A stretch of DNA of 64,000 nt from Nitrospira sp. (GTDB taxonomy: Bacteria > Nitrospirota > Nitrospiria > Nitrospirales > Nitrospiraceae), in NCBI GenBank assembly GCA_019636835.1, contig JAHBWU010000001.1, positions 62,001 to 126,000 on the forward strand, read 5' to 3'. Under the pieces are notes generated by a model that saw nothing but the letters and a program-made list of their open reading frames with translations, had not been told where the DNA came from and made no database searches. Every line of letters begins with the position of its first letter. Position 1 is the stretch's first letter. Made by a program: the position numbers and the translations under genes. Positions 1-64,000 of this stretch are shown here, one piece after another.

Positions 1-618
1 CGGGGATTTCGAGCCGCCGCCATCCGCAATCGTGCCGTCGCATCGACGGAGGCCGACTATATGGTGTTCACAGATGGTGATTGTGTTCCCTCACGCCATT
101 TCGTGCGTATCCATAAGCGATTCGCTGAACCAGGTTATTTCCTTGGATCAAATCGTGTATTGCTCTCGGCCGGGTTGACGAGCCGTGTTCTGCACCGGCG
201 GTTGCCGATTCATGCGTGGAACGGAATCGATTGGATGCAGTCCTGGTTTCGGCGCGAAGTCAATCGGGTGCTTCCTCTGATAAATCTGCCCGATGCTCCG
301 TTTCGAAAGTGGACGCCGGATCGTTGGAAAGGCATTAAAACTTGTAACTTCTCCGTTTGGCGGACCGACTTGGTCCGTGTGAACGGACTGGATGAGTCCT
401 ACGAGGGATGGGGACTGGAGGATTCTGATTTAGTCATTCGGCTTCTCCATGCCGGAGTCAAGCACAAGAATGCCCGCTTGGCTGCGACGGTGTTCCATTT
501 GTGGCATCAGGAACAGGATCGCCAATATCTCCATGAAAATCAGAAACGACTGAACGATTTGTTGCAATCGACTACGGTCAAGGCCGCTGTCGGGCTTGAT
601 CAATATGGCTTTTCGTGA
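1..618 (+). CDS. Glycosyltransferase family 2, 5' truncated by the window edge
   Basis: The reading frame is open from the first base, so the start lies outside the window. The visible residues contain a DGDC metal/nucleotide-sugar motif of the GT-A fold (VFTDGDCVP) and, about 110 residues later, a GWGLEDSDL segment typical of the C-terminal galactosyltransferase-like part of family 2 enzymes. It should transfer a sugar from a nucleotide donor onto a surface glycan at the cytoplasmic face of the membrane. The following methyltransferase and GT9 genes fit a polysaccharide or LPS-core locus. Donor and acceptor cannot be read from the sequence. Confidence 0.85.
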   Translation, partial: RGFRAAAIRNRAVASTEADYMVFTDGDCVPSRHFVRIHKRFAEPGYFLGSNRVLLSAGLTSRVLHRRLPIHAWNGIDWMQSWFRREVNRVLPLINLPDAPFRKWTPDRWKGIKTCNFSVWRTDLVRVNGLDESYEGWGLEDSDLVIRLLHAGVKHKNARLAATVFHLWHQEQDRQYLHENQKRLNDLLQSTTVKAAVGLDQYGFS

Positions 619-690
619 AATGCGCAATACCGGCGGATCGTTTGATCACCGAGTGCCCGGTTAGGACATCAGAATAAGAACGTTCTCACC

Positions 691-1593
691 ATGTATGCGG
701 ACAAAAAGGATGACCTAGGTCCCGTGTCGGCGACAATCTCACAGGATCGTTTGTTTCACCGGTGTCCTCTCGGCTGTAGCAACGATTTGCAGACGAGCGC
801 GATTACTCTAACCGAAGGACCGTTGCTTCGATGTGCGATGTGCAGTCAACTCCTCAGCAGCTGCACCCGTGGGCAATATGAGCTAGCGCTGAGGAAGTGG
901 GATACCTCGAATGGTACGACACCGGCGGTTCAATCTGTTGCTCGCTTTCAGCAAGTGACTGAGCGACGGTTGCGTTACGCTCTCCGTCTGCGGGGTCGGT
1001 TGTTTCCTCCACCGCTCCGTTTGCTCGATGTGGGCTGCTCTAGCGGAGCGTTGCTTGCCGTTGCCGCAAAGTTGGGATTCTCCCCAAGCGGCGTGGAAAT
1101 AGCGAGTAAAGCCGCTGAAACGGCTCAGCGTGCAGGCTTTGACGTATTTTGTGGCCTGCTCCATGAAGCCCGCTTTGCCGATGAGTCATTTGATGTCATC
1201 ACAGCATTCGAGCTCATCGAACACCTAAACGCCCCACGTCTCTTGTTGAACGAATGCCATCGGATCTTGAAGCCGGAAGGTGTTCTCATTATTAACACTC
1301 CGAATGCTGCAAGTTGGACAGCCAGTGTCATGAGGGAATGCTGGGATGGTTTTAGTCTATCCTCAATGGGCGGTCACGTGAGTTTCTTCTCGCCACGGTC
1401 GCTCGCAAATCTGGCTGGGCAATGTGGATTCCGGGTGGAACGTCTTGAGACCAGGCGTGTCAGGTTTGCGGAGTCTCATCAAGTGTCGCCCATTATGTAT
1501 CGTATACTGAAAGTAATGGGAGAAGTGCTCAACATTCCGGCAAGTCTGCTGAACAAGGGCCACGACATGCTCGCGTTTTTGAGAAAGATGTAG
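691..1593 (+). CDS. SAM-dependent methyltransferase (class I) with N-terminal Cys cluster
   Basis: 300 residues. The SAM-binding motif I is LLDVGCSSGALL near residue 110, followed by an acidic ribose-binding position (GVEIA) and the post-I motif DVITAFELIEHL, as in UbiG/Methyltransf_11 and Methyltransf_23 proteins. The N-terminal 60 residues carry a CP-C...C-x2-C pattern (RCPLGC, RCAMCSQ) that looks like a small zinc-binding module, a layout seen in methyltransferases of polysaccharide loci. It sits between two glycosyltransferase genes, so methylation of a sugar or glycan end is likely; the substrate is unknown. Confidence 0.85.
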   Translation: MYADKKDDLGPVSATISQDRLFHRCPLGCSNDLQTSAITLTEGPLLRCAMCSQLLSSCTRGQYELALRKWDTSNGTTPAVQSVARFQQVTERRLRYALRLRGRLFPPPLRLLDVGCSSGALLAVAAKLGFSPSGVEIASKAAETAQRAGFDVFCGLLHEARFADESFDVITAFELIEHLNAPRLLLNECHRILKPEGVLIINTPNAASWTASVMRECWDGFSLSSMGGHVSFFSPRSLANLAGQCGFRVERLETRRVRFAESHQVSPIMYRILKVMGEVLNIPASLLNKGHDMLAFLRKM

Positions 1594-1604
1594 ATGGCGA
1601 CAGA

Positions 1605-2729
1605 GTGAGAGGCCGGATGAAGCGGAAGATTCATAGCGCTCTGGTTGTCTGCACTCGGCGCATCGGGGATGTCTTGTTGGCAACACCGGTTGTGCGGTCG
1701 CTTAAAATCGCGTATCCCGGAGCTGCCGTCGATATGCTGGTTTTCGAGGGGACGCAAGCTGTCGTATCCGCGAATCCCGACCTCCGACGAATCTGGACGA
1801 TTCCCGAACATCCTCCGATCGGGACCCATCTGAGACTGCTCCGCTCGATTTGGCGTCGCTATGATGTCGCCCTTTCGGTCTTGGCCGGCGATCGTCCTAC
1901 CTTTCACGCATGGATGGCCGGCCGATATCGAGTAGGAACGTTGTTGCCGGACAGCAAATCACGGTGGAAACGGACCCTGCTCCATGAATGGATTCCGTTC
2001 GATAACTTGTCTACTCATACGGTCGTTATGAATCTACGGTTGCTTGCACCGTTAGGGATCGAACCTCTGGGGACTCCTGTTGTCGGTTGGAGACAGGAGG
2101 ATGAAGCATCCGTCCATCGCGTGTTTCCGGGAATAGCGAATCATCGACGATACGCCGTGCTGCATGTCTCGCCGAAGTTTGCCTACAAGACCTGGTCGGT
2201 GGCCGGTTGGGTCGCGCTTGGACGGTGGTTGGTCGATCAGGGACTTGTGGTCGTGGTGGCAGGAGGGGCGTCGGATCAACGAGCCTACAGTGAGCAAGTG
2301 GTCGAGAGACTCCCGGATGCGGTGAATCTTGTCGGTCATCTGACATTGCCGGCGCTCGGTTATCTGCTCAGCCGCGCAGCCGTGTATGTCGGAACGGATA
2401 CCGCGGTGAGTCATATGGCGGCGGCCGTCGGTGCGCCGACCGTCGTTCTGTTCGGGCCGTCAAATCCGGTGAAGTGGGGACCTTGGCCGAAGGACTTGCC
2501 GGTCACGGCTCAGAGTCCGTGGAAAACCCATGGATCGCAACGGCTGGAAAATGTCTACTTGCTTCAAGGTGAAGGAGACTGCGTGCCGTGCTTGGGCGAG
2601 GGCTGCGATCGCCATATCAATAGTTTGAGCGAATGCCTGCAACAGTTGCCCGTGAATCGTGTGATCCAGGTCGTCGAAATGATGTTGGCGGAACGTGAGC
2701 ATCGCGTGCAGACCCAGGGTTGCGCATGA
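1605..2729 (+). CDS. Glycosyltransferase family 9 (ADP-heptose:LPS heptosyltransferase-like)
   Basis: 374 residues from a GTG start; an ATG four codons later (1617) is an equally good alternative. The N-terminus has the GT9 opening RRIGDVLLATPVVRSLK, and the C-terminal half has the donor-site region YVGTDTAVSHMAAAVGAPTVVLFGPSNPVKWGP characteristic of WaaC/WaaF/WaaQ-type enzymes. It should add a heptose-like sugar to LPS core or a related glycan on the inner face of the inner membrane. Its stop codon overlaps the ATG of the next gene, so the two are translationally coupled. The exact acceptor is not predictable. Confidence 0.85.
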   Translation: MRGRMKRKIHSALVVCTRRIGDVLLATPVVRSLKIAYPGAAVDMLVFEGTQAVVSANPDLRRIWTIPEHPPIGTHLRLLRSIWRRYDVALSVLAGDRPTFHAWMAGRYRVGTLLPDSKSRWKRTLLHEWIPFDNLSTHTVVMNLRLLAPLGIEPLGTPVVGWRQEDEASVHRVFPGIANHRRYAVLHVSPKFAYKTWSVAGWVALGRWLVDQGLVVVVAGGASDQRAYSEQVVERLPDAVNLVGHLTLPALGYLLSRAAVYVGTDTAVSHMAAAVGAPTVVLFGPSNPVKWGPWPKDLPVTAQSPWKTHGSQRLENVYLLQGEGDCVPCLGEGCDRHINSLSECLQQLPVNRVIQVVEMMLAEREHRVQTQGCA

Positions 2730-4621
2730 AACAGACCGTAGCCAAATTATTTTACTCCATCGCCGGACGCTATGGGAGCGCCGTGCTCGATCATCGCTCG
2801 GCTCTTGTTATCGGCGTGCAGCTGGCTCTGATCCTGGCGGCCAATTTGACCGCCTTTGCGTTGCGCTTTGAAGGTGATATTCCTCCCGAATATCGGGAGA
2901 TCATGTGGGATCATGTGCCCGCCGTGTTGCTGATCTTCGGTGCCGGTTTATGGGTGTTTGGGATTCAACGAGGACTTTGGAGATATGTCGGTCTTCACGA
3001 TCTGGGGAAAATCCTCTTGGCCTCTCTGACCAGTGCAACGGTATTTTACGGAGTGATCCATCTTATCGGCGGTATTACGCAGTATCCTCGATCAGTGATC
3101 ATCTTGACCGCCCTGTTGAACGGATTGTATTTGGCGGGCATTCGATTGGCCGTGCGGGGGTTCCGGGAATGGCTCCAGGTTGCCGGTCCGAGTGCACGAC
3201 GCGTCTTGATCATCGGCGCGGGAAATGCGGGAGAGCTGCTGGTAAGAGACATGCTGTCCGACGCAAATTATAACTGCCGTCCGGTGGGGTTCGTGGACGA
3301 CGATCCTGTCAAGCGCAAGAAAATGATCCATGGCATCCCGGTTATAGGAACGATTGCCGATACCAGGAAGGCGGCCGAGAGGCTGGACGCCCAAGAAATC
3401 ATCGTCGCCATTCCATCGTCTTCGACGGCGGTGAAACAGAAAATTCTGGCGGCTTCCGAAGGCTGCACGGTTCCGATTAAGACCTTGCCGAGTGTCCGAA
3501 GTCTACTCGGTGATTCGGTCTTGCTGCAGCAAGTGAGGCCGATGAATTTGGATGATTTGTTGCAGCGTGAGCCGATCCAGACGGATCGCCAAGAACTGCA
3601 CCCGCTCATCACCGGAAAGACGCTGCTCGTCACCGGAGCGGGAGGTTCGATCGGATCGGAATTATGCAGGCAAATCGCCCGACACAAGCCTCAAGCATTA
3701 GTCCTGTTCGAACGCTACGAAAACGCGCTCCATTCGCTTCTGTTGGAGTTACGAACGACCTTTCCGGAAGTAACGATGCACCCGGTCATCGGGGATGTGA
3801 CCGTGCTCGACCGCGTATCGGAAGTCTTCCGCCAGACCGGCCCGGATATCGTATTTCATGCTGCGGCGCACAAACATGTTCCGCTGATGGAGCTGAACCC
3901 GAAGGAAGCGATCCGCAACAATATCCTAGGGACTCGCGTGGTCGCCGAAGTCGCTTTGAAGACAGGCGTCGACCGATTTGTGCTGATCTCCACGGATAAG
4001 GCCGTCAATCCCTCAAGCGTCATGGGTGTCACCAAGAGAATTGCGGAGCATTTGGTGCAGGAGCACAACCACACCGGTCTCACGAAATTTACGGTCGTGC
4101 GGTTCGGCAACGTGTTGGGCAGCAACGGGAGCGTGGTGCCCTTGTTCTCCGAACAGATCCGCAAGGGCGGTCCGGTAACCGTCACCCATCCGGAGATCAA
4201 GCGGTTTTTCATGACGATTCCCGAGGCCGTGCAGCTGGTTCTCCAAGCGAGCGTGATGGGACGGGGAGGAGAAGTGTTCGTGCTGGATATGGGAGAACAG
4301 ATCAAAGTCACCGATCTGGCCAAAAACATGATCGTGTTGGCCGGCCTCGTCCCAGGGAAGGACGTTGACATAGTCTTTACGGGGCTTCGGCCGGGAGAAA
4401 AGTTGTACGAGGAGCTGTTTGAGGATGGCGAACAGGTCGAGCCGACTACCCACCCTAAGATCCATCGCGCTGTGGGCACCCCTGTCCCGGTGGGCGAACT
4501 AGACGAATGGTTGGAGTCATTGCCGACGACGTTGCCCAACAGCGACGAAGAGGACCTCCTTCAAGATCTCAAGCGGCTGGTGCCCAGTTTCCAGCCGGAC
4601 CTCTCTCAGGGAGTTTCATAG
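2726..4621 (+). CDS. FlaA1/CapD/WbpM-like nucleoside-diphosphate-sugar dehydratase/epimerase
   Basis: 631 residues from the ATG at 2726, chosen because it overlaps the previous stop as ATGA; a TTG two codons earlier is possible. Four or so N-terminal membrane helices (about 25-130) are followed by a CoA-binding-like Rossmann domain (VLIIGAGNAGELLVRDML) and a second SDR domain with GAGGSIGSELCRQI near 300 and the active-site SMGVTKRIAE (TK variant of YxxxK) near 440. This is the architecture of inner-membrane UDP-GlcNAc 4,6-dehydratases such as WbpM, making precursors of 6-deoxy amino sugars. The sugar product is not identified. Confidence 0.9.
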   Translation: MKQTVAKLFYSIAGRYGSAVLDHRSALVIGVQLALILAANLTAFALRFEGDIPPEYREIMWDHVPAVLLIFGAGLWVFGIQRGLWRYVGLHDLGKILLASLTSATVFYGVIHLIGGITQYPRSVIILTALLNGLYLAGIRLAVRGFREWLQVAGPSARRVLIIGAGNAGELLVRDMLSDANYNCRPVGFVDDDPVKRKKMIHGIPVIGTIADTRKAAERLDAQEIIVAIPSSSTAVKQKILAASEGCTVPIKTLPSVRSLLGDSVLLQQVRPMNLDDLLQREPIQTDRQELHPLITGKTLLVTGAGGSIGSELCRQIARHKPQALVLFERYENALHSLLLELRTTFPEVTMHPVIGDVTVLDRVSEVFRQTGPDIVFHAAAHKHVPLMELNPKEAIRNNILGTRVVAEVALKTGVDRFVLISTDKAVNPSSVMGVTKRIAEHLVQEHNHTGLTKFTVVRFGNVLGSNGSVVPLFSEQIRKGGPVTVTHPEIKRFFMTIPEAVQLVLQASVMGRGGEVFVLDMGEQIKVTDLAKNMIVLAGLVPGKDVDIVFTGLRPGEKLYEELFEDGEQVEPTTHPKIHRAVGTPVPVGELDEWLESLPTTLPNSDEEDLLQDLKRLVPSFQPDLSQGVS

Positions 4622-4737
4622 TTTTTACATATCAAGTGGCGATTTCTCCCCTTCGTGCTATCGTCAAGCCCTACAGTTCCAACCGACGGCAACTGATACA
4701 AACCACTGGGAACCACTTGCAATAGGAAGGAAGAGCA

Positions 4738-5478
4738 GTGAAAGGTGTTGTTCTGGCGGGTGGGCTGGGAACCAGGTTGTTGCCTCTCACCAAGGTCACA
4801 AACAAACATCTGCTTCCGGTTTATAACCGGCCGATGATCTATTATCCGATTCAGACGCTGGTCAACGCGGGTGTGACGGAAATCATGTTGGTGACCGGCG
4901 GGAACAACGCGGGTGACTTTTTAAAACTGCTTGGGAACGGGAGAGAGTTTGGGCTCAAACATCTCAACTATACCTATCAGGAGGGTGAAGGAGGCATTGC
5001 CGATGCGCTTCGGTTGGCTGAGCATTTTGCCGATGGCGAACCGATTTGCGTCGTGTTGGGCGATAACATCATTCAAGGGAGCGTCGCCGAGGCGGCGGAC
5101 CACTTTTGCCGCCAGCGAAAAGGGGCGAAAATTCTTCTCAAAAAAGTCAAAGATCCACAACGGTTCGGCGTGCCAGTTTTGGAAGGTGAACGCGTCGTAA
5201 GGATTGAAGAGAAACCGCTCCATCCGCGATCGCCGTATGCCGTCACGGGCATTTACTTTTATGATCCACAAGTATTCGAGTTCATCCGATCCCTCAAACC
5301 GTCGGCGAGGGGGGAACTGGAAATTACCGACGTCAACAACGCCTACATCCAGGCCGGAATGCTGACATGGGATCTGCTTCAAGGATGGTGGACGGACGCC
5401 GGCACCATCGAGTCTCTCTATTTGGCCAATCAGTTGGTCGGCCAAACCGGCGCCAATAACCTTAGTTTAGCGGCGTAG
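4738..5478 (+). CDS. rmlA: Glucose-1-phosphate thymidylyltransferase (short RmlA-type)
   Basis: 246 residues with a GTG start placed directly after an AGGAAGGAAG ribosome-binding site. It opens with the sugar nucleotidyltransferase signature VLAGGLGTRLLPLTKVTNKHLLPV and contains VVLGDNI (metal-binding Asp). It makes dTDP-glucose from glucose-1-phosphate and dTTP. It is shorter than the roughly 290-residue enterobacterial RmlA and resembles the shorter thymidylyltransferase branch. It abuts rmlB with no gap and is followed by rmlD, so the dTDP-rhamnose or a related dTDP-6-deoxyhexose pathway is the likely destination. Confidence 0.88.
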   Translation: MKGVVLAGGLGTRLLPLTKVTNKHLLPVYNRPMIYYPIQTLVNAGVTEIMLVTGGNNAGDFLKLLGNGREFGLKHLNYTYQEGEGGIADALRLAEHFADGEPICVVLGDNIIQGSVAEAADHFCRQRKGAKILLKKVKDPQRFGVPVLEGERVVRIEEKPLHPRSPYAVTGIYFYDPQVFEFIRSLKPSARGELEITDVNNAYIQAGMLTWDLLQGWWTDAGTIESLYLANQLVGQTGANNLSLAA

Positions 5479-6495
5479 ATGCGTATCCTTGTCACAGGGG
5501 GCGCCGGGTTCATCGGTTCTCACCTTGTCCGACGTCTGCTGGCCTCCGAACAGCACCAGGTCGTCAACCTCGATGCCCTCTGCTATTCGGGGAATTTGAC
5601 CAACCTGGACAGGATAAGTCGACAGCCGGGGTATGTGTTCGTGCGTGGCGACATTTGCGATGGATCGTTGGTTTCATCCGTGCTTCGCAAATATCAAATC
5701 GAGGGTATCGTTAATTGCGCGGCGGAGACGCATGTCGACCGTTCGATTCTTGACCCGGGAAGCTTCGCTCGAACCGATGTCGTGGGCACGGGTGTGTTGC
5801 TGGAGGAAGGGCGGCATGCCGGCGTGAAACGGTTTCTTCAGGTCAGTACGGACGAAGTGTACGGCAGCATTGAGTCCGGTCTCTCGACGGAAGAAGACCG
5901 GGTGGAGCCACGTAGCCCCTACTCGGCCAGTAAAGCGGGGGCAGATCTTCTTGTGCTGAGTTACTGGACGACCTATCAATTTCCGGTAGTGGTGACGAGG
6001 GGCAGCAATACCTATGGCTCCCATCAGTATCCAGAGAAATTCATTCCGCTCTTTGTGACGAATGCCATTGATGATCAGCTGTTGCCGTTGTACGGCGACG
6101 GCAAATACCGTCGCGATTGGCTCGCCGTCGAGGACCATTGTGCCGGGATTGAGCATGTGTTTTTTCATGGAGAGCCGGGGACTGTGTACAACATCGGCGG
6201 GGGAAACGAACGCGAAAACATGGTGATCGCCGAGGAGATTCTCTCGTGCCTCGGCAAGCCGAAGAGCTTGCTTCGCTTCGTGGTAGACCGGCCTGGTCAT
6301 GATCGGCGGTATGCGGTCGATAGCGGGAAGCTCCGTCGGCTCGGATGGCACCCTGTCGTGCCGTTCGAAGAAGGACTGCGTGCGACCATTCAATGGTATC
6401 GAGAACATGAGTCCTGGTGGCGCCCCATCAAGTCCGGGGAGTTCCGGAAGTATTATGAGCAGATGTACGGCAAGCGGTTACAGCAAGCCGGCTGA
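5479..6495 (+). CDS. rmlB: dTDP-glucose 4,6-dehydratase
   Basis: 338 residues; the ATG follows the rmlA stop codon immediately. An extended SDR with the NAD-binding GGAGFIGSHLVRRLL at the N-terminus, the dehydratase-specific STDEVYGSI near 125 (catalytic Asp-Glu) and the YSASKAGADLL (YxxxK) active site near 150, plus the RDWLAVEDHC motif shared by RmlB proteins. It converts dTDP-glucose into dTDP-4-keto-6-deoxyglucose. Length and motif order are as usual for the family. Confidence 0.92.
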   Translation: MRILVTGGAGFIGSHLVRRLLASEQHQVVNLDALCYSGNLTNLDRISRQPGYVFVRGDICDGSLVSSVLRKYQIEGIVNCAAETHVDRSILDPGSFARTDVVGTGVLLEEGRHAGVKRFLQVSTDEVYGSIESGLSTEEDRVEPRSPYSASKAGADLLVLSYWTTYQFPVVVTRGSNTYGSHQYPEKFIPLFVTNAIDDQLLPLYGDGKYRRDWLAVEDHCAGIEHVFFHGEPGTVYNIGGGNERENMVIAEEILSCLGKPKSLLRFVVDRPGHDRRYAVDSGKLRRLGWHPVVPFEEGLRATIQWYREHESWWRPIKSGEFRKYYEQMYGKRLQQAG

Positions 6496-6585
6496 GACAG
6501 CGATTGCTGTGGATAGCTTCGAGTAATATCTGCCGAAAACTCCACTTGCAGCCTCGTCTCAACCGAGTTCATTGTCAATGCCGAT

Positions 6586-7440
6586 ATGAGAGTTCTCCTT
6601 ACTGGGGCCAATGGGCAACTGGGCAGCGCGCTTTGCGAGGTGTTTGGGTACGAAACCGTTATACCCAAGGACTTACCGGACTTTGATCTCACGCGCCCGA
6701 CGGTTGCAGAAGAGATCATCGGATCCGCTCCCGACGTGATCATCCATGCGGCTGCCTATACCGATGTAGATGGGGCCGAACGAGAACCGGCTCTCGCGTT
6801 GGCGGTAAATGCCGAGGGAACTGAGCGGATCGCACGCGCCGCCGTTCGGATTGGAGCTCGCCTCATTTATATTTCTACCGATTATGTGTTCGATGGGAAG
6901 CAGCGGACACCGTATCGTGAAGACGATAGTCCGCACCCGATCAACCGATATGGATTTTCAAAGTGGAAAGGTGAACAGGCCGTTCTGACGTCCGGGGCCA
7001 GGGCACTCGTTGTCCGAACCGCATGGCTCTATGGATCGCTCGGTAAGAATTTCGTGAAGTCGATTATGCGGGCGGCGCAGAGCGAGCCGGTTCTGAAGGT
7101 CGTGAACGATCAATCCGGTTGCCCTACCTATGCCGAGGACTTGGCCGCTTCCATTGCTTCGTTGGTCAGGAAGGATGTGGAAGGGGTGATCCATGTCACC
7201 AATCGCGGACAGTGCACATGGTATGAGTTTGCGCAGGCCATCGTTCGTGAAATGGGGTTCTGTTGTTCCGTCCTGCCGATCACGACGGAGCAGGCAGGAC
7301 GTCTTGCCAAGCGACCGCCGTATTCCGTGTTGAGTCCGGACCGCTTGGTGTCATGGGGGCTGGGGTTACCTGAATGGAATCAGGCGCTCGCCCGATTTTC
7401 CAAAGTCGTCCGCATGCCTCTTAGCATTTCCCAGGAGTGA
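6586..7440 (+). CDS. rmlD: dTDP-4-dehydrorhamnose reductase
   Basis: 284 residues beginning with the NADPH-binding GANGQLGSAL, then ISTDYVFDGKQRTPYRE and the YGFSKWKGEQ active site typical of RmlD. It reduces dTDP-4-keto-L-rhamnose to dTDP-L-rhamnose. The 90-base gap after rmlB contains no gene; in many loci rmlC (the 3,5-epimerase) sits beside these genes, but none is present here. The epimerase must lie elsewhere in the genome if L-rhamnose is really the product. Confidence 0.9.
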   Translation: MRVLLTGANGQLGSALCEVFGYETVIPKDLPDFDLTRPTVAEEIIGSAPDVIIHAAAYTDVDGAEREPALALAVNAEGTERIARAAVRIGARLIYISTDYVFDGKQRTPYREDDSPHPINRYGFSKWKGEQAVLTSGARALVVRTAWLYGSLGKNFVKSIMRAAQSEPVLKVVNDQSGCPTYAEDLAASIASLVRKDVEGVIHVTNRGQCTWYEFAQAIVREMGFCCSVLPITTEQAGRLAKRPPYSVLSPDRLVSWGLGLPEWNQALARFSKVVRMPLSISQE

Positions 7441-7537
7441 GCGCTCCTCTCGGCAAAACTCTTTGCAATTGTGCTGAGACTCGTTAAGATAGCAGTCGAT
7501 TCTTATCAGGACGTCTCGCTCTTCTTCTAATTAGCGC

Positions 7538-8074
7538 GTGAAACTGAAAACTCAGCAAAAACCCGCGAGAAGCCTCTTGCGGGAAATCCGTTTGTTCGCC
7601 ACGGATGTGGACGGAGTTCTCACCGATGCCGGCATGTATTATTCCGAGTCGGGCGATGAGTGGAAAAAGTTCAACACCCGAGACGGAATGGGGATCAAAT
7701 TGCTGCAGAAGGCCGGCCTCATCACGGCGATTGTGACGCAGGAACGAACGAGATTAGTCGCCCGCCGTGCGGAAAAACTCGCCATCCCTGAACTGCATCA
7801 GGGAGTGATGGACAAATTGTCGGTCATCCGTGACATGGCTATGCGACATGGGATCTCACTCAGACAAGTCGCGTATATCGGCGATGATGTGAATGATATC
7901 GAGGCTTTGAAGGCGGTGGGATTCTCAGCGGCTCCCGCGGATAGTCTCCCTCAAGTGTTGGACATCGTCGATTATGTCTGCCGGCAGAAGGGCGGAGAGG
8001 GGGCGGTCAGAGAGCTTGTTGAAATAATACTATTGTCTCGCGGCGAGACGAACACCACTAAACGCAAGCGTTGA
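7538..8074 (+). CDS. KdsC-like HAD phosphatase (Kdo-8-phosphate phosphatase family)
   Basis: 178 residues from a GTG start. HAD motif I is FATDVDGVLTDAGMYY (nucleophile and acid Asp), and motif IV is YIGDDVNDIEAL; length and lack of a large cap match the C0-type tetrameric KdsC family, which removes the phosphate from 3-deoxy-manno-octulosonate-8-phosphate during Kdo synthesis. No kdsA, kdsB or kdsD gene is next to it in the window, so a related acidic-sugar phosphate is also possible. Its stop codon falls 8 bases before the manC ATG. Confidence 0.82.
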   Translation: MKLKTQQKPARSLLREIRLFATDVDGVLTDAGMYYSESGDEWKKFNTRDGMGIKLLQKAGLITAIVTQERTRLVARRAEKLAIPELHQGVMDKLSVIRDMAMRHGISLRQVAYIGDDVNDIEALKAVGFSAAPADSLPQVLDIVDYVCRQKGGEGAVRELVEIILLSRGETNTTKRKR

Positions 8075-8082
8075 GGAAAGCT

Positions 8083-9561
8083 ATGGCGCGTACATACGCA
8101 CTGTATCCGGTGATCATGGCGGGAGGGAGCGGGACCAGGTTTTGGCCGTTGAGCCGTCATCTGTTCCCGAAGCAGCTCTTGCGGATCAGCGGAGAATATA
8201 CGCTCATTCAACAGACCATGCGACGTGTCATAGGCTGTGCGCCGGCCGTCAATGTACTGATCTCGACAAATGCGGCGCAAGCCGACCTCATCCGTGTGCA
8301 ATTGGTCGATTGGAAAGAGGATCTCACGAATGGATTTCTCCTTGAACCGGAAGGACGTAACACGGCGCCCGCCATTGCATTGGCGGCGGTCGAGGTGCTG
8401 ACACGTGATCCTGACGGCCTCATGTTGGTGGTTCCCGCCGACCACGTCGTGACAGGACAGCGCGACTTTGAGACTGCGGTCCGATTGGCTGCGCAATTGG
8501 CTACAGAGGGTTACTTGGTCACGTTTGGGATCAAGCCGATCAGACCGGAGACGGGTTATGGTTATATTAAGCCGAAAGACAAAACGCTGCTTGGTAAACA
8601 GGGCAAGTTGCGAGGGCATCTCGTTCAAAAATTTGTTGAGAAGCCCAACGCCGTCAAGGCAGCTCGGTACGTGAAGGCAGGCGGCTATTTTTGGAATAGC
8701 GGCATGTTTGTTTGGCGTGCCGCGACGATCTTGGAGGAAATCGGACGTCACCAGCCGGCAATCATAGCCGCAATGGAACGGATCAAGAAGCTTAGAATGG
8801 ACGGTGCCCCAAAGCAGGCAATCGACGATGTCTATCGCCGAATCGTGTCGATTTCTATCGATACCGGTGTGATGGAACGGTCGTCTAAGGCAGCCGTAGT
8901 ACCGGTGACGTTTCAGTGGTCTGATGTCGGGAGCTGGGGCAGCTTGGACGAAGTGGCGGAGAAGGACAGGGCCGGCAATGTGGTCACAGGACGGGTGATC
9001 GACCTTGAGAGCAAGCACTCGATTGTCTATGCGGATCGGCGTGTCGTCGCGACGATCGGCTTGCAAAATATGGTGGTGGTGGACACTCCGGATGCGACGT
9101 TGGTGTGTCCGAAATCTCGAGCACAGGATGTGAAAAAGATCGTCGACATTTTGAAACAGCGGCAAGCGCCTGAACATTTGGAACACCTGACGGTTCAGCG
9201 ACCATGGGGCTCATATACCGTGCTGGAAGAAGGTCCGGGGTTCAAGGTGAAACGTGTCACGGTGAATCCCGGTGGTCGGCTCTCTCTTCAAATGCATCAT
9301 CAGCGTAGCGAACATTGGGTGGTGATTGCCGGTACTGCGCGCGTCACAAGAGATCAAGAAGTTTTCGATCTGCACGTCGGCGAAAGTACGGCCATTCCGG
9401 TGAACACCAAGCATCGATTGGAAAATCCAGGGCAGGAGACGCTGCATATCATCGAAGTGCAGAACGGACCCTATCTCGGTGAGGATGATATTGTGCGGTT
9501 CAAGGACGACTATGGAAGGGACGTTAATCGTGAAGCGTTAAACGTGAAACGGGAGACGTGA
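8083..9561 (+). CDS. manC: Mannose-1-phosphate guanylyltransferase / mannose-6-phosphate isomerase
   Basis: 492 residues; ATG at 8083 is preferred over a TTG at 8071 because a GAGGAAAG ribosome-binding site precedes it. The N-terminal nucleotidyltransferase domain shows MAGGSGTRFWPLSR, FVEKP and the WSDVGSW segment; the C-terminal cupin-type isomerase domain has PWGSYTVLEEG and the metal-site run SLQMHHQRSEHW. The bifunctional type II enzyme makes mannose-6-phosphate and GDP-mannose. The last codons (DVNREALNVKRET) overlap an inverted-repeat element at 9522-9545, suggesting that the original C-terminus was altered or extended by the repeat. Confidence 0.92.
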   Translation: MARTYALYPVIMAGGSGTRFWPLSRHLFPKQLLRISGEYTLIQQTMRRVIGCAPAVNVLISTNAAQADLIRVQLVDWKEDLTNGFLLEPEGRNTAPAIALAAVEVLTRDPDGLMLVVPADHVVTGQRDFETAVRLAAQLATEGYLVTFGIKPIRPETGYGYIKPKDKTLLGKQGKLRGHLVQKFVEKPNAVKAARYVKAGGYFWNSGMFVWRAATILEEIGRHQPAIIAAMERIKKLRMDGAPKQAIDDVYRRIVSISIDTGVMERSSKAAVVPVTFQWSDVGSWGSLDEVAEKDRAGNVVTGRVIDLESKHSIVYADRRVVATIGLQNMVVVDTPDATLVCPKSRAQDVKKIVDILKQRQAPEHLEHLTVQRPWGSYTVLEEGPGFKVKRVTVNPGGRLSLQMHHQRSEHWVVIAGTARVTRDQEVFDLHVGESTAIPVNTKHRLENPGQETLHIIEVQNGPYLGEDDIVRFKDDYGRDVNREALNVKRET

Positions 9562-9669
9562 CCGCACGAGAGAGGGCGATTTCAGTTATGATTGGATTCA
9601 TTCGATACTTATCAAAAGCCAACGCCATCCAGTAGACGACGGTTGACGTTTCACGATTCACGAATAACG
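9522..9669. repeat. Imperfect 24-bp inverted repeat (REP-like) spanning the manC end
   Basis: The left arm 9522-9545 (CGTTAATCGTGAAGCGTTAA...) and the right arm 9646-9669 are reverse complements at 20 of 24 positions, separated by 100 bases. The left arm lies inside the last codons of manC and the right arm ends just before the phosphomannomutase start codon at 9677. It resembles dispersed extragenic palindromic repeats. It could form a long-range hairpin in the mRNA or mark a repeat-family insertion. Confidence 0.6.
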
Positions 9670-9676
9670 AGGGCCT

Positions 9677-11077
9677 ATGGCACTATTCCGCGAATATGAT
9701 CTCCGGGGAATCGTCGGGAGCGAATTGACCGAGGATCTGGCAGAACGATTGGGCCGAGCCTATTCCACGTATGTGAGCGAGCGTGGGGTGAAAACGATCA
9801 GTGTGGGGCGCGATGGTCGGTTGAGTTCCCCGGCCCTTCACAAAGCGCTTCTGAAGGGGTTGCTTGCCGGCGGGCTGGATGTCGTCGACATCGGAATTTG
9901 TCCCTCCCCCTTGGTGTACTTCTCGTTGTTTACCCTGCCCATCGGCGGCGGCATCATGATCACCGGAAGTCACAACGCGGCAGAATATAACGGGTTCAAG
10001 ATCTGTGTCGGAAAAACCGCCATCCATGGAGAAGAAATTCAAGAACTTCGAAGAGTGATGGAAAAAGGTGCGTTCGTATCAGGGAGAGGGCATCTCTCCG
10101 AACATCCGATTATTCCTGATTATCTGGCGTACATTCAGCAAAACTTCTCTCATGTCCAGGCGAACCGGCTGCATATCGTGATCGATAGCGGGAACGGCGC
10201 GGCCTCTCTTGTCGCCAAACAAGCGCTTGAGTTGTTGGGATGTAAGGTAACGGGGCTATATTGCGATCTGGATGGACACTTTCCTAATCACCATCCGGAC
10301 CCCACGGTCCTTGAGAACCTGTCCGACCTCATGCAAGCGGTGAAGGAGCATGGGGCCGATGCGGGAATCGGGTATGACGGGGATGCGGACCGGATCGGCG
10401 CTGTTGATGAGCAGGGCGATGTGCTGTGGGGAGATCGCCTGCTGGTCCTCTACTCGCGTGACATCTTGGCGGTGAAACCCGGCAGCACCATCATCTCGGA
10501 AGTGAAGGCATCACAGAGTCTCTACGATGACATTGCCAAGCGCGGCGGGCGCGCCATCATGTGGAAGACCGGTCATTCGCTGATCAAGGCGAAGATGAAG
10601 GAAGAGTCCGCCGTGTTGGCCGGTGAAATGTCCGGGCACATGTTTTTTGCGGATCGGTATTTTGGGTATGACGATGCGGTCTATGCGTCGTGCCGGCTCG
10701 TAGAAATTTTGGCGAAAGCCCAACAGCCGCTTTCGGCGTTAGTGTCGGATCTGCCTCGGTCGGTCGTCACACCCGAGATACGAGTGGATCTTCCTGATAC
10801 CGTCAAGTTCGATGTCGTTGAGCGGGTCCGCCAGCGATTCACCGAGTACGTGAAGACCAAACAGGGTCTCGGGCCGAGGAAACTGGCGCTCCAAAACCTG
10901 ATCACGATCGACGGTGTCCGTGCGATATTCGATGAAGGGTGGGGGCTTATCAGGGCTTCCAACACTCAACCGGCCTTAGTATTGAGATTTGAAGCGACGT
11001 CTTCCGCTCAACTCAACGTCATTCGAGCGCTCGTCGAGGATGAACTCGCGATGGCGAGACGGGCGCTCGGGTGCTGA
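9677..11077 (+). CDS. Phosphomannomutase/phosphoglucomutase (AlgC/ManB type)
   Basis: 466 residues of the alpha-D-phosphohexomutase family. It opens with FREYDLRGIVG, carries the phosphoserine loop as TGSHNAAEYNGFK near 100, the Mg site YDGDADRIG near 235 and the sugar-recognition loop GEMSGHMFF near 315. It interconverts mannose-6-P and mannose-1-P (and probably the glucose pair), feeding the ManC reaction encoded just upstream. The usual SHNP of the catalytic loop reads SHNA here, while the serine itself is kept, so activity is expected. The downstream gene overlaps its end by 7 bases. Confidence 0.9.
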   Translation: MALFREYDLRGIVGSELTEDLAERLGRAYSTYVSERGVKTISVGRDGRLSSPALHKALLKGLLAGGLDVVDIGICPSPLVYFSLFTLPIGGGIMITGSHNAAEYNGFKICVGKTAIHGEEIQELRRVMEKGAFVSGRGHLSEHPIIPDYLAYIQQNFSHVQANRLHIVIDSGNGAASLVAKQALELLGCKVTGLYCDLDGHFPNHHPDPTVLENLSDLMQAVKEHGADAGIGYDGDADRIGAVDEQGDVLWGDRLLVLYSRDILAVKPGSTIISEVKASQSLYDDIAKRGGRAIMWKTGHSLIKAKMKEESAVLAGEMSGHMFFADRYFGYDDAVYASCRLVEILAKAQQPLSALVSDLPRSVVTPEIRVDLPDTVKFDVVERVRQRFTEYVKTKQGLGPRKLALQNLITIDGVRAIFDEGWGLIRASNTQPALVLRFEATSSAQLNVIRALVEDELAMARRALGC

Positions 11078-11907
11078 CATCTACGTCTGCCTGGTCTTTC
11101 TTGGTCCCCAGGGTTGCCAAGACGTGCCGGTATGTCGTCCTTGTCGCTGGGGTTGTTCTGTCACCACACTCAGCCGGCTCCATTGAAGCTGAACCTCTAG
11201 GCGAAGCGAAGCGTCCGTTTCAGGTTGGAGAACGGCTGACGTACGAGGTCTCCTGGCTTAATCTTACAGCAGCCATCGCGGTGATGGAGGTGGCCCGAAT
11301 GGATGGGCCAAAGGATCAGGCCCTCGCGAAGCTCGTGGGGACCGCACAATCAACACCGATTCTCACCAAGTTTTTCCCTGTCGACAATCGTGTGGAATCG
11401 GAACTTGATCTGGATACCCTGACTCCGGAACATATGACGTTCCGTCGGCGCGAAGGCAAAAAGAAGGAAGACATTGAGTATGTCTTCCATCAAAAAGAGG
11501 GCAGGGTCACGGCCGTCAGAGGAGGAACGACGGAGTCGCTCCCCATTCCGGCCGGGACACAGGATATCATTTCATGCTTGTACTATACGCGCACGCTGTT
11601 GCCGCCGAATCCTGGTGCCTCGTTGAAAATGAACGTGTATCATGACAAGAAAAGTCGTCCGGTCGAGGTTCGCGTCGAGGCTATCGAGACCATTGAAGGG
11701 GTATGGGGAAAGGCGGAGACCGTCCGAGTGCTTGTGATCATGCCGTTCCATGGGTTGTTTATGAATCAAGGCAACATCCGTGTGTGGGTCACCAATGATG
11801 AACGGAAGACTCCTGTTCGGATGAAAGCGAAGGTCGTGCTTGGATCAATCGTCGCAGATCTGGTCGATGGCTTGGCGGGACTCGGCCCCGCCGAGCAAAA
11901 GTATTGA
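11071..11907 (+). CDS. DUF3108 exported protein
   Basis: 278 residues from a GTG overlapping the end of the mutase gene. A hydrophobic stretch (about 18-38, CRYVVLVAGVVLSPHSAG) looks like a signal peptide. The mature part starts with FQVGERLTYEVSWLN and continues with PIPAGTQDIISCLYYTR, both typical of the DUF3108 family of periplasmic beta-rich proteins of unknown function. The overlap with the polysaccharide locus suggests co-transcription, but a role in envelope biogenesis is only inference. Confidence 0.8.
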   Translation: MLTSTSAWSFLVPRVAKTCRYVVLVAGVVLSPHSAGSIEAEPLGEAKRPFQVGERLTYEVSWLNLTAAIAVMEVARMDGPKDQALAKLVGTAQSTPILTKFFPVDNRVESELDLDTLTPEHMTFRRREGKKKEDIEYVFHQKEGRVTAVRGGTTESLPIPAGTQDIISCLYYTRTLLPPNPGASLKMNVYHDKKSRPVEVRVEAIETIEGVWGKAETVRVLVIMPFHGLFMNQGNIRVWVTNDERKTPVRMKAKVVLGSIVADLVDGLAGLGPAEQKY

Positions 11908-11956
11908 ACATAGATTATTGTTCGCACGGGTCAAACCCGTTATACTGAGCGTCGTT

Positions 11957-12961
11957 ATGCGAGAATTTCCCCTTACTTTAAGCAGATTTATCATTGAAAG
12001 TCAGGCGTCTCACCAAGGTGCGACGGGTGAATTCTCCAGCTTGTTGACCCAGATTGGGCTGGTCGGCAAGCTCATTTCGCAAGATCTTCGGCGCGCCGGA
12101 CTGATCAACATTCTCGGAGCGACCGACGACACGAATGTGCAGGGAGAAACGGTCAAGAAGCTGGACGCCATCGCGAACGACGACTTCGTCAAAGTCTTTC
12201 AACACAGCGGGTATGTCTGCGCCTTGGCTTCGGAAGAAATGGAGAAACCGATCTCGATCCCCGGCAATTGGCCGCACGGCAAGTACATGTTACTGTTCGA
12301 TCCGCTCGACGGCTCATCAAACACAGACAACAATATGCCGCTCGGGGCCATTTTTTCTGTCCTCAAGTACGATCGGGGCGATCGGTTGCCTACCGATGAG
12401 GAATTGCTGTGTCGGGGAACCGAACAAATCGCGGCCGGGTATCTGTTGTATGGATCGAGTACCATGCTGGTGTATACCGTCGGACAAGGGGTGTATGGAT
12501 TTACGCTCGAACCCGGCATCGGAGAATATCTCCTGTCGCACGAGAGGATCACGATTCCGGACAGGGGCAGGGTCTACGCAGCCAATGAAGGGAACTACCA
12601 CAAGTGGCCGGGGGGAACGAAGAAGTATTTGGATTCACTCAAAGTCAGCGACAAGGCGACAGGTCGTCCGTACAGCAGCAGATATTCAGGTTGTCTCGTG
12701 GCCGACGTGCATCGTCTGTTGCTCGGGGGCGGGATCTATCTTTATCCGGGGGAAGTCGATAAACCAGAAGGGAAACTACGACTGCTCTACGAGGCGAACC
12801 CGCTGGCATTTGTCGTCGAGCAGGCCGGGGGGAAAGCCTCGACGGGGACATCGAGAATTTTGGAAGTGGAGCCGAAGAAATTGCACCAGCGCGTGCCCTT
12901 GATCATCGGAAGCCGACAAGATGTCGAGCAAGCTGAAGCGTACATTCAGGGGAAAGCCTAG
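11957..12961 (+). CDS. fbp: Class I fructose-1,6-bisphosphatase
   Basis: 334 residues from the ATG at 11957; homology to the family begins at this methionine, so upstream in-frame codons are not counted. The metal and substrate site LLFDPLDGSSNTDNN near 115 and the SSRYSGCLVADVHRLL and YEANPLAFVVEQAGG segments are diagnostic. The enzyme hydrolyses fructose-1,6-bisphosphate in gluconeogenesis and pentose regeneration. The aldolase making its substrate follows 42 bases downstream, forming a gluconeogenic pair. Confidence 0.95.
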   Translation: MREFPLTLSRFIIESQASHQGATGEFSSLLTQIGLVGKLISQDLRRAGLINILGATDDTNVQGETVKKLDAIANDDFVKVFQHSGYVCALASEEMEKPISIPGNWPHGKYMLLFDPLDGSSNTDNNMPLGAIFSVLKYDRGDRLPTDEELLCRGTEQIAAGYLLYGSSTMLVYTVGQGVYGFTLEPGIGEYLLSHERITIPDRGRVYAANEGNYHKWPGGTKKYLDSLKVSDKATGRPYSSRYSGCLVADVHRLLLGGGIYLYPGEVDKPEGKLRLLYEANPLAFVVEQAGGKASTGTSRILEVEPKKLHQRVPLIIGSRQDVEQAEAYIQGKA

Positions 12962-13003
12962 ATGCTCGTTGATGTGATACTGTGATGTCGTGTGGAGGGA
13001 ATT

Positions 13004-13927
13004 ATGGGAGACCGAATAAAAGAAATTCTAAGTTGGTATGGCAGCGACAATGCCGGGACTAAGACCAACATCGCTCGGTTGCTCAGGAGCGGCAAATTGG
13101 CTGGGACCGGCAAGTTGGTCATTTTACCGGTGGATCAAGGGTTCGAGCACGGTCCTGCGCGGAGTTTTGCGCCGAACCCGCCTGGGTACAATCCTCACTA
13201 CCACTTCCAGCTCGCGATCGATGCGGGGTGTAACGCCTATGCCGCACCGCTGGGATTTCTGGAAGCCGGGGCGGCTGAATTCGCGGGCCAGATCCCTCTC
13301 ATTCTCAAGCTCAACAATCACGACGTGCTGCATGATGAGAAGGATCCGCTGCCGTCAGTGACCGGCAGCGTGAAGGACGCGCTTCGTTTGGGTTGTTCGG
13401 CCGTCGGGTTCACGATCTATCCCGGTTCCGCCCATTGCAATGCCATGTATGAGCAGCTGCGGGCGATTGCTGAGGAAGCGAAAGAGAGTGGTCTCGCGGT
13501 CGTGGTCTGGTCTTATCCGCGTGGGTCGGTGTTGAGTAAAGAGGGTGAGACGGCTATGGATGTGGTCGCTTATGCGGCGCAGATTGCGGCTCAACTCGGC
13601 GCCCATGTGATCAAGGTCAAGCTCCCAAGCGCGCACCTCGAGCAATCGGCGGCAAAAAAAGTCTATGAGGCCGAACAGATTCCCATTAAGACGTTAGGAG
13701 AACGCGTAAGACATGTGGTACAGAGTACGTTCGATGGCCGCCGCATTGTTATCTTTTCGGGCGGGGCCAAGAGCGAGGACAAGAACGTGTTCGAAGAGGC
13801 ACGGGCTATACGGGATGGGGGAGGGTTCGGCAGTATTATCGGCCGGAACTCGTTCCAGCGTCCGAAGGCGGAGGCCATCAAGTTTCTCCACACTATTATG
13901 GGAATTTACAGCGGCGAGATTCAGTGA
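13004..13927 (+). CDS. Class I fructose-bisphosphate aldolase (FbaB/DhnA type)
   Basis: 307 residues from the ATG at 13004, which has a GGAGGG ribosome-binding site; a GTG at 12992 is less likely. The VILPVDQGFEHGP segment, the KLNNHDVLHDE segment and the Schiff-base region HVIKVKLPS are those of DhnA-type archaeal-like class I aldolases. It condenses glyceraldehyde-3-phosphate and dihydroxyacetone phosphate to fructose-1,6-bisphosphate. Placement directly after fbp supports a gluconeogenic role. Confidence 0.92.
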   Translation: MGDRIKEILSWYGSDNAGTKTNIARLLRSGKLAGTGKLVILPVDQGFEHGPARSFAPNPPGYNPHYHFQLAIDAGCNAYAAPLGFLEAGAAEFAGQIPLILKLNNHDVLHDEKDPLPSVTGSVKDALRLGCSAVGFTIYPGSAHCNAMYEQLRAIAEEAKESGLAVVVWSYPRGSVLSKEGETAMDVVAYAAQIAAQLGAHVIKVKLPSAHLEQSAAKKVYEAEQIPIKTLGERVRHVVQSTFDGRRIVIFSGGAKSEDKNVFEEARAIRDGGGFGSIIGRNSFQRPKAEAIKFLHTIMGIYSGEIQ

Positions 13928-13963
13928 GCTCCCGCGTAGCCTTGATAAAAGTGTATCGACACC

Positions 13964-15514
13964 ATGAATCCAATAGATTTTGATCACAAACCGCCTCGGG
14001 GAACCAGGAATTGGATTGTCGCCGCAACCTTGTTGACGGCCGGGATCATCATTGGATTTGTGGTGGCTTCGGATCTCGGCTGGCTGCCCACGGGGCACGC
14101 AGTCCCTGATTCCGCTTCCGTGGCACAGCCTCCTCCCATCGCCAGACCTGTTTCGACCGCCCCTCAGCCCGTGTTGGGCGGCGGTAATCAAACATTCGTG
14201 GATATTGCAAAGTCGGTGAAACCCGCCGTCGTGAATATCTATGCGACCAAGAGCGGACGTTCTGAAGGCTCCGGCACCGCGCCGTTTGATGACCCGTTGT
14301 TCCGGAAGTTTTTCGGAGACGAATTTTTCCGTAAGTTCGAGCACCCGAAAGAGCGGAAAGAGCGGGGGCTTGGATCCGGCGTGATCGTCGAATCAAACGG
14401 ACTGATCATCACCAACAATCATGTGGTCGGCAAGGCGGATGAAATTCGAGTGACTCTGTCGGACAAGCGCGAATTCAAGGCGAAGCTGATCGGCACCGAT
14501 CCGAAGACCGATGTGGCCATCGTGAAGATCGACGCGACGGGGCTTCCCACCGTAGCCTGGGCCGATTCAGACAAACTGGAAGTCGGGGAGTTCGTCCTGG
14601 CCGTCGGCAATCCGTTCGGACTGACACAGACCGTCACCTTGGGGATCGTCAGCGCCCTTGGGCGAGCCGCAGGTATTGCTGAGTACGAAGATTTCATCCA
14701 GACGGATGCGGCCATCAACCCGGGCAACTCCGGTGGACCCTTGGTCAACGTGCGGGGGGAGTTGGTAGGGATCAATACGGCCATATTCAGTCAGAGCGGC
14801 GGAAACATGGGGATCGGTTTTGCCGTCCCGAGCAATATGGCGCAGTCCATCATGGGGCAGCTCGTACAAACGGGAAAAGTCGTTCGTGGCTGGCTTGGGG
14901 TATCTATTCAGGAGTTGACGCCGGAATTGGCATCCCAATTCGGTATCGTGGAGACAAAGGGTGTGCTCGTCAGCGATGTCATGGACGACAGCCCGGCGAA
15001 AAAGGCCGGATTCGAACGAGCCGATGTCATCGTCGAGTATGACGGCAAACCCATGGATTCACCGACGCACTTGCGCAATGCAGTGGCTCAAACGCCGGTT
15101 GGGAAAAAAGTCACGATCAAGTTCATTCGCGATAAAAAACCGAAAACGGTCGATCTCACCATCGTTGAGCAGCCCAAGTCGATGTCGCAAAACGGCGAAG
15201 ACGATGGAGGAGAATCGGCCACGCCGACCGGTGTGCTCTCCAGCCTTGATGTCCGAGACTTGACCCAAGAATTGGCGAGCCGGTACGGGCTGAAGTCGAG
15301 TGAGCGGGGAGTGGTGATCGTTCGAGTCAGGCCTGGGAGCACGGCTGAGGAATTGGGTGTTCGGGAGGGCGATGTCGTCCTCGAAGTGAATCGTCAAGCT
15401 GTGACGTCGGTGAAGGTTTTTGAGCGGATCGCCGGCAAGCTGCCTAAAGATCAAGCGGTCTTGCTCTTGTTGAAACGCCAGGGGCGGACGATTTATCTTA
15501 CGCTTCGTCCATGA
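13964..15514 (+). CDS. HtrA/DegP-like periplasmic serine protease with two PDZ domains
   Basis: 516 residues. A single N-terminal hydrophobic segment (about 15-35) serves as signal anchor or signal peptide. The trypsin-like domain has the triad at TNNHVVG (His), KTDVAIVKID (Asp) and NPGNSGGPLV (Ser). PDZ1 begins near 310 (RGWLGVSIQELTPELA), PDZ2 near 425. This is the Do/DegQ layout: removal of misfolded envelope proteins. The gene lies 36 bases after the aldolase gene but is functionally unrelated to it. Confidence 0.93.
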   Translation: MNPIDFDHKPPRGTRNWIVAATLLTAGIIIGFVVASDLGWLPTGHAVPDSASVAQPPPIARPVSTAPQPVLGGGNQTFVDIAKSVKPAVVNIYATKSGRSEGSGTAPFDDPLFRKFFGDEFFRKFEHPKERKERGLGSGVIVESNGLIITNNHVVGKADEIRVTLSDKREFKAKLIGTDPKTDVAIVKIDATGLPTVAWADSDKLEVGEFVLAVGNPFGLTQTVTLGIVSALGRAAGIAEYEDFIQTDAAINPGNSGGPLVNVRGELVGINTAIFSQSGGNMGIGFAVPSNMAQSIMGQLVQTGKVVRGWLGVSIQELTPELASQFGIVETKGVLVSDVMDDSPAKKAGFERADVIVEYDGKPMDSPTHLRNAVAQTPVGKKVTIKFIRDKKPKTVDLTIVEQPKSMSQNGEDDGGESATPTGVLSSLDVRDLTQELASRYGLKSSERGVVIVRVRPGSTAEELGVREGDVVLEVNRQAVTSVKVFERIAGKLPKDQAVLLLLKRQGRTIYLTLRP

Positions 15515-15618
15515 GGACCTGCTGAGGTAGTCAGGCTTAAGATGGTGATGCCAAGGTTATGCAGACAACTGTGTTCGTAAGCTTCCCGCGATAAACAAGG
15601 ATAGCCTAGACTCCAGTC

Positions 15619-16338
15619 GTGAATGACCACACCGTGGCTCTTGTTCCTGCCGCCGGACGAGGCCTTCGCATGGGCGGCTCGGTGCCCAAACAATTTCTCG
15701 CACTCGGCGGTCAGCCTCTCATCCTCCATTCGCTCCGTGTGCTTCAAGCTTCTTCCGTCATCGAGGAGGTCATTCTGGCGGTTCCCCAGAACGAGATGGA
15801 CTATTGCCTCAAAGAAATCGTGGCGAGGCATCGCTTTACCAAGGTGACTAAAGTGGTGCCGGGAGGACACGAACGGCAAGATTCCGTCAGGCATGCGCTT
15901 GAGGCGGTCCATGACGATGTCGATGTGGTGTTGGTGCATGACGCGGTTCGCCCGTTTCTCACAGAACATATGCTGGAAGAGGTTGTAAAGGCGGCACGTG
16001 CCAAGGGAGCGGCGATTATCGCCCTTCCCATGAAGGATACCGTCAAGCAAGTGGGAGCCGACCATGTCATCGAGCGCACGGTTGATCGGCAGTCATTGTG
16101 GCTGGCTCAAACGCCGCAAGCCTTTCGTCGCGATTGGCTGTTGGCAGCCCATAGGAAGGCCCACGCAGAAGGGATTCGTGCAACCGATGATGCCTATCTC
16201 ATCGAATGGGCCGGACATCCTGTGTGTGTCGTCGAAGGAAGCGGAGAAAACATCAAGGTCACGAGGCCGGAAGATATGGTGATAGGCGAAGCGATTCTGG
16301 CATCAAGGCGATCTCGCGGCATGAAAGGATCAGTATGA
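15619..16338 (+). CDS. ispD: 2-C-methyl-D-erythritol 4-phosphate cytidylyltransferase
   Basis: 239 residues from a GTG start. The CTP-binding loop PAAGRGLRMGGSVPKQFLALGG, VLVHDAVRPF and TPQAFR are IspD signatures. It forms CDP-methylerythritol in the MEP isoprenoid pathway. Its stop overlaps the start of ispF as ATGA, the very common ispDF coupling. Confidence 0.95.
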   Translation: MNDHTVALVPAAGRGLRMGGSVPKQFLALGGQPLILHSLRVLQASSVIEEVILAVPQNEMDYCLKEIVARHRFTKVTKVVPGGHERQDSVRHALEAVHDDVDVVLVHDAVRPFLTEHMLEEVVKAARAKGAAIIALPMKDTVKQVGADHVIERTVDRQSLWLAQTPQAFRRDWLLAAHRKAHAEGIRATDDAYLIEWAGHPVCVVEGSGENIKVTRPEDMVIGEAILASRRSRGMKGSV

Positions 16339-16820
16339 GGAAAGGGTCTCGCATCGGCTATGGCTACGATGTCCACCCGCTCGGGGCGGATCGTCAATTG
16401 ATCTTGGGAGGAATTGAAATTCCACACACAAAAGGATTGCTCGGCCATTCTGATTCCGACGTCCTGGTTCACGCGGTTTGCGATGCCCTATTGGGGGCGA
16501 TGGGGGAGGGAGACCTCGGCCGGCATTATCCAAGTTCCGACACCAAGTATAAGGGAATCTCCAGTTTGAAACTGTTGAAAGACGTCATGGCGAAGTTGAA
16601 CGCGAGGGGGTATCGGGTGGGAAACATCGACACAGTGATTGTGGCACAGGCCCCTCGGCTTGGCCCACATCTTCCAGCGATGCAGAAGAAAATAGCGGAG
16701 ACCGCCGGCATCGATCCGGATCTGGTCAATGTAAAGGTAAAAAGCGGGGAAGGATTGGATGCGGTCGGACGCGAAGAGGGGATGATTGCTCACGCCATCT
16801 GTTTGATTGAACCGGTTTGA
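16335..16820 (+). CDS. ispF: 2-C-methyl-D-erythritol 2,4-cyclodiphosphate synthase
   Basis: 161 residues from the ATG at 16335 overlapping the ispD stop; in-frame codons further upstream lie inside ispD. Family motifs: [11 protein letters not shown] (metal-binding Asp and His), [20 protein letters not shown] and [17 protein letters not shown]. It cyclises CDP-methylerythritol 2-phosphate in the MEP pathway. Length equals the family standard. Confidence 0.96.
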
Positions 16821-16836
16821 TGTCGTACGGTGCCAC

Positions 16837-17490
16837 GTGATATCGGCGAAAATTAAACAAGACCTCCAAGCCGTCTTTGATCGAGATCCGGCGGCCACCG
16901 GCAAGTTGGAAGTGATCCTCACCTATGCTGGGTTCCATGCGCTTCTGGCGTATCGCATCGCTCACTGGTTGAAGGCGCACGATGTCCCGATCCTGCCGCG
17001 GGTCATTTCGCAGTTGGCCCGCTGGGTGACCGGTGTGGAGATCCATCCTTCCGCAAAAATCGGGACCGGTTTTTTCATCGACCACGGGATGGGAGTTGTG
17101 ATCGGGGAAACGGCGGAAATCGGGGATTACGTAACTCTCTTTCAAGGGGTGACCTTGGGAGGGACCGGCAAGGAGCGGGGCAAACGGCATCCGACACTCG
17201 GCAATCATGTGGTGGTTGGTGCCGGGGCGAAGATTCTCGGCGGCATCAAGATCGGCGATAACGTCAAGATCGGCGCTAATTCGGTTGTGTTGAAAAACGT
17301 GCCTGCCAATTCGACAGTGATCGGCGTACCCGCCCGCGTCATCAAATCTCAGGGCGAGCGTCTGCCGGACGCGACGATGGATCAGGTCGATCTGCCGGAT
17401 CCAATCAGTGAACGGCTGATCGCCCTCGAACAGGAATTGATCGAACTTCGCAAAAGACTCGAGAATCCCGATGGGCCGTCCCATCCGTAA
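16837..17490 (+). CDS. cysE: Serine O-acetyltransferase
   Basis: About 217 residues with a GTG start at 16837, where homology to short CysE proteins begins ([15 protein letters not shown]); a TTG at 16807 inside ispF would add ten residues. The left-handed beta-helix is evident from hexapeptide repeats ([39 protein letters not shown]), with DHG and the [16 protein letters not shown] active-site loop. It makes O-acetylserine for cysteine synthesis. The C-terminal tail is a short charged helix. It closes the ispD-ispF operon. Confidence 0.9.
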
Positions 17491-17529
17491 GGAACATTGA
17501 CACATGGAGGCTTGTGGACGAAATCAACT

Positions 17530-17551
17530 CGGCGCGGCATGAGCCGCGCCG
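17530..17551. terminator. GC-rich stem-loop between convergent cysE and psiF-like genes
   Basis: GGCGCGGC at 17531-17538 pairs with GCCGCGCC at 17543-17550 around an ATGA loop, and the flanking C/G at 17530/17551 extends the stem. There is no U-tract on either strand, so it is a weak intrinsic terminator candidate at best; its place between convergent genes makes a bidirectional stop plausible. Confidence 0.45.
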
Positions 17552-17572
17552 GGAATGGTGGTTGGATGGGAG

Positions 17573-17893
17573 CTAGTTTGAGAGACAGTCGCTCATAAAT
17601 TTCTTTCGCTCGTCACCCTTCAAGTCCTTCTCGCCCGCCTCTTTATTGCATGTCTTCATCTTATTCTGCTGAGTGTCCTTGCCGCTCCCGCTTTTCTCCG
17701 GCTTGGCGGAGAGGCATTCCTTCATAAACGCCTTCCGTTCCTCGCCTTTCCCCTCACCAAACCCCTTCGCATTTGCCTGGTCGTTGCACGTCTTCATCTT
17801 ATTTTGTTGGGCAGGCGCGGCCACGGCGAACGGGGTCACTCCAAGACTGAACACAAACAATCCGAGTGTGAGAGCACGCAAGGATGTCACCAT
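17573..17893 (-). CDS. PsiF-repeat exported protein
   Basis: 106 residues. A signal peptide (first 25 or so, ending AVAAPA) precedes two copies of the PsiF repeat, each with NKMKTCN...A, then KG(D/E)ERK.FM..CLS. An AGGAG ribosome-binding site sits upstream of the start on the minus strand. The family is named after the phosphate-starvation-inducible PsiF of E. coli; its biochemical role is unknown. Each repeat carries two conserved cysteines that could form a disulfide. It lies 94 bases downstream of truA and may be its own transcript. Confidence 0.85.
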   Translation of the reverse strand: MVTSLRALTLGLFVFSLGVTPFAVAAPAQQNKMKTCNDQANAKGFGEGKGEERKAFMKECLSAKPEKSGSGKDTQQNKMKTCNKEAGEKDLKGDERKKFMSDCLSN

Positions 17894-17987
17894 GTCGAAT
17901 CTCCTTCTGTCGTGGGGGGTGAGGTGCGAGTCCGGACCGCATCATAACAAAACAATACGTAATTGTCTGTAAATGAATGTGCAAGGG

Positions 17988-18725
17988 TCAATCGTAGTCG
18001 ACCCGCATCAAAAAGAGTCCTTGTGGGGGAGCTGTTTTACCGGCAGCCGAACGGTCGCATGCCGCGAGGATGGTCCTGAGGCTCTCCGGTGTGCGTTTGC
18101 TCAAGCCGATCTCCACGAGCGTGCCGACGATCGAGCGGATCATCTGTTTAAGGAATCGGTCGGCATAGGCTTCGATCCGCAGCCGATCGCCTTCGCGGAA
18201 GACCGTGAATCGCTGCAGATGACAGATGGGATCGTTATTGTCGGTGGGTTGGGTCTGGAACGAAGAAAAATCATGCGGACCGATCAGGACGAGTCCCGCT
18301 TGATTCATCGCCGCGTCGTCGAGAGGCTGATGGATATGCCAGCAGTAGTCGCGCTCAACCGCCGGCCGCTCCGGGCGATTCAGAATACGGTATTCATACA
18401 GTTTGCCATTTGCGGAATGCCGCGCGTGAAATGGGTCCGGCACGAGCGCGGCTGATCGCACCACGATGTTTTTGGGGAGATGGGCGTTCAGCGCCCTGGT
18501 CCATTCCCGGGGCGTCATGTCACGCTCGATACGGAAGCTCGCGACCTGCCCCAGCGCGTGAACACCCGCATCAGTGCGTCCGGCGCCGATGACCGATGTG
18601 GTGATTTGAGTGACGCCTAGGATGGCTGTTTCGATAGCTTCCTGAATCGTGGGTTGGTCGGGTTGACGTTGCCAGCCCGCATAGGCCGTGCCGTCATATT
18701 CGAGAATCAGTTTGATAGTGGGCAT
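17988..18725 (-). CDS. truA: tRNA pseudouridine(38-40) synthase TruA
   Basis: 245 residues. The N-terminal LILEYDGTAYAGWQRQP and the catalytic GAGRTDAGVHALGQVASF (nucleophilic Asp in RTDAGVHA) are unmistakable, with FLKQMIRSIVGTL near the C-terminus. It isomerises uridines 38-40 in the tRNA anticodon arm. The gene starts 30 bases after the upstream amidase stop codon, so the two are probably co-transcribed. Confidence 0.96.
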   Translation of the reverse strand: MPTIKLILEYDGTAYAGWQRQPDQPTIQEAIETAILGVTQITTSVIGAGRTDAGVHALGQVASFRIERDMTPREWTRALNAHLPKNIVVRSAALVPDPFHARHSANGKLYEYRILNRPERPAVERDYCWHIHQPLDDAAMNQAGLVLIGPHDFSSFQTQPTDNNDPICHLQRFTVFREGDRLRIEAYADRFLKQMIRSIVGTLVEIGLSKRTPESLRTILAACDRSAAGKTAPPQGLFLMRVDYD

Positions 18726-18755
18726 GAAGCACGTGGATGGCTCTGAGCGGAATGA

Positions 18756-20039
18756 TCATCGGATGTCGGGTCGATTATTGGCAAGGAACGAAACAATACC
18801 ATGGTAGAGGGATCGAGCGACATCCCGGACGAACGCCGGTTTTCTCAGGAGATCTTCTTCGTCAGGATTGGAAATATAGGCGATTTCAGCCAGGATGCTG
18901 GGCATACTCGTAAACCTCAATACATAAAAGGGTGCCGTTTTGACGCCATGGTCGTTTAGCAGGTATTGCCCGTTCATCCGGGAGACCATTGCTTCTTTCG
19001 CATTCCAAGCAAGCTCTAGGGACTCCTCGATCTTCTTCGTCGTTAAGAGATCCGCCACGAGGTATTCCCATCCGACTCCAGTGTTGCTGATCGGGGTGCC
19101 GTTCTCCCTTGCCGCGACCTCAAGAGCCCGCTGATCTTTGGCCTCTCCGAAGTGATAAATTTCAATCCCTTTGACCGCGCGCAACGGATGAGAGTTGACA
19201 TGGATAGAGACAAAGAGGTCGGCTTCGTTGCTGTTCGCGAACTTGGCACGATCTTGCAGCTCAATGAACACATCACGATCCCGGGTCATCAACACGCGCA
19301 CGCCGGACTGCTTGCTTAGAAGCTCGCGAAGCTGTAGTCCCACCTTGAGGGTAATGTCCTTCTCCTCGGTCTTTCGGATTCCCCGTGCGCCAGGGTCTTT
19401 CCCTCCATGGCCGGGATCGATCACAATCGTCGCATATCCCTTGGTGCGCGGCGTCATGGGTTGCGAGTCGGGAGAAGGTGACCGCTGAGGGACCTCCGGC
19501 AGGTCAAGTGCGGAAGGAGGGACTGGTGTGAGGGGTGGAGTCACGTCGATGACCAAGCGAGGCGGATGAGAAAGCGTGAAATGCTTATAAGTCCGGAACG
19601 ATGTGGTCGGAAGAGACACGGCGACAGCGCGGGGGGACAGTTGAGTGACGATGAAGGGTGATGGGATGATTCCATTCGTGATCTTGGTTTGCGCTGGTTG
19701 ACTGAGCCGTGCGTTGGGAAGGGCGATCACTACGCGACTTGGATTGGCAGCTTGCTGCTCGATGACCGTGGTGTGACGATCGAGATCCAACACCAATCTG
19801 GTTCTCTCCGAACTCGTCATCACTCGGAAATTGCGAACGGTAACAGGGGCAAGGGACGCAGCCGTTCCTCTGACGCGGCTGTGTTCCGATGACATCACCG
19901 GCAGAGGATGGTGATCATCGGGGGACCAAGCCCAGGCTGATTGGATCAGGGGCCCGTATGCGGACAGAAGGAAGATGGTATTGAACAAGAGGAGGGCGAG
20001 GGGTCTGATTGAAAGCAGCCGAAGCTTTCGTACTTGCAT
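18756..20039 (-). CDS. N-acetylmuramoyl-L-alanine amidase with AMIN domain (AmiC-like)
   Basis: 427 residues. A hydrophobic signal segment lies near 10-35. An AMIN domain (about 65-165; VRNFRVMTSSERTRLVLDL) should bind peptidoglycan or the septal wall. The amidase_3 domain starts near 205 with TIVIDPGHGGKDPGARG (Zn His), then ADLFVSIHVNSHPL (second Zn His) and SILAEIAYISNPDEE (catalytic Glu). It cuts the amide between MurNAc and the stem peptide in the periplasm during cell separation. Confidence 0.93.
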   Translation of the reverse strand: MQVRKLRLLSIRPLALLLFNTIFLLSAYGPLIQSAWAWSPDDHHPLPVMSSEHSRVRGTAASLAPVTVRNFRVMTSSERTRLVLDLDRHTTVIEQQAANPSRVVIALPNARLSQPAQTKITNGIIPSPFIVTQLSPRAVAVSLPTTSFRTYKHFTLSHPPRLVIDVTPPLTPVPPSALDLPEVPQRSPSPDSQPMTPRTKGYATIVIDPGHGGKDPGARGIRKTEEKDITLKVGLQLRELLSKQSGVRVLMTRDRDVFIELQDRAKFANSNEADLFVSIHVNSHPLRAVKGIEIYHFGEAKDQRALEVAARENGTPISNTGVGWEYLVADLLTTKKIEESLELAWNAKEAMVSRMNGQYLLNDHGVKTAPFYVLRFTSMPSILAEIAYISNPDEEDLLRKPAFVRDVARSLYHGIVSFLANNRPDIR

Positions 20040-20165
20040 GGGCCTTTTTTAGTAGAAGCCAATGGGAAACTATTCTCAGATGTCCGCCGCCTTGTCAAGA
20101 ATTACACCGGTTGGCTATGCGGAATTCGGATTGACTGTCTGTTCATGATCACGATAGCGTGAGGG

Positions 20166-20687
20166 ATGCCGACGCATCTGATCGTCGACGGATATAACCT
20201 GCTGGCTGGTGGCGGAAGCTTTTCCGGGCATCTTGAATCGGCCCGCGAAACGTTGGTGCGAGATCTAGCAGCTTATCGGCATCGAAAGAACCACCTCATC
20301 ACCGTCGTGTTCGACGGCTGGCAACAGGGCCAGCCATTGGAACAACGGGAGCATCGTGCCGGAGTCCAGGTCATCTATTCAAAACGGGGTGAGCGGGCGG
20401 ATCAGGTCATCCAACGGTTGGCACGGGAGTATGGGGCGGACTGTGCGGTCGTCAGTTCTGATCACGAGATTGTGAATGCGGCTAGAGCTCATGGGGCCTT
20501 TGTTATGGGATCTCGCGAGTTTGTGCAGAAGCTCCGGACGCTGTCTCCGGCGATCGGTGCTTTACCGAACAAAGAGCTCGACGTTGAGGACGACGATCGT
20601 CCAAAGCGCGGACCGGAGAAGAAGGGAAATCCCCGCAAGCTTCCAAAGGCGCAAAGGCAGCGAGACCGTCAGCTCAAGCGATTTTGA
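20166..20687 (+). CDS. NYN-domain (YacP/Rae1-like) putative RNase
   Basis: 173 residues. The PIN-like NYN fold is shown by LIVDGYNLL at the N-terminus, VVFDGW near 47, a GERADQVI(Q)R acidic site near 78 and VVSSDHEI near 98, the spaced Asp residues expected for a metal-dependent nuclease. The last 40 residues are lysine/arginine-rich and probably bind RNA. Related Gram-positive proteins (Rae1/YacP) cleave mRNA on the ribosome; function here is inferred. Its 3' end overlaps the convergent tatD-like gene by 14 bases. Confidence 0.85.
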   Translation: MPTHLIVDGYNLLAGGGSFSGHLESARETLVRDLAAYRHRKNHLITVVFDGWQQGQPLEQREHRAGVQVIYSKRGERADQVIQRLAREYGADCAVVSSDHEIVNAARAHGAFVMGSREFVQKLRTLSPAIGALPNKELDVEDDDRPKRGPEKKGNPRKLPKAQRQRDRQLKRF

Positions 20688-21444
20688 AAAGCCGCTTGGC
20701 GTTCACGGTGGTTGTTCGTTGGACATCGTCCAGGGAGAGTTCGGGATGGAGTGCGGCAAGCTGCTTGGCCACTTGGGATATATAGACTGGTTCGTTGCGC
20801 TTCCCTCGGTAGGGAACCGGAGTGAGATATGGACAGTCGGTTTCGATCAGCACGCGATCGATGGGAGTATTTTTAGCGATCTCTCTCAACGCAGCCGCAT
20901 TCTGAAACGTCAGGATTCCCGAAAACGACAGGTAGAACCCAAGATCCAGAGCCTCTTCAGCCAGCCAGTTATCTCCGGAAAAACAGTGAAACACCCCACC
21001 AATCTCTGACCCTCTCTCCTCCTTCAGAATGGTAACCGTATCCTCCTGTGCCTCTCTCGTGTGAATGATCATGGGCAGCGTCAGTTCCCGCGCCACCTGA
21101 ATCTGCTCACGGAATCGGTCGCGCTGTTCTTTCGGCGAAGAGTGATTGTAATGGTAGTCCAACCCGATTTCCCCATAGGCCACAACGTTCTTGTTTTTTG
21201 CCAGACGCCGGAATTCATCGTACCAGCCGTCCCGGACAAGTTTTACCTCGTGAGGATGGACGCCGATGGAGGCGTATACGAACGGAAATCGATCGGCGAG
21301 CGCGACGGCTGCTTGACTGGTCGTCAGGTCGCAGCCGATGGTGACGAATGCCTCAACTCCGGCTTCCCGCGCACGGTTGATGACAGCCTCTCTGTCTTCG
21401 TTGTAGCGGGCATCATCCAAGTGAGTATGAGTGTCGATCAGCAT
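20674..21444 (-). CDS. TatD-family metal-dependent hydrolase (DNase)
   Basis: About 256 residues starting at MLIDTHTHLDD; a TTG ten codons upstream (21474) is possible, and neither start has a convincing ribosome-binding site. TIM-barrel metallohydrolase motifs: THTHLDD (HxH), GEIGLDYHY near 95, HTREA near 130, HCFSGD near 155 and ETDCPYL near 205. TatD proteins are 3'-5' exonucleases or related hydrolases in DNA repair and quality control. It converges on and overlaps the NYN gene. Confidence 0.93.
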   Translation of the reverse strand: MLIDTHTHLDDARYNEDREAVINRAREAGVEAFVTIGCDLTTSQAAVALADRFPFVYASIGVHPHEVKLVRDGWYDEFRRLAKNKNVVAYGEIGLDYHYNHSSPKEQRDRFREQIQVARELTLPMIIHTREAQEDTVTILKEERGSEIGGVFHCFSGDNWLAEEALDLGFYLSFSGILTFQNAAALREIAKNTPIDRVLIETDCPYLTPVPYRGKRNEPVYISQVAKQLAALHPELSLDDVQRTTTVNAKRLFKIA

Positions 21445-21609
21445 CGGGGGGATCGTAGCATGAGTATGAGTCAAGAGGAAGTTCGATCGGGTTGTGGACG
21501 ATGGCGACGGGCCGAATCAATGGAGTGTCGGACTCTGTTCGGGCATTTGTAACAGACTCGCCAGGTGGAGTCAGCTTTCGAAGAATGAGTTTTTCTGGGG
21601 ATGGAGGGA

Positions 21610-21651
21610 TTGACAAAACACAACATCGTAGATTATTGATACTAGTTATCA
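21610..21651 (+). promoter_or_regulatory. Module A promoter with Fur-like palindrome
   Basis: A -35 TTGACA at 21610-21615 and a -10-like TATTGA at 21634-21639 are 18 bases apart. The -10 overlaps an AT-rich palindrome, TGATACTAGTTATCA (21637-21651), of Fur-box character. The same TTGACA-N17/18-TATTGA-palindrome arrangement occurs at 26075 and 27147. It would fire the leader RNA that ends at the terminator near 21756. Confidence 0.6.
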
Positions 21652-21660
21652 GAATCACGT

Positions 21661-21756
21661 CCGAGGCCATTTTCTGACATAGGACCTCGGTTAGAGGCCA
21701 GAGTACTTTACGTCCAGAGCCCAAGATCGCCAGGCGGCGGTCTTGGGATTTTTTTT
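21661..21756 (+). ncRNA. Structured leader or small RNA, copy A
   Basis: Starts with a hairpin (CCGAGG 21661-21666 with CCTCGG 21685-21690), then the shared segment GAGGCCAGAG (21694-21703) and CAGAGCCCAAG, and ends in an intrinsic terminator. Copies B and C share the same segment order. Unlike them, the small central GGTC/GACC hairpin is degenerate here. Because a separate ECF-type promoter lies between this terminator and exbB, copy A could be a free-standing small RNA. Confidence 0.5.
21720..21756 (+). terminator. Intrinsic terminator of module A
   Basis: CCCAAGATCGCC (21720-21731), loop AGGC, GGCGGTCTTGGG (21736-21747), then A and eight T residues. The stem is complete with one G-U pair. 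Relative to copies B and C the inner stem bases differ but pairing is kept. Confidence 0.8.
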
Positions 21757-21857
21757 GCCGGACAAAAGGAATGGAGGGTAATCGGCAGGTCAATATCATC
21801 TTATCGTCCACATTCCAGTGAAGAGGGAATCATGAAGCGAAGATTGCCCAATTTCGC

Positions 21858-21886
21858 GGTGAGGGTTTTGTACGCTCAATCGTCTT
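21858..21886 (+). promoter_or_regulatory. Candidate ECF sigma promoter upstream of exbB
   Basis: GGTGAG (21858-21863), 17 bases, CGTCTT (21881-21886), 60 bases before the exbB ATG. The same GGTGAG-N17/18-CGTCTW pattern lies upstream of the PepSY gene, the TonB receptor gene and the first synthetase gene. CGTC-containing -10 boxes are usual for ECF sigma factors; the local FecI-like sigma is the obvious candidate reader. Confidence 0.6.
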
Positions 21887-21946
21887 CTGGTACGGAGGGG
21901 TGTTGTCGGATGGCTCAGCGTCGATCAAGAAACAAGGAATCGCAAC

Positions 21947-22372
21947 ATGGACATGCTTAAAGATCTGGTGGATTACGGAGTTATTGGATTACTCGTGGCG
22001 CTCAGCCTCTTGGCTCTGGCCGTGGCAATCGAACGGTGGCTCTACTATCGACGCGTCACGCCGAGTCAGTTCGGCGACATTCAGCTCCTGGAAATGGCCC
22101 TGACGAAACGACTGGTCGTGATCGGCACAGTAGCGGCCAATGCGCCCTACATCGGGTTATTGGGCACCGTGTTGGGCATCATGCTGACGTTCCATACGAT
22201 GGGCACGTCGGGAACGATGGCGGTCGGTGCGATTATGGTCGGGCTAAGCCTGGCGCTCAAGGCGACCGCGATCGGGCTATTGGTCGCGATCCCATGCGTT
22301 GTCCTGAACAATGTTCTTCGACGCCGCGTGTCCGAACTGCTCACGCTGTACAAGGTGCAGCATGGAGCGTGA
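21947..22372 (+). CDS. exbB: ExbB/TolQ-family proton channel subunit
   Basis: 141 residues, a short form compared with about 240 in E. coli ExbB. Three hydrophobic segments (about 9-29, 60-85, 95-120) include the conserved ANAPYIGLLGTVLGIMLTFHTM and GLSLALKATAIGLLVAIPC. With ExbD it forms the inner-membrane motor that uses proton motive force to energise TonB. The ATG overlaps nothing upstream; its end overlaps exbD by 11 bases. Directly upstream are module A and a putative ECF promoter. Confidence 0.93.
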   Translation: MDMLKDLVDYGVIGLLVALSLLALAVAIERWLYYRRVTPSQFGDIQLLEMALTKRLVVIGTVAANAPYIGLLGTVLGIMLTFHTMGTSGTMAVGAIMVGLSLALKATAIGLLVAIPCVVLNNVLRRRVSELLTLYKVQHGA

Positions 22373-22736
22373 GCTGAATCAGATCAACGTCATTCCACTG
22401 GTGGATGTGATGCTGGTGCTCTTAGTCATTGTCTTGACCACAGCCACGTTCATATCGACGGGACAAGTGCCGGTTGAATTGGCGAAGGCAAAAGAGGTGA
22501 ACGATCACCGAGACGTGCCGTTGATGATTACCCTGACGGCCGATGGCCGCCTGTTTGTGAACGACCAACCTATTCCGACGGATGGGCTGGCGACTGTCCT
22601 GCACGCGCATTCTCGGGAGTCAGCGGTCATATTGCGGGCTGATCGCGTTACAGTTTTAGAGCGGTTCGTGGGAGTGGTCGATGAAGTGAAGGGGTTCGGG
22701 TTTCGACAGGTCAGTTTGGAGGTCCTACGATCATGA
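22362..22736 (+). CDS. exbD: ExbD/TolR-family biopolymer transport protein
   Basis: 124 residues from the ATG at 22362. A short cytoplasmic N-terminus (MERELNQINVIPLVD, with the essential membrane Asp) leads into one transmembrane helix (about 12-32) and a periplasmic domain. Starts inside exbB and stops on the tonB ATG (ATGA), so the three subunits are translationally coupled and probably made in fixed ratio. Confidence 0.92.
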   Translation: MERELNQINVIPLVDVMLVLLVIVLTTATFISTGQVPVELAKAKEVNDHRDVPLMITLTADGRLFVNDQPIPTDGLATVLHAHSRESAVILRADRVTVLERFVGVVDEVKGFGFRQVSLEVLRS

Positions 22737-23596
22737 CCATCGGCGAATTGAACCGCATCAGCGCGAGCGCTGTTCCCGAACAAGCAGGTGGTTGGATGGC
22801 CTCTGTACTGCTGCATCTCCTAGGCCTCGCCGGCGCGATGCTCATCATGGCAAATATTGAGCAACCGGTTCTGCTCGAACCATTTCACTGGGATATCTCA
22901 ATGGTGGAGGCATCGGCCTCCACTGAACCGACTCAGCCTGAATCCATGCCGACCGAACGAGTGATCAAGCCGACCCCTTCACCCGTGAAACCGAAGCCTC
23001 CTATCCGAACGGTCACTCAGACGATTGTCCAACAAACCCCACCACCGACTTACGATGAGGCAACGGTTCCTATTGAAACGACACAGATCGTGAAGGACGT
23101 GGTCGCAAACGCAGAGCCGGTGATGGAGTCTCCCGTCATGGAATCGTCGGAAAACCGACTGGTTACATCTCAGGTTGTCATGGCAGAACCGGCAGTTTCC
23201 TCTGAGACGCCGACTATCGAGCAGGAAAGACGCGTTGAGTCGACAGAAGTGGCAGTAGAACAACGCATCGTCCAACAGAAACTCGTGCACTATCGTAGAA
23301 CTCAGGCGGACTATGGTTGGCTGGGGGATATGGTCAGGAAACGGATCGAAGAATTGAAACATTATCCGAAAATTGCACGAGAGAACCACTGGGAAGGCCG
23401 AGTGGTCGTACAGGCGGTCATCAAGGCGGACGGAACGGTTGGAGATCTCAGTGTCGCTGAAAGCTCAGGCCACGCGTTGCTGGATCAGGATGCCTTGGTG
23501 GTCATGAGGAAAGCCTCGCCGTTGGCGCTCAAACATCAACTAGAGAAGTCGCAGATCACCATTCTGGTTCCGATCAGTTATCGCTTGGAAGGATAA
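22733..23596 (+). CDS. tonB: TonB energy-transducing protein
   Basis: 287 residues. A membrane anchor (about 20-40), a Pro/Lys/Glu/Val-rich periplasm-spanning linker (about 60-190, with PTPSPVKPKPP) and a C-terminal TonB domain (about 205-287: YPKIARENHWEGRVVVQAVIKADG, then SSGHALLDQDALVVMRKASP). It connects the ExbBD motor to the TonB box of outer-membrane receptors such as the one encoded at 28678. Confidence 0.93.
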   Translation: MTIGELNRISASAVPEQAGGWMASVLLHLLGLAGAMLIMANIEQPVLLEPFHWDISMVEASASTEPTQPESMPTERVIKPTPSPVKPKPPIRTVTQTIVQQTPPPTYDEATVPIETTQIVKDVVANAEPVMESPVMESSENRLVTSQVVMAEPAVSSETPTIEQERRVESTEVAVEQRIVQQKLVHYRRTQADYGWLGDMVRKRIEELKHYPKIARENHWEGRVVVQAVIKADGTVGDLSVAESSGHALLDQDALVVMRKASPLALKHQLEKSQITILVPISYRLEG

Positions 23597-23648
23597 CAAG
23601 CGGAGCAAGAAACACTAAAGGATGGAACATGTACAAAGGAGAATCACG

Positions 23649-24107
23649 ATGAATCGCCAGACGATCATACGTTCAATCATTCGCTCCGCGTCATTCATAT
23701 CTGTGATGGGAGCGCTTTGTCTATTCGTCGATCCAGCTTGCGCCCAGAACAGGAGCGAGAAAGCATTCCACGCCGTCGCCGTCGATGCCAAAAGTGTTGA
23801 GACCGACGTCAAGAATGTCATTTTTTATTACGAAGAGAAGATCAGTGAAACCGCGTTCGTCCCGCACGAGCTTCGCGAATTACCTGTGAAGCGCGGTACC
23901 GCCACGGTCAAAATCAAATTCGATGGCATCAAACATATCGATCTCAAGCCGTCCGGCAACGGTGCGGCGCCTAATGTCATAATTACGCTCAACGACGGCA
24001 AGACGGGCGAGTTTGTCCTGGCCATCGCAGGCAGTTTCAAAGGCCAATCCGAATTCGGGGAAGTTGAATTACCGGCAGCAGAACTGAAAAAGCTCACATT
24101 CAAGTAG
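23649..24107 (+). CDS. Small exported protein of unknown function
   Basis: 152 residues from the ATG at 23649, which has AAAGGAGAATCACG before it. A signal peptide with an AQN-type cleavage region (...VDPACAQ) is followed by an acidic/lysine-mixed mature part that looks beta-rich (KRGTATVKIKFDGIKHIDLKP, PNVIITLNDGKTGEFVLAI). I do not recognise the family. Position 50 bases after tonB, in the same direction, suggests that it belongs to the same transcription unit and works in the periplasm or outer membrane during iron uptake. Confidence 0.75.
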   Translation: MNRQTIIRSIIRSASFISVMGALCLFVDPACAQNRSEKAFHAVAVDAKSVETDVKNVIFYYEEKISETAFVPHELRELPVKRGTATVKIKFDGIKHIDLKPSGNGAAPNVIITLNDGKTGEFVLAIAGSFKGQSEFGEVELPAAELKKLTFK

Positions 24108-24169
24108 AGTTTACTTCGGTGCATCTTTAGCATCCTGGATTTGCTACAAATCGACTCGGAGGAGAGCGC

Positions 24170-24322
24170 ATGTCTTTACATTTTCTGTCAGCTGTCTTCC
24201 CGCCCTGTCGAATCTACGTCAGGTTCACACAATCTCATACGTCAGATCTCTCGTGGAGAGGGTTCAATTTTTCTGAATTCAGACGACCAAGCATGCGGTG
24301 CACGAACGAGGTAGGACAATGA
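24170..24322 (+). CDS. Possible 50-residue coupling ORF before zinc-ribbon gene
   Basis: An ATG preceded by a near-perfect GGAGGAG (24158-24164) opens a 50-codon frame that ends exactly on the next gene's start as ATGA (24319-24322). The peptide (MSLHFLSAVFPPCRIYVRF...) matches nothing that I know. The same layout, a strongly initiated short frame ending in ATGA on a zinc-ribbon gene, occurs at 26260. It may be a leader peptide whose translation controls the next gene, or a real small protein. Confidence 0.4.
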   Translation: MSLHFLSAVFPPCRIYVRFTQSHTSDLSWRGFNFSEFRRPSMRCTNEVGQ

Positions 24323-24483
24323 GTGAATCGCACGCGCCGGCCGCGTCGGGCGAGGACGTCCGGTGCCACTGTGGGAAGCTGATGGCCCGCTGGCAAGGCC
24401 AGAGTCTGGTCATCAAGTGTACACGCTGCAGGCGATTCATTCGGATTCATGTATCTGCCATCGGCGGTAAGCCACCACCCTGA
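24319..24483 (+). CDS. Com-like Cys4 zinc-ribbon miniprotein
   Basis: 54 residues from the ATG at 24319 (GAGGTAGGAC upstream). Core VRCHCGKLMARWQGQSLVIKC-TRC-RRFIRI: two cysteine pairs (CxC and CxxC) in the spacing of the Com/zinc-ribbon family first known from phage Mu, where Com activates translation of the mom modification gene. There is no phage context here. It lies between tonB and a PepSY membrane protein, so a metal-sensing or RNA-binding role in the iron response is conceivable but unproven. Confidence 0.65.
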   Translation: MSESHAPAASGEDVRCHCGKLMARWQGQSLVIKCTRCRRFIRIHVSAIGGKPPP

Positions 24484-24635
24484 ACTGCTGACTGGTGTAC
24501 GTCGGTGGCCTTCCACCGTAGTGAGTCTATTCCTAGACTGTGGATCCGTGAAGTCAGCACGGCTTTGTCGTCAGGAGAGGCGGCGAGGACAGCTTTCCGA
24601 AATCGTTCCTCTAAGGTCTGCGGAGCAAAGAACCG

Positions 24636-24664
24636 GGTGAGTCTTCTGCCCACTTCCCCGTCTT
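24636..24664 (+). promoter_or_regulatory. Candidate ECF sigma promoter upstream of PepSY gene
   Basis: GGTGAG (24636-24641), 17 bases, CGTCTT (24659-24664), followed by AAGAG, 65 bases before the ATG at 24730. Matches the pattern seen before exbB, the receptor gene and the first synthetase gene with identical spacing to exbB and the synthetase site. Confidence 0.55.
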
Positions 24665-24729
24665 AAGAGGATAGGTGAGTCTGTTCATACACAGGCCAAG
24701 CTCCTCGTTACACCAAGTGGACGACCATC

Positions 24730-25980
24730 ATGATTGCCGACCGACTGATAACCGTTCTCCCGCAGCCGGGCGGGGTGGGATCCGTTGATTCCCCTGAGGC
24801 CCTATGTCCACCTGCACCAGCGCATCACCGTTTCAAGTTGAGAAAAGTTTGGCTCAAGCTCCATCTTTATCTCGGACTATTCGGAGGTGGGCTGTTCGTC
24901 TTGATGAGTCTCACCGGCAGCTTCCTCGTCTTCTACAAGGCTATCGATGAGTGGTTGAATCCATCGTTGATGACGACGAACGGCAAGGGCGCCTACCGGC
25001 CGTTGAATGAAATTGTCGCGGCGGCCAAATCGGCTGGTCCTGTAGGTGGGGTGCTGGACGGCATCGAATGGCCGTCGCACCGGCACGGCGTCTTCCTTAC
25101 CTGGTACAAGGTGCAGACCGACAACGTCGATAAGTTCCGATGGCTTCAAGTGACCGTCGATCCGTATACGGCAGCCGTGCTGGCTAAGGATCGCGAATGG
25201 GGCGGCTATTTGGTGTCGTTTATCTACCATCTGCATGCATCGCTTCTTCTAGACGATACTGGTGCGACAATCGTAGGGTTTGCCGCTATTTTCCTGCTCG
25301 TCTCAATCAGCACCGGTTTGTACCTCTGGTGGCCGCGCCCGGGTAGACTCCGTCAGGCACTGACTTTCACGTCACGACGAAGCGTCATTCGTCGTCAGTA
25401 CGAGTGGCACAAACTCAGTGGATTTTATGGCGCAATCATTCTGGGGATGTTGGCCTTTACCGGTGTCTACTTAGAATTTGGCGACTACGTTATCCCGATC
25501 GTTCGACTCTTTTCTCCGGTTCAGGAGTTTCCCAAGGAGGAAGCGCTACAATCCATTCCGATTGCAGGCACTCCTCCATTGTCCGCAGAGCAGGCGATTA
25601 CGCTTGCAGGCCAAGTTTTCCCAGACGGAGAGTTGCGGTACCTCGGTTTGCCGCAAGAAGTCCGAGGGGTCTATTACGTTGCGCTGCATCAACCGGGCGA
25701 AGTGCGGGCATCGGGTGGCGAAAGCCAGGTGTGGCTGGATCAATACAGTGGCAAAGTGCTTCGCGTTCATGATTGGAACCGGTTCACCGGCGGTGAGACC
25801 TTCTTGGCCTGGCTCTTCCCCCTGCATAACGGAGAAGCATTCGGCCTCACCGGACGCTGGATCGTTTTTGTCGCCGGTTTCGTCCCGCTTTTGCTGTATG
25901 TCACCGCGCTGCGCATGTGGTGGCTGAAGCGCGCAGCGCATCGTCGACAAAGTAGAGCACCAATTTCCGCTTATGAATAG
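24730..25980 (+). CDS. PepSY-associated membrane protein (iron-uptake associated)
   Basis: 416 residues. Four or five membrane helices: about 50-72 (LYLGLFGGGLFVLMSLTGSFLVFYKAID), 175-200, 230-255 and 375-400. The pattern LKLHLYLGL..., HLHASLLL and RRQYEWHKLSGFYGAIIL is that of the PepSY_TM family (PiuB and relatives), often next to siderophore receptors and thought to take part in periplasmic iron reduction or siderophore handling through histidine-bound haem or metal. Function here rests on that family habit and on the adjacent TonB system. Confidence 0.88.
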   Translation: MIADRLITVLPQPGGVGSVDSPEALCPPAPAHHRFKLRKVWLKLHLYLGLFGGGLFVLMSLTGSFLVFYKAIDEWLNPSLMTTNGKGAYRPLNEIVAAAKSAGPVGGVLDGIEWPSHRHGVFLTWYKVQTDNVDKFRWLQVTVDPYTAAVLAKDREWGGYLVSFIYHLHASLLLDDTGATIVGFAAIFLLVSISTGLYLWWPRPGRLRQALTFTSRRSVIRRQYEWHKLSGFYGAIILGMLAFTGVYLEFGDYVIPIVRLFSPVQEFPKEEALQSIPIAGTPPLSAEQAITLAGQVFPDGELRYLGLPQEVRGVYYVALHQPGEVRASGGESQVWLDQYSGKVLRVHDWNRFTGGETFLAWLFPLHNGEAFGLTGRWIVFVAGFVPLLLYVTALRMWWLKRAAHRRQSRAPISAYE

Positions 25981-26074
25981 ACGCACTTAGCGTTCGCCGG
26001 TCTTGTCCGTCGTTGCCTTCCTATCCGCTACGGGATAATCCCCGACAAGGTACGTAGAAAATGATCAAATGGGA

Positions 26075-26115
26075 TTGACAACTTTTGATAATAATGATAT
26101 TGAGAATACATATCA
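26075..26115 (+). promoter_or_regulatory. Module B promoter with Fur-like palindrome
   Basis: TTGACA at 26075-26080, 17-base spacer, TATTGA at 26098-26103. A 21-base near-palindrome with TGATAT and ATATCA ends (26095-26115) covers the -10 and matches module C (27168-27188) at 19 of 21 positions. A further TGATAATAATGATAT run just upstream adds Fur-box-like character. Repression by an iron-loaded Fur-type regulator is the simplest interpretation. Confidence 0.65.
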
Positions 26116-26121
26116 ATTATG

Positions 26122-26228
26122 TGAGGCGCGAAGAGACTGATCCCGTAGCAGTGCCTCATAGGTAGTAGCGAGGCCAGAGGTCTTCACGACCGGAGCCCAA
26201 GGTGTCAAAGGACACCTTGGGCTTTTTT
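26122..26228 (+). ncRNA. Structured leader or small RNA, copy B
   Basis: A first hairpin (TGAGGC 26122-26127 with GCCTCA 26153-26158), then GAGGCCAGA (26170-26178), a small hairpin GGTC-TTCAC-GACC (26179-26191), CGGAGCCCAAG and a terminator. Copy C has the same order with compensating stem changes. The transcript from the promoter at 26075 would be about 120 nucleotides if it stops here; read-through would express the miniprotein genes that follow. Confidence 0.55.
26195..26228 (+). terminator. Intrinsic terminator of module B
   Basis: GCCCAAGGTGTC (26195-26206), loop AAAG, GACACCTTGGGC (26211-26222), then six T residues. A perfect 12-base-pair stem, placed 31 bases before the first start codon of the downstream genes, which suits attenuation. 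Confidence 0.85.
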
Positions 26229-26259
26229 CTTGAAGGCGAGGAGTTTGGAGGAGATGCAC

Positions 26260-26322
26260 ATGGAGGTACATTGTCAGCTCAGGCGACGTATATCGGGAAA
26301 ATTGTCAAGGAGGGAAGCATGA
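26260..26322 (+). CDS. Possible 20-residue basic leader peptide
   Basis: ATG with GGAGGAG six bases upstream (26247-26253). The peptide MEVHCQLRRRISGKLSRREA is strongly basic and ends in ATGA on the start of the following zinc-ribbon gene. The segment GGAGATGCAC before this ATG resembles GGAGATGCGCG before the sigma-factor ATG in module C. It is too short to trust by itself. Confidence 0.4.
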   Translation: MEVHCQLRRRISGKLSRREA

Positions 26323-26486
26323 AATCAACCTGCAGAAGATGCGGAGGCTTCGTGGTCGACGAGCAAGTGCTCGATTACTATCAATCGAGTCGTTGGAGGT
26401 GCGTGAATTGCGGTTGGCATCGCAGAGAGACTGAAATATCGTCAAGTCGGGACGTCAGATGGGCGAATCGTGCCGCCCACAGGTAA
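26319..26486 (+). CDS. Cys4 zinc-ribbon miniprotein
   Basis: 55 residues from the ATG at 26319 (AAGGAGGG upstream). Two CxxC pairs, STCRRCGGF and WRCVNCGWH, separated by about 24 residues, form a classic zinc ribbon, followed by a basic tail (RETEISSSRDVRWANRAAHR). Probably a nucleic-acid- or metal-binding regulator. It is the first full gene behind module B, so its synthesis should follow the Fur-like promoter and the terminator upstream. No specific function is assigned. Confidence 0.65.
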   Translation: MKSTCRRCGGFVVDEQVLDYYQSSRWRCVNCGWHRRETEISSSRDVRWANRAAHR

Positions 26487-26520
26487 TGCAGAACATTGAA
26501 CGACGAAAGGGGAAGACGCT

Positions 26521-26739
26521 GTGAAAAATACGTTATCAACCGCTGGGGCGATGAAGCTGGTCCTTTGCGGGTGCGGCAAGCTTCACGTGACATTAGGTTC
26601 CATCACGCTCCACTTCACGCGCGACGAGTTTCAGATGTTTGCCGAAACGATACAGCGCCTTGCGGCGATTGTGGCGCAACCATCTTTGGGACAAGCCTCA
26701 GTGATGACACAATCCAGTCCGAGCGAGGTCTGTCACTAG
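26521..26739 (+). CDS. Small conserved-looking protein with CxCG motif
   Basis: 72 residues from a GTG start with AGGGGAAG upstream. The centre LCGCGKLHVTLGSITLHFTRDEFQMFAETIQRL combines a CxCG pair with a beta-beta-helix pattern; I do not recognise a named family. It lies 34 bases behind the zinc-ribbon gene in the same direction and should be co-transcribed. Confidence 0.5.
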   Translation: MKNTLSTAGAMKLVLCGCGKLHVTLGSITLHFTRDEFQMFAETIQRLAAIVAQPSLGQASVMTQSSPSEVCH

Positions 26740-26806
26740 GGATGATCGGCGTTTTTTCGGATTAAGCTGGTGAGTATTGAGATAAAAAGTAAGCGGAAGA
26801 TTGAAC

Positions 26807-26971
26807 ATGAACAAACGTTACGTGCAATCTCGAGATGATCTTGCGGTACTCGTCAGTTTGACAGCGGCGGTCGGTATTCTAGTGTCGGCATCGGTTGCGA
26901 TGTGGGTATGGTCAAGTATCTCGGAGAACGTGGTAACGGTGACGGTCGAAAGAGGATCGGATATCCAATAG
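26807..26971 (+). CDS. 54-residue single-span membrane miniprotein
   Basis: ATG at 26807, stop at 26969-26971. A charged N-terminus (MNKRYVQSRDD) precedes one hydrophobic helix of about 25 residues (LAVLVSLTAAVGILVSASVAMWVW) and a short polar, probably periplasmic tail (SSISENVVTVTVERGSDIQ). Only a weak GGAAG ribosome-binding site is visible. It is the last gene of the module B unit, before module C. It might help in membrane signalling, since the sigma pathway here lacks a normal FecR; that is speculation. Confidence 0.45.
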   Translation: MNKRYVQSRDDLAVLVSLTAAVGILVSASVAMWVWSSISENVVTVTVERGSDIQ

Positions 26972-27146
26972 AAGCCCCTATGGACCTTGCTGGTCTCTTA
27001 TACAGCGGCAACTGGTTCTACCGTAGGAGGAATGGAGGGGTTTCCGGTATAAGATCATCCGCATAGTTATCATGTCGATACTCCGTATCTTCCTCAGTGG
27101 GATAGAATCCTGAGCAAAATATATCGTGGATTCTAGGAATAAGGAG

Positions 27147-27188
27147 TTGACAACAGCGATCATGAACTGATATTGAGAACTCATATCA
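27147..27188 (+). promoter_or_regulatory. Module C promoter with Fur-like palindrome
   Basis: TTGACA (27147-27152), 18-base spacer, TATTGA (27171-27176). The palindrome TGATATTGAGAACTCATATC(A) at 27168-27188 covers the -10, and the next bases (AATATGAGAAC) repeat its half-site, giving an extended operator. This is the presumed iron-responsive promoter of the sigma-factor gene. Confidence 0.65.
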
Positions 27189-27264
27189 AATATGAGAACT
27201 GTAGATGCAGAAGAATATAAAGGAATAGATCCATGTGCAGAAAATGATTCTAGGAGTAACGGGC

Positions 27265-27383
27265 TTGCAACTTTCGTTTCGAGCCTAGTTGCAAAACTCG
27301 CGTAAATAGCAGCCACATTAGAACGAGGCCAGAGGTCATTAAGACCGGAGCCCAAGATGTCCTTAGACATCTTGGGCTTTTTT
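27265..27383 (+). ncRNA. Structured leader or small RNA, copy C
   Basis: A first hairpin (TTGCAAC 27265-27271 with GTTGCAA 27288-27294), GAGGCCAGA (27325-27333), a small hairpin GGTC-ATTAA-GACC (27334-27346), CGGAGCCCAAG and the terminator. The distance from the -10 is longer than in copies A and B. It precedes the sigma-factor ribosome-binding site by about 20 bases, so read-through at the terminator would decide sigma expression. Confidence 0.55.
27350..27383 (+). terminator. Intrinsic terminator of module C
   Basis: GCCCAAGATGTC (27350-27361), loop CTTA, GACATCTTGGGC (27366-27377), then six T residues. Compared with copy B, G-C at the seventh pair has become A-U with pairing kept. Confidence 0.85.
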
Positions 27384-27415
27384 ATTGAGAAAAAAGCAAT
27401 TTAAGGAGATGCGCG

Positions 27416-28012
27416 ATGAGGACCCAGGGTTTGAATCTCGTCGGAGCAGAGTCCGCGCTATCGCATGATACGCGTGGTCTTGTGGGCGCTCCCATAGCCC
27501 TAACATATACGCAGATTGCAAGCTTGTTTCATCAGTACCGAGAAGAACTCACTCGCAGGTTAATCGGTATGGTGAAGTCGCGCGAGACAGCCGCCGATCT
27601 TGTGCAAGATACCTATCTGCGGCTACTTCGGCTGGGTAATCAGCATGTTGTTGAGCAGCCGCGTGCCTTGCTTCATAAAATTGCTACCAATTTGGCGATC
27701 GACCATTTACGAAAAGAAAAACACAGCGTTCAAGGAATCGATTGTTTGGATACTGCCATGGCGGTGCCCTGTCACGCACCTTCCCCGGAACGCGAGTTGC
27801 TTGGGAAACAGCGGTTTCGGCTTTTTCTGCGAGCCATCGACCATCTTCCCTCCCGAACTCGCGAGGCTTTTCTGCTCTGCCGAGTGTATGGGTACTCTTA
27901 TCAAGAGATTGCGAAGCGCATGAACATCTCCGAAAGCGGTGTGGAGAAGTTACTCATGCGCGCGCTCGACAGGAGTTGTCAGGCGCTGGAAGCAATAGAC
28001 AACGCCGAGTGA
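27416..28012 (+). CDS. FecI-like ECF RNA polymerase sigma factor
   Basis: 198 residues; the ATG follows AAGGAG (27403-27408). Region 2 includes FHQYREELTRRLIGMVKSRETAADLVQDTYLRLLR, region 4 includes LPSRTREAFLLCRVYGYSYQEIAKRMNISESGVEKLLMRAL. Both match the FecI/PvdS group that drives siderophore uptake and synthesis genes. About 25 unusual residues precede region 2. It sits behind module C, just upstream of a DUF4880 gene and a receptor with an STN domain, the standard cell-surface signalling order. The shared motif GGTGAG-N17-CGTCTW is its likely target. Confidence 0.92.
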   Translation: MRTQGLNLVGAESALSHDTRGLVGAPIALTYTQIASLFHQYREELTRRLIGMVKSRETAADLVQDTYLRLLRLGNQHVVEQPRALLHKIATNLAIDHLRKEKHSVQGIDCLDTAMAVPCHAPSPERELLGKQRFRLFLRAIDHLPSRTREAFLLCRVYGYSYQEIAKRMNISESGVEKLLMRALDRSCQALEAIDNAE

Positions 28013-28114
28013 GGAAGTCGGTCTGCCGATTCGTCACACTGTATGTTCGCGATCGCTTCGTCGGACCTCTGCCGACGAAGCCTACTTATGCGGTGAACAG
28101 ACGAATCAGGCGAC

Positions 28115-28366
28115 ATGGTTTCATCTGAGAAAAGAGTCCAGCTCCGGGAGGAAGCCGTTGCGTGGGTCATTCGAGTGCATGGTGGTGGTCTGTCTCCGGA
28201 TGACTGGAGGGCATTCGAAGCGTGGTACGCGCAAAGTCCTGCGCATGATCACATGTTTCGAAAGGTCCTTGCAGTATGGGACAGCGCCGAACTGCGTGCG
28301 GCTGCGGCCGCTGTCATGAAACACGGGTTGTCTTCATTCAACGTGAAGACAGCCTCGCATCGTTGA
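28115..28366 (+). CDS. DUF4880-only FecR fragment (possible anti-sigma)
   Basis: 83 residues: REEAVAWVIRVHGGGLSPDDWRAFEAWYAQSPAHDHMFRKVLAVWDS is the N-terminal DUF4880 domain of FecR proteins, the cytoplasmic part that binds the sigma factor. The transmembrane helix and the periplasmic FecR domain that would touch the receptor are absent; the frame stops cleanly at 28366 and no FecR-like remnant is seen in the 311 bases that follow. It may be a soluble sigma regulator or a decayed gene. Confidence 0.75.
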   Translation: MVSSEKRVQLREEAVAWVIRVHGGGLSPDDWRAFEAWYAQSPAHDHMFRKVLAVWDSAELRAAAAAVMKHGLSSFNVKTASHR

Positions 28367-28605
28367 TGTGCGATCCTGGCACTTCACGTCGATGAGGCCA
28401 TGCGCCGGCTGGCCGGCCATCGGACCGGATCCGAGAGCGACGCACAATTCAATTGCCGGACCGATCAATCGCCACATTTAATGCCCAATCAGCGATCAAG
28501 TCTTATTCGTACTGAGACAGACATTCTTCTTCGATGAAGTGGGCAGTACCGATCTTCTTGGGATTCTCTTCTAATCCTTCGAAATTGTCGGTCCGTATCA
28601 GAGAA

Positions 28606-28635
28606 GGTGAGGAGAAGCATGTCGTTCTCCGTCTA
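28606..28635 (+). promoter_or_regulatory. Candidate ECF sigma promoter of the receptor gene
   Basis: GGTGAG (28606-28611), 18 bases, CGTCTA (28630-28635), 42 bases before the receptor ATG. Beyond the core hexamers it shares GGTGAGGA and TTC(T)CCGTCTA with the site upstream of the first synthetase gene, making these two the most alike of the four sites. Confidence 0.6.
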
Positions 28636-28677
28636 CAAGGGGATGCGATGGAAATGAAACAGGAGGCGCTGACCTGA

Positions 28678-31293
28678 ATGGAACGAGGAGAACTGAGCAT
28701 TAACGGATATATATCACGATATCAGGAAGAAAACTCACGGCGACCTTATGTATGGTTGCGGGGCTTATGCCGAGGTCTGCTGATTTTTGCATTCATCGTT
28801 ACGGTAGCCGACGACATACTCGCGCAAAACGGCGTTCCAACAGGGCCACCACCCGCCTCGGTCGACTTCAATATTGCTTCGCAGCCGCTTGGGACAGCCC
28901 TGAATGCCTTTGCTGAGACAGCGGGCTGGCAGGTCAGTGTTCCGACCGAGTTGATCACCGGTCGAATCTCACCCGGCATCAGTGGGAGCCACCAACCTGA
29001 AGAGGCGCTCCAAACGCTACTGGCGGGCACGGGCATCACGTATCGCCTGACCGATACCAATGCCGTCACGCTCTTGCCTGACACTGCAATACCGGGCGCG
29101 GCCTCGCCGCCGATCGTGGGAAACCAGGTGACACCGGTGGGATCTGCAGGTGGGCCGGCCGAATCGACCGAACCCAAGCCCGTTAAGGTGCCTGAGATTG
29201 TAGTGAAGGAAGCACGACAACGAAAAGACAAGTCCTATACCGTCGACGAGGTATCGAGCGCGACTAGGATTCCTGTGCCGGTTCACGACACCCCTCGATC
29301 GGTCGAGGTTGTGACCAGACAGGTGCTGGAGGATCAAAAAGTCATCCGGTTCAGTGATGCCCTGCGGAATGTCAGCGGTGTGTCTCAATTCAGCACACAA
29401 GGCGGCGGAGCCGGCAACTTCATGATCCGCGGCTTTGCTTCGGATCTGAACATCTTTAAGAACGGGTTTCGTGACGATAGCACGTACAGCTCCCGAGCCC
29501 AGCGCGATATCATCAATCTGGAAAGAATTGAAGTGATTAAAGGCCCGCCGTCCTATTTGTTTGGCCGATCCGACCCGGGAGGGGTGATTAATCAAATCAC
29601 CAAGGCGCCCTTGAAGAATCCGTATTACTCGGCCGAGATGATTCTCGGGAATTACGATCTCTATCGCCCCACCATCGACATCGGTGGACCATTGAACGAG
29701 AGCAAAACCCTTACCTATCGGTTCAACGGCTTGTATGAATCAGCCGGTAGCTATCGCGAGGGAGTTCGCTCGGAACGGATTTTTCTTGCGCCGACATTTG
29801 GATGGGACCTGGGACCCCGGACGACCTTTCGACTTGAGGGTGAATATCTCTACGATAACACACCCATCGATCGTGGTTTGGTGGCCATTGGTGGTGGAGT
29901 AGCGCCCATTCCCGTGACTCGTTTCCTGGGGGATCCGACCAGAAAGCAGGAGACGAATAGTGGGAAAGCCACGCTGACCTTGTTGCATGACTTCAATGAT
30001 TTGTTCAGGTGGCGTACCGCATTCAGAACGGCGGTAGTACGGAACCGTTATTCCAGTTTGGAGTCATGGTTTCTGGTCGGTGACGAAAACGATGGAATTT
30101 TGAACCTGGCGCAGTTTGCGATTCCAACGACGGTCCAGAGCCACTATTTACAGAACGAATTGCACGGACAGTTCTCGACCGGACCGATCAAGCATAAGAC
30201 GATTATCGGTATCGAACTGGGACGTGAGGTCTCGTCAGCGTCGGTATCCGGCGATTTCGGAGGGGATACGACCACCCCTGGAGCCTTTAGTTTCATCAAT
30301 ATCTTCAACCCAGCCGACCGATTGTTCTTGAATACCCCCTTGACGAAATTCAGCAATACTAAAAACGTCAACGATATTCTGGGGGTCTATTTTGGAGATC
30401 ACGTCAGTCTCCTTGAAAATCTCCATCTGCACGGAGGCGGCCGTTTTGATTACTTTAAGCAAACGCTTGTCAATCGGCCTCACGACCTGGATCCCAATCA
30501 GACGGAGGACAGCCAAACCGATCTCGCGTTCAGTCCATCGGTTGGATTGACGTATCAGCCCTGGAAACCCATTGCGCTGTTTGCCAACTATACAGAATCC
30601 TTCGCGCCACAAGCTTCGGGGTCTAGAAGCATTTCCGGAACCCTGTTTGATCCGGAGCGTGGGAAGGCCTATGAGGGCGGCGTCAAATTCCAATTCTTCG
30701 AGGATCGGTTGCGGGCAAAAGTTGCCGCATTTCACATTAAAAAGAGAAACGTGTTGACCGGCGACCCGCTCAACGGATTTCTGTTTTCTGTGGCGACCGG
30801 CGAGCAACGTAGTCAGGGCATTGAGTTCGACGTAGCAGGAAGGCTGTTGCCCGGATGGGATATCATCGCCAACTATGCGTACATCGACGCGCGGGTCACC
30901 AAGGATCTGCTGTTTCAGGAAGGGAGCCGAGTGCCCAACTCCGCACTCCACCAAGGCAGCCTCTGGACGACCTATTTTCTGCAGGATGGTCCATTGAAAG
31001 GTCTTGGCGCTGGACTTGGGATGTTTGCGCAAGGCAAACGTAACGGAGTATTCCAATGTACGGATCCGGCCAATTGCCAAGCGCCGTTTGAACTTCCCGG
31101 GTACGTCCGAATGGATGCCGCAGTGTACTACCGTAGACCGGACGTTTTTACCCGAACAAACTTGTTTGCCGCCCTGAACTTCACCAATGTGCTGGATCAG
31201 CGGTATTTTTCGGGCACGCAAAACTTCAGAGAGATCATCTATACCGGCGCGCCGTTCACCGTGATCGGCTCCATGAAACTGGAGTTCAACTAA
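28678..31293 (+). CDS. TonB-dependent siderophore receptor with STN signalling domain
   Basis: 871 residues; AGGAGG lies 11 bases before the ATG. Order: hydrophobic export segment (about 28-48), STN domain (about 62-132; FNIASQPLGTALNAFAETAGW), linker, plug (about 185-330; PRSVEVVTRQVLEDQKV, NFMIRGF, ERIEVIKGPPSYLFGRSDPGGVIN) and a 22-strand-type barrel to the end. This is the TonB-siderophor class (FpvA, FhuA, FoxA). The STN domain normally passes a ligand signal to FecR, yet FecR here is reduced to DUF4880. The last residue is Asn after EF instead of a terminal aromatic. It is adjacent to the synthetase cluster, so its ligand is probably that product. Confidence 0.92.
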   Translation: MERGELSINGYISRYQEENSRRPYVWLRGLCRGLLIFAFIVTVADDILAQNGVPTGPPPASVDFNIASQPLGTALNAFAETAGWQVSVPTELITGRISPGISGSHQPEEALQTLLAGTGITYRLTDTNAVTLLPDTAIPGAASPPIVGNQVTPVGSAGGPAESTEPKPVKVPEIVVKEARQRKDKSYTVDEVSSATRIPVPVHDTPRSVEVVTRQVLEDQKVIRFSDALRNVSGVSQFSTQGGGAGNFMIRGFASDLNIFKNGFRDDSTYSSRAQRDIINLERIEVIKGPPSYLFGRSDPGGVINQITKAPLKNPYYSAEMILGNYDLYRPTIDIGGPLNESKTLTYRFNGLYESAGSYREGVRSERIFLAPTFGWDLGPRTTFRLEGEYLYDNTPIDRGLVAIGGGVAPIPVTRFLGDPTRKQETNSGKATLTLLHDFNDLFRWRTAFRTAVVRNRYSSLESWFLVGDENDGILNLAQFAIPTTVQSHYLQNELHGQFSTGPIKHKTIIGIELGREVSSASVSGDFGGDTTTPGAFSFINIFNPADRLFLNTPLTKFSNTKNVNDILGVYFGDHVSLLENLHLHGGGRFDYFKQTLVNRPHDLDPNQTEDSQTDLAFSPSVGLTYQPWKPIALFANYTESFAPQASGSRSISGTLFDPERGKAYEGGVKFQFFEDRLRAKVAAFHIKKRNVLTGDPLNGFLFSVATGEQRSQGIEFDVAGRLLPGWDIIANYAYIDARVTKDLLFQEGSRVPNSALHQGSLWTTYFLQDGPLKGLGAGLGMFAQGKRNGVFQCTDPANCQAPFELPGYVRMDAAVYYRRPDVFTRTNLFAALNFTNVLDQRYFSGTQNFREIIYTGAPFTVIGSMKLEFN

Positions 31294-31368
31294 CTAAATG
31301 GAGAGAAGCGTTCAGAGCCATGCCTCTTAGAAAACTGGACAAAAAACCGAAGTCCAGCCAGGCGTTTG

Positions 31369-31410
31369 GAGACCAACTACGACGGTTAGCGATGTGTCGT
31401 AGTTGGTCTC
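31369..31410. repeat. 15-bp perfect inverted repeat downstream of the receptor gene
   Basis: GAGACCAACTACGAC (31369-31383) and GTCGTAGTTGGTCTC (31396-31410) around a 12-base loop. There is no T-run after it, so it may be a structural terminator, an mRNA 3' stabiliser or a regulator binding site. A smaller repeat CTGGAC/GTCCAG (31335-31357) stands just before it. The rest of 31411-31789 shows only the ECF-type motif at 31560 and no gene. Confidence 0.6.
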
Positions 31411-31559
31411 GTTAAAGTATTCATCCTTATCATCTTCTCCAGGACAAGCAGTCAGTTCTTCACTCTACAGAAGCGATCGGCAATGAGTGCGCTGTGCAGG
31501 CTCATCCGACTCGTAACGATCTAGGGAGCTGTCTCTCAAATAAAAAGGTGCGCAGATGA

Positions 31560-31588
31560 GGTGAGGAAACAACTTCGTGTTCCGTCTA
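31560..31588 (+). promoter_or_regulatory. Candidate ECF sigma promoter of the synthetase operon
   Basis: GGTGAG (31560-31565), 17 bases, CGTCTA (31583-31588), about 200 bases before the first synthetase start. Matches the receptor site almost completely outside the spacer. It would put product synthesis under the same sigma factor as uptake. Confidence 0.6.
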
Positions 31589-31789
31589 AGTAGTAAGGAA
31601 CGCTTCAGTCATCAGAGAAGGGATGCGGTCCCACCAACTCCGCTAGTTTGGTTCCCTTCGACGTAGATGGCCTTCGAGCTCACCGGCTGAGGCAAACAGA
31701 GAAACCCTACAGAGGTTCACTAGGATTCGGGATGAACGGCAACCGGCACCCCACGCTCTTGGTGTGTCTGAGGCCTGAGGAAGATTCAA

Positions 31790-34700
31790 TTGGTATCTGA
31801 TGGGCACAAAGACATGGTAACACTCGTCGAATTCGCTCGTCGAAGAGCGGCCGACCTTGTCGATCGATCGGCGTACATATTTTTGACCGACGGAGATTCA
31901 GAGATCTGCGAGTTAACGTATGGCGAATTGGATCGCCGGGCGCGAGCAATCGCTGCCCGGCTGCAATTATTAGGTGCAGGGGGAGAGCGGACGATTCTTC
32001 TCTATCCGCCTGGTCTGGACTATATCACGGCATTTTTCGGCTGTTTGTACGCGGGGGTGGTCGCCGTGCCGGCCTATCCTCCGCAACGCAAGCGAACGCT
32101 GGGTAGATTGCGGGCTGTCCTTGCAGACTCGGGAGCTAGCGTTGCCCTGACGACGGCGAAGATTCGCGCCGGCGTCGAACGGCTTTCCCGCCAGGATGCT
32201 GGAATTGACGAGCTTAGGAAGGTGCAGTGGATTGAGACCGATGTTCCACCCCAAAACATCGAGAGCACTTGGAAACAGCCTGCATTGACGGCGAGGACGC
32301 TCGCCTTTCTCCAATATACCTCGGGTTCGACCGGGTCTCCGAAAGGAGTCATGGTCAGTCATGAGAATCTGTTGCACAACCAACGCATGATTCAGCAGGC
32401 GTTCGGCCACACCGAAGAGACGACGGTTCTTGGATGGCTTCCGCTCTATCACGATATGGGACTCATCGGGAACGTTCTTCAACCGCTCTATCTCGGCAGG
32501 CCCTGTGTGCTGATGTCACCGATTCACTTCATGCAGAAGCCGGTTCGTTGGTTGTCCGCCATTTCCCGATATCGTGCCACAACCAGCGGCGCACCGAATT
32601 TCGCCTATGACCTCTGCGTACGCCAGATTTCAGCAGAAGAGCGAAAGTCGCTAGATCTTAGCTCATGGTCGGTGGCTTTCAATGGAGCTGAACCGATCCA
32701 CGCCGGGACGTTGGATCGATTCTCCGAAACATTCGGTCCCTGCGGGTTCCGGCGGGAAGCCTTTTATCCCTGTTATGGGCTGGCCGAAGCGACGTTGTTC
32801 GTGGCCGGAGGTGGGCACAGCTCATTGCCGGTTCTCAGGGCCGTTGAGAAGGCTGCGATGGAGCAGGGACGGATGGCAGAGTCATCGCGAGGTGACGGCG
32901 ATACGTACCGCTTGGTCGGATGTGGCCGAACCGCCTCTGATCAGCAGGTGGTCATCGTTGACCCAGAAACTCTATCACGTCGCTCTCTCGGTCAGGTCGG
33001 TGAAATCTGGATCAAAGGCGCGAGCGTGGCGCAGGGTTATTGGAATCGTCCGGAAACCACATCGGTCACATTCATGGCAACAACGGCGGATACTGGAGAA
33101 GGTCCGTTCCTTCGGACCGGCGATCTGGGCGTGATCCTGGACGATGAACTGTTCGTGGTCGGAAGATTGAAAGATCTGATCATTATCCGCGGGAGAAATC
33201 ATTATCCGCAGGACATTGAAATAACGGTGCAGGAAAGCCATCCGTCTCTCAAGCCCGGCTGCGGCGCAGCCTTCTCCATCCCTGTCAACGATGAGGAACA
33301 ATTGGTTGTAGTGCAGGAAGTTGTCGGCAGTTCTGCGATCGACCTCGACCATGTTGCGGTGAGAATCAGTCGGGCCGTCGCGGAACATCACGAAATCCAA
33401 GTACATGCCGTGGTTCTGATCAAGCCCGGGACTCTTCCTAAGACGTCGAGCGGGAAGGTTCAGAGACACCTGTGTCGGACAAAATTTTTTGCGCAAGAAC
33501 TAGAAGTAATTCAAACGTTCCAGGGCAAAAGGGTGGAAGGACGGACCGGTGTTGTTGCCGAGGATGTTGACGATGATGTGGCTAAAGCATTGGCCGAAAT
33601 CTGGGCTCAGGTGCTTGACCGCACCCACATAGGGCCTCACGACAATTTTTTCGAACTGGGGGGAGACTCGTTGCGCGGCACGCAAGTACTGGCAAGAGTC
33701 CAAGAAACTTATGCGGTCGATCTTCCTCTCGAATCTCTCTTCGACGCCCCGACGGTAGCGGGTCTGGCGTCGCTGATTAAGTCGGGGTATCGCTCAACTC
33801 CATCTGTGTCACACATGTCGCAGAAACCAACGGCTCTGCCGGACGTCATGCCTCTGTCTTTTTCGCAAGAGCGATTCTGGTTTCTGGATCAACTTTCTCC
33901 AGAAAGTTCATTCAACAATATTCCGGTCGCATTGAGGATCACGGGAGTACTTGATGGTGGATCGCTGCATCGTGCTTTGGCTGAAATCGTGCAGCGTCAT
34001 GAAATCCTTCGCGCGAAATTTGTTATCTCTCACGGCTATCCCGGTCAGGTGATCGCTCCGCATCTCGATCTTCCCCTTCCAATTGAGGATCTCACAGATG
34101 TGTCAGGACCGGCTCAGGAAGAACAGGTCGGACTGTCGGCATTGAAAGAGGCCCGGCAATCGTTTGATCTGACGACCGGCCCCTTGATGCGAGTACTGCT
34201 TCTTCGTCTCGGTCAAACCGAGCATGTCCTGTTGCTCACGCTCCATCACATTGTCGCCGACGGCTGGTCCATGCGTCTCCTTGCACGGGAACTGGTGCAG
34301 CTGTATGGGGCATTCAAAAACGGGCTTGACTCTCCTTTGCCCATTCTATCGAAACAGTATCTGGATACGGTTCTCCATCAACGTCACTGTGTGGATACTC
34401 AAGAGTGGAAACAGCAGGAAGTGTACTGGCGGCGACAGCTGGAATCCGTACCGCATGTGCTCACGCTGCCATTCGATTGTCCACGTCCCGCCGTGCAAGG
34501 GCAGCGGGGAGAACGGTATGCGTGGATTGTGGATGGAGAAGTCGGAAAGCGCCTCCATGCGATCGGTCGTAGACAGCATGCGTCACTATTCATGACCGTT
34601 TTGGCCGCGTTCAACATTCTCTTAGCCCGCTACAGCGGACAATTGGATTTTTGTATCGGCACACCCGTTGCCAACCGATCACAGCCGGAATGTGAGTCGA

Positions 34701-37165
34701 TTATCGGCTGTTTCGTCAATACGGTCGCATTACGAGTCGATCTATCCGGTAGTCCTTCCTTTTTAGAGCTTCTGGCCCGAGTTCGAAAGACCGTCCTTGG
34801 AGCGCAGGCAAACCAAGAGCTTCCCTTCGAGCGGTTGGTTGACGCGCTGCACGTGCCACGTAGTCTTAGCCATACACCGCTCTATCAGGTCATGCTGACT
34901 CTGGAGGAGGACCAGCCCGATCTCTGCAGGCTGGACGGTTTGGATGTCCGCCGGATGAAGACGAGCACGCACACATCCGCCTTTGACCTCACGCTTGAGC
35001 TGGTTGCGATGAAAGACGGAGCGTTGGAGGCAGTGTTTGAGTACAGCACAGATCTATTCAGCGGCGAAACCATCGCGCGCATGGCCCGACAATTCCAGGA
35101 ATTATTGAGGCAGATCGTGCGGAATCCGGAAGCCCGCGTGAGCGAACTCGACATGCTTGGTGAGGATGAGAGAAGACATCTACTTGAAGATTGCAACAAT
35201 ACGGCCGCGTTCTATCCACACGAGTACTGCCTCCATCAGCTGTTCGAAGAACGAGCGCGACTTACACCGGAGGCCGTCGCGATGGTGTGGAACGGCGCTT
35301 CGTACAGCTACCGGTTTCTCAATGAACGAGCCAACCAACTTGCCCGCTATCTCAGATCGCAGGGCATCGCGATGGAAAGTCGTGTCGCTCTTTGCATGGA
35401 ACGTTCTCTGGAGATGGTAGCCGGTCTGCTGGGAATTCTCAAAGCAGGGGCAGCCTATGTGCCGATGGATCCACAGTATCCTCGCGAGCGGCTCAGTTTT
35501 ATGATCCGGGACAGCGGAGCGGAGTTGCTGCTCACTCAAAAGCGATTTGTCGAAAGTTTTCAAAACCAGACTGTTCCGACCATCGCACTGGATGAGGTCT
35601 GGCCGGCCGTTGCTTCCTTGCCTGGTATCGATTGTCCGTGGCGCACTGTTCCGGAGAACTTGGCGTATGTTCTGTATACCTCCGGGACGACAGGTGAACC
35701 CAAGGGGATCGAAATCTCCCACCGTGCATTGGTCAATCATGGTACGGCCATGGCGAGGCATTACGGTCTTCAGCCGACCGATCGTGTGCTGCAATTCGCC
35801 TCAATCAGTTTTGATGTTGCGGCTGAGGAATGTTTTCCGACCTGGGCGGCCGGCGCAACGGTGGTGTTGCGTCCTAACGAGCCTGTGCCGGCGTTTTCGG
35901 ATTTCCAACAGTTCATTGAGGACCACGGTCTCACCGTGTTGAACTTGCCGACACCATACTGGGCCGAATGGATTGATGCGATTGAGCAGAGTGGAACAGC
36001 TCTTCCGCTGTCGGTCCGCTTGGTGATCGTGGGGAGTGAGAAAGCCCTGCCGGATAGTCTAGTTCGCTGGCAACGACTCGCCGGGGATCGCATCGCTTGG
36101 TGCAACTCCTATGGACCGACTGAAACCACGATCACGGCGAGCTACTTTGTGCCGGAGCGACAGAAAGGTCGGATCTCGGCATCCACCGTGCCGATCGGCC
36201 GACCGATTGCGAACGTCCAATTGTATGTCCTCGATCCTTCCTTGCAACCGGTTCCGATCGGGGTGGCGGGAGAGCTCTACATCGGCGGGACGGGGTTAGC
36301 CAGAGGCTACCATCGTCAGCCGGCTCGGACTGCCGAAAAGTTTATCCCGGACTGCTTCAGCCGCGAATCGGGCGGACGACTGTATCAAACCGGCGACAAA
36401 GTCCGGCGACTCGCGGACGGCAACGTGGAATTTCTCGGTCGATACGATGACCAAATAAAGATTCGCGGATTTCGGGTAGAACCGGCGGAGGTTGAGTTTT
36501 GGGTGAAGCAGCATCCGGCCGTGAACGATGCGTTGGTCTTACAGGAATTGAACGATCAGCCTGGTTTGCCGGCTGGGGCACGAATGGGAGAGCCGCAATT
36601 GGTGGGCTATGTCGTGTCTCGGGCGGAGGACGTCGTGACTGCGCAGGATCTTCGGAGTTTCCTGGCGGAACGTCTGCCCAGATATATGATTCCCGCCGCG
36701 TGGATTGTCCTCGATACCTTGCCGCTGACGTCGCGTGGGAAGGTGGATCGTCAAGCCTTGAGGAACCTCTCCGGACGGATTCAGAACACGGAATCAGCAT
36801 CGATGCCGCTCCAGACTGATACCGAGCGGGCCATTGCGGAAATTTGGAAAGAAGTTCTCGGTCTTGAAGCGGTCGGTCGGCACGACAATTTTTTCGATCT
36901 CGGAGGGCATTCCCTTCTCCTGGGTAAGGTGTTGACCCGAGTTCGCTCACTGAGCACTCGACCCTTGGCAATGGTGGATTTGTTTCAATATCCCACCGTG
37001 CAGACTCTGGCAGCGCATGTCACCGGTGAAGCGACCCTCATGGGAAATCGTAGATCGGGTGCTCAAACCGAACAGACGCAACAGGTAAAGGAACGACGTT
37101 TAGCAGGCTCACAAAGGTTGAAGCAGCAGCGGGAACAACGACGGACGATCACACGCGGAATCTGA
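31790..37165 (+). CDS. Initiating synthetase: FAAL-PCP-C-A-PCP
   Basis: 1791 residues. TTG start chosen for its GAGGAAG ribosome-binding site; ATG at 31814 is the alternative. FAAL domain (about 10-590, YTSGSTGSPKG near 176, WLPLYHDMGLIGNVLQP) activates a fatty acid as acyl-AMP and loads the first carrier (GGDSLRG near 627). The C domain (about 680-1110) has an intact LHHIVADGW. The A domain (about 1130-1650) has YTSGTTGEPKG and, aligned by eye to GrsA, the uncommon pocket D-V-E-N-I-G-S-I-T-K. The final carrier has GGHSLL near 1706. It makes an N-acyl aminoacyl thioester passed to the PKS encoded next. Confidence 0.92.
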   Translation: MVSDGHKDMVTLVEFARRRAADLVDRSAYIFLTDGDSEICELTYGELDRRARAIAARLQLLGAGGERTILLYPPGLDYITAFFGCLYAGVVAVPAYPPQRKRTLGRLRAVLADSGASVALTTAKIRAGVERLSRQDAGIDELRKVQWIETDVPPQNIESTWKQPALTARTLAFLQYTSGSTGSPKGVMVSHENLLHNQRMIQQAFGHTEETTVLGWLPLYHDMGLIGNVLQPLYLGRPCVLMSPIHFMQKPVRWLSAISRYRATTSGAPNFAYDLCVRQISAEERKSLDLSSWSVAFNGAEPIHAGTLDRFSETFGPCGFRREAFYPCYGLAEATLFVAGGGHSSLPVLRAVEKAAMEQGRMAESSRGDGDTYRLVGCGRTASDQQVVIVDPETLSRRSLGQVGEIWIKGASVAQGYWNRPETTSVTFMATTADTGEGPFLRTGDLGVILDDELFVVGRLKDLIIIRGRNHYPQDIEITVQESHPSLKPGCGAAFSIPVNDEEQLVVVQEVVGSSAIDLDHVAVRISRAVAEHHEIQVHAVVLIKPGTLPKTSSGKVQRHLCRTKFFAQELEVIQTFQGKRVEGRTGVVAEDVDDDVAKALAEIWAQVLDRTHIGPHDNFFELGGDSLRGTQVLARVQETYAVDLPLESLFDAPTVAGLASLIKSGYRSTPSVSHMSQKPTALPDVMPLSFSQERFWFLDQLSPESSFNNIPVALRITGVLDGGSLHRALAEIVQRHEILRAKFVISHGYPGQVIAPHLDLPLPIEDLTDVSGPAQEEQVGLSALKEARQSFDLTTGPLMRVLLLRLGQTEHVLLLTLHHIVADGWSMRLLARELVQLYGAFKNGLDSPLPILSKQYLDTVLHQRHCVDTQEWKQQEVYWRRQLESVPHVLTLPFDCPRPAVQGQRGERYAWIVDGEVGKRLHAIGRRQHASLFMTVLAAFNILLARYSGQLDFCIGTPVANRSQPECESIIGCFVNTVALRVDLSGSPSFLELLARVRKTVLGAQANQELPFERLVDALHVPRSLSHTPLYQVMLTLEEDQPDLCRLDGLDVRRMKTSTHTSAFDLTLELVAMKDGALEAVFEYSTDLFSGETIARMARQFQELLRQIVRNPEARVSELDMLGEDERRHLLEDCNNTAAFYPHEYCLHQLFEERARLTPEAVAMVWNGASYSYRFLNERANQLARYLRSQGIAMESRVALCMERSLEMVAGLLGILKAGAAYVPMDPQYPRERLSFMIRDSGAELLLTQKRFVESFQNQTVPTIALDEVWPAVASLPGIDCPWRTVPENLAYVLYTSGTTGEPKGIEISHRALVNHGTAMARHYGLQPTDRVLQFASISFDVAAEECFPTWAAGATVVLRPNEPVPAFSDFQQFIEDHGLTVLNLPTPYWAEWIDAIEQSGTALPLSVRLVIVGSEKALPDSLVRWQRLAGDRIAWCNSYGPTETTITASYFVPERQKGRISASTVPIGRPIANVQLYVLDPSLQPVPIGVAGELYIGGTGLARGYHRQPARTAEKFIPDCFSRESGGRLYQTGDKVRRLADGNVEFLGRYDDQIKIRGFRVEPAEVEFWVKQHPAVNDALVLQELNDQPGLPAGARMGEPQLVGYVVSRAEDVVTAQDLRSFLAERLPRYMIPAAWIVLDTLPLTSRGKVDRQALRNLSGRIQNTESASMPLQTDTERAIAEIWKEVLGLEAVGRHDNFFDLGGHSLLLGKVLTRVRSLSTRPLAMVDLFQYPTVQTLAAHVTGEATLMGNRRSGAQTEQTQQVKERRLAGSQRLKQQREQRRTITRGI

Positions 37166-37166
37166 A

Positions 37167-40100
37167 ATGGATCAAAACAACGGCGATCAAACCAACGAGC
37201 ACGATGGATTGGACATTGCCGTCATCGGCCTGGCCTGTCGCTTTCCCGGCAGCCACGACAGCACGGCATTCTGGGCCAATCTGCGCGACGGAGTGGAATC
37301 CATTACCGCTCTCAGCGAGGAAGACCTGCGATCAGCGGGCGTTCAGGAACGTCTGCGTCAGGACCAGAACTATGTCCGAATGCGGGGCATCATCGACGGG
37401 ATCGATCTATTTGATGCCGATTTTTTCGGTGTGACGCCGAAGGAAGCCGAGCTGATGGATCCGCAGCATCGGCTGTTTCTGGAATGTGCATGGGAAACCT
37501 TCGAACATGCGGGCTATGACCTCGAACGGTTCCATGGATCGATTGGTGTCTATGCAGGCTCAAGTACCAGCGGTTACCTATTCAATCTTTTTCCTCAAGG
37601 CGTGCTCTTGCAGTCGGCTGCCGATATGGCGGGATTGCTTGGCGTGGAGAAGGATTCGCTTCCCACTCGCGTGTCCTACAAATTGAATCTGGAAGGGCCA
37701 AGCGTCGCCGTCCAAACCGCCTGTTCCACATCCCTGGTTGCCGTCCACCTGGCCTGTCAGGGGCTGCTCGCCGGCGAATGCGACATGGCGCTGGCTGGAG
37801 GCATCTCCGTCAATGTGCCGCAAAAAGTCGGCTATCTCTATCAGAAGAGCGGGATTGCGTCTCCCGACGGGCACTGTCGAGCATTCGACGCGGATGCGTG
37901 CGGAACGGTCGGAGGAAGTGGAGTGGGAATCGTGCTGTTGAAGCGATTGGACGAGGCACGAGTCGACGGCGATCATATTTTGGCGCTCATCAAGGGTACG
38001 GCGATCAATAACGATGGAGCGCGTAAGGTCGGGTACACCGCACCGAGAATCGAAGGACAGGCCAAGGTGATCCGGGCGGCGCATCTGGCGGCTGGGGTCG
38101 AGCCGGAATCGATACGATATGTCGAAGCGCACGGCACCGGGACGCCCATGGGAGACCCGATAGAAGTGACGGCTCTTACCCAGGCATTTCGTGCCGGCAC
38201 CGACAGAAGCGGTTTCTGTGCCATCGGATCAGTCAAGACCAACATCGGACATCTCGATGCAGCGGCAGGGATCGCAGGGCTGATCAAGACAGCCCTCGCC
38301 CTGTCGCACAAACAGATTCCTCCCAGCCTGCATTTTTCTTCTCCGAATCCGGAAATTGATTTTTCCAAGACGCCCTTTTACGTCAATACGAAACTGACCG
38401 ACTGGACATCACACGACAGCCCGCTGCGTGCCGGCGTCAGCTCATTCGGTCTCGGTGGTACCAATGCGCATGTGGTCATGGAAGAAGCACCGTCGGTAGA
38501 TCGCAAGCTTCACTCTGTCGATAAACGTCCTCGGCTTATCGTGTTGTCGGCCAAGTCCGAAGCGGCACTGAACGAGATGACGGTTCGATTCGCCGCCTAT
38601 CTTCAGCAACATTCCATGGCTGAACCGGCGGATGTCGCCTATACGTTGCAGACCGGGCGGAAAGCCTTTCTTCATCGCCGATGGGCGGTAGCCGACACCA
38701 TCGAATCTGCGTCACGCGCGTTGAGTCGGCCCGATCGCGTGAAAACGAACGGCCAGACCGGTGAACCGAGACCGGTGGTGTTCCTATTTTCAGGGCAGGG
38801 TTCACAGTATCGCACGATGGGCCGAGGGCTCTATGCCCAGGAACCGATATTCCGCGAGCAGGTGGATCGATGCGCAGCTGTGCTCGCTCCCCACATCGGC
38901 ATGGACATCAAATCGGTTCTGTTTGAAGAGTCCGCGACGGATTCGGAAAGACTCAACCGCACTGCCTTTACGCAACCGGCTTTGTTTGTGGTGGAGTACG
39001 CGCTTGCCAAACTCTGGATGAGCCTCGATGTGCATCCTCAAGGCATGATCGGACACAGCATCGGAGAATATGTCGCCGCCTGTCTCTCAGGTGTTTTCTC
39101 GCTTGAAGATGCGCTGCGATTGGTCGCGGTTCGCGGACGACTCATGCAACGTATGCCGCCCGGTTCAATGCTGGCGGTGTCGATGCCGGAAGCTGATGCA
39201 ATATCCATCCTGCACGAAGACCTGGATCTGGCTGCGATCAACGCGCCGAATCAGTGCGTCCTGTCCGGGTCGGAATCCAGTATCACAAATCTGCAAGAAG
39301 CACTGACGAGAAAGGGTGTACAGAGCGTACGGCTCCAAACCTCCCATGCGTTCCATTCACGCATGATGGACCCGCTCTTGGAATCCTTCAAAACACAGGT
39401 TGCCGGCGTAGCGCGTCACGCGCCGACTATTCCTTGGGTTTCCAACGTGACAGGTGATTGGATCGCGCCTTCTCAAGCCACGGATCCTTTGTACTGGGCT
39501 GATCATTTGCGAAGGACCGTCCGCTTTGCCGACGGTATCGAGACATTGTGTCGGAAGCCGGAGCGAATTCTGCTTGAAGTGGGACCGGGGCGAACCTTGT
39601 GCACGTTGGCTCAACAACAGATAGATGGACGGCCTGTGACGGCTCTGACCTCTCTGAGCAAACCACAAGACGGGTCTTCCGCCTCATCCGAACCGTCAAG
39701 TTTTCTTGATGCGGTCGGGCATCTCTGGGCAAACGGCGTCGCAATCGAGTGGGCCGGGTTGTATCGAGGCGAACGACCCCGGCGACTTCCTCTGCCGACC
39801 TATCCATTTGAACGACGACGATTCTGGGTGGAACCGGTCAAGCTATCTGCGACAAGTCAGGACGTGGCGCCCTCCAAGAAACCGAATATCAGTGACTGGT
39901 TCTATGAACCGTCATGGAGACGATCGAGAGCAGTTCGACCGGCTCGACCCATTCGGGAGGGTTCCTGGCTGGTATTGGTCGGCGAGCGAGGGGAAGGAAC
40001 TGGAATCGTCGAGCAATTGGAATTAGATGGACGGCCGGTCGTGACCGTATCGGCAGGGGAGCGATACGAACGACATACAAAGGGAAGGTATTCGATACGA

Positions 40101-41765
40101 CCCAGTGTTCGTGAAGATTATCACAGGTTAATCGAGGATTTGCGGAGGCAGGACCTGTGGCCGAATCGATTGGTGCATTGTTGGAGTGTGCGTCCTCGGG
40201 ATGGTTCGTTATCCGTCGAGACGTTCCGCCGTGCCCAAGATAAAGGTTTGTACAGTCTCCTGTTCCTATCCCAGGCTTTGGGAAGCAGAACATCAGTGAA
40301 CCAGACATTCATATGCATCCTGACAACAGGGTTGCATGATGTCACAGGCGAAGAAACGTTGCGTCCGGAGCTGGCTCCGATCGTGGGAGCTTGTCGGGTC
40401 ATTCCACAGGAATACGTCAATCTCACCTGTCGGGTGGTCGATCTCCAAGTATCGATACCTACTGAGGAAGCTCTGAGGCGTTCGGTGATCGCGAGACTTC
40501 TTGCCGAACACTCTGTTGGACAGGATGAACCAGTCGTTGCATACCGGGGAGCGCATCGGTGGGTCCCGACATTCCAGCCGGTGAAGCTTGATCATTCTGA
40601 CGAACAACCGGCCTTACTGCGGACACAAGGCGTCTATCTCATCACCGGGGGGCTTGGAGGAGTCGGTCTTCAACTCGCAGACTATCTCGTCCGGACCGTC
40701 AAAGCACGACTTGTCCTCATAGGTCGCTCAAAGCCGACTGAAGGACAGATGCAGCGGCTGAAAACATTCGAACGGGTCGGCGGGGAAATTCTCACCATCC
40801 AGGCGCATGTGGCCGATGAGCAGCAGATGCGTTTTGCACTGGCGCAGGCTCTGGATCGGTTCGGCGCAGTGCACGGAGTGATTCACGCCGCCGGCGTGTC
40901 AGGTGGAGGGCTGATCGATCTCAAAGCCGTGGAGGCAATGGAGGCTGAGTTTGCGCCCAAGGTAGTCGGCGCCTTGGTCCTCGACCATGTGTTGCGGAAA
41001 GTGCCCTTGGACTTTATCTGCTTCTGTTCCTCCTTGAATGCGCTGACCGGAGGAGTGGGACAAGTCGGCTATTGTGCCGCCAACGCCACTCTGGATGCGA
41101 TGGCTCACGCGTTCTCGAAGCGTGGGTTGCGTGTCATCTCCGTGAATTTCGATCGATGGAATCAGGTCGGAATGGCGGTGCAGGCCGAAGCCCGGTTGAA
41201 AACATTGCAGATCGATGCTTCAGAATTCGACGGCATGGCGGCGTCGGAAGCACAGGACGCATTCGGCCGGATATTGCACGGATCGACGTCACCGCAAGTC
41301 ATCGTGTCCGTTCGCGATTGCTCCTCCTTAGTGACGCAGAGCACGGGAACCGCCCTTTCGAACGTCGTCGGTATCCACGCCAAGAGAGGCGATGCGAGCC
41401 AAGAATTGCTCCGTGGCAAGGAGAACCAGATAGCCGGCTCGACGATTGAGGAAAAAGTGACGTTTGTCTGGCAACAAGTTCTCGGCGTCGAACACGTCGG
41501 TTTGGGTGACGACTTTTTCACGCTGGGCGGGGAATCACTGGCGGCTCTGCAGATCTTGAACCGCTTACAAGAGATTTTCGGTAGAGAAATCTCTCTCAAA
41601 AAGTTTTTTGAGCATCCGACGGTCGCCGGACTCTCCGAACAAGTCCGTGGTCAACAAGGGAGCGACATCACGGCGGCGCCGGACATTGTTCCCCTTCCTC
41701 GAAAAAGCCGCCCTCAACGGATGAGTTCCGTGCATTCGGGTGCCCCAGGTCGATCGGAATCATGA
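37167..41765 (+). CDS. Type I polyketide synthase module: KS-AT-KR-ACP
   Basis: 1532 residues, starting one base after the previous stop. KS (about 15-440): Cys in QTACSTSL near 186, then VEAHGTGTPMGDP and KTNIGHLDAAAG. AT (about 535-840): GHSIGEYVAAC and a HAFH motif, which predict malonyl-CoA. KR (about 930-1370): TGGLGGVGLQLADYLV and GYCAAN (YxxxN); no LDD motif of B-type ketoreductases. ACP: LGGESLAALQ near 1455. No DH or ER. It should extend the aminoacyl chain by two carbons and reduce the ketone to a hydroxyl, giving a statine-like unit. Confidence 0.93.
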   Translation: MDQNNGDQTNEHDGLDIAVIGLACRFPGSHDSTAFWANLRDGVESITALSEEDLRSAGVQERLRQDQNYVRMRGIIDGIDLFDADFFGVTPKEAELMDPQHRLFLECAWETFEHAGYDLERFHGSIGVYAGSSTSGYLFNLFPQGVLLQSAADMAGLLGVEKDSLPTRVSYKLNLEGPSVAVQTACSTSLVAVHLACQGLLAGECDMALAGGISVNVPQKVGYLYQKSGIASPDGHCRAFDADACGTVGGSGVGIVLLKRLDEARVDGDHILALIKGTAINNDGARKVGYTAPRIEGQAKVIRAAHLAAGVEPESIRYVEAHGTGTPMGDPIEVTALTQAFRAGTDRSGFCAIGSVKTNIGHLDAAAGIAGLIKTALALSHKQIPPSLHFSSPNPEIDFSKTPFYVNTKLTDWTSHDSPLRAGVSSFGLGGTNAHVVMEEAPSVDRKLHSVDKRPRLIVLSAKSEAALNEMTVRFAAYLQQHSMAEPADVAYTLQTGRKAFLHRRWAVADTIESASRALSRPDRVKTNGQTGEPRPVVFLFSGQGSQYRTMGRGLYAQEPIFREQVDRCAAVLAPHIGMDIKSVLFEESATDSERLNRTAFTQPALFVVEYALAKLWMSLDVHPQGMIGHSIGEYVAACLSGVFSLEDALRLVAVRGRLMQRMPPGSMLAVSMPEADAISILHEDLDLAAINAPNQCVLSGSESSITNLQEALTRKGVQSVRLQTSHAFHSRMMDPLLESFKTQVAGVARHAPTIPWVSNVTGDWIAPSQATDPLYWADHLRRTVRFADGIETLCRKPERILLEVGPGRTLCTLAQQQIDGRPVTALTSLSKPQDGSSASSEPSSFLDAVGHLWANGVAIEWAGLYRGERPRRLPLPTYPFERRRFWVEPVKLSATSQDVAPSKKPNISDWFYEPSWRRSRAVRPARPIREGSWLVLVGERGEGTGIVEQLELDGRPVVTVSAGERYERHTKGRYSIRPSVREDYHRLIEDLRRQDLWPNRLVHCWSVRPRDGSLSVETFRRAQDKGLYSLLFLSQALGSRTSVNQTFICILTTGLHDVTGEETLRPELAPIVGACRVIPQEYVNLTCRVVDLQVSIPTEEALRRSVIARLLAEHSVGQDEPVVAYRGAHRWVPTFQPVKLDHSDEQPALLRTQGVYLITGGLGGVGLQLADYLVRTVKARLVLIGRSKPTEGQMQRLKTFERVGGEILTIQAHVADEQQMRFALAQALDRFGAVHGVIHAAGVSGGGLIDLKAVEAMEAEFAPKVVGALVLDHVLRKVPLDFICFCSSLNALTGGVGQVGYCAANATLDAMAHAFSKRGLRVISVNFDRWNQVGMAVQAEARLKTLQIDASEFDGMAASEAQDAFGRILHGSTSPQVIVSVRDCSSLVTQSTGTALSNVVGIHAKRGDASQELLRGKENQIAGSTIEEKVTFVWQQVLGVEHVGLGDDFFTLGGESLAALQILNRLQEIFGREISLKKFFEHPTVAGLSEQVRGQQGSDITAAPDIVPLPRKSRPQRMSSVHSGAPGRSES

Positions 41766-41778
41766 GGAACGCACGACA

Positions 41779-43446
41779 ATGAGTTTGCTCCGCTTTTTGT
41801 ACCGTAATTCATGGCGACTGGTCATGCTCTCCATGGTCGCCGGCTTGATCAGCGGCCTGGCAAGCGCGGGGATTATCGCCTTTATCAACTCGGCGCTGGA
41901 AGAAAGTCAACGCACGGTAGCTCTCGGGCTGAGTTTTCTCGGTGGTGTCGTGCTCGTGGTGGTCACGAAGACCTTTTCGGAGGTGGTGCTGACGCGATTG
42001 GGACAAGACATCATCGCGCAGTTGCGGGTACACCTCAGTGAACAAATCCTCCGTGCTCCTTTCCGACAGGTGCAGGAACTTGGCCGTCACCGATTGTTGG
42101 CCGCGCTCAACGAAGATACGGATGTCATTGCTCAGGCCTACGTGCAAATTCCGTTGATTTGTGTGAACGGCGCGACGGTCGTCGGATGTCTGGCGTATCT
42201 CGGGTGGCTTTCCTGGCCGATGCTGGCGATAGTTTTAGGCTTCATGATCTTCGGCGCGCTTTCGTTCCAAGCGCAGGAAAAGCAAGCGCTACATTCGTTC
42301 AAACAGGCCCGCGAGACGAACGACGCCCTCTTTCGCCATTTTCAATCGATCCTTGAGGGCATCAAAGAACTCAAGTTGCACCGCGAACGGCGACAGGCAT
42401 TTCTGGCCACAGCTCTCCGTCCGACCGTGACGGCGTACAAGCAGGATTTCGTCAAGGGCATGACGGTATATGCCGTCGCCACAAATTGGGGCATGTTCTT
42501 GTTCTACGCGGTGATCGGACTCGTTCTCTTCATTCTCCCCGAGTGGCTGGCATTGACGTCTCAGGCGGTTGCGGGATCGACGCTCGTGCTCCTGTACATG
42601 ATGGGACCGTTTGCGCAGATTGTCGAAACCCTTCCCAGTGTCGGTCGCGCCGATGTCGCGCTGGAGAAGGTCGAGGCATTGGGATTGTCGCTGGAAACAG
42701 CTTCCGCGCAGGATCAGATCGAGAAACGTGAAAAGGTCAGGATCAATGGCGTGGGTGGACCCGTCCTCAACATCGCGTGGAAGCGGCTCGAAATGGTCGG
42801 TGTGACGCATCGATATTACCGGGAGGAGGAAGAGGGCAGTTTTCATCTCGGTCCGATCGAACTCAGCTTCACACCCGGTGAACTGGTGTTCCTCATCGGT
42901 GGGAACGGCAGCGGAAAGACGACGCTCGCGCTGCTCCTGTTGGGTCTCTATGCGCCGGAGTCGGGTGCGATTCGTCTCGACGGGGTTCCGATCGACGAAA
43001 TCAACCGCGAAAATTATCGTCAGCTTTTCTCCGCCGTTTTTTCCGATTACCACCTCTTCGACACGCTGTTTGGATTGAACAGAACAGGCCTCGATGTGCA
43101 AGCGCGTGAATACCTGGACCGTTTGCAGCTTCTCGGGAAGGTTCAGGTCAGAGACGGAGAGTTCTCCACACAGTCGCTTTCACAGGGCCAACGCAAGCGT
43201 CTGGCTTTGTTGACCGCATATCTGGAAGACCGTCCGTTTTATGTGTTCGATGAGTGGGCGGCCGATCAAGATCCGGTTTTTCGCAGAGTGTTCTATGAAG
43301 AGCTTTTGCCGGATTTGAAAGCTCGCGGCAAAACGGCACTCGTCATTACCCATGATGATCAATACTTTTCGATCGCCGATCGATGTCTTCGTATGGACTT
43401 GGGGAAGATCACAACAGTGACGGAAGGGGTGGGCGCATTTCGATGA
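41779..43446 (+). CDS. Cyclic-peptide/siderophore ABC exporter (PvdE/SyrD family)
   Basis: 555 residues from the ATG at 41779 (GAGGAAC upstream). The N-terminal half has six membrane helices (LVMLSMVAGLISGLASAGIIAFI onward), the C-terminal half a nucleotide-binding domain with Walker A GGNGSGKTT, signature LSQGQRKRL, Walker B FYVFDEWAADQDP and the H-loop VITHDD. This one-chain half-transporter type moves acylated siderophore precursors such as ferribactin, or lipopeptides, across the inner membrane. Its position inside the cluster fits export of the assembled product to the periplasmic acylase. Confidence 0.92.
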   Translation: MSLLRFLYRNSWRLVMLSMVAGLISGLASAGIIAFINSALEESQRTVALGLSFLGGVVLVVVTKTFSEVVLTRLGQDIIAQLRVHLSEQILRAPFRQVQELGRHRLLAALNEDTDVIAQAYVQIPLICVNGATVVGCLAYLGWLSWPMLAIVLGFMIFGALSFQAQEKQALHSFKQARETNDALFRHFQSILEGIKELKLHRERRQAFLATALRPTVTAYKQDFVKGMTVYAVATNWGMFLFYAVIGLVLFILPEWLALTSQAVAGSTLVLLYMMGPFAQIVETLPSVGRADVALEKVEALGLSLETASAQDQIEKREKVRINGVGGPVLNIAWKRLEMVGVTHRYYREEEEGSFHLGPIELSFTPGELVFLIGGNGSGKTTLALLLLGLYAPESGAIRLDGVPIDEINRENYRQLFSAVFSDYHLFDTLFGLNRTGLDVQAREYLDRLQLLGKVQVRDGEFSTQSLSQGQRKRLALLTAYLEDRPFYVFDEWAADQDPVFRRVFYEELLPDLKARGKTALVITHDDQYFSIADRCLRMDLGKITTVTEGVGAFR

Positions 43447-43522
43447 GGATATCGCTGTCGGCATTCGACAATCGGTTCGATCGCCTTGAGGTTGCTGCAC
43501 TTTGTGAAGGAAGGAGTATGTC

Positions 43523-44929
43523 ATGACCGTTCATGTAGATGAGATGAGGAAGATGTTCCCGACGAAGCCACACTCTAAGGTGGAGGAGAGGGAAAACAAT
43601 CCATATCTGGAGCGACAGGCGGGACGGGAGTCGAACGCCCGCAGTTATCCAAGACGATTGCCGTTGGCGCTCAGCAAGGCCAAGGGCATCTACGTTCAGG
43701 ATACCGACGATCGCACGTACATCGATTGTCTCGCGGGGGCCGGAGCGCTGACGTTGGGCCACAACCATCCCGTCGTCTTGGATGCCATCCAACAATTGTT
43801 GCAGGAAGGCGTCCCCTTCCAGACATTGGATCTGACGACACCGGTCAAAGACCGCTTTGTCGATGCGCTCTTCGGCGCACTGCCGAAAGCGTTCGCGGAA
43901 GACGCGCGGATTCAGTTTTGCGGTCCATCCGGAGCCGACGCGGTGGAAGCCGCCGTCAAGCTGGTGAAGACGGCAACCGGACGCCGGACGATTCTGTCGT
44001 TTCACGGTGCCTATCACGGGATGACGCACGGCGGCATGGCGCTGACGGGACATCTGTCACCGAAAGCTGCCGTCAGTGGCCTGATGCCGGATGTCCAGTT
44101 CCTTCCGTACCCCTACGATTACCGTTGTCCATTCGGCGTCGGTGGTGAGGAGGGACATCGGCTGTCCAGCACCTATATCGAGCGGTTACTCGACGATCCG
44201 AACAGCGGTGTCGTATCACCGGCAGGTGTGATCCTGGAAGTGGTTCAGGGGGAGGGAGGCGTGATTCCCTCGCCTGATGCCTGGCTCAGGGACATTCGGC
44301 GGATCACCAAAGATCGCGACATTCCGTTGATCATCGATGAGATTCAGACTGGTCTGGGACGCACCGGTTCGTTGTTTGCGTTCGAACGGGCCGGGATCAT
44401 TCCTGACGTCCTGGTGTTGTCCAAGGCGATTGGAGGCGGGTTGCCGTTGAGCGTGGTGGTGTATCAGGCTGAATTGGATCAGTGGCTGCCGGGAGCGCAT
44501 GCCGGCACGTTCCGCGGAAACCAGATGGCTATGACGGCGGGAGCGGCCACCATCGAGTTCGTTCGCACTCATCGTCTCGATCAGCACGCTCAGATCATGG
44601 GAGAGCGGCTGTTGGCGCATCTACGCAATGCCCAGACATCGTTGCGCAGCTTCGGCGACGTGCGCGGACGCGGTTTGATGATCGGTGTCGAAATCGTCAA
44701 TGCCGACGGGCGTCCCGACACTGGAGGATCCTATCCCGCGGCCCCGGAACTTGCGAAAAAGATTCAGTCTCAGGCCCTCAATCGCGGTTTGATCCTCGAA
44801 TTAGGCGGACGCAACGGCTGCGTGGTGCGATTCCTGTCGCCGCTCATCGTCACGGCGGAGGAAATGGACACGATTGCGTCCATTTTCTGCGAAGCGGCTC
44901 GAGCTGCGGAGCAAGAGTCACGCGTATGA
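43523..44929 (+). CDS. L-2,4-diaminobutyrate:2-oxoglutarate aminotransferase (PvdH/EctB-like)
   Basis: 468 residues of class III aminotransferase. FCGPSGADAVEAAVKL, FHGAYHGMTHG, IIDEIQTGLGRTG (cofactor Asp) and VLSKAIGGGLPLSVVVY (PLP lysine) are visible. The PSGADAVEAA context matches DABA aminotransferases. The enzyme would convert aspartate semialdehyde and glutamate to 2,4-diaminobutyrate. No ectA or ectC lies nearby, while three downstream A domains have pockets that read as Dab-selective, so its role is monomer supply. The stop codon overlaps the acylase start (ATGA). Confidence 0.92.
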   Translation: MTVHVDEMRKMFPTKPHSKVEERENNPYLERQAGRESNARSYPRRLPLALSKAKGIYVQDTDDRTYIDCLAGAGALTLGHNHPVVLDAIQQLLQEGVPFQTLDLTTPVKDRFVDALFGALPKAFAEDARIQFCGPSGADAVEAAVKLVKTATGRRTILSFHGAYHGMTHGGMALTGHLSPKAAVSGLMPDVQFLPYPYDYRCPFGVGGEEGHRLSSTYIERLLDDPNSGVVSPAGVILEVVQGEGGVIPSPDAWLRDIRRITKDRDIPLIIDEIQTGLGRTGSLFAFERAGIIPDVLVLSKAIGGGLPLSVVVYQAELDQWLPGAHAGTFRGNQMAMTAGAATIEFVRTHRLDQHAQIMGERLLAHLRNAQTSLRSFGDVRGRGLMIGVEIVNADGRPDTGGSYPAAPELAKKIQSQALNRGLILELGGRNGCVVRFLSPLIVTAEEMDTIASIFCEAARAAEQESRV

Positions 44930-47367
44930 AGCGATTTGTTCGCTTATTGGCCATCGTCCTCTTACTTATTGCTGCAGGTATCGGGTACGCCATGATGACG
45001 ATTCGGGCGTCATTGCCGGTTTTGGACGGTAAACTGAACCTGAACGGCCTGCACGAGCCGGTCACCGTCACTTCGGATGCCTACGGTATCCCGACCATTA
45101 CGGCCGGTTCACGAGGAGATGCGATCCGCGCCTTCGGTTACATCACCGCACGCGACCGGCTGTTCCAAATGGATCTCATGCGCCGTACCGGCGCAGGACG
45201 GCTGGCCGAGATTTTCGGCGAGACGATGCGCCAAACTGATCTTAAGCAGCGGACTTTTGGATTCAGTGGGGCAGCCGGCGCCATTGCTGCGCGGCTGCCT
45301 CAAGATCAACGAGATGTCCTCGAAGCCTATACGGAAGGGGTGAACGAGTATTTGTCTCAGATGGAGAACCTGCCGTTCGAATTCTTGCTGCTCGGCTATA
45401 GACCTGATTTCTGGAAGGTCGAGGACAGTCTTCTCATCTTGCTTGGAATCTTCCAGATGCTGAGCGGGACAGAGGACGATGAGCGGATGCGGACGGTGAT
45501 GGAGCAGACGTTGCCTTTCGAAGTCGTCACGTTTCTCGTTCCGGACAGCGATCTTTATACGGAAGCGTTGTTAAATGGGAAGTCTCATATTTCTGTCCGG
45601 TCGCCCATTCCTGTGCAGGCACTGGCGGCCTTACGACGGCCGGTCGATCAGATACAAGCCCGAAGGACGACCATGGTCCGTTTCGACAGGACTGGATTGG
45701 GGTCGAACGGATGGGCTGTGCATGGCTCCAAGACGGCGAATGGACGATCCATTCTCGCAAACGACATGCATTTGGATATGGCTATTCCCAACTTCTGGTA
45801 CCGCGCCGAGCTTCGATACGGGCAGATCAGGCTGACCGGTGTTGCGGTTCCAGGCGTTCCGGTCGTCGTTGCGGGTACGAACGGCTTTGTGGCTTGGGGC
45901 GTGACGAATGTCGAAGGAGATTTTTTGGACCTTGTGCGCTTGGAGATCAATCCCGCCGATTCAAATGAGTACAAGACTTCTGAAGGATGGAAACTATTCA
46001 CGAACAGGCGGGAAGTCATCACGGTCAAGGGCGCTCAGGAGTCCGTGGCAGAGGTCAAAGAAACGATCTGGGGTCCGGTGTCACAGGATCTTCTAATGAA
46101 GGGGCCTGTGGCCGTTCGCTGGACCGCACTCGATCCGGAAGCCGTTGATCTCGGACAACTTGCTATGGATCGGGTCCGGTCGGTGGGCGAGGCCATAGCT
46201 GTGATGAACCGTGCCGGCGGTCCTGCCAATAATGTCATTCTCGCCGACAGAGATGGCCATATTGCCTGGACCTACACGGGTAAGATTCCCGTACGCCGAG
46301 GATTTAACGGATCAGTCAGTGTTTCCTGGGCAGATGGCCGCTTTGGATGGACGGGATATGTGTCTCCGGAAGCACTCCCAAAAATTTCAGACCCTCCGTC
46401 GGGGTTTGTCGTCAGCGCGAATCAACGGATGCTGGATGCCTCCTATCCTTACGTGGTCGGCCATTCTTTTGTTAATGGGTATCGCGCGTTCAGAATCTCC
46501 GAGCAACTGGAGGCCATGACGAATATACGGGAGCGAGACCTGTTTGACCTGCAGTTAGATTCGACAAGCCATTTCTATGAGTTCTACAGGAAACTTGCGC
46601 TCGGGCTTTTAACGGATACAGTCATTCAACGTAAACCATCTCTGGCAAAAGCTCGGGACGTCTTCGAAGGCTGGAATGGAAAGGCCGATGCCGACAGCCG
46701 GGGTTTCGCGCTTGTGGTCCGTTTTCGCCACGTCCTCTCACGGTCGGTGTTTGCTCCTTATTTGTCCTCCTGTCGAGAGCGTGACGCGCAATTCAGCTAC
46801 GATGGCGATCAGGATACCCCGTTGCGTGAGCTCCTGACGGCGCAAATTTCTGAACTGAATCCAGATCCCGACCATTTCCCCAGTTGGTCGGAGTTTCTTC
46901 TGAACGCGGTAGAGCAGACTGTCCGGGAGTTGGAAGCGGAACATCCTTCCGTTCCACTGACCGAGCTGACGTGGGGACAACAGAATCGTGTAAAGGTAGA
47001 GCATCCTCTCGGCGGGGCACTGCCAGGACTGGGGTCCATCCTGAACATGCCGGATGAACCTGCGTCGGGATGCGGGCAGTGCGTTCGGGTGATGCAGGAT
47101 GGCCTCGGAGCAAGTCAGAGGCTCGTGATGTCTCCTGGCCATCAAGGCGATGGCATTCTTCATATGCCGGGTGGACAGTCCGGGCATCCATTCTCCCCTC
47201 ACTATCGAGATCAGCAACACTACTGGAGTAATGGACTGCCGCTTCCATTCCTGGCTGGTACTCCCGTTCATACCCTGACGCTGGTCCCACTTTCCCAAAC
47301 GGCATCGATGGTCGGACAGCAACAGATATCCACCGAACGTCAATTTCACCAGGAGGAGGAACGATGA
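44926..47367 (+). CDS. Penicillin-acylase family Ntn hydrolase (PvdQ-like)
   Basis: 813 residues from the ATG at 44926. One N-terminal export helix (about 5-24, [18 protein letters not shown]) leads to an alpha chain, a spacer and a beta chain starting at Ser 260 in GLGSNGWAV, the residue freed by self-cleavage to become nucleophile. HDGVDAAR-type ends are not obvious, but the family context [13 protein letters not shown] and [15 protein letters not shown] is clear. In pyoverdine synthesis PvdQ removes the fatty acid in the periplasm; a FAAL-started synthetase and a PvdE-type exporter make the same role likely here. Overlaps mbtH by ATGA. Confidence 0.9.
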
Positions 47368-47606
47368 ACAGCGAAGAACGCGAAGATACGACCGTGTACA
47401 AAGTCGTCGTGAATCATGAAGAGCAATACTCGATCTGGCCATCCTATCGCGAGAACCCGTTGGGCTGGAGAGACGAGGGGAAAACCGGACTTAAGGCAGA
47501 ATGTCTCGCCCATATCGCGGAGATCTGGACCGACATGCGTCCGTTGAGTTTGAGGAAATGGATGGAGGAACAGGCAACCGCAGGAAAGTCGACATCCTCA
47601 TGCTGA
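47364..47606 (+). CDS. mbtH: MbtH-like protein
   Basis: 80 residues: [31 protein letters not shown] followed by [18 protein letters not shown], i.e. the NxExQxSxWP and PxGW and DMRPxSL core of the family. It binds A domains and supports their folding and activity. The frame begins on the acylase stop and overlaps the thioesterase start by seven bases. Confidence 0.96.
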
Positions 47607-48367
47607 CCGCCTCACGCCTATCTCCATGGATTATCACCCCGCGGCCTGTCACCTCGGGAATGCGTTTAATTTGTTTCCCCTATGCAGGCGGCGGAGCCTC
47701 CGTGTTTCGAAGCTGGGCGGACAGTGAGTTCCTGACGGACGTCGAAGTCTGCGCCGTCCAGCTTCCCGGGCGGGAGACTAGGATGACCGAGCCGCCTGTC
47801 GGTGATGTGCGTCGGCTGGTGTCCATGCTGTGCGAGGCATTGGAACCCTATCTCGACCGACCGTTCGTCTTTTTCGGTCACAGCATCGGCGCGCTGGTGA
47901 GTTTTGAATTGGTCCGCGAGTTGCGCCGGACCCGGGGAATCGAACCAAGCTATCTGTTCGTGTCCGGTTGTCCGGCTCCACATCTCACGGATTCAGAGCG
48001 CATCTGCGATCTGCCTGAGGATGAATTTCTTGAACGGGTGGGTCGGTTCAACGGGACTCCGCCGGAAGTTCTCAATCATCCGGAACTGATGCAGTTGATG
48101 CTCCCCGCGCTGCGCGCCGACTTTTCGCTTCGCGATCGATATGTCTACCGTGAAGAGCCGCCGTTGGACTGTCCCATCATCGCGTTCGGAGGGATGAGCG
48201 ACAAACATGTGAACGGTGTCGTATTGGGAAGCTGGCGGCAACATACTCGCGAGCGATTTCAATTGTGGCTCTTTCAAGGAGATCATTTCTTCCTGCGGAG
48301 CGCGCAGGGGCCGCTCCTGGAGGTTCTCTCCTCGGCGTTATCCCGATATCGAGAGGTTGTGCGATGA
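47600..48367 (+). CDS. Type II thioesterase (editing)
   Basis: 255 residues from the ATG at 47600 inside the mbtH end. Alpha/beta hydrolase with [27 protein letters not shown], the nucleophile elbow [14 protein letters not shown] (Ser near 96) and a C-terminal GDHFFLR (His). It hydrolyses mis-primed or stalled groups from carrier proteins. Such genes are common companions of NRPS lines. It is not the product-releasing domain, which is not in the window. Confidence 0.93.
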
Positions 48368-48418
48368 CGGCCGCAGTCACAGAAAGATTCGTCGCGTCGA
48401 CGCATGTGGAGGAGTTTG

Positions 48419-49444
48419 ATGCACGTCAATCACAATAATACTGCGCCGATACCCGTAGAGGAAACCTGTGGAAAAGCCGTCGGTCAGCCGGCTTGCCGGG
48501 TGAGTTACTTGGCGACGGATACCGAGTTTCCTGTCGTCGTCAGTCCCACAGAAAATCATTCGTTAATCGAACACCGAGACGTGATTGAGCAGATGGTGAG
48601 CACGCATCTTTTGACCGTCGGAGGTTTGCTGTTCAGAGGGTTTCCTATCGAATCGACGGCGGACTTCGAAACATTGGTCAAGATGATCTCACCTGACCTG
48701 GCCTCCTACGAATTTGGATCGACGCCACGGTCGCAGGTCCACAATCAGATTTATACGTCCACGGAATATCCTCCTCATCAACACATTCCGCTGCACAACG
48801 AACAGGCATACACCACCGAATGGCCGATGAAGATCTGGTTTTATTGCGCGCAAGTGTCGCCGGAAGGGGGCTACACGCCGATCGCGGACAGCCGCCAGGT
48901 GTATCGGCACATTCCCGTCCGCATCAGAGAGCGGTTCATCGAGAAGGGTGTGATGTATGTGCGCAACTACGGGAACGGGCTCGACGTGCCCTGGACCAAG
49001 GTTTTCAACACCACGGACCGTCGAGCCGTGGAACGGTTCTGTCGTACGGCAGGGATCGCCTATGAATGGAAGCCGGATGGAGAACTCCGCACCCGCCAGG
49101 TTTGTCAGGCCGTCGCCGTCCATCCCCGCACCAATGAAACGGTCTGGTTCAACCAAGCGCATCTGTTCCATGTCTCGAATTTGGAGCCGGCCGTCCGCGA
49201 GGCGTTGCTGTCCGTGGTCAGTGAGGCGGATCTGCCTCGGCAGGCCTGTTACGGGGACGGAACCGCGATCGAGACGGCTGTGTTGGATGAAATTCGGGAC
49301 GCCTATCAATGCCAGGCCGTCCAGTTTCCGTGGCAAGAAGGCGACGTGCTGATGTTGGACAACATGCTGGCGGCCCATGGGCGCACCCCGTTCAAGGGGC
49401 CGAGAAAAATTTTGGTGGCGATGGCCGAATCGAGCAAGGGTTGA
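48419..49444 (+). CDS. SyrP-like Fe(II)/2-oxoglutarate dioxygenase (TauD family)
   Basis: 341 residues; the ATG at 48419 has GGAGGAG upstream, an ATG five codons earlier is weaker. Metal ligands appear as IPLHNEQAY (H-x-E) and a distal AAHGRTPF, with WFYCAQVSPEGGYTPIADSR as in SyrP-type enzymes. SyrP hydroxylates carrier-bound aspartate at the beta carbon, and beta-hydroxyaspartate is a known iron ligand in siderophores. No A domain visible here reads as Asp; the substrate may be loaded further downstream, or it may be Dab or the first amino acid. Confidence 0.88.
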   Translation: MHVNHNNTAPIPVEETCGKAVGQPACRVSYLATDTEFPVVVSPTENHSLIEHRDVIEQMVSTHLLTVGGLLFRGFPIESTADFETLVKMISPDLASYEFGSTPRSQVHNQIYTSTEYPPHQHIPLHNEQAYTTEWPMKIWFYCAQVSPEGGYTPIADSRQVYRHIPVRIRERFIEKGVMYVRNYGNGLDVPWTKVFNTTDRRAVERFCRTAGIAYEWKPDGELRTRQVCQAVAVHPRTNETVWFNQAHLFHVSNLEPAVREALLSVVSEADLPRQACYGDGTAIETAVLDEIRDAYQCQAVQFPWQEGDVLMLDNMLAAHGRTPFKGPRKILVAMAESSKG

Positions 49445-49455
49445 CGGTGGGACCG

Positions 49456-52400
49456 ATGCAATCCGACACACTCATTAACGGTGCGACGGCGCCGGCCGGA
49501 CCTCAATCGAATGCGGACGTATTTCCTGCCAGTTTTGCGCAACAACGATTGTGGTTTCTCTCGCAGCTGGAACCGGACAGCGCTTCGTACAATACGGCGC
49601 TGGCGGTCCGGCTGCGAGGCCCGCTCAACCGTGAGGCGACGGCGCAGAGCCTCAACGAAATAGTCCGGCGGCATGAAGTTCTCCGCACGACTTTCGACGA
49701 GATTGACGGCGAGTTGGTGCAAGTCATCGCCGAAGACCGTCCGATGGACTTGCCGGTGGTGGATTTTAGTCTCGAGCCGCCGTCCGAGCGCCAAGCCTTG
49801 GCAACCGTGGCGGCCAGGGCGGAAGCGCATCGCCTGTTCGATCTGCGCACCGGACCCTTGATGCGTATGCGCCTGCTCAAGCTGGGGCCACGGGATTACG
49901 TATTGGTCATCACGTTGCACCATATCGTCTGTGACGGGTGGTCGTCGCAGATTCTCGCGCGGGAATTCGTGACTCTCTATGAAGCGTTCGATGCGGGCCT
50001 GCCGTCGCCACTGCCTTCGTTACCGATTCAATATGCGGATTACGCGGTCTGGCAGCGCGGATGGTTGCAAGGGTCGGTGATTGAAGAGCGACTGGCCTAT
50101 TGGAAAGAGAAGTTGAAAGGAAGACTGCCGGTCCTCGACCTACCGACGGACCGTCCGCGCCCAGCCGTGCAGAGCGACCGAGGCGCACGGCTTCCCTTTT
50201 CAGTGTCGCGTGTCCTGACCGATCGGCTGCATGCGCTTAGTCGCCGGCAGGGCGCGACGCTGTTCATGACGCTTGCCGCGGCCTTCCAGGTGTTTCTGAT
50301 GCGGTATAGCGGCCTCGACGATTTTTGTCTTGGCACGCCTGTCGCGAACCGGCTGAAGCGGGAGACGGAGTCGTTGATCGGCTTCTTCGCCAATACGCTC
50401 GTCCTCCGGACGGACCTCTCGGGCAACCCCACATTCATCGATCTGCTGGCGCGCGTACAGGAAACGGTCCTGGGCGCGCAGGCGCACCAAGATTTGCCGT
50501 TCGAGCAACTGGTGGATGCGCTGCAGCCGATCCGTGCGCTCAGCCATACGCCGCTGTTCCAGGTGATGTTTGCGCTGCAGACTTCACTCGCCCGGACGTT
50601 GGCCATCACGTCGCTGGAGGTCAGCGCGATGGAGTTGGATGCGGGAGGCGCCAAGTTCGATCTGTCGCTCGACATGACGGAGGACGAGACCGGACTGGAC
50701 AGCGCGTTTGAGTACAACCAGGATCTCTTCGATCAGAAAACCGTCGGCAGGATGGCAATCCATCTGCAGCAGCTTCTGGAAAGCATCGTCGATAACCCAC
50801 AGGCGCATCTCAGTGAACTCACCATACTGACGGCGGCCGAGCGTCGAAAGATTCTGATCGAGTGGAACGACACCTCGATTCCAGGCTCTGCCGATGGTCA
50901 GGTTGCCCGCCTCTTTGAAGCGCAGGCGGCGCGATCGCCGGAGGCCGTGGCCGTTGCCTGTGGCGAAGAAACGCTCAGCTATCGCGCTTTGAACGACCGC
51001 ACTGATCGAATTGCCCGCGCGCTCTCGATTGCCGGTGTCGGCTGCGAGACCGTCGTCGCTGTGCTCGGCGAGCGGAGCATCGACTACGTGGCCATGATGG
51101 TGGGCCTGTGGAAGTGTGGCGGAGTCTACCTGCCGCTTGATCCCGGACATCCGTCGTCACGATGGACGTCCATTCTCGAAGGGAGCCGGGCTTCTATAGT
51201 GCTGACGACTGAGGCATGGAAGTCCAAGGCACAGGACATGATCGCTCAGCTGCCACAGTCCACGCGGCCTGTGATGCTTACGGTCGAGGCTTGTCTTTCA
51301 GAAAGGCCGGCTCTGCTGAGGGAGCGAGCCGCATGGCCATCCGCGAAGTTGGCCTATGTGATCTACACGAGTGGGTCGACCGGTGTCCCGAAGGGAGCGA
51401 TGGTGACCGAGCGGGGTCTGGTCAATCATCTTCGCAGCAAGATTTCCATGCTCCGGCTTGACCCGACCGACATCATTGCACAAACCGCTTCCCAAGGGTT
51501 CGACATTTCGGTGTGGCAGCTCACGGCCGCGCTCCTCTGCGGCGCCCGCACCCTCATCGTGCCCGATGAAGTCGCCCGCGATCCGGAGCAACTGCTCCGC
51601 TACATCGCCGCGCAGGGAGTGACCGTCCTCGAAACAGTCCCGGCTTTGCTGCAAGGTGTGCTCGACAGCGCTGCCACGGCCGGAACCGACGCACCGGCAT
51701 TGGCTCGACTGCGATGGCTCTTGCCTACCGGAGAAGCGCTGCCGCCGGCGTTGATCCGGCGATGGTTTGAGCGATACCGCCATGTGCCGCTGGTCAATGC
51801 CTATGGACCGGCCGAATGCGCCGATGATGTCGCCATGGCTACGATTACGGCACCACCGGACCAAACCTATACTCATGCTCCAATCGGCAAGCCGATCGCC
51901 AACCTACGTGGCTATGTCGTAGACGACTGGCTGGAACCGGTGCCGATCGGCGCCGCGGGCGGACTGTGTGTTGCGGGAGCCGGCGTCGGCCGCGGCTATC
52001 TCCACGATCCGGTCAGAACAGCCGAGGCGTTCGTGCCTGATCCGTTTTCCAATGAACCGGGCGCGCGACTCTATCGGACAGGCGACCGCGTCCGTCATCG
52101 TCCGGACGGGACGATGGAGTTTCTCGGACGCCGGGATCATCAAGTCAAAATCCGTGGTGTGCGCATTGAGTTGGGTGAAATCGAATCGCGTTTGCAGGCT
52201 CATCCAGACGTTCGCGAAGCGGTGGCTGTCGTGCGTCAGGACCGTCCGGGACAAAAACGGCTTACGGCCTATGTGGTGCCTCATGACGGTGCGTCATGCG
52301 ATTTCGATATGTTGATCCGGCTGCTGCGCGAGCAATTGCCGGAGCCGATGGTCCCCTCTGCGATTGTCACGCTCCAGGCGGTACCTCGTAACGACAACGG

Positions 52401-55400
52401 CAAGATCGATCGGCAGGCCTTGCCCGAACCGGACCATGTGACGGCAAAGGAATGGACGGCGGCTCGCACACCGACCGAAGCGCAGTTGGCGGCGGTCTGG
52501 GCCGAGGTGTTGGGGTTGGAGCGTGTCGGCGTGCACGACAATTTCTTCGAGTTGGGCGGGGATTCCATTCTTAGCTTACAGGTGATCTCGCGTGCCAAGG
52601 CACAAGGCCTGCCGCTCACACCGCGACATCTGTTCCAGCATCAGACGGTCGCAGAACTGGCGGAGGCTGCAGGTGGAGGGATTGAAACAGTCGATTCGAA
52701 GCCGAAGCACGGATTACGGACTCAGAGACCGACGGATCCGGCACTGCTGGAAGCCGTGCGGCAATTGTATCCAGCAACCGAAGATGTCTATCCACTCACG
52801 CCATTGCAGCAAGGGTTGCTGTTTCACAGCCTGTACGAGCCGCAATCCGGCGTGTACATCGAGCAGCTGAGTTGTCGTCTCCGCGGCCACCTTGATCATG
52901 CCGCATTCCTCGATGCATGGCGGATGGTGATCGCACGCTCGACACCGTTCCGCACCGCGTTTGTGTGGCGAGAACTCGACAAGCCCATGCAGGTCCTGTT
53001 GCCGGGTGAGGCGCCGTCCATCATCGAGCTGGATTGGCGCGACGTACCCGAATTCAACCAGAGAGAACGGTTACGGGAATTTCTCCGGAACGATCGGCTG
53101 ACGGACTTCGACCTGACAAAACCGCCGCTGATGCGCCTCGCCTTGATCCGCGTGACAGATGACGCGCGCTACCTCATCTGGACTCATCATCACGTCGTCC
53201 TCGACGGCTGGTGTCTTCCCATTATTCTGCGTGATCTGTTCGCCTGCTATGCGTTCTTCAAAGGCGGTCCGGATCCGGGCGAGCCGCAGTCGCAACCGTA
53301 TCGAAACTATGTCGCGTGGATTCTCTCTCAAGACCAGACGGCGGCGGAACAGTACTGGCGCAAGACCTTGGCGGGCATCACTTCAGCTACGCCACTTCCG
53401 ACTGATCGTTCGCCGGACGGCACGCAGTCGGATGCCGGCTACGGTATGCATCGATTGACGATCTCAGCCGCCAGAACATCCTCCCTTCATGCCTATGCCT
53501 CCAAGGAACGCATCACGGTCAATACGCTGGTGCAGGGAGCGTGGGCTCTGTTGCTGAGCCGTTACTGTGGCGAAGAAGACGTGCTGTTCGGTACGACGGT
53601 GTCGGGACGGTCCGCGGATGTCCCGGGCATCGAGACGATGCTCGGGCTGTTCATCAATACGCTGCCGCTTCGGGTCGCTGCGTCCCCGGACACCGTTCTG
53701 CGAGACTGGTTGCGAGGACTGCTGCAGCAGAATGCCGAGTTGCGCCAGTACGAACATATTTCTCTCGCGCAGATCCAGAGCTGGAGTCAGATGCCGCGCG
53801 GCACTCAGCTATTCGACAGCCTCCTGGTCTTCGACAACCATCCGACCGACCAAACATTGGACGATGGCGGTGCCGGTTTGACCGCTCACGATGTCTATCT
53901 GGAGGGACAGACCAATTATCCGTTGACCGTCAATGTCGTGCCGGGCGAATCGCTCTGTTTTCTCTTGTCCTATCAAAAGAAGCGGTTCTCTCCTGAACGC
54001 GTGCAACGTATCGCCGAGCATCTAGACGTGGTGCTGAGCCAGTTGGTCGCGCAGCCGGACCAGCGCCTATCCGCGATCGGAGTATTGGGGGCGGAGGAGC
54101 GGCGGCAGGTGGTGGAGGAGTGGAACGCGACCGGACGGGCGTATCCGACAGGCGTGACCATGCCGGAATTGATCTACCATTTCGTACAGCGTACCCCACA
54201 GGCTGTGGCGGTACGGCTGGACGACCAGGTGTTGAGCTATGCGGAGTTATGGCGCCGGAGCGCGGCGATGGCCGCCCAGCTGCGGCGGCAGGGGGTCGGG
54301 CCCGATGTGCTGGTGGGACTCTGCGCCGAACGGTCGCTGGAAATGGTCATCGGCCTGCTGGGCATTATGCAGGCCGGCGGGGCCTACGTGCCGATCGACC
54401 CCGGTTATCCGGCCGAGCGAATCGCCTACATGCTGGCCGACGCAGCACCGTCGGTGCTGCTGACGCAACCGGCTCTGCGGGGACAGCTGCCGCCGTTCGC
54501 CGGAGTGTGTCTCGAACTGTCCGCCTCTGCGACGGAGGAATCTGACCCGGTGGATCTTCCGCCGACGCTGGTGAGACTGAACCATCTGGCCTACATGATC
54601 TATACGTCCGGCTCCACCGGGCGCCCCAAAGGGGCGGGCAACACGCATGGAGGACTCCTCAATCGGCTGCAGTGGATGCAGGACTATTTCGGCCTGACGC
54701 CGGCCGACCGTGTCTTGCAGAAGACGCCGTTCAGCTTCGATGTGTCGGTGTGGGAGTTTTTCTGGCCTTTGATGACCGGCGCGGAGTTAGTGCTGGCCCT
54801 GCCGGATGAACACAAGGACGGATTGCGGCTCAAAGAGCGGATCGTCACGCAGCAGATCACGACGCTGCACTTCGTCCCGCCGATGCTGCAGGCGTTTCTC
54901 GTGACGCCCGGGGTGGAAGCCTGTGCCGGCACATTGCGGCGAGTCATCTGCAGCGGGGAAGCGCTGAGTGACGCGGTCCAGCGGCAGTGTTGGGCGCGCT
55001 TGCCGGGCGTCGAGCTTCACAATCTCTATGGGCCGACGGAAGCGGCGATCGATGTGACGGTATGGTCGTGCGATCCGATTGCTCCTGCCGATCCGGTTCC
55101 GATCGGACGGCCGATCGCCAACACCCAAATCTATATTGTGGATCAGCGAGGGGAGCCGGTCCCCATCGGCGTCCCCGGGGAAGTACAGATCGGCGGTGTG
55201 AACGTGGCGCGCGGCTATCACCGGCGCCCGGCACTGACGGCGGAGCGGTTTGTGCCGGATGTGTTCAGCGCGGAGCCGGGTCGGCGGTTGTATCGGACGG
55301 GAGATCTCGCGCGGTATCGGCCGGATGGCGCGATCGAGTATCTGGGTCGCCTCGATCATCAGGTGAAGATCCGAGGAGTACGAATCGAACTGGGCGAGAT

Positions 55401-56013
55401 CGAGAGCTGTCTGCTCCAACATCCGACGGTGCATGAGGCAGTCGTTGTGGCGCAAGACACGGCGACCGGGAACAAACGGTTGGTCGGCTATACGGTACCC
55501 CGAATGGGCCACGAAGTGTCGGGTGAGGTGTTACGGCAATGGGCCGGGGAGCGGCTTCCTGATGCCTTCGTCCCAAGCGTCGTGCTGACGCTCGACGCCC
55601 TGCCATTGACCCCGAACGGCAAGGTGGATCGCAAGGCGTTGCCGGTCCCGGATCTGCAGGCGCGGACGCAGACCTATGAAGAGCCAGTCACGGAGTCGGA
55701 GCGTGTCCTGGCGGCCATCTGGGCCGAGGTGCTCGGACAGCCCCGTGTGGGCCGGTTCGACAACTTCTTCGAACTCGGCGGTGATTCGATCAATACGCTG
55801 CAAGTATTGGCTCGCGCCCATCAGCGCGGCATGAAACTGAGCCCCAAACAACTGTTCGAGCATCCGACAGTGGCAGCCGCCGCTGAGGTGGCAGTGCCGA
55901 TCGAGGTGATCGCCGAAGAGGACACGCAGGCGGAAGGGAGAGGGGTCAACGGGCTCGTGGGCATCGAACTGTCCGACGAGGACATGAGCAATCTGCTGGA
56001 AGAATTGAAATAG
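49456..56013 (+). CDS. NRPS, two modules: C-A-PCP-C-A-PCP (Dab-like, Ser-like)
   Basis: 2185 residues; ATG at 49456 (nearby TTG/GTG codons possible). C1: [21 protein letters not shown] near 155. A1 ([11 protein letters not shown] near 638): pocket read as D-I-W-E-L-T-A-D-D-K, consistent with 2,4-diaminobutyrate. PCP1: GGDSIL near 1035. C2: [23 protein letters not shown] near 1244. A2 ([11 protein letters not shown] near 1716): pocket D-V-W-H-I-S-L-I-D-K, one change from the classic serine code. PCP2: GGDSIN near 2109. A short acidic tail ([14 protein letters not shown]) may dock to the next protein. There is no E domain although both carriers are of the GGDSI type. Confidence 0.92.
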
Positions 56014-56021
56014 GTGACGTA

Positions 56022-59000
56022 GTGACGAAGTCCGCATTACCGGATCATATCGACTCGATCTATCCCCTCTCGCCGATGCAGGAGGGGATGCTGTTTCACA
56101 CGCTCATGAATCCCGGCACCGGGATTTATTTGATGCAGAACCGTTATCTGCTCGAGGGTGACCTGAATTATGAGGCCTTCGTGCGCGCGTGGGCCATGGT
56201 GCTCGACCGGCATCCGGTGCTTCGAACGTCGTTCGTGTGGAAGAGTCAAAAGCGTCCGCTGCAAGCGGTGCACAAGCGGGTGGACGCACCGATCGTCTCG
56301 CTGGATTGGAGCGGGCAGACCCGCCGCGAGCAAATCGCGAGGCTGGACGCCGAACTGGAAGCCGAACTCCGCGAAGGATTCGATTTCGCCAAGGCGCCGC
56401 TGATGCGGTTGTGGTTGATCCGGCTGGCCGACGACTGCTATCAGTTCGTACACAGTTTTCATCACATCCTGCTCGATGAATGGTGCATTTCGCTCCTCCT
56501 GATGGATTTCCTCGGCCACTACGGATCGCTGGTGCGCGGCGAACGGCTCATGCGCGAGAAACCGCGCCCCTATCGCGACTACATCGCCTGGTTGCAGAAA
56601 CAGGACATCAATGCCGCGGAGTCCTTCTGGCGCGGATACCTCAAGAATTTTCCCACGCCGACGCCGCTGCCCTATGATCGGTTGCCCGAAGGCCTCGCCG
56701 ACCAGAATGAGGACGCGGCGGATCACTGTCTGTACCTGAGCGCTGAAACGTCCGCGATATTGGTGGACTTGGCTCAGCGACACCGTCTGACGGTGAACAC
56801 ATTCTTCCAGGGGGCTTGGGCGCTCTTGCTTAGCTACTACGTCAGCGAGCGCGAGGTCCTGTTCGGCGTCACGGTGGCCGGCCGCCCCACCGAACTGCGG
56901 GGCGTCGAGTCGATTCTCGGCCTGTTCATCAATACGCTGCCGCTTCGAGTCGCCATGCAGCCGGACCGCCCGTTGATGGACTGGCTCAAAGATCTGCTGG
57001 CGGAGAACGTGCGCGTGCGGCAGTACGACTATGCGCCGCTCGTTCAGATGCAGCGATGGAGTGAGGTCCCGCGAGGGGAGGCGCTGTTCCATAGCCTCTT
57101 TGTCTTCGAGAACGCGCCGGTGGACCGGGAACTCTGCGAAGGGCGGATTATTTTCAAGGGCGAAGAGGAGCAGTATCGAGTCCACACGAACTATCCGTTG
57201 ACCGTCATGGGATGGCCGGGGCGCGAATTGGGGCTCAAGATTTCTTACGACAAGCGGCTGTTCGATGTCGATACGACCGGCCGCATGATCCGGCATCTCA
57301 AGACGCTGCTCGAAGCGATGGCTGAACGGCCTACTGCGCGGCTCGCCGACCTGTTGCCGCTCAAACAGGACGAGCGGCAGCAACTGCTGACCGAATGGAA
57401 TCCTGTCTTAAACGTCTCCGGCGAGAAAGAGCCCGATAGCCTGCCACGGCTGTTTGAGAAACAGGTCGAGCATCGTCCGGACGAGGTGGCTGTCGAGTGC
57501 CTCGACGAGAGGGCTAGTTATCGTGAACTGAATCGGCGGGCCAATCGTGTCGCGCATGCATTGGTCGAAGCAGGTGTGGGACCCGATACGATCGTGGCGC
57601 TGCTGGACGATCGTGGTATCGATCTCTTGACGATGATGGTGGGCGTGTTCAAGGCAGGCGGAGCCTATCTGCCGCTTGATCCGCATCACCCCGTGTCGCG
57701 TCTCACGCAGATTCTGAAGCTCAGCCGTTCCCCAGTCGTGCTCACGTCACAGGATTATCTCGCACGACTTCAGGAAGCGGTCATGCACATCAATGAGGCG
57801 TCACGTCCCCGGCTCGTGGCGATCGAACGCATTCTTGAGGAAGCCGGTCACGAGGATAATCCAGGAGACCGAGGACAATCCGAACATCTAGCCTACGTCA
57901 TCTATACCTCCGGTTCCACGGGTGTGCCGAAGGGAGCGATGGTGACGAGGCGCGGGATGCTCAACAATATTCTGAGCAAGGTGTCGGGCTTGGCGCTGGG
58001 GCCGTCCGACGTCATCGCGCAGACCGCTTCGCAATGTTTCGACATCTCCGTCTGGCAGTTCCTGACGGCACTGACGTGTGGAGCCAGAACCAGCATCGTT
58101 CCCGACGATATATCGCGCGATCCCTTTCATTTGCTCGCACACCTCGAACAGACACAGATCACAATCCTCGAAACCGTACCGGCTCTTCTTCAAGGCCTGT
58201 TGGAAGCAGCGTCGGAAGCGGGGTTCGATGCCGTGCCTCGACTTCAACATCTCCGGTGGGTGCTGCCGACCGGCGAAGCTCTTCCGCCGCCGGTGTGCCG
58301 CCAGTGGTTGGCCAGGTATCCGTCAATACCATTATTGAATGCCTATGGACCGGCTGAATGCGCCGACGATGTAGCCGTCCATCCCATCCTCGAACCCCCG
58401 CCGGCCGACACGACGCATATGCCCATCGGCCACCCGATCGAACAAACCCGCTTGCATATTCTCAATGCCTGGCTGGAACCGGTGCCGCCTGGTGTTCCCG
58501 GCGAGTTGTATGTGGCGGGAGTCGGAGTCGGCCGCGGGTATTTGCAGGATCCTGTTCGAACGGCCGAAGTCTTTCTGCCGGACCGGTTCGGATCCGAGCC
58601 GGGCGCACGGATGTATCGGACCGGCGATCTGGCCCGCTATCGCCGGGACGGAGCCATCGAATTCGTCGGGCGCGTCGATCAGCAGATCAAGCTGCGCGGG
58701 TTTCGGATTGAATTGGGTGAGATCGAAACGCATCTGCTGTCGAGTCCGCTCGTGCGCGAAGCGGCCGTGCTGCTGCATACCGACGCGCGGGGCGAGAAAC
58801 GATTGGCAGCCTATCTCGTCGGTCATGAGGAGGGAGGACTGACTGTGCCGGCATTGCGCGACCTCTTAGTGTCGCAGCTGCCGGAGTACATGGTGCCGAC
58901 AGCGTTCGTGCCGTTGCCGGAGTTGCCGCGCACGCCGAACGGCAAGATCGATCGCCTCGCGCTGGCGGCGCTGGATCTGGGCGATCAGTTAGCCCGTCCC

Positions 59001-62000
59001 TATACGGCGCCGCGCACGCCGACGGAGGAAATTCTGACAGGGATCTGGTCCGATGTGTTGGGTGTCGAGCGGGTCGGCGTACACGATGATTTCTTCGAGC
59101 TGGGCGGCCATTCGCTGCTGGCGACGCAGATCATGTCGCGGCTCCGCAGCACGTTCCACGTCGAGCTGTCGCTGCGAACTGTGTTCGAATCCACGAGTGT
59201 CGCGGCCTTGGCTGGAGTTGTGGATCACGCTCGGAAAGACGGTGCTGTCTGCCAGGCGCCTCCGTTGGTACCGATCCCACGCACCGGTCCGCTGCCTGCA
59301 TCCTTCGCGCAGCAGCGTCTCTGGTTCCTCGCGCAACTGGAGCCGGACAGCCCCTTCTACAACTTGCCGGCCGGGTTCCGCCTGCGAGGGAAATTGGACG
59401 TGGATCTGTTGACGGCCGGTCTCAATCAAGTGATTGCGCGGCACGAGGCATTGCGGACGGTCTTTCAGGAAACCGACGGCCAGCCGACACAGGTCGTGCT
59501 CTCTTCGGTAACGGTCGAGATTCCTATCGTCGATCTTCGCAATATCGCCGAGGAGAAGCGGACGGTCGAGTTGACCAAGCAGAGCGAGGCTGAAGCGCAG
59601 CGCATTTTCAACCTGACCAACGGGCCGTTGGTGCGCGCACGAGTGTGGCGTGTCGGGGAAGAGGAGTACGTGTTGCTGATGACCCTGCACCACATCGTCT
59701 CCGACGGCTGGGCGATGGACATCTTGATCAGGGAATTGGTGACGTACTACCAAGCGGGTTTCTCAGGACAGCCTGCCGCGTTGGCGCCGTTGCCCATCCA
59801 GTATGCGGATTATTCGGTCTGGCAGCGTGATTGGATGCAAGGCGCTGTCTTGGAGGCGCAGCTCGCCTATTGGAAAGATCGTTTGGGGGACGCACCGGCT
59901 GCATTGGAGTTGCCGACGGATCGCCCTCGTCCGGCCGTGCAGACTTATCGCGGTGCCTGCTGCGAGTTTACGGTGCCCGGCGAGTTGTTGCAGCAGATCG
60001 CGGGATTCAGCCGACGGCATAGTCTCACCTTGTATATGACTTTGCTCACGGCCTTCACAGCCTTGCTGCACCATTATAGTGGTCGAACCAGCATTCTGGT
60101 CGGCAGTCCCGTCGCGAATCGGCTCCGGATCGAGGTGGAGGAGCTGATCGGTCTCTTCGTCAACACGCTGGTGTTGCGAACGGACATTCCGGACAACCCG
60201 CGCTGGATCGATCTGTTGGATCGGGTGAGAGGTGAGGTTCTGGGGGCTCAGACTCATCAGGATCTGCCCTTCGAGCATTTGGTGGACGCGCTGCAGCCGG
60301 AGCGGAACTTGAGCCATTCTCCCTTGTTTCAGGTCATGTTCACTCTGCAAACGCCGGCGGAACAATCCATGGAGACGCCGGGAATTCGGGTGGACAGCAT
60401 GGAGATCGATCCGGGCACAGCCCTGTTCGACCTGTCGCTGGACGTGGTAGTCGAGCCTGATCGGTTGTCTGGTTCCTTCGAGTACAACACGGACCTTTTC
60501 GATGAGGGCACCGTCCGGCGATTTGCGGTCGGTTTTCTGGAGATTCTAAGCTCGATGGTCGCCAAACCGGAAGGCCGAGTACACGATGTACCGCTTTTGA
60601 CGGAGGGTGAGCGTCGTCTGCAACTCGTCGACTGGAACAATGTTCCGAGCCCTGATTTGACCGCTGACTATGTCACGCGGTTCACCGCGCAAGTCGAGCG
60701 TACGCCTGACTCTCCGGCGGTCGTGTATCGCACAAGGAGTTGGACCTATCGGGAACTCCACCTCCGGGCGAGCAAGATGGCGGCCTCCTTGGTGGCGGAG
60801 GGAGTCGGTCCGGACTCGGTTGTGGCTGTGCTTGGTGAACGAAGCCCTGAGCTGCTGGCGATGATTCTCGGTGTCTTGGAAGCGGGAGGCGCCTATTTAC
60901 CGCTGGATCCTCGGCATCCCAAACAGCGTATGGCTCAGATCGTGGAACTCAGTTGTCCACTTGTTTTGTTGGTGACACGGGAATGGGAAGGTCGGGCCGC
61001 GGATCTCTTGAACGATATTCCGGCGGACAGGCGGCCGCGGATACTGACCATCGAGCAGGTGATGGACCAGGACATCGATTCCGCTGGTCTGAGACCGATT
61101 CGCGCGGCAGGACGCCTGGCCTATCTCATCTATACGTCCGGCTCGACCGGTACGCCAAAAGGCGTGATGGTCGCACAGGACGGTATGCTGAACAATCTCC
61201 TGTACAAACTGGAGAGTCTGGAGATGACGGCCGACGACGTGGTCGCGCAAACCGCCTCGCAATGTTTCGACATCTCCGTCTGGCAGTTTCTGGCGGCCCT
61301 CTTGCGCGGGGCGAGGGTACACATCGTTCCGGACGACGTGGCACATGATCCAGCGGCGCTCTTGTTTTACTTGGAGGAAGCGGGCATCACCATCGTCGAG
61401 CCGGTGCCGGCGGTGCTGCAGGGTCTTCTGAGTGTCGATGGGAGTGTGCCGGCTTTGGCCCGGATACGGTGGGTGCTACCGACGGGAGAAGCCCTGCCCT
61501 CGGCTCTCTGTCGCCGATGGTTCGTGCGCTATCCGACCATTCCCTTGATGAACGTGTATGGACCGGCCGAATGTTCGGACGACGTCGCGACACATGTGAT
61601 GTGTTCGGCACCGGACGACGCGGACCGTCCGGTGCCGATCGGTCGGCCCGTTCCTGGCCTACGCCTTTACATTCTGAATCGCCACCTTTCGCCCGTGCCC
61701 GTCGGCACAGCCGGAGAACTCTGTGTCGGGGGTGTGGGAGTGGGGCGCGGCTATCTCCGCGATCCCAAGCGGACAGCCGCGGCGTTCGTGCCGGATCCTT
61801 TTGGACCGGATGCGGGAGCGAGGCTGTATCGCACCGGAGACCTCGCCCGCTATCGGCCGGACGGGACTATCGAGTTTGTCGGACGTGCGGATCACCAGGT
61901 CAAGATCCGCGGCTACCGCATCGAGCCGGGTGAAATCGAGGCCAGGCTGCTGAAGCAGCGGGGTATTCTGGAAGCCGTGGTGATGGCGCGAGAAGACCAG

Positions 62001-63893
62001 CCTGGACAACGGCGTCTGGTTGCGTACGTGACACCGGATGGTCCGGAAGCATTGGATATCCAAGAAGTGAGACGCCGACTTCAGGACACGTTACCGGACT
62101 ATATGATTCCGAGTTCCTTTGTCGTCCTGGAGACCTTGCCGCGAAGCTCGAACGGAAAAATCGACCGCAGAGCGCTGCCGGTGCCGGATCTCGCTGGGCA
62201 AGCCGAACGTTCCTACACGCCGCCCGGTACACCGGCGGAGGCCGCGCTCGCAAAAATCTGGGAAGAGGTGTTGGGGTTGCCGCAGGTCGGCACACGGGAG
62301 AACTTTTTCGAACTGGGCGGCGATTCCATCGTCAGTTTACAAGTGATCGCCCGCGCTAAACAGGTCGGCCTGTTGCTCAGTCCACGGCAGATCTTTCAAC
62401 ACCAAACCGTGGCCGAGCTTGCGGCGGTCGCCGGGCGGGAAGCGGTGGTCGCGCTGGAGGCGGAACAGGGAGTAGTCACGGGGGAGGCAGCAATGACCCC
62501 CATTCAATGCGCGTTTTTCGAATTGCCGCTGGTCAATCCGCATCATTGGAATCAATCGGTCTTGCTGGAAGCCAAAGAGCCGCTCATGGATTTCGCGTTG
62601 GAGGCGGCAGTGGCGGCGCTTATCGCTCACCACGATGCACTGCGGCTTCGATTCGAACAGACGGACGATGGTTGGCGCCAATCGCATGCGCCGATTCCAC
62701 AGGGGCCCTTTGTCCGACGCGTGAATCTCGCCGCGCTCTCCGATTCGGAACGCCGTGCCTCGTTCGAAGTGCAGGCCACGCGGTGGCAAGGGAGTTTGAA
62801 TATTTCGGAAGGGCCGCTCTTGCATGTGATCTGGTTTGAGATGGGGGAACGTTCGTCTGACCGGTTGTTGATCGCGGTACACCATCTCGCGGTGGACGGC
62901 GTCTCTTGGAGAATCCTCTTGGAGGATCTGCAGACGGCCTATCGGCAGGCGGTGGAGAGTCGTCCGATCCAATTGCCGCTCAAAACGACGTCGTTCCGCC
63001 AATGGGCCGAACGGGTGCGGCGATACGGCGAGACAGAAGTCATGAACGATCCGTCTTCCGTCGTCTGGTTGACGGCACAAGAGGAGAGCGTGATCGTGCT
63101 GCCTGCCGATGATCCATCCGGCAGCGATCGGGAGGCGGTGGCCGAGACGCTGACCGTGTCGTTGGACGAACGGGATACGGAGGCGCTGTTACATGATGTC
63201 TCTGCCGCGTACGGAACGCAAATCAACGATGTGCTGTTGACGGCGTTGGCGCAGACCCTCGGCCGGTGGACGGGCTTCACCCGTGTGACGGTCGATCTTG
63301 AAGGACACGGGCGTGAGGATCTATTCCCGGAACTAGATGTCTCGCGCACGGTCGGATGGTTCACCAGCGTCTTTCCCGTGACTTTGGATGTGACACACTC
63401 GGCGTCGCCCGGAGAAGCGCTCAAAACGGTGAAGGAGCAACTGCGACGGATTCCCGACCGCGGTATCGGCTACGGCATCGTTCGGTATTTAGCGAAAGAA
63501 GGTCTCGACGCAGCTAAGGCGCGCCCTCTCGCACGGGTTCCGGTGGAATTCAACTATCTCGGACAGTTCGATGCAGTTGCCACGGAGGAGTCCGCATTCG
63601 TCTTATCTTCGGAATCCGTCGGCAAGGAACATGATCCGCGCAATCCGATGGAATACGAGTTGGATATCAATGCATCGGTCGTGAATGGACGCTTGGAAGT
63701 CCTCTGGACGTACAGCCGCGAGCGGTATCGACTTGAGACCATCACGTCCCTGGCTGCGGCATATCTGAACGATTTGCAAACATTGATCGCGCACTGTCTG
63801 TCCGCTGACGCAGGCGGCTACACGCCGTCCGACTTTCCGAACGTGGAATTGGAACAGGACGCCCTGGACGCGATCTTGGAGCAAATGAACTGA
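56022..63893 (+). CDS. NRPS, two modules: C-A-PCP-C-A-PCP-E (Dab-like, Dab-like)
   Basis: 2623 residues from a GTG with AGGTGA upstream. C1: [15 protein letters not shown], active-site motif HHILLDEW near 147 (Glu in place of the usual Gly). A1 (near 628): pocket D-I-W-E-L-T-A-D-D-K. PCP1: GGHSLL near 1030. C2: [21 protein letters not shown] near 1223. A2 (near 1704): D-I-W-E-L-T-V-D-D-K. PCP2: GGDSIV near 2102. E domain (about 2155-2600): [50 protein letters not shown]. It adds two Dab-type residues, the second as the D form. Tail [14 protein letters not shown] looks like a docking helix. Confidence 0.93.
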
Positions 63894-63905
63894 CTTGGAG
63901 CAGAC

Positions 63906-64000
63906 ATGAGTAAAAAAAAGGATATCGAGTCGATTCATTATCTCTCTCCGCTTCAGGAGGGACTGCTCTTCCATGCCGTGTCCGACGCGGATGCGGATCC
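63906..64000 (+). CDS. Start of a further NRPS (C domain), cut by the window edge
   Basis: ATG at 63906 with GGAG five bases upstream. The 31 visible residues (MSKKKDIESIHYLSPLQEGL and on) are the beginning of a condensation domain whose N-terminal motif LSPLQEGLLFHAV matches domains that follow an epimerised residue. This fits the E domain ending the previous protein. More modules and the releasing thioesterase presumably lie beyond the edge. Confidence 0.85.
   Translation, partial: MSKKKDIESIHYLSPLQEGLLFHAVSDADAD

Follow-up and report, generated by a model that had tools for sequence, protein, structure and literature searches.

A family of RNA leaders upstream of iron-related genes in Nitrospira and its linkage to genes for Com-like zinc-ribbon proteins

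The window, a stretch of 64,000 nucleotides from a Nitrospira genome, contains an iron-related region in which the exbB, exbD and tonB genes, an operon of small cysteine-rich proteins and a gene for an ECF sigma factor are each preceded by one copy of a common element (copies A, B and C; Table 1). All three copies, first described in an annotation made from the sequence alone (the first-pass annotation), were recovered from the window sequence, and each has the parts ascribed to it there, namely GAGGCCAGAG, a small hairpin, the segment CRGAGCCCAAG and a terminator with its U-tract. The core of each copy spans 62–64 nt and consists of GAGGCCAGAG, the small hairpin, CRGAGCCC and the intrinsic terminator. 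The pairing given for the small hairpin, GGTC/GACC, holds for copy B, and copy A reads GTAC..GTCC with one mismatch. Downstream of copy A, within the exbBD-tonB cluster, lies a gene for a Com-like Cys4 zinc-ribbon protein. This gene had been overlooked in the first-pass annotation, as had two features described below, the competing helix P1 and a second, terminator-less class of the element.

Table 1. Positions of the three element copies and of the associated genes in the window
Feature	Position	Strand	Details
Copy A promoter	21610..21657	+	TTGACA 21610-21615, 18 nt, TATTGA 21634-21639
Copy A Fur-box-like palindrome	21637-21657	+	overlaps TATTGA; 14/21 against Fur consensus
Copy A core	21694..21757	+	before exbB (21947); R1 60.8 bits, E 7.7e-14
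Copy A P1	21696-21698 with 21719-21721		GGC with P1' GCC; then P2
Copy A terminator			AGAGCCCAAGATCGCC..GGCGGTCTTGGG + U-tract
exbB, exbD, tonB	21947..23596	+	ORFs downstream of copy A
Com-like Cys4 zinc-ribbon gene	24319..24483	+	MSESHAPAASGEDVRCHCGKLMARWQ..IKCTRCRRF; family A5; G000:C1:86316
Copy B promoter	26075..26115	+	TTGACA 26075, 17 nt, TATTGA 26098-26103
Copy B Fur-box-like palindrome	26095-26115	+	TATTGA inside palindrome
Copy B core	26170..26231	+	R1 83.4 bits; before small Cys-rich protein operon (26319 on)
Copy B P1	26172-26174 with 26195-26197		P2 = GGTC/GACC
Copy B terminator			GGAGCCCAAGGTGTC..GACACCTTGGGC + U6
Small Cys-rich protein genes	26319..26739	+	downstream of copy B; conserved clusters K6, K5
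Copy C promoter	27147..27188	+	TTGACA 27147, 18 nt, TATTGA 27171-27176
Copy C Fur-box-like palindrome	27168-27188	+	
Copy C core	27325..27386	+	R1 81.8 bits; ECF sigma start codon 27416
Copy C P1	27327-27329 with 27350-27352		then P2, terminator + U6
ECF sigma factor gene	27416..28012	+	downstream of copy C; Pfam Sigma70_r4_2 E 2e-19

The AT-rich palindrome TGATATTGAGAA-NNN-ATATCA is present in copies B and C and nowhere else in the window, where 0.04 occurrences are expected by chance. It agrees at 16–17 of 21 positions with the standard Fur-box consensus, and the orthologous copy-A leaders L142, L144 and L145 agree at 15–16 of 21. Thus, the palindromes that had been noted at the TATTGA hexamers are predicted Fur boxes with 14–17 matching positions, and they overlap the -10 region in the manner of promoters of the Fur regulon. 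The window's own genome encodes one Fur homologue, and judging from these matches Fur probably binds at the promoters of the three copies.

A covariance model detected the element in 143 of the 175 genomes of the family (Nitrospiraceae) and in 126 of 396 genomes of the phylum, and in the window's own genome it adds a fourth copy (G000:C102:19254-19314) that is more divergent; among 31 unrelated genomes the best score was 26.4 bits. Reverse-strand matches over model positions 23/25-54 were excluded, since they arise from reading the palindromic terminator backwards. The exact pattern GAGGCCAGAGN{5,25}GAGCCCAAG occurs in 26 of the 175 family genomes (a reversed control pattern in none), and its three matches in the window's own genome are the copies A, B and C; matches outside Nitrospira were discarded as chance or coding sequence because they lack the terminator. 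A search of the window against Rfam 15 gave no match at the gathering thresholds and nothing credible at E<1, the matches to NsiR1 (E 0.87) and BcKCsr2 (E 0.16) lying under their own cut-offs and being judged chance. Likewise, no description of the element was found in the literature on Nitrospira small RNAs, riboswitches and iron regulation. Hence the earlier statement that no described RNA family has this layout agrees with both searches, and the three copies are members of a single, so far undescribed, family of RNA leaders acting in cis.

The genes that follow the element across genomes are largely iron-related and include those for the ECF sigma factor (cluster K3, 20 loci), TonB (K2) and ExbB (K17), the last two recurring downstream of the element in relatives, as well as TonB receptors, a Bfd-like ferredoxin, an HD-GYP protein and a porin. 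The genes of the small cysteine-rich proteins K6 (with CGG..CVNCGW) and K5 (with CGCGKLH) also follow many copies. The covariance search of related genomes, which the first-pass annotation had named as a test of its proposal, yielded further copies before iron genes. A conserved same-strand ORF begins at most 150 nt from 114 of 135 elements (median 37.5 nt), an arrangement that differs from the stand-alone transcript of a Fur-controlled small RNA, and many copies are internal to operons and lack a Fur promoter.

The earlier suggestion of selection on RNA structure is strongly supported by covariation: among 134 distinct sequences 12 pairs have changed on both sides, and the covariation score is 0.506, against 0.168 for shuffled alignments and at most 0.058 for slid structures. 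The predicted folds are also more stable than those of shuffled sequences (z -5.5 in B, -5.0 in C and -3.3 in A). Comparison of the two classes of the element revealed a competing helix, P1 (GGC:GCC or GAC:GUC; positions 3-5 with 32-34). In the hairpin fold, P1 (GGC:GCC) is followed by an internal loop with a conserved GA (CAGA / RGA) and by P2, which is variable and covaries. The 3' strand of P1 is contained in the 5' arm of the terminator, AGAGCCCA, so that the RNA has two mutually exclusive folds. Pair 4-33 is G-C in 142 sequences, A-U in 39 and G-U in 12, and is thus matched in 193 of 193 as against 164 expected when shuffled, this covariation reflecting mainly one transition between the two classes together with a few further cases; L208, a class I element with its terminator present, has the A-U version. 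Invariance is 91–100% at the stem base and over most of the unpaired GGCCAGAG, and the upper stem varies freely. When the P1-loop-P2 domain is folded in isolation, B and C are predicted to form the hairpin (77% of the ensemble in B) and A forms it weakly (-3.2 kcal/mol); the full core of B folds to the terminator. A kink-turn was considered for the internal loop but dropped, since the bulged bases number two instead of three and A stands at position 8 in 9%. The fold of B also contains a hairpin GGCC-AGA-GGUC, which was rejected because the other copies do not preserve it.

The second class retains the P1-loop-P2 hairpin without the terminator and precedes a porin gene, where it lies just before the Shine-Dalgarno (SD) sequence; masking of the SD sequence by its structure was not seen. 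In class I, to which all three copies of the window belong, an intrinsic terminator separates the start codon from the promoter or preceding gene, and a conserved alternative helix excludes it. These features of the modelled structures support an attenuator-like function, one of several that the first-pass annotation had offered.

The Com-like proteins have the Cys4 pattern R-C-x(1-2)-C...K-C-x-R-C of the Zn_ribbon_Com family (PF10122) and resemble it in profile. Comparison of family A5 with six aligned phage Com proteins using hhalign gave a probability of 97.4% (E 1.2e-11), versus 1.3% for an unrelated zinc ribbon used as control. Proteins from three genomes exceed the curated Pfam cut-off, and as single members score weakly (7 of 17 at E<1) they constitute a distant branch. 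Their genes are physically linked to the element: 103 of 150 have a listed element no more than 10 kb away, where 0.7% would be expected, a closer search of the loci around the remaining genes gave a full-length match in 31 of 39 (28 at ≥30 bits), and 69 out of 96 Com-like genes are followed within ~330 nt by an element of either class. In five of the most distant genomes (L198, L224, L226, L228 and L229) the Com-like gene immediately precedes the element. No Com-like gene was detected in 5 of 126 element-bearing genomes. Phylogeny and, in draft genomes, physical linkage confound the co-presence of element and gene. Furthermore, the Com-like genes share clusters with other small cysteine-rich proteins, and linkage by itself therefore does not favour Com over these.

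The SELEX motif of Com is GAG(N)2CC/CC(N)2-3GAG, in which GA is essential, and presents two cores in loops flanking a stem of 3–4 bp (PMC6483171). The class I core reads CC-A-GAG..CC-R-GAG and the second class GAG-N-CC-NNN-GAG-N-CC; letters and layout are those of the motif, but the half-site spacing in both classes is shorter by at least one, being mostly 1 nt in the element as against 2–3 nt in the motif. We propose, on the grounds of its sequence and genomic setting, the Com-like protein as the candidate trans-acting RNA-binding partner of the element, and the usual proximity of the two points to an undescribed control of iron genes.

The best reading of these observations, which we hold with moderate confidence, is that the element is a cis-acting transcription attenuator switched by the Com-like protein and, in the copies with a Fur box, also controlled by Fur. 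The RNA would adopt either the P1-loop-P2 hairpin or the intrinsic terminator, and binding of P1-loop-P2 by the Com-like protein from the same clusters would shift the balance between them. Com binding, the direction of control and the signal are all putative; the direction is most likely antitermination, by which downstream iron-uptake genes would be turned on. The second class would act close to the porin gene's ribosome-binding site, in a manner closer to that of Mu Com on the mom mRNA. At the Fur-box copies Fur would set transcription initiation according to iron, with the leader adding a second control.

An alternative is that P1-loop-P2 is a riboswitch binding iron, heme or another ligand, with the Com-like gene as one more target. 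The invariant unpaired bases between covarying stems, the overlap with the terminator and the occurrence of a few copies in each genome ahead of genes of related function would all suit such a reading, but the core, at ~27 nt, would make a small aptamer and its invariant part resembles the motif of an RNA-binding protein whose relative is encoded alongside, and we consider it unlikely. Similarly improbable is that another trans-acting factor, such as K5, K6 or a protein of the NusA/NusG type, reads the element and the Com-like protein is unrelated to it: K5 and K6 are indeed encoded downstream of many copies, but neither resembles an RNA-binding family in Pfam or profile comparisons, and it is the Com-like gene that directly precedes the element in the five distant genomes. 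The small-RNA reading, also offered in the first-pass annotation, is less supported, and Fur-controlled transcripts of the RyhB or PrrF type that end at the terminator and act on distant mRNAs seem very unlikely; the Fur-box promoter, discrete terminator and several copies per genome resemble such RNAs, but the start codons are close and conserved, operon-internal copies lack the promoter, a terminator-less class exists, and Hfq was sought in the window's own genome and not found. Finally, an ordinary intrinsic terminator spread as a repeat would account for the functional-looking terminator of each class I copy but would need neither the invariant stem base and GGCCAGAG segment, the covarying P1, nor a position mostly before genes of one theme, and is hardly credible.

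Across the world, Nitrospira oxidize nitrite and perform complete ammonia oxidation, and the enzymes on which their growth depends are rich in iron. In the literature searched we found no description of iron-uptake control beyond Fur in these bacteria. The present result supplies a searchable RNA-family model, a regulon (ECF sigma factor, TonB system, receptors, Bfd, HD-GYP and porin) and a candidate RNA-binding regulator, and can be put to a direct test at the bench. The result also suggests that the Com family, studied otherwise by way of a single phage modification gene, has a chromosomal role. More broadly, and tentatively, a cellular zinc-ribbon protein of the Com type might act across the whole iron-uptake regulon of Nitrospirota by binding RNA, both as an antiterminator and as a regulator of translation, the metal state of its four cysteines possibly being the iron or zinc signal. 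If so, iron control would include a post-initiation layer of a previously undescribed kind and, to our knowledge, the Com protein family would gain its first chromosomal regulon.

Metal riboswitches such as NiCo/czcD similarly combine a short structured leader, a terminator and metal genes behind, but differ in architecture, and no Rfam 15 match to the element was found at gathering or at E below 0.1. RyhB and PrrF share the Fur-box promoter, the terminator and duplicated copies; unlike them, the element stands just before start codons, has operon-internal copies and occurs where no Hfq was detected. The RAT sites of LicT/SacY/BglG-type proteins are hairpins of ~30 nt that contain an internal loop, that overlap the terminator 5' arm with their 3' strand and in which protein binding would prevent termination; the sequence and protein family are different, and sugar transport genes are absent. 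The phage Mu Com/mom system (PMC6483171, PF10122) resembles the element in having a Cys4 zinc ribbon of the same family encoded beside the RNA and paired GAG/CC half-sites round a short stem upstream of the start codon, and the second class, just before the SD sequence, is like mom in its position. However, Mu Com is reported to bind hairpin loops whereas the element offers an internal loop, and the element is cellular and belongs to an iron regulon with many targets in each genome. The class I site overlaps an intrinsic terminator rather than a structure that hides the ribosome-binding site as in mom, which points to control at the level of transcription.

All three copies (A, B and C) of the leader element claimed by the first-pass annotation are present in the window where it had placed them. 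In each, TTGACA and, after a spacer of 17–18 nt, TATTGA within a palindrome precede a leader whose length varies; the core that follows, of 62–64 nt, runs from GAGGCCAGAG through a small hairpin and CRGAGCCC to an intrinsic terminator. The palindrome TGATATTGAGAA-NNN-ATATCA matches a Fur box and is confined, within the window, to copies B and C (0.04 occurrences expected by chance); the organism's own genome encodes one Fur homologue. The ECF-sigma-type leader of copy C has an additional conserved stretch of about 100 nt 5' of the core, which may be a further regulatory domain; it contains a GTTTCGRGCYTAG motif common to its orthologues (L143, L136, L133, L135, L012). In orthologous leaders (L144, L145, L134, L140) the first hairpin of copy A is still paired although its sequence has changed, as in CCGAGGCC..GGACCTCGG versus AGCCAGATGCC..GGCGTCTGGC.

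Locations of the leader elements and associated features
Feature	Location	Remark
Copy A, first hairpin	window 21655-21693
Copy A, core	window 21694-21757	before exbB
Com-like gene	window 24319-24483	inside exbBD-tonB cluster led by copy A
Copy B, core	window 26170-26231	before small Cys-rich protein operon
Tiny conserved proteins (K5, K6, K13)	window 26319-26739, 26800-26971	two Cys-rich, one membrane
Copy C, additional conserved leader stretch	window 27178-27324
Copy C, core	window 27325-27386	before ECF sigma gene
Com-like genes, own genome	C1:86316, C102:15732	one per element cluster
Fur homologue, own genome	C102:2998
Operon L150	G000:C102:15500-23000	own genome
Second element copy without U-tract	L229 1624-1690	right before porin SD

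Of 175 genomes of the family, 26 contain the exact core pattern and none a reversed control pattern. A covariance model of the element, R1, built from 32 copies, matched 143 of the 175 (1 to 8 matches per genome) and 126 of 396 genomes of the phylum, namely 96 of the same family, 22 of another family of the order and 8 more distant ones. Relatives thus hold the further copies that had been looked for, with iron-theme genes downstream. Scores of the finally aligned copies range from 34 to 84 bits, against a maximum of 26.4 bits in 31 genomes from other groups, reached by a match that resembles a generic terminator. The proposed selection on RNA structure is borne out by covariation among 134 distinct element sequences: 94.7% of cells are paired, both partners have changed in 12 pairs (421 such cells versus 105 shuffled), and the covariation score is 0.506 versus 0.168 shuffled and at most 0.058 for slid structures.

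Base frequencies in the 5' part of the core are GGCC 96–100%, A 97%, G 91% (else A), A 81% (else C) and G 98%, and those 3' of the small hairpin are C 99%, R, GAG 99–100% and CCC 99–100%. The terminator's matching GGGCU is 98–100% conserved, and compensatory changes accompany the free variation of the small hairpin and the upper terminator stem. A plain terminator needs neither an invariant stem base nor a nearly invariant unpaired GGCCAGAG; this sequence is either read by something or forms a second structure.

Such a structure emerged on comparing the main class, with its terminator, against a second class, GACCAGA-GAC-N6-GTC-CCGA-GTC, which lacks one, is found 3' of genes for Com-like zinc ribbons and precedes a porin gene's SD by 20–40 nt. 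In the helix thus revealed, P1, bases 3–5 pair with 32–34, as GGC:GCC in the main class and as GAC:GUC, GGC:GUC and GGU:GCC in 38, 11 and 2 second-class matches; a main-class copy with terminator, L208, also has the A-U version. Pair 4-33 is formed in all 193 sequences (shuffled expectation 164), and support for P1 from these comparisons is good but not overwhelming, given the few 4-33 transitions along the phylogeny. Because P1 takes up terminator bases 32–34, P1-loop-P2 (P2 being the second helix of this hairpin) and the terminator are mutually exclusive. In fold predictions the isolated domains of copies B and C form P1-loop-P2 (77% of the ensemble) and the full core of copy B forms the terminator; the layout is that of an attenuator. 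In L229, and likewise in L226, a second copy without U-tract stands in tandem with a terminator-bearing one. In the related order-level genomes L268, L282 and L283, the stretch separating the Com-like gene from the following ORF contains tandem GAGGACC..GAGTCCC repeats of a looser kind, which may represent a third site variant.

A conserved same-strand ORF lies within 1 kb downstream of 124 of 135 elements, starting within 150 nt in 114 (median distance from U-tract to start 37.5 nt). These genes encode HD-GYP phosphodiesterases (38 loci), TonB (23), ECF sigma factors (20), TonB receptors, ExbB, a Bfd-like ferredoxin (MYVCLCKG..CCGRCE), AraC-type regulators, MauG-like cytochromes, porins, small Cys-rich proteins and Com-like zinc ribbons; the names Bfd-like, MauG-like, porin, TonB and ExbB were assigned by sequence inspection, not by Pfam match. 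Action of the element in cis on the genes that follow is most likely, since this iron theme is the shared part, whereas the upstream context varies between a Fur-box promoter and a preceding gene of the operon. Hfq was not detected in the own genome (88% complete). The proteins of clusters K5, K6 and K13 have no Pfam family; in the iron clusters of those relatives that were examined, they recur side by side. A conserved operon (L150, L159 and similar) encodes a Com-like protein, porin, lipoprotein, FMN-binding-like protein and four-helix membrane protein, then the element, HD-GYP and AraC or MauG, with bacterioferritin nearby; the operon has the look of a so far undescribed system for iron uptake or reduction.

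The Com-like Cys4 protein encoded in the element clusters has 55–65 aa and the pattern RC-C-G-L-AR..G-E-KCKRC-R. When compared with phage Com proteins taken from database records, its alignment, A5, reached a probability of 97.4% (E 1.2e-11); an unrelated small zinc ribbon from the same clusters reached 1.3%. The own genome has two Com-like genes. Among the 150 Com-like genes listed over all genomes, 103 have a listed element no more than 10 kb away (chance about 0.7%); 39 of the remaining loci were inspected, and 31 have a full-length element match (at least 30 bits in 28), with several others carrying the second class. Either class occurs within 330 nt 3' of 69 of 96 Com-like genes counted. 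In the phylum sample 121 genomes have both, 29 the Com-like gene alone, 5 the element alone and 241 neither, an association inflated by phylogeny and linkage. In five of the most distant element-bearing genomes (L198, L224, L226, L228, L229) the element follows the end of the Com-like gene by 11 to 85 nt.

RNA selection with a Mu-like Com yielded the motif GAG(N)2CC, in most cases present twice and located in loops flanking a variable 3–4 bp stem, with an essential GA dinucleotide (Nowacka et al. 2019, PMC6483171). Comparably, in the main class invariant CC-A-G(A/C)G and CC-R-GAG flank a variable 3–4 bp stem, and the second class reads GAG-N-CC-NNN-GAG-N-CC. Letters and layout agree, but the spacings are 1 nt in the element versus 2–3, so that the Com-like protein as the likely reader of the element is a strong lead, not proof.

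The sequences support the family, its covariation, competing helix, terminator and position, the Com-like linkage and the Fur-like boxes. We infer that Fur would permit transcription to start under low iron and that the nascent RNA would fold P1-loop-P2; held by the Com-like protein, this would keep the terminator from forming, and the iron genes would be read. The same element could conceivably exert control in the opposite direction. With antitermination by the Com-like protein, the window would contain a loop, in which copy A leads the cluster encoding that protein itself. The element matches no Rfam family and is not described in the open literature searched; the first-pass annotation likewise knew of no described RNA family with this layout. 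The element constitutes a new RNA family within a known category, the cis-acting attenuators, and partnership with the Com-like protein would give the Com family a new use. In working principle, RAT-type antiterminators and Mu com-mom are closest to it.
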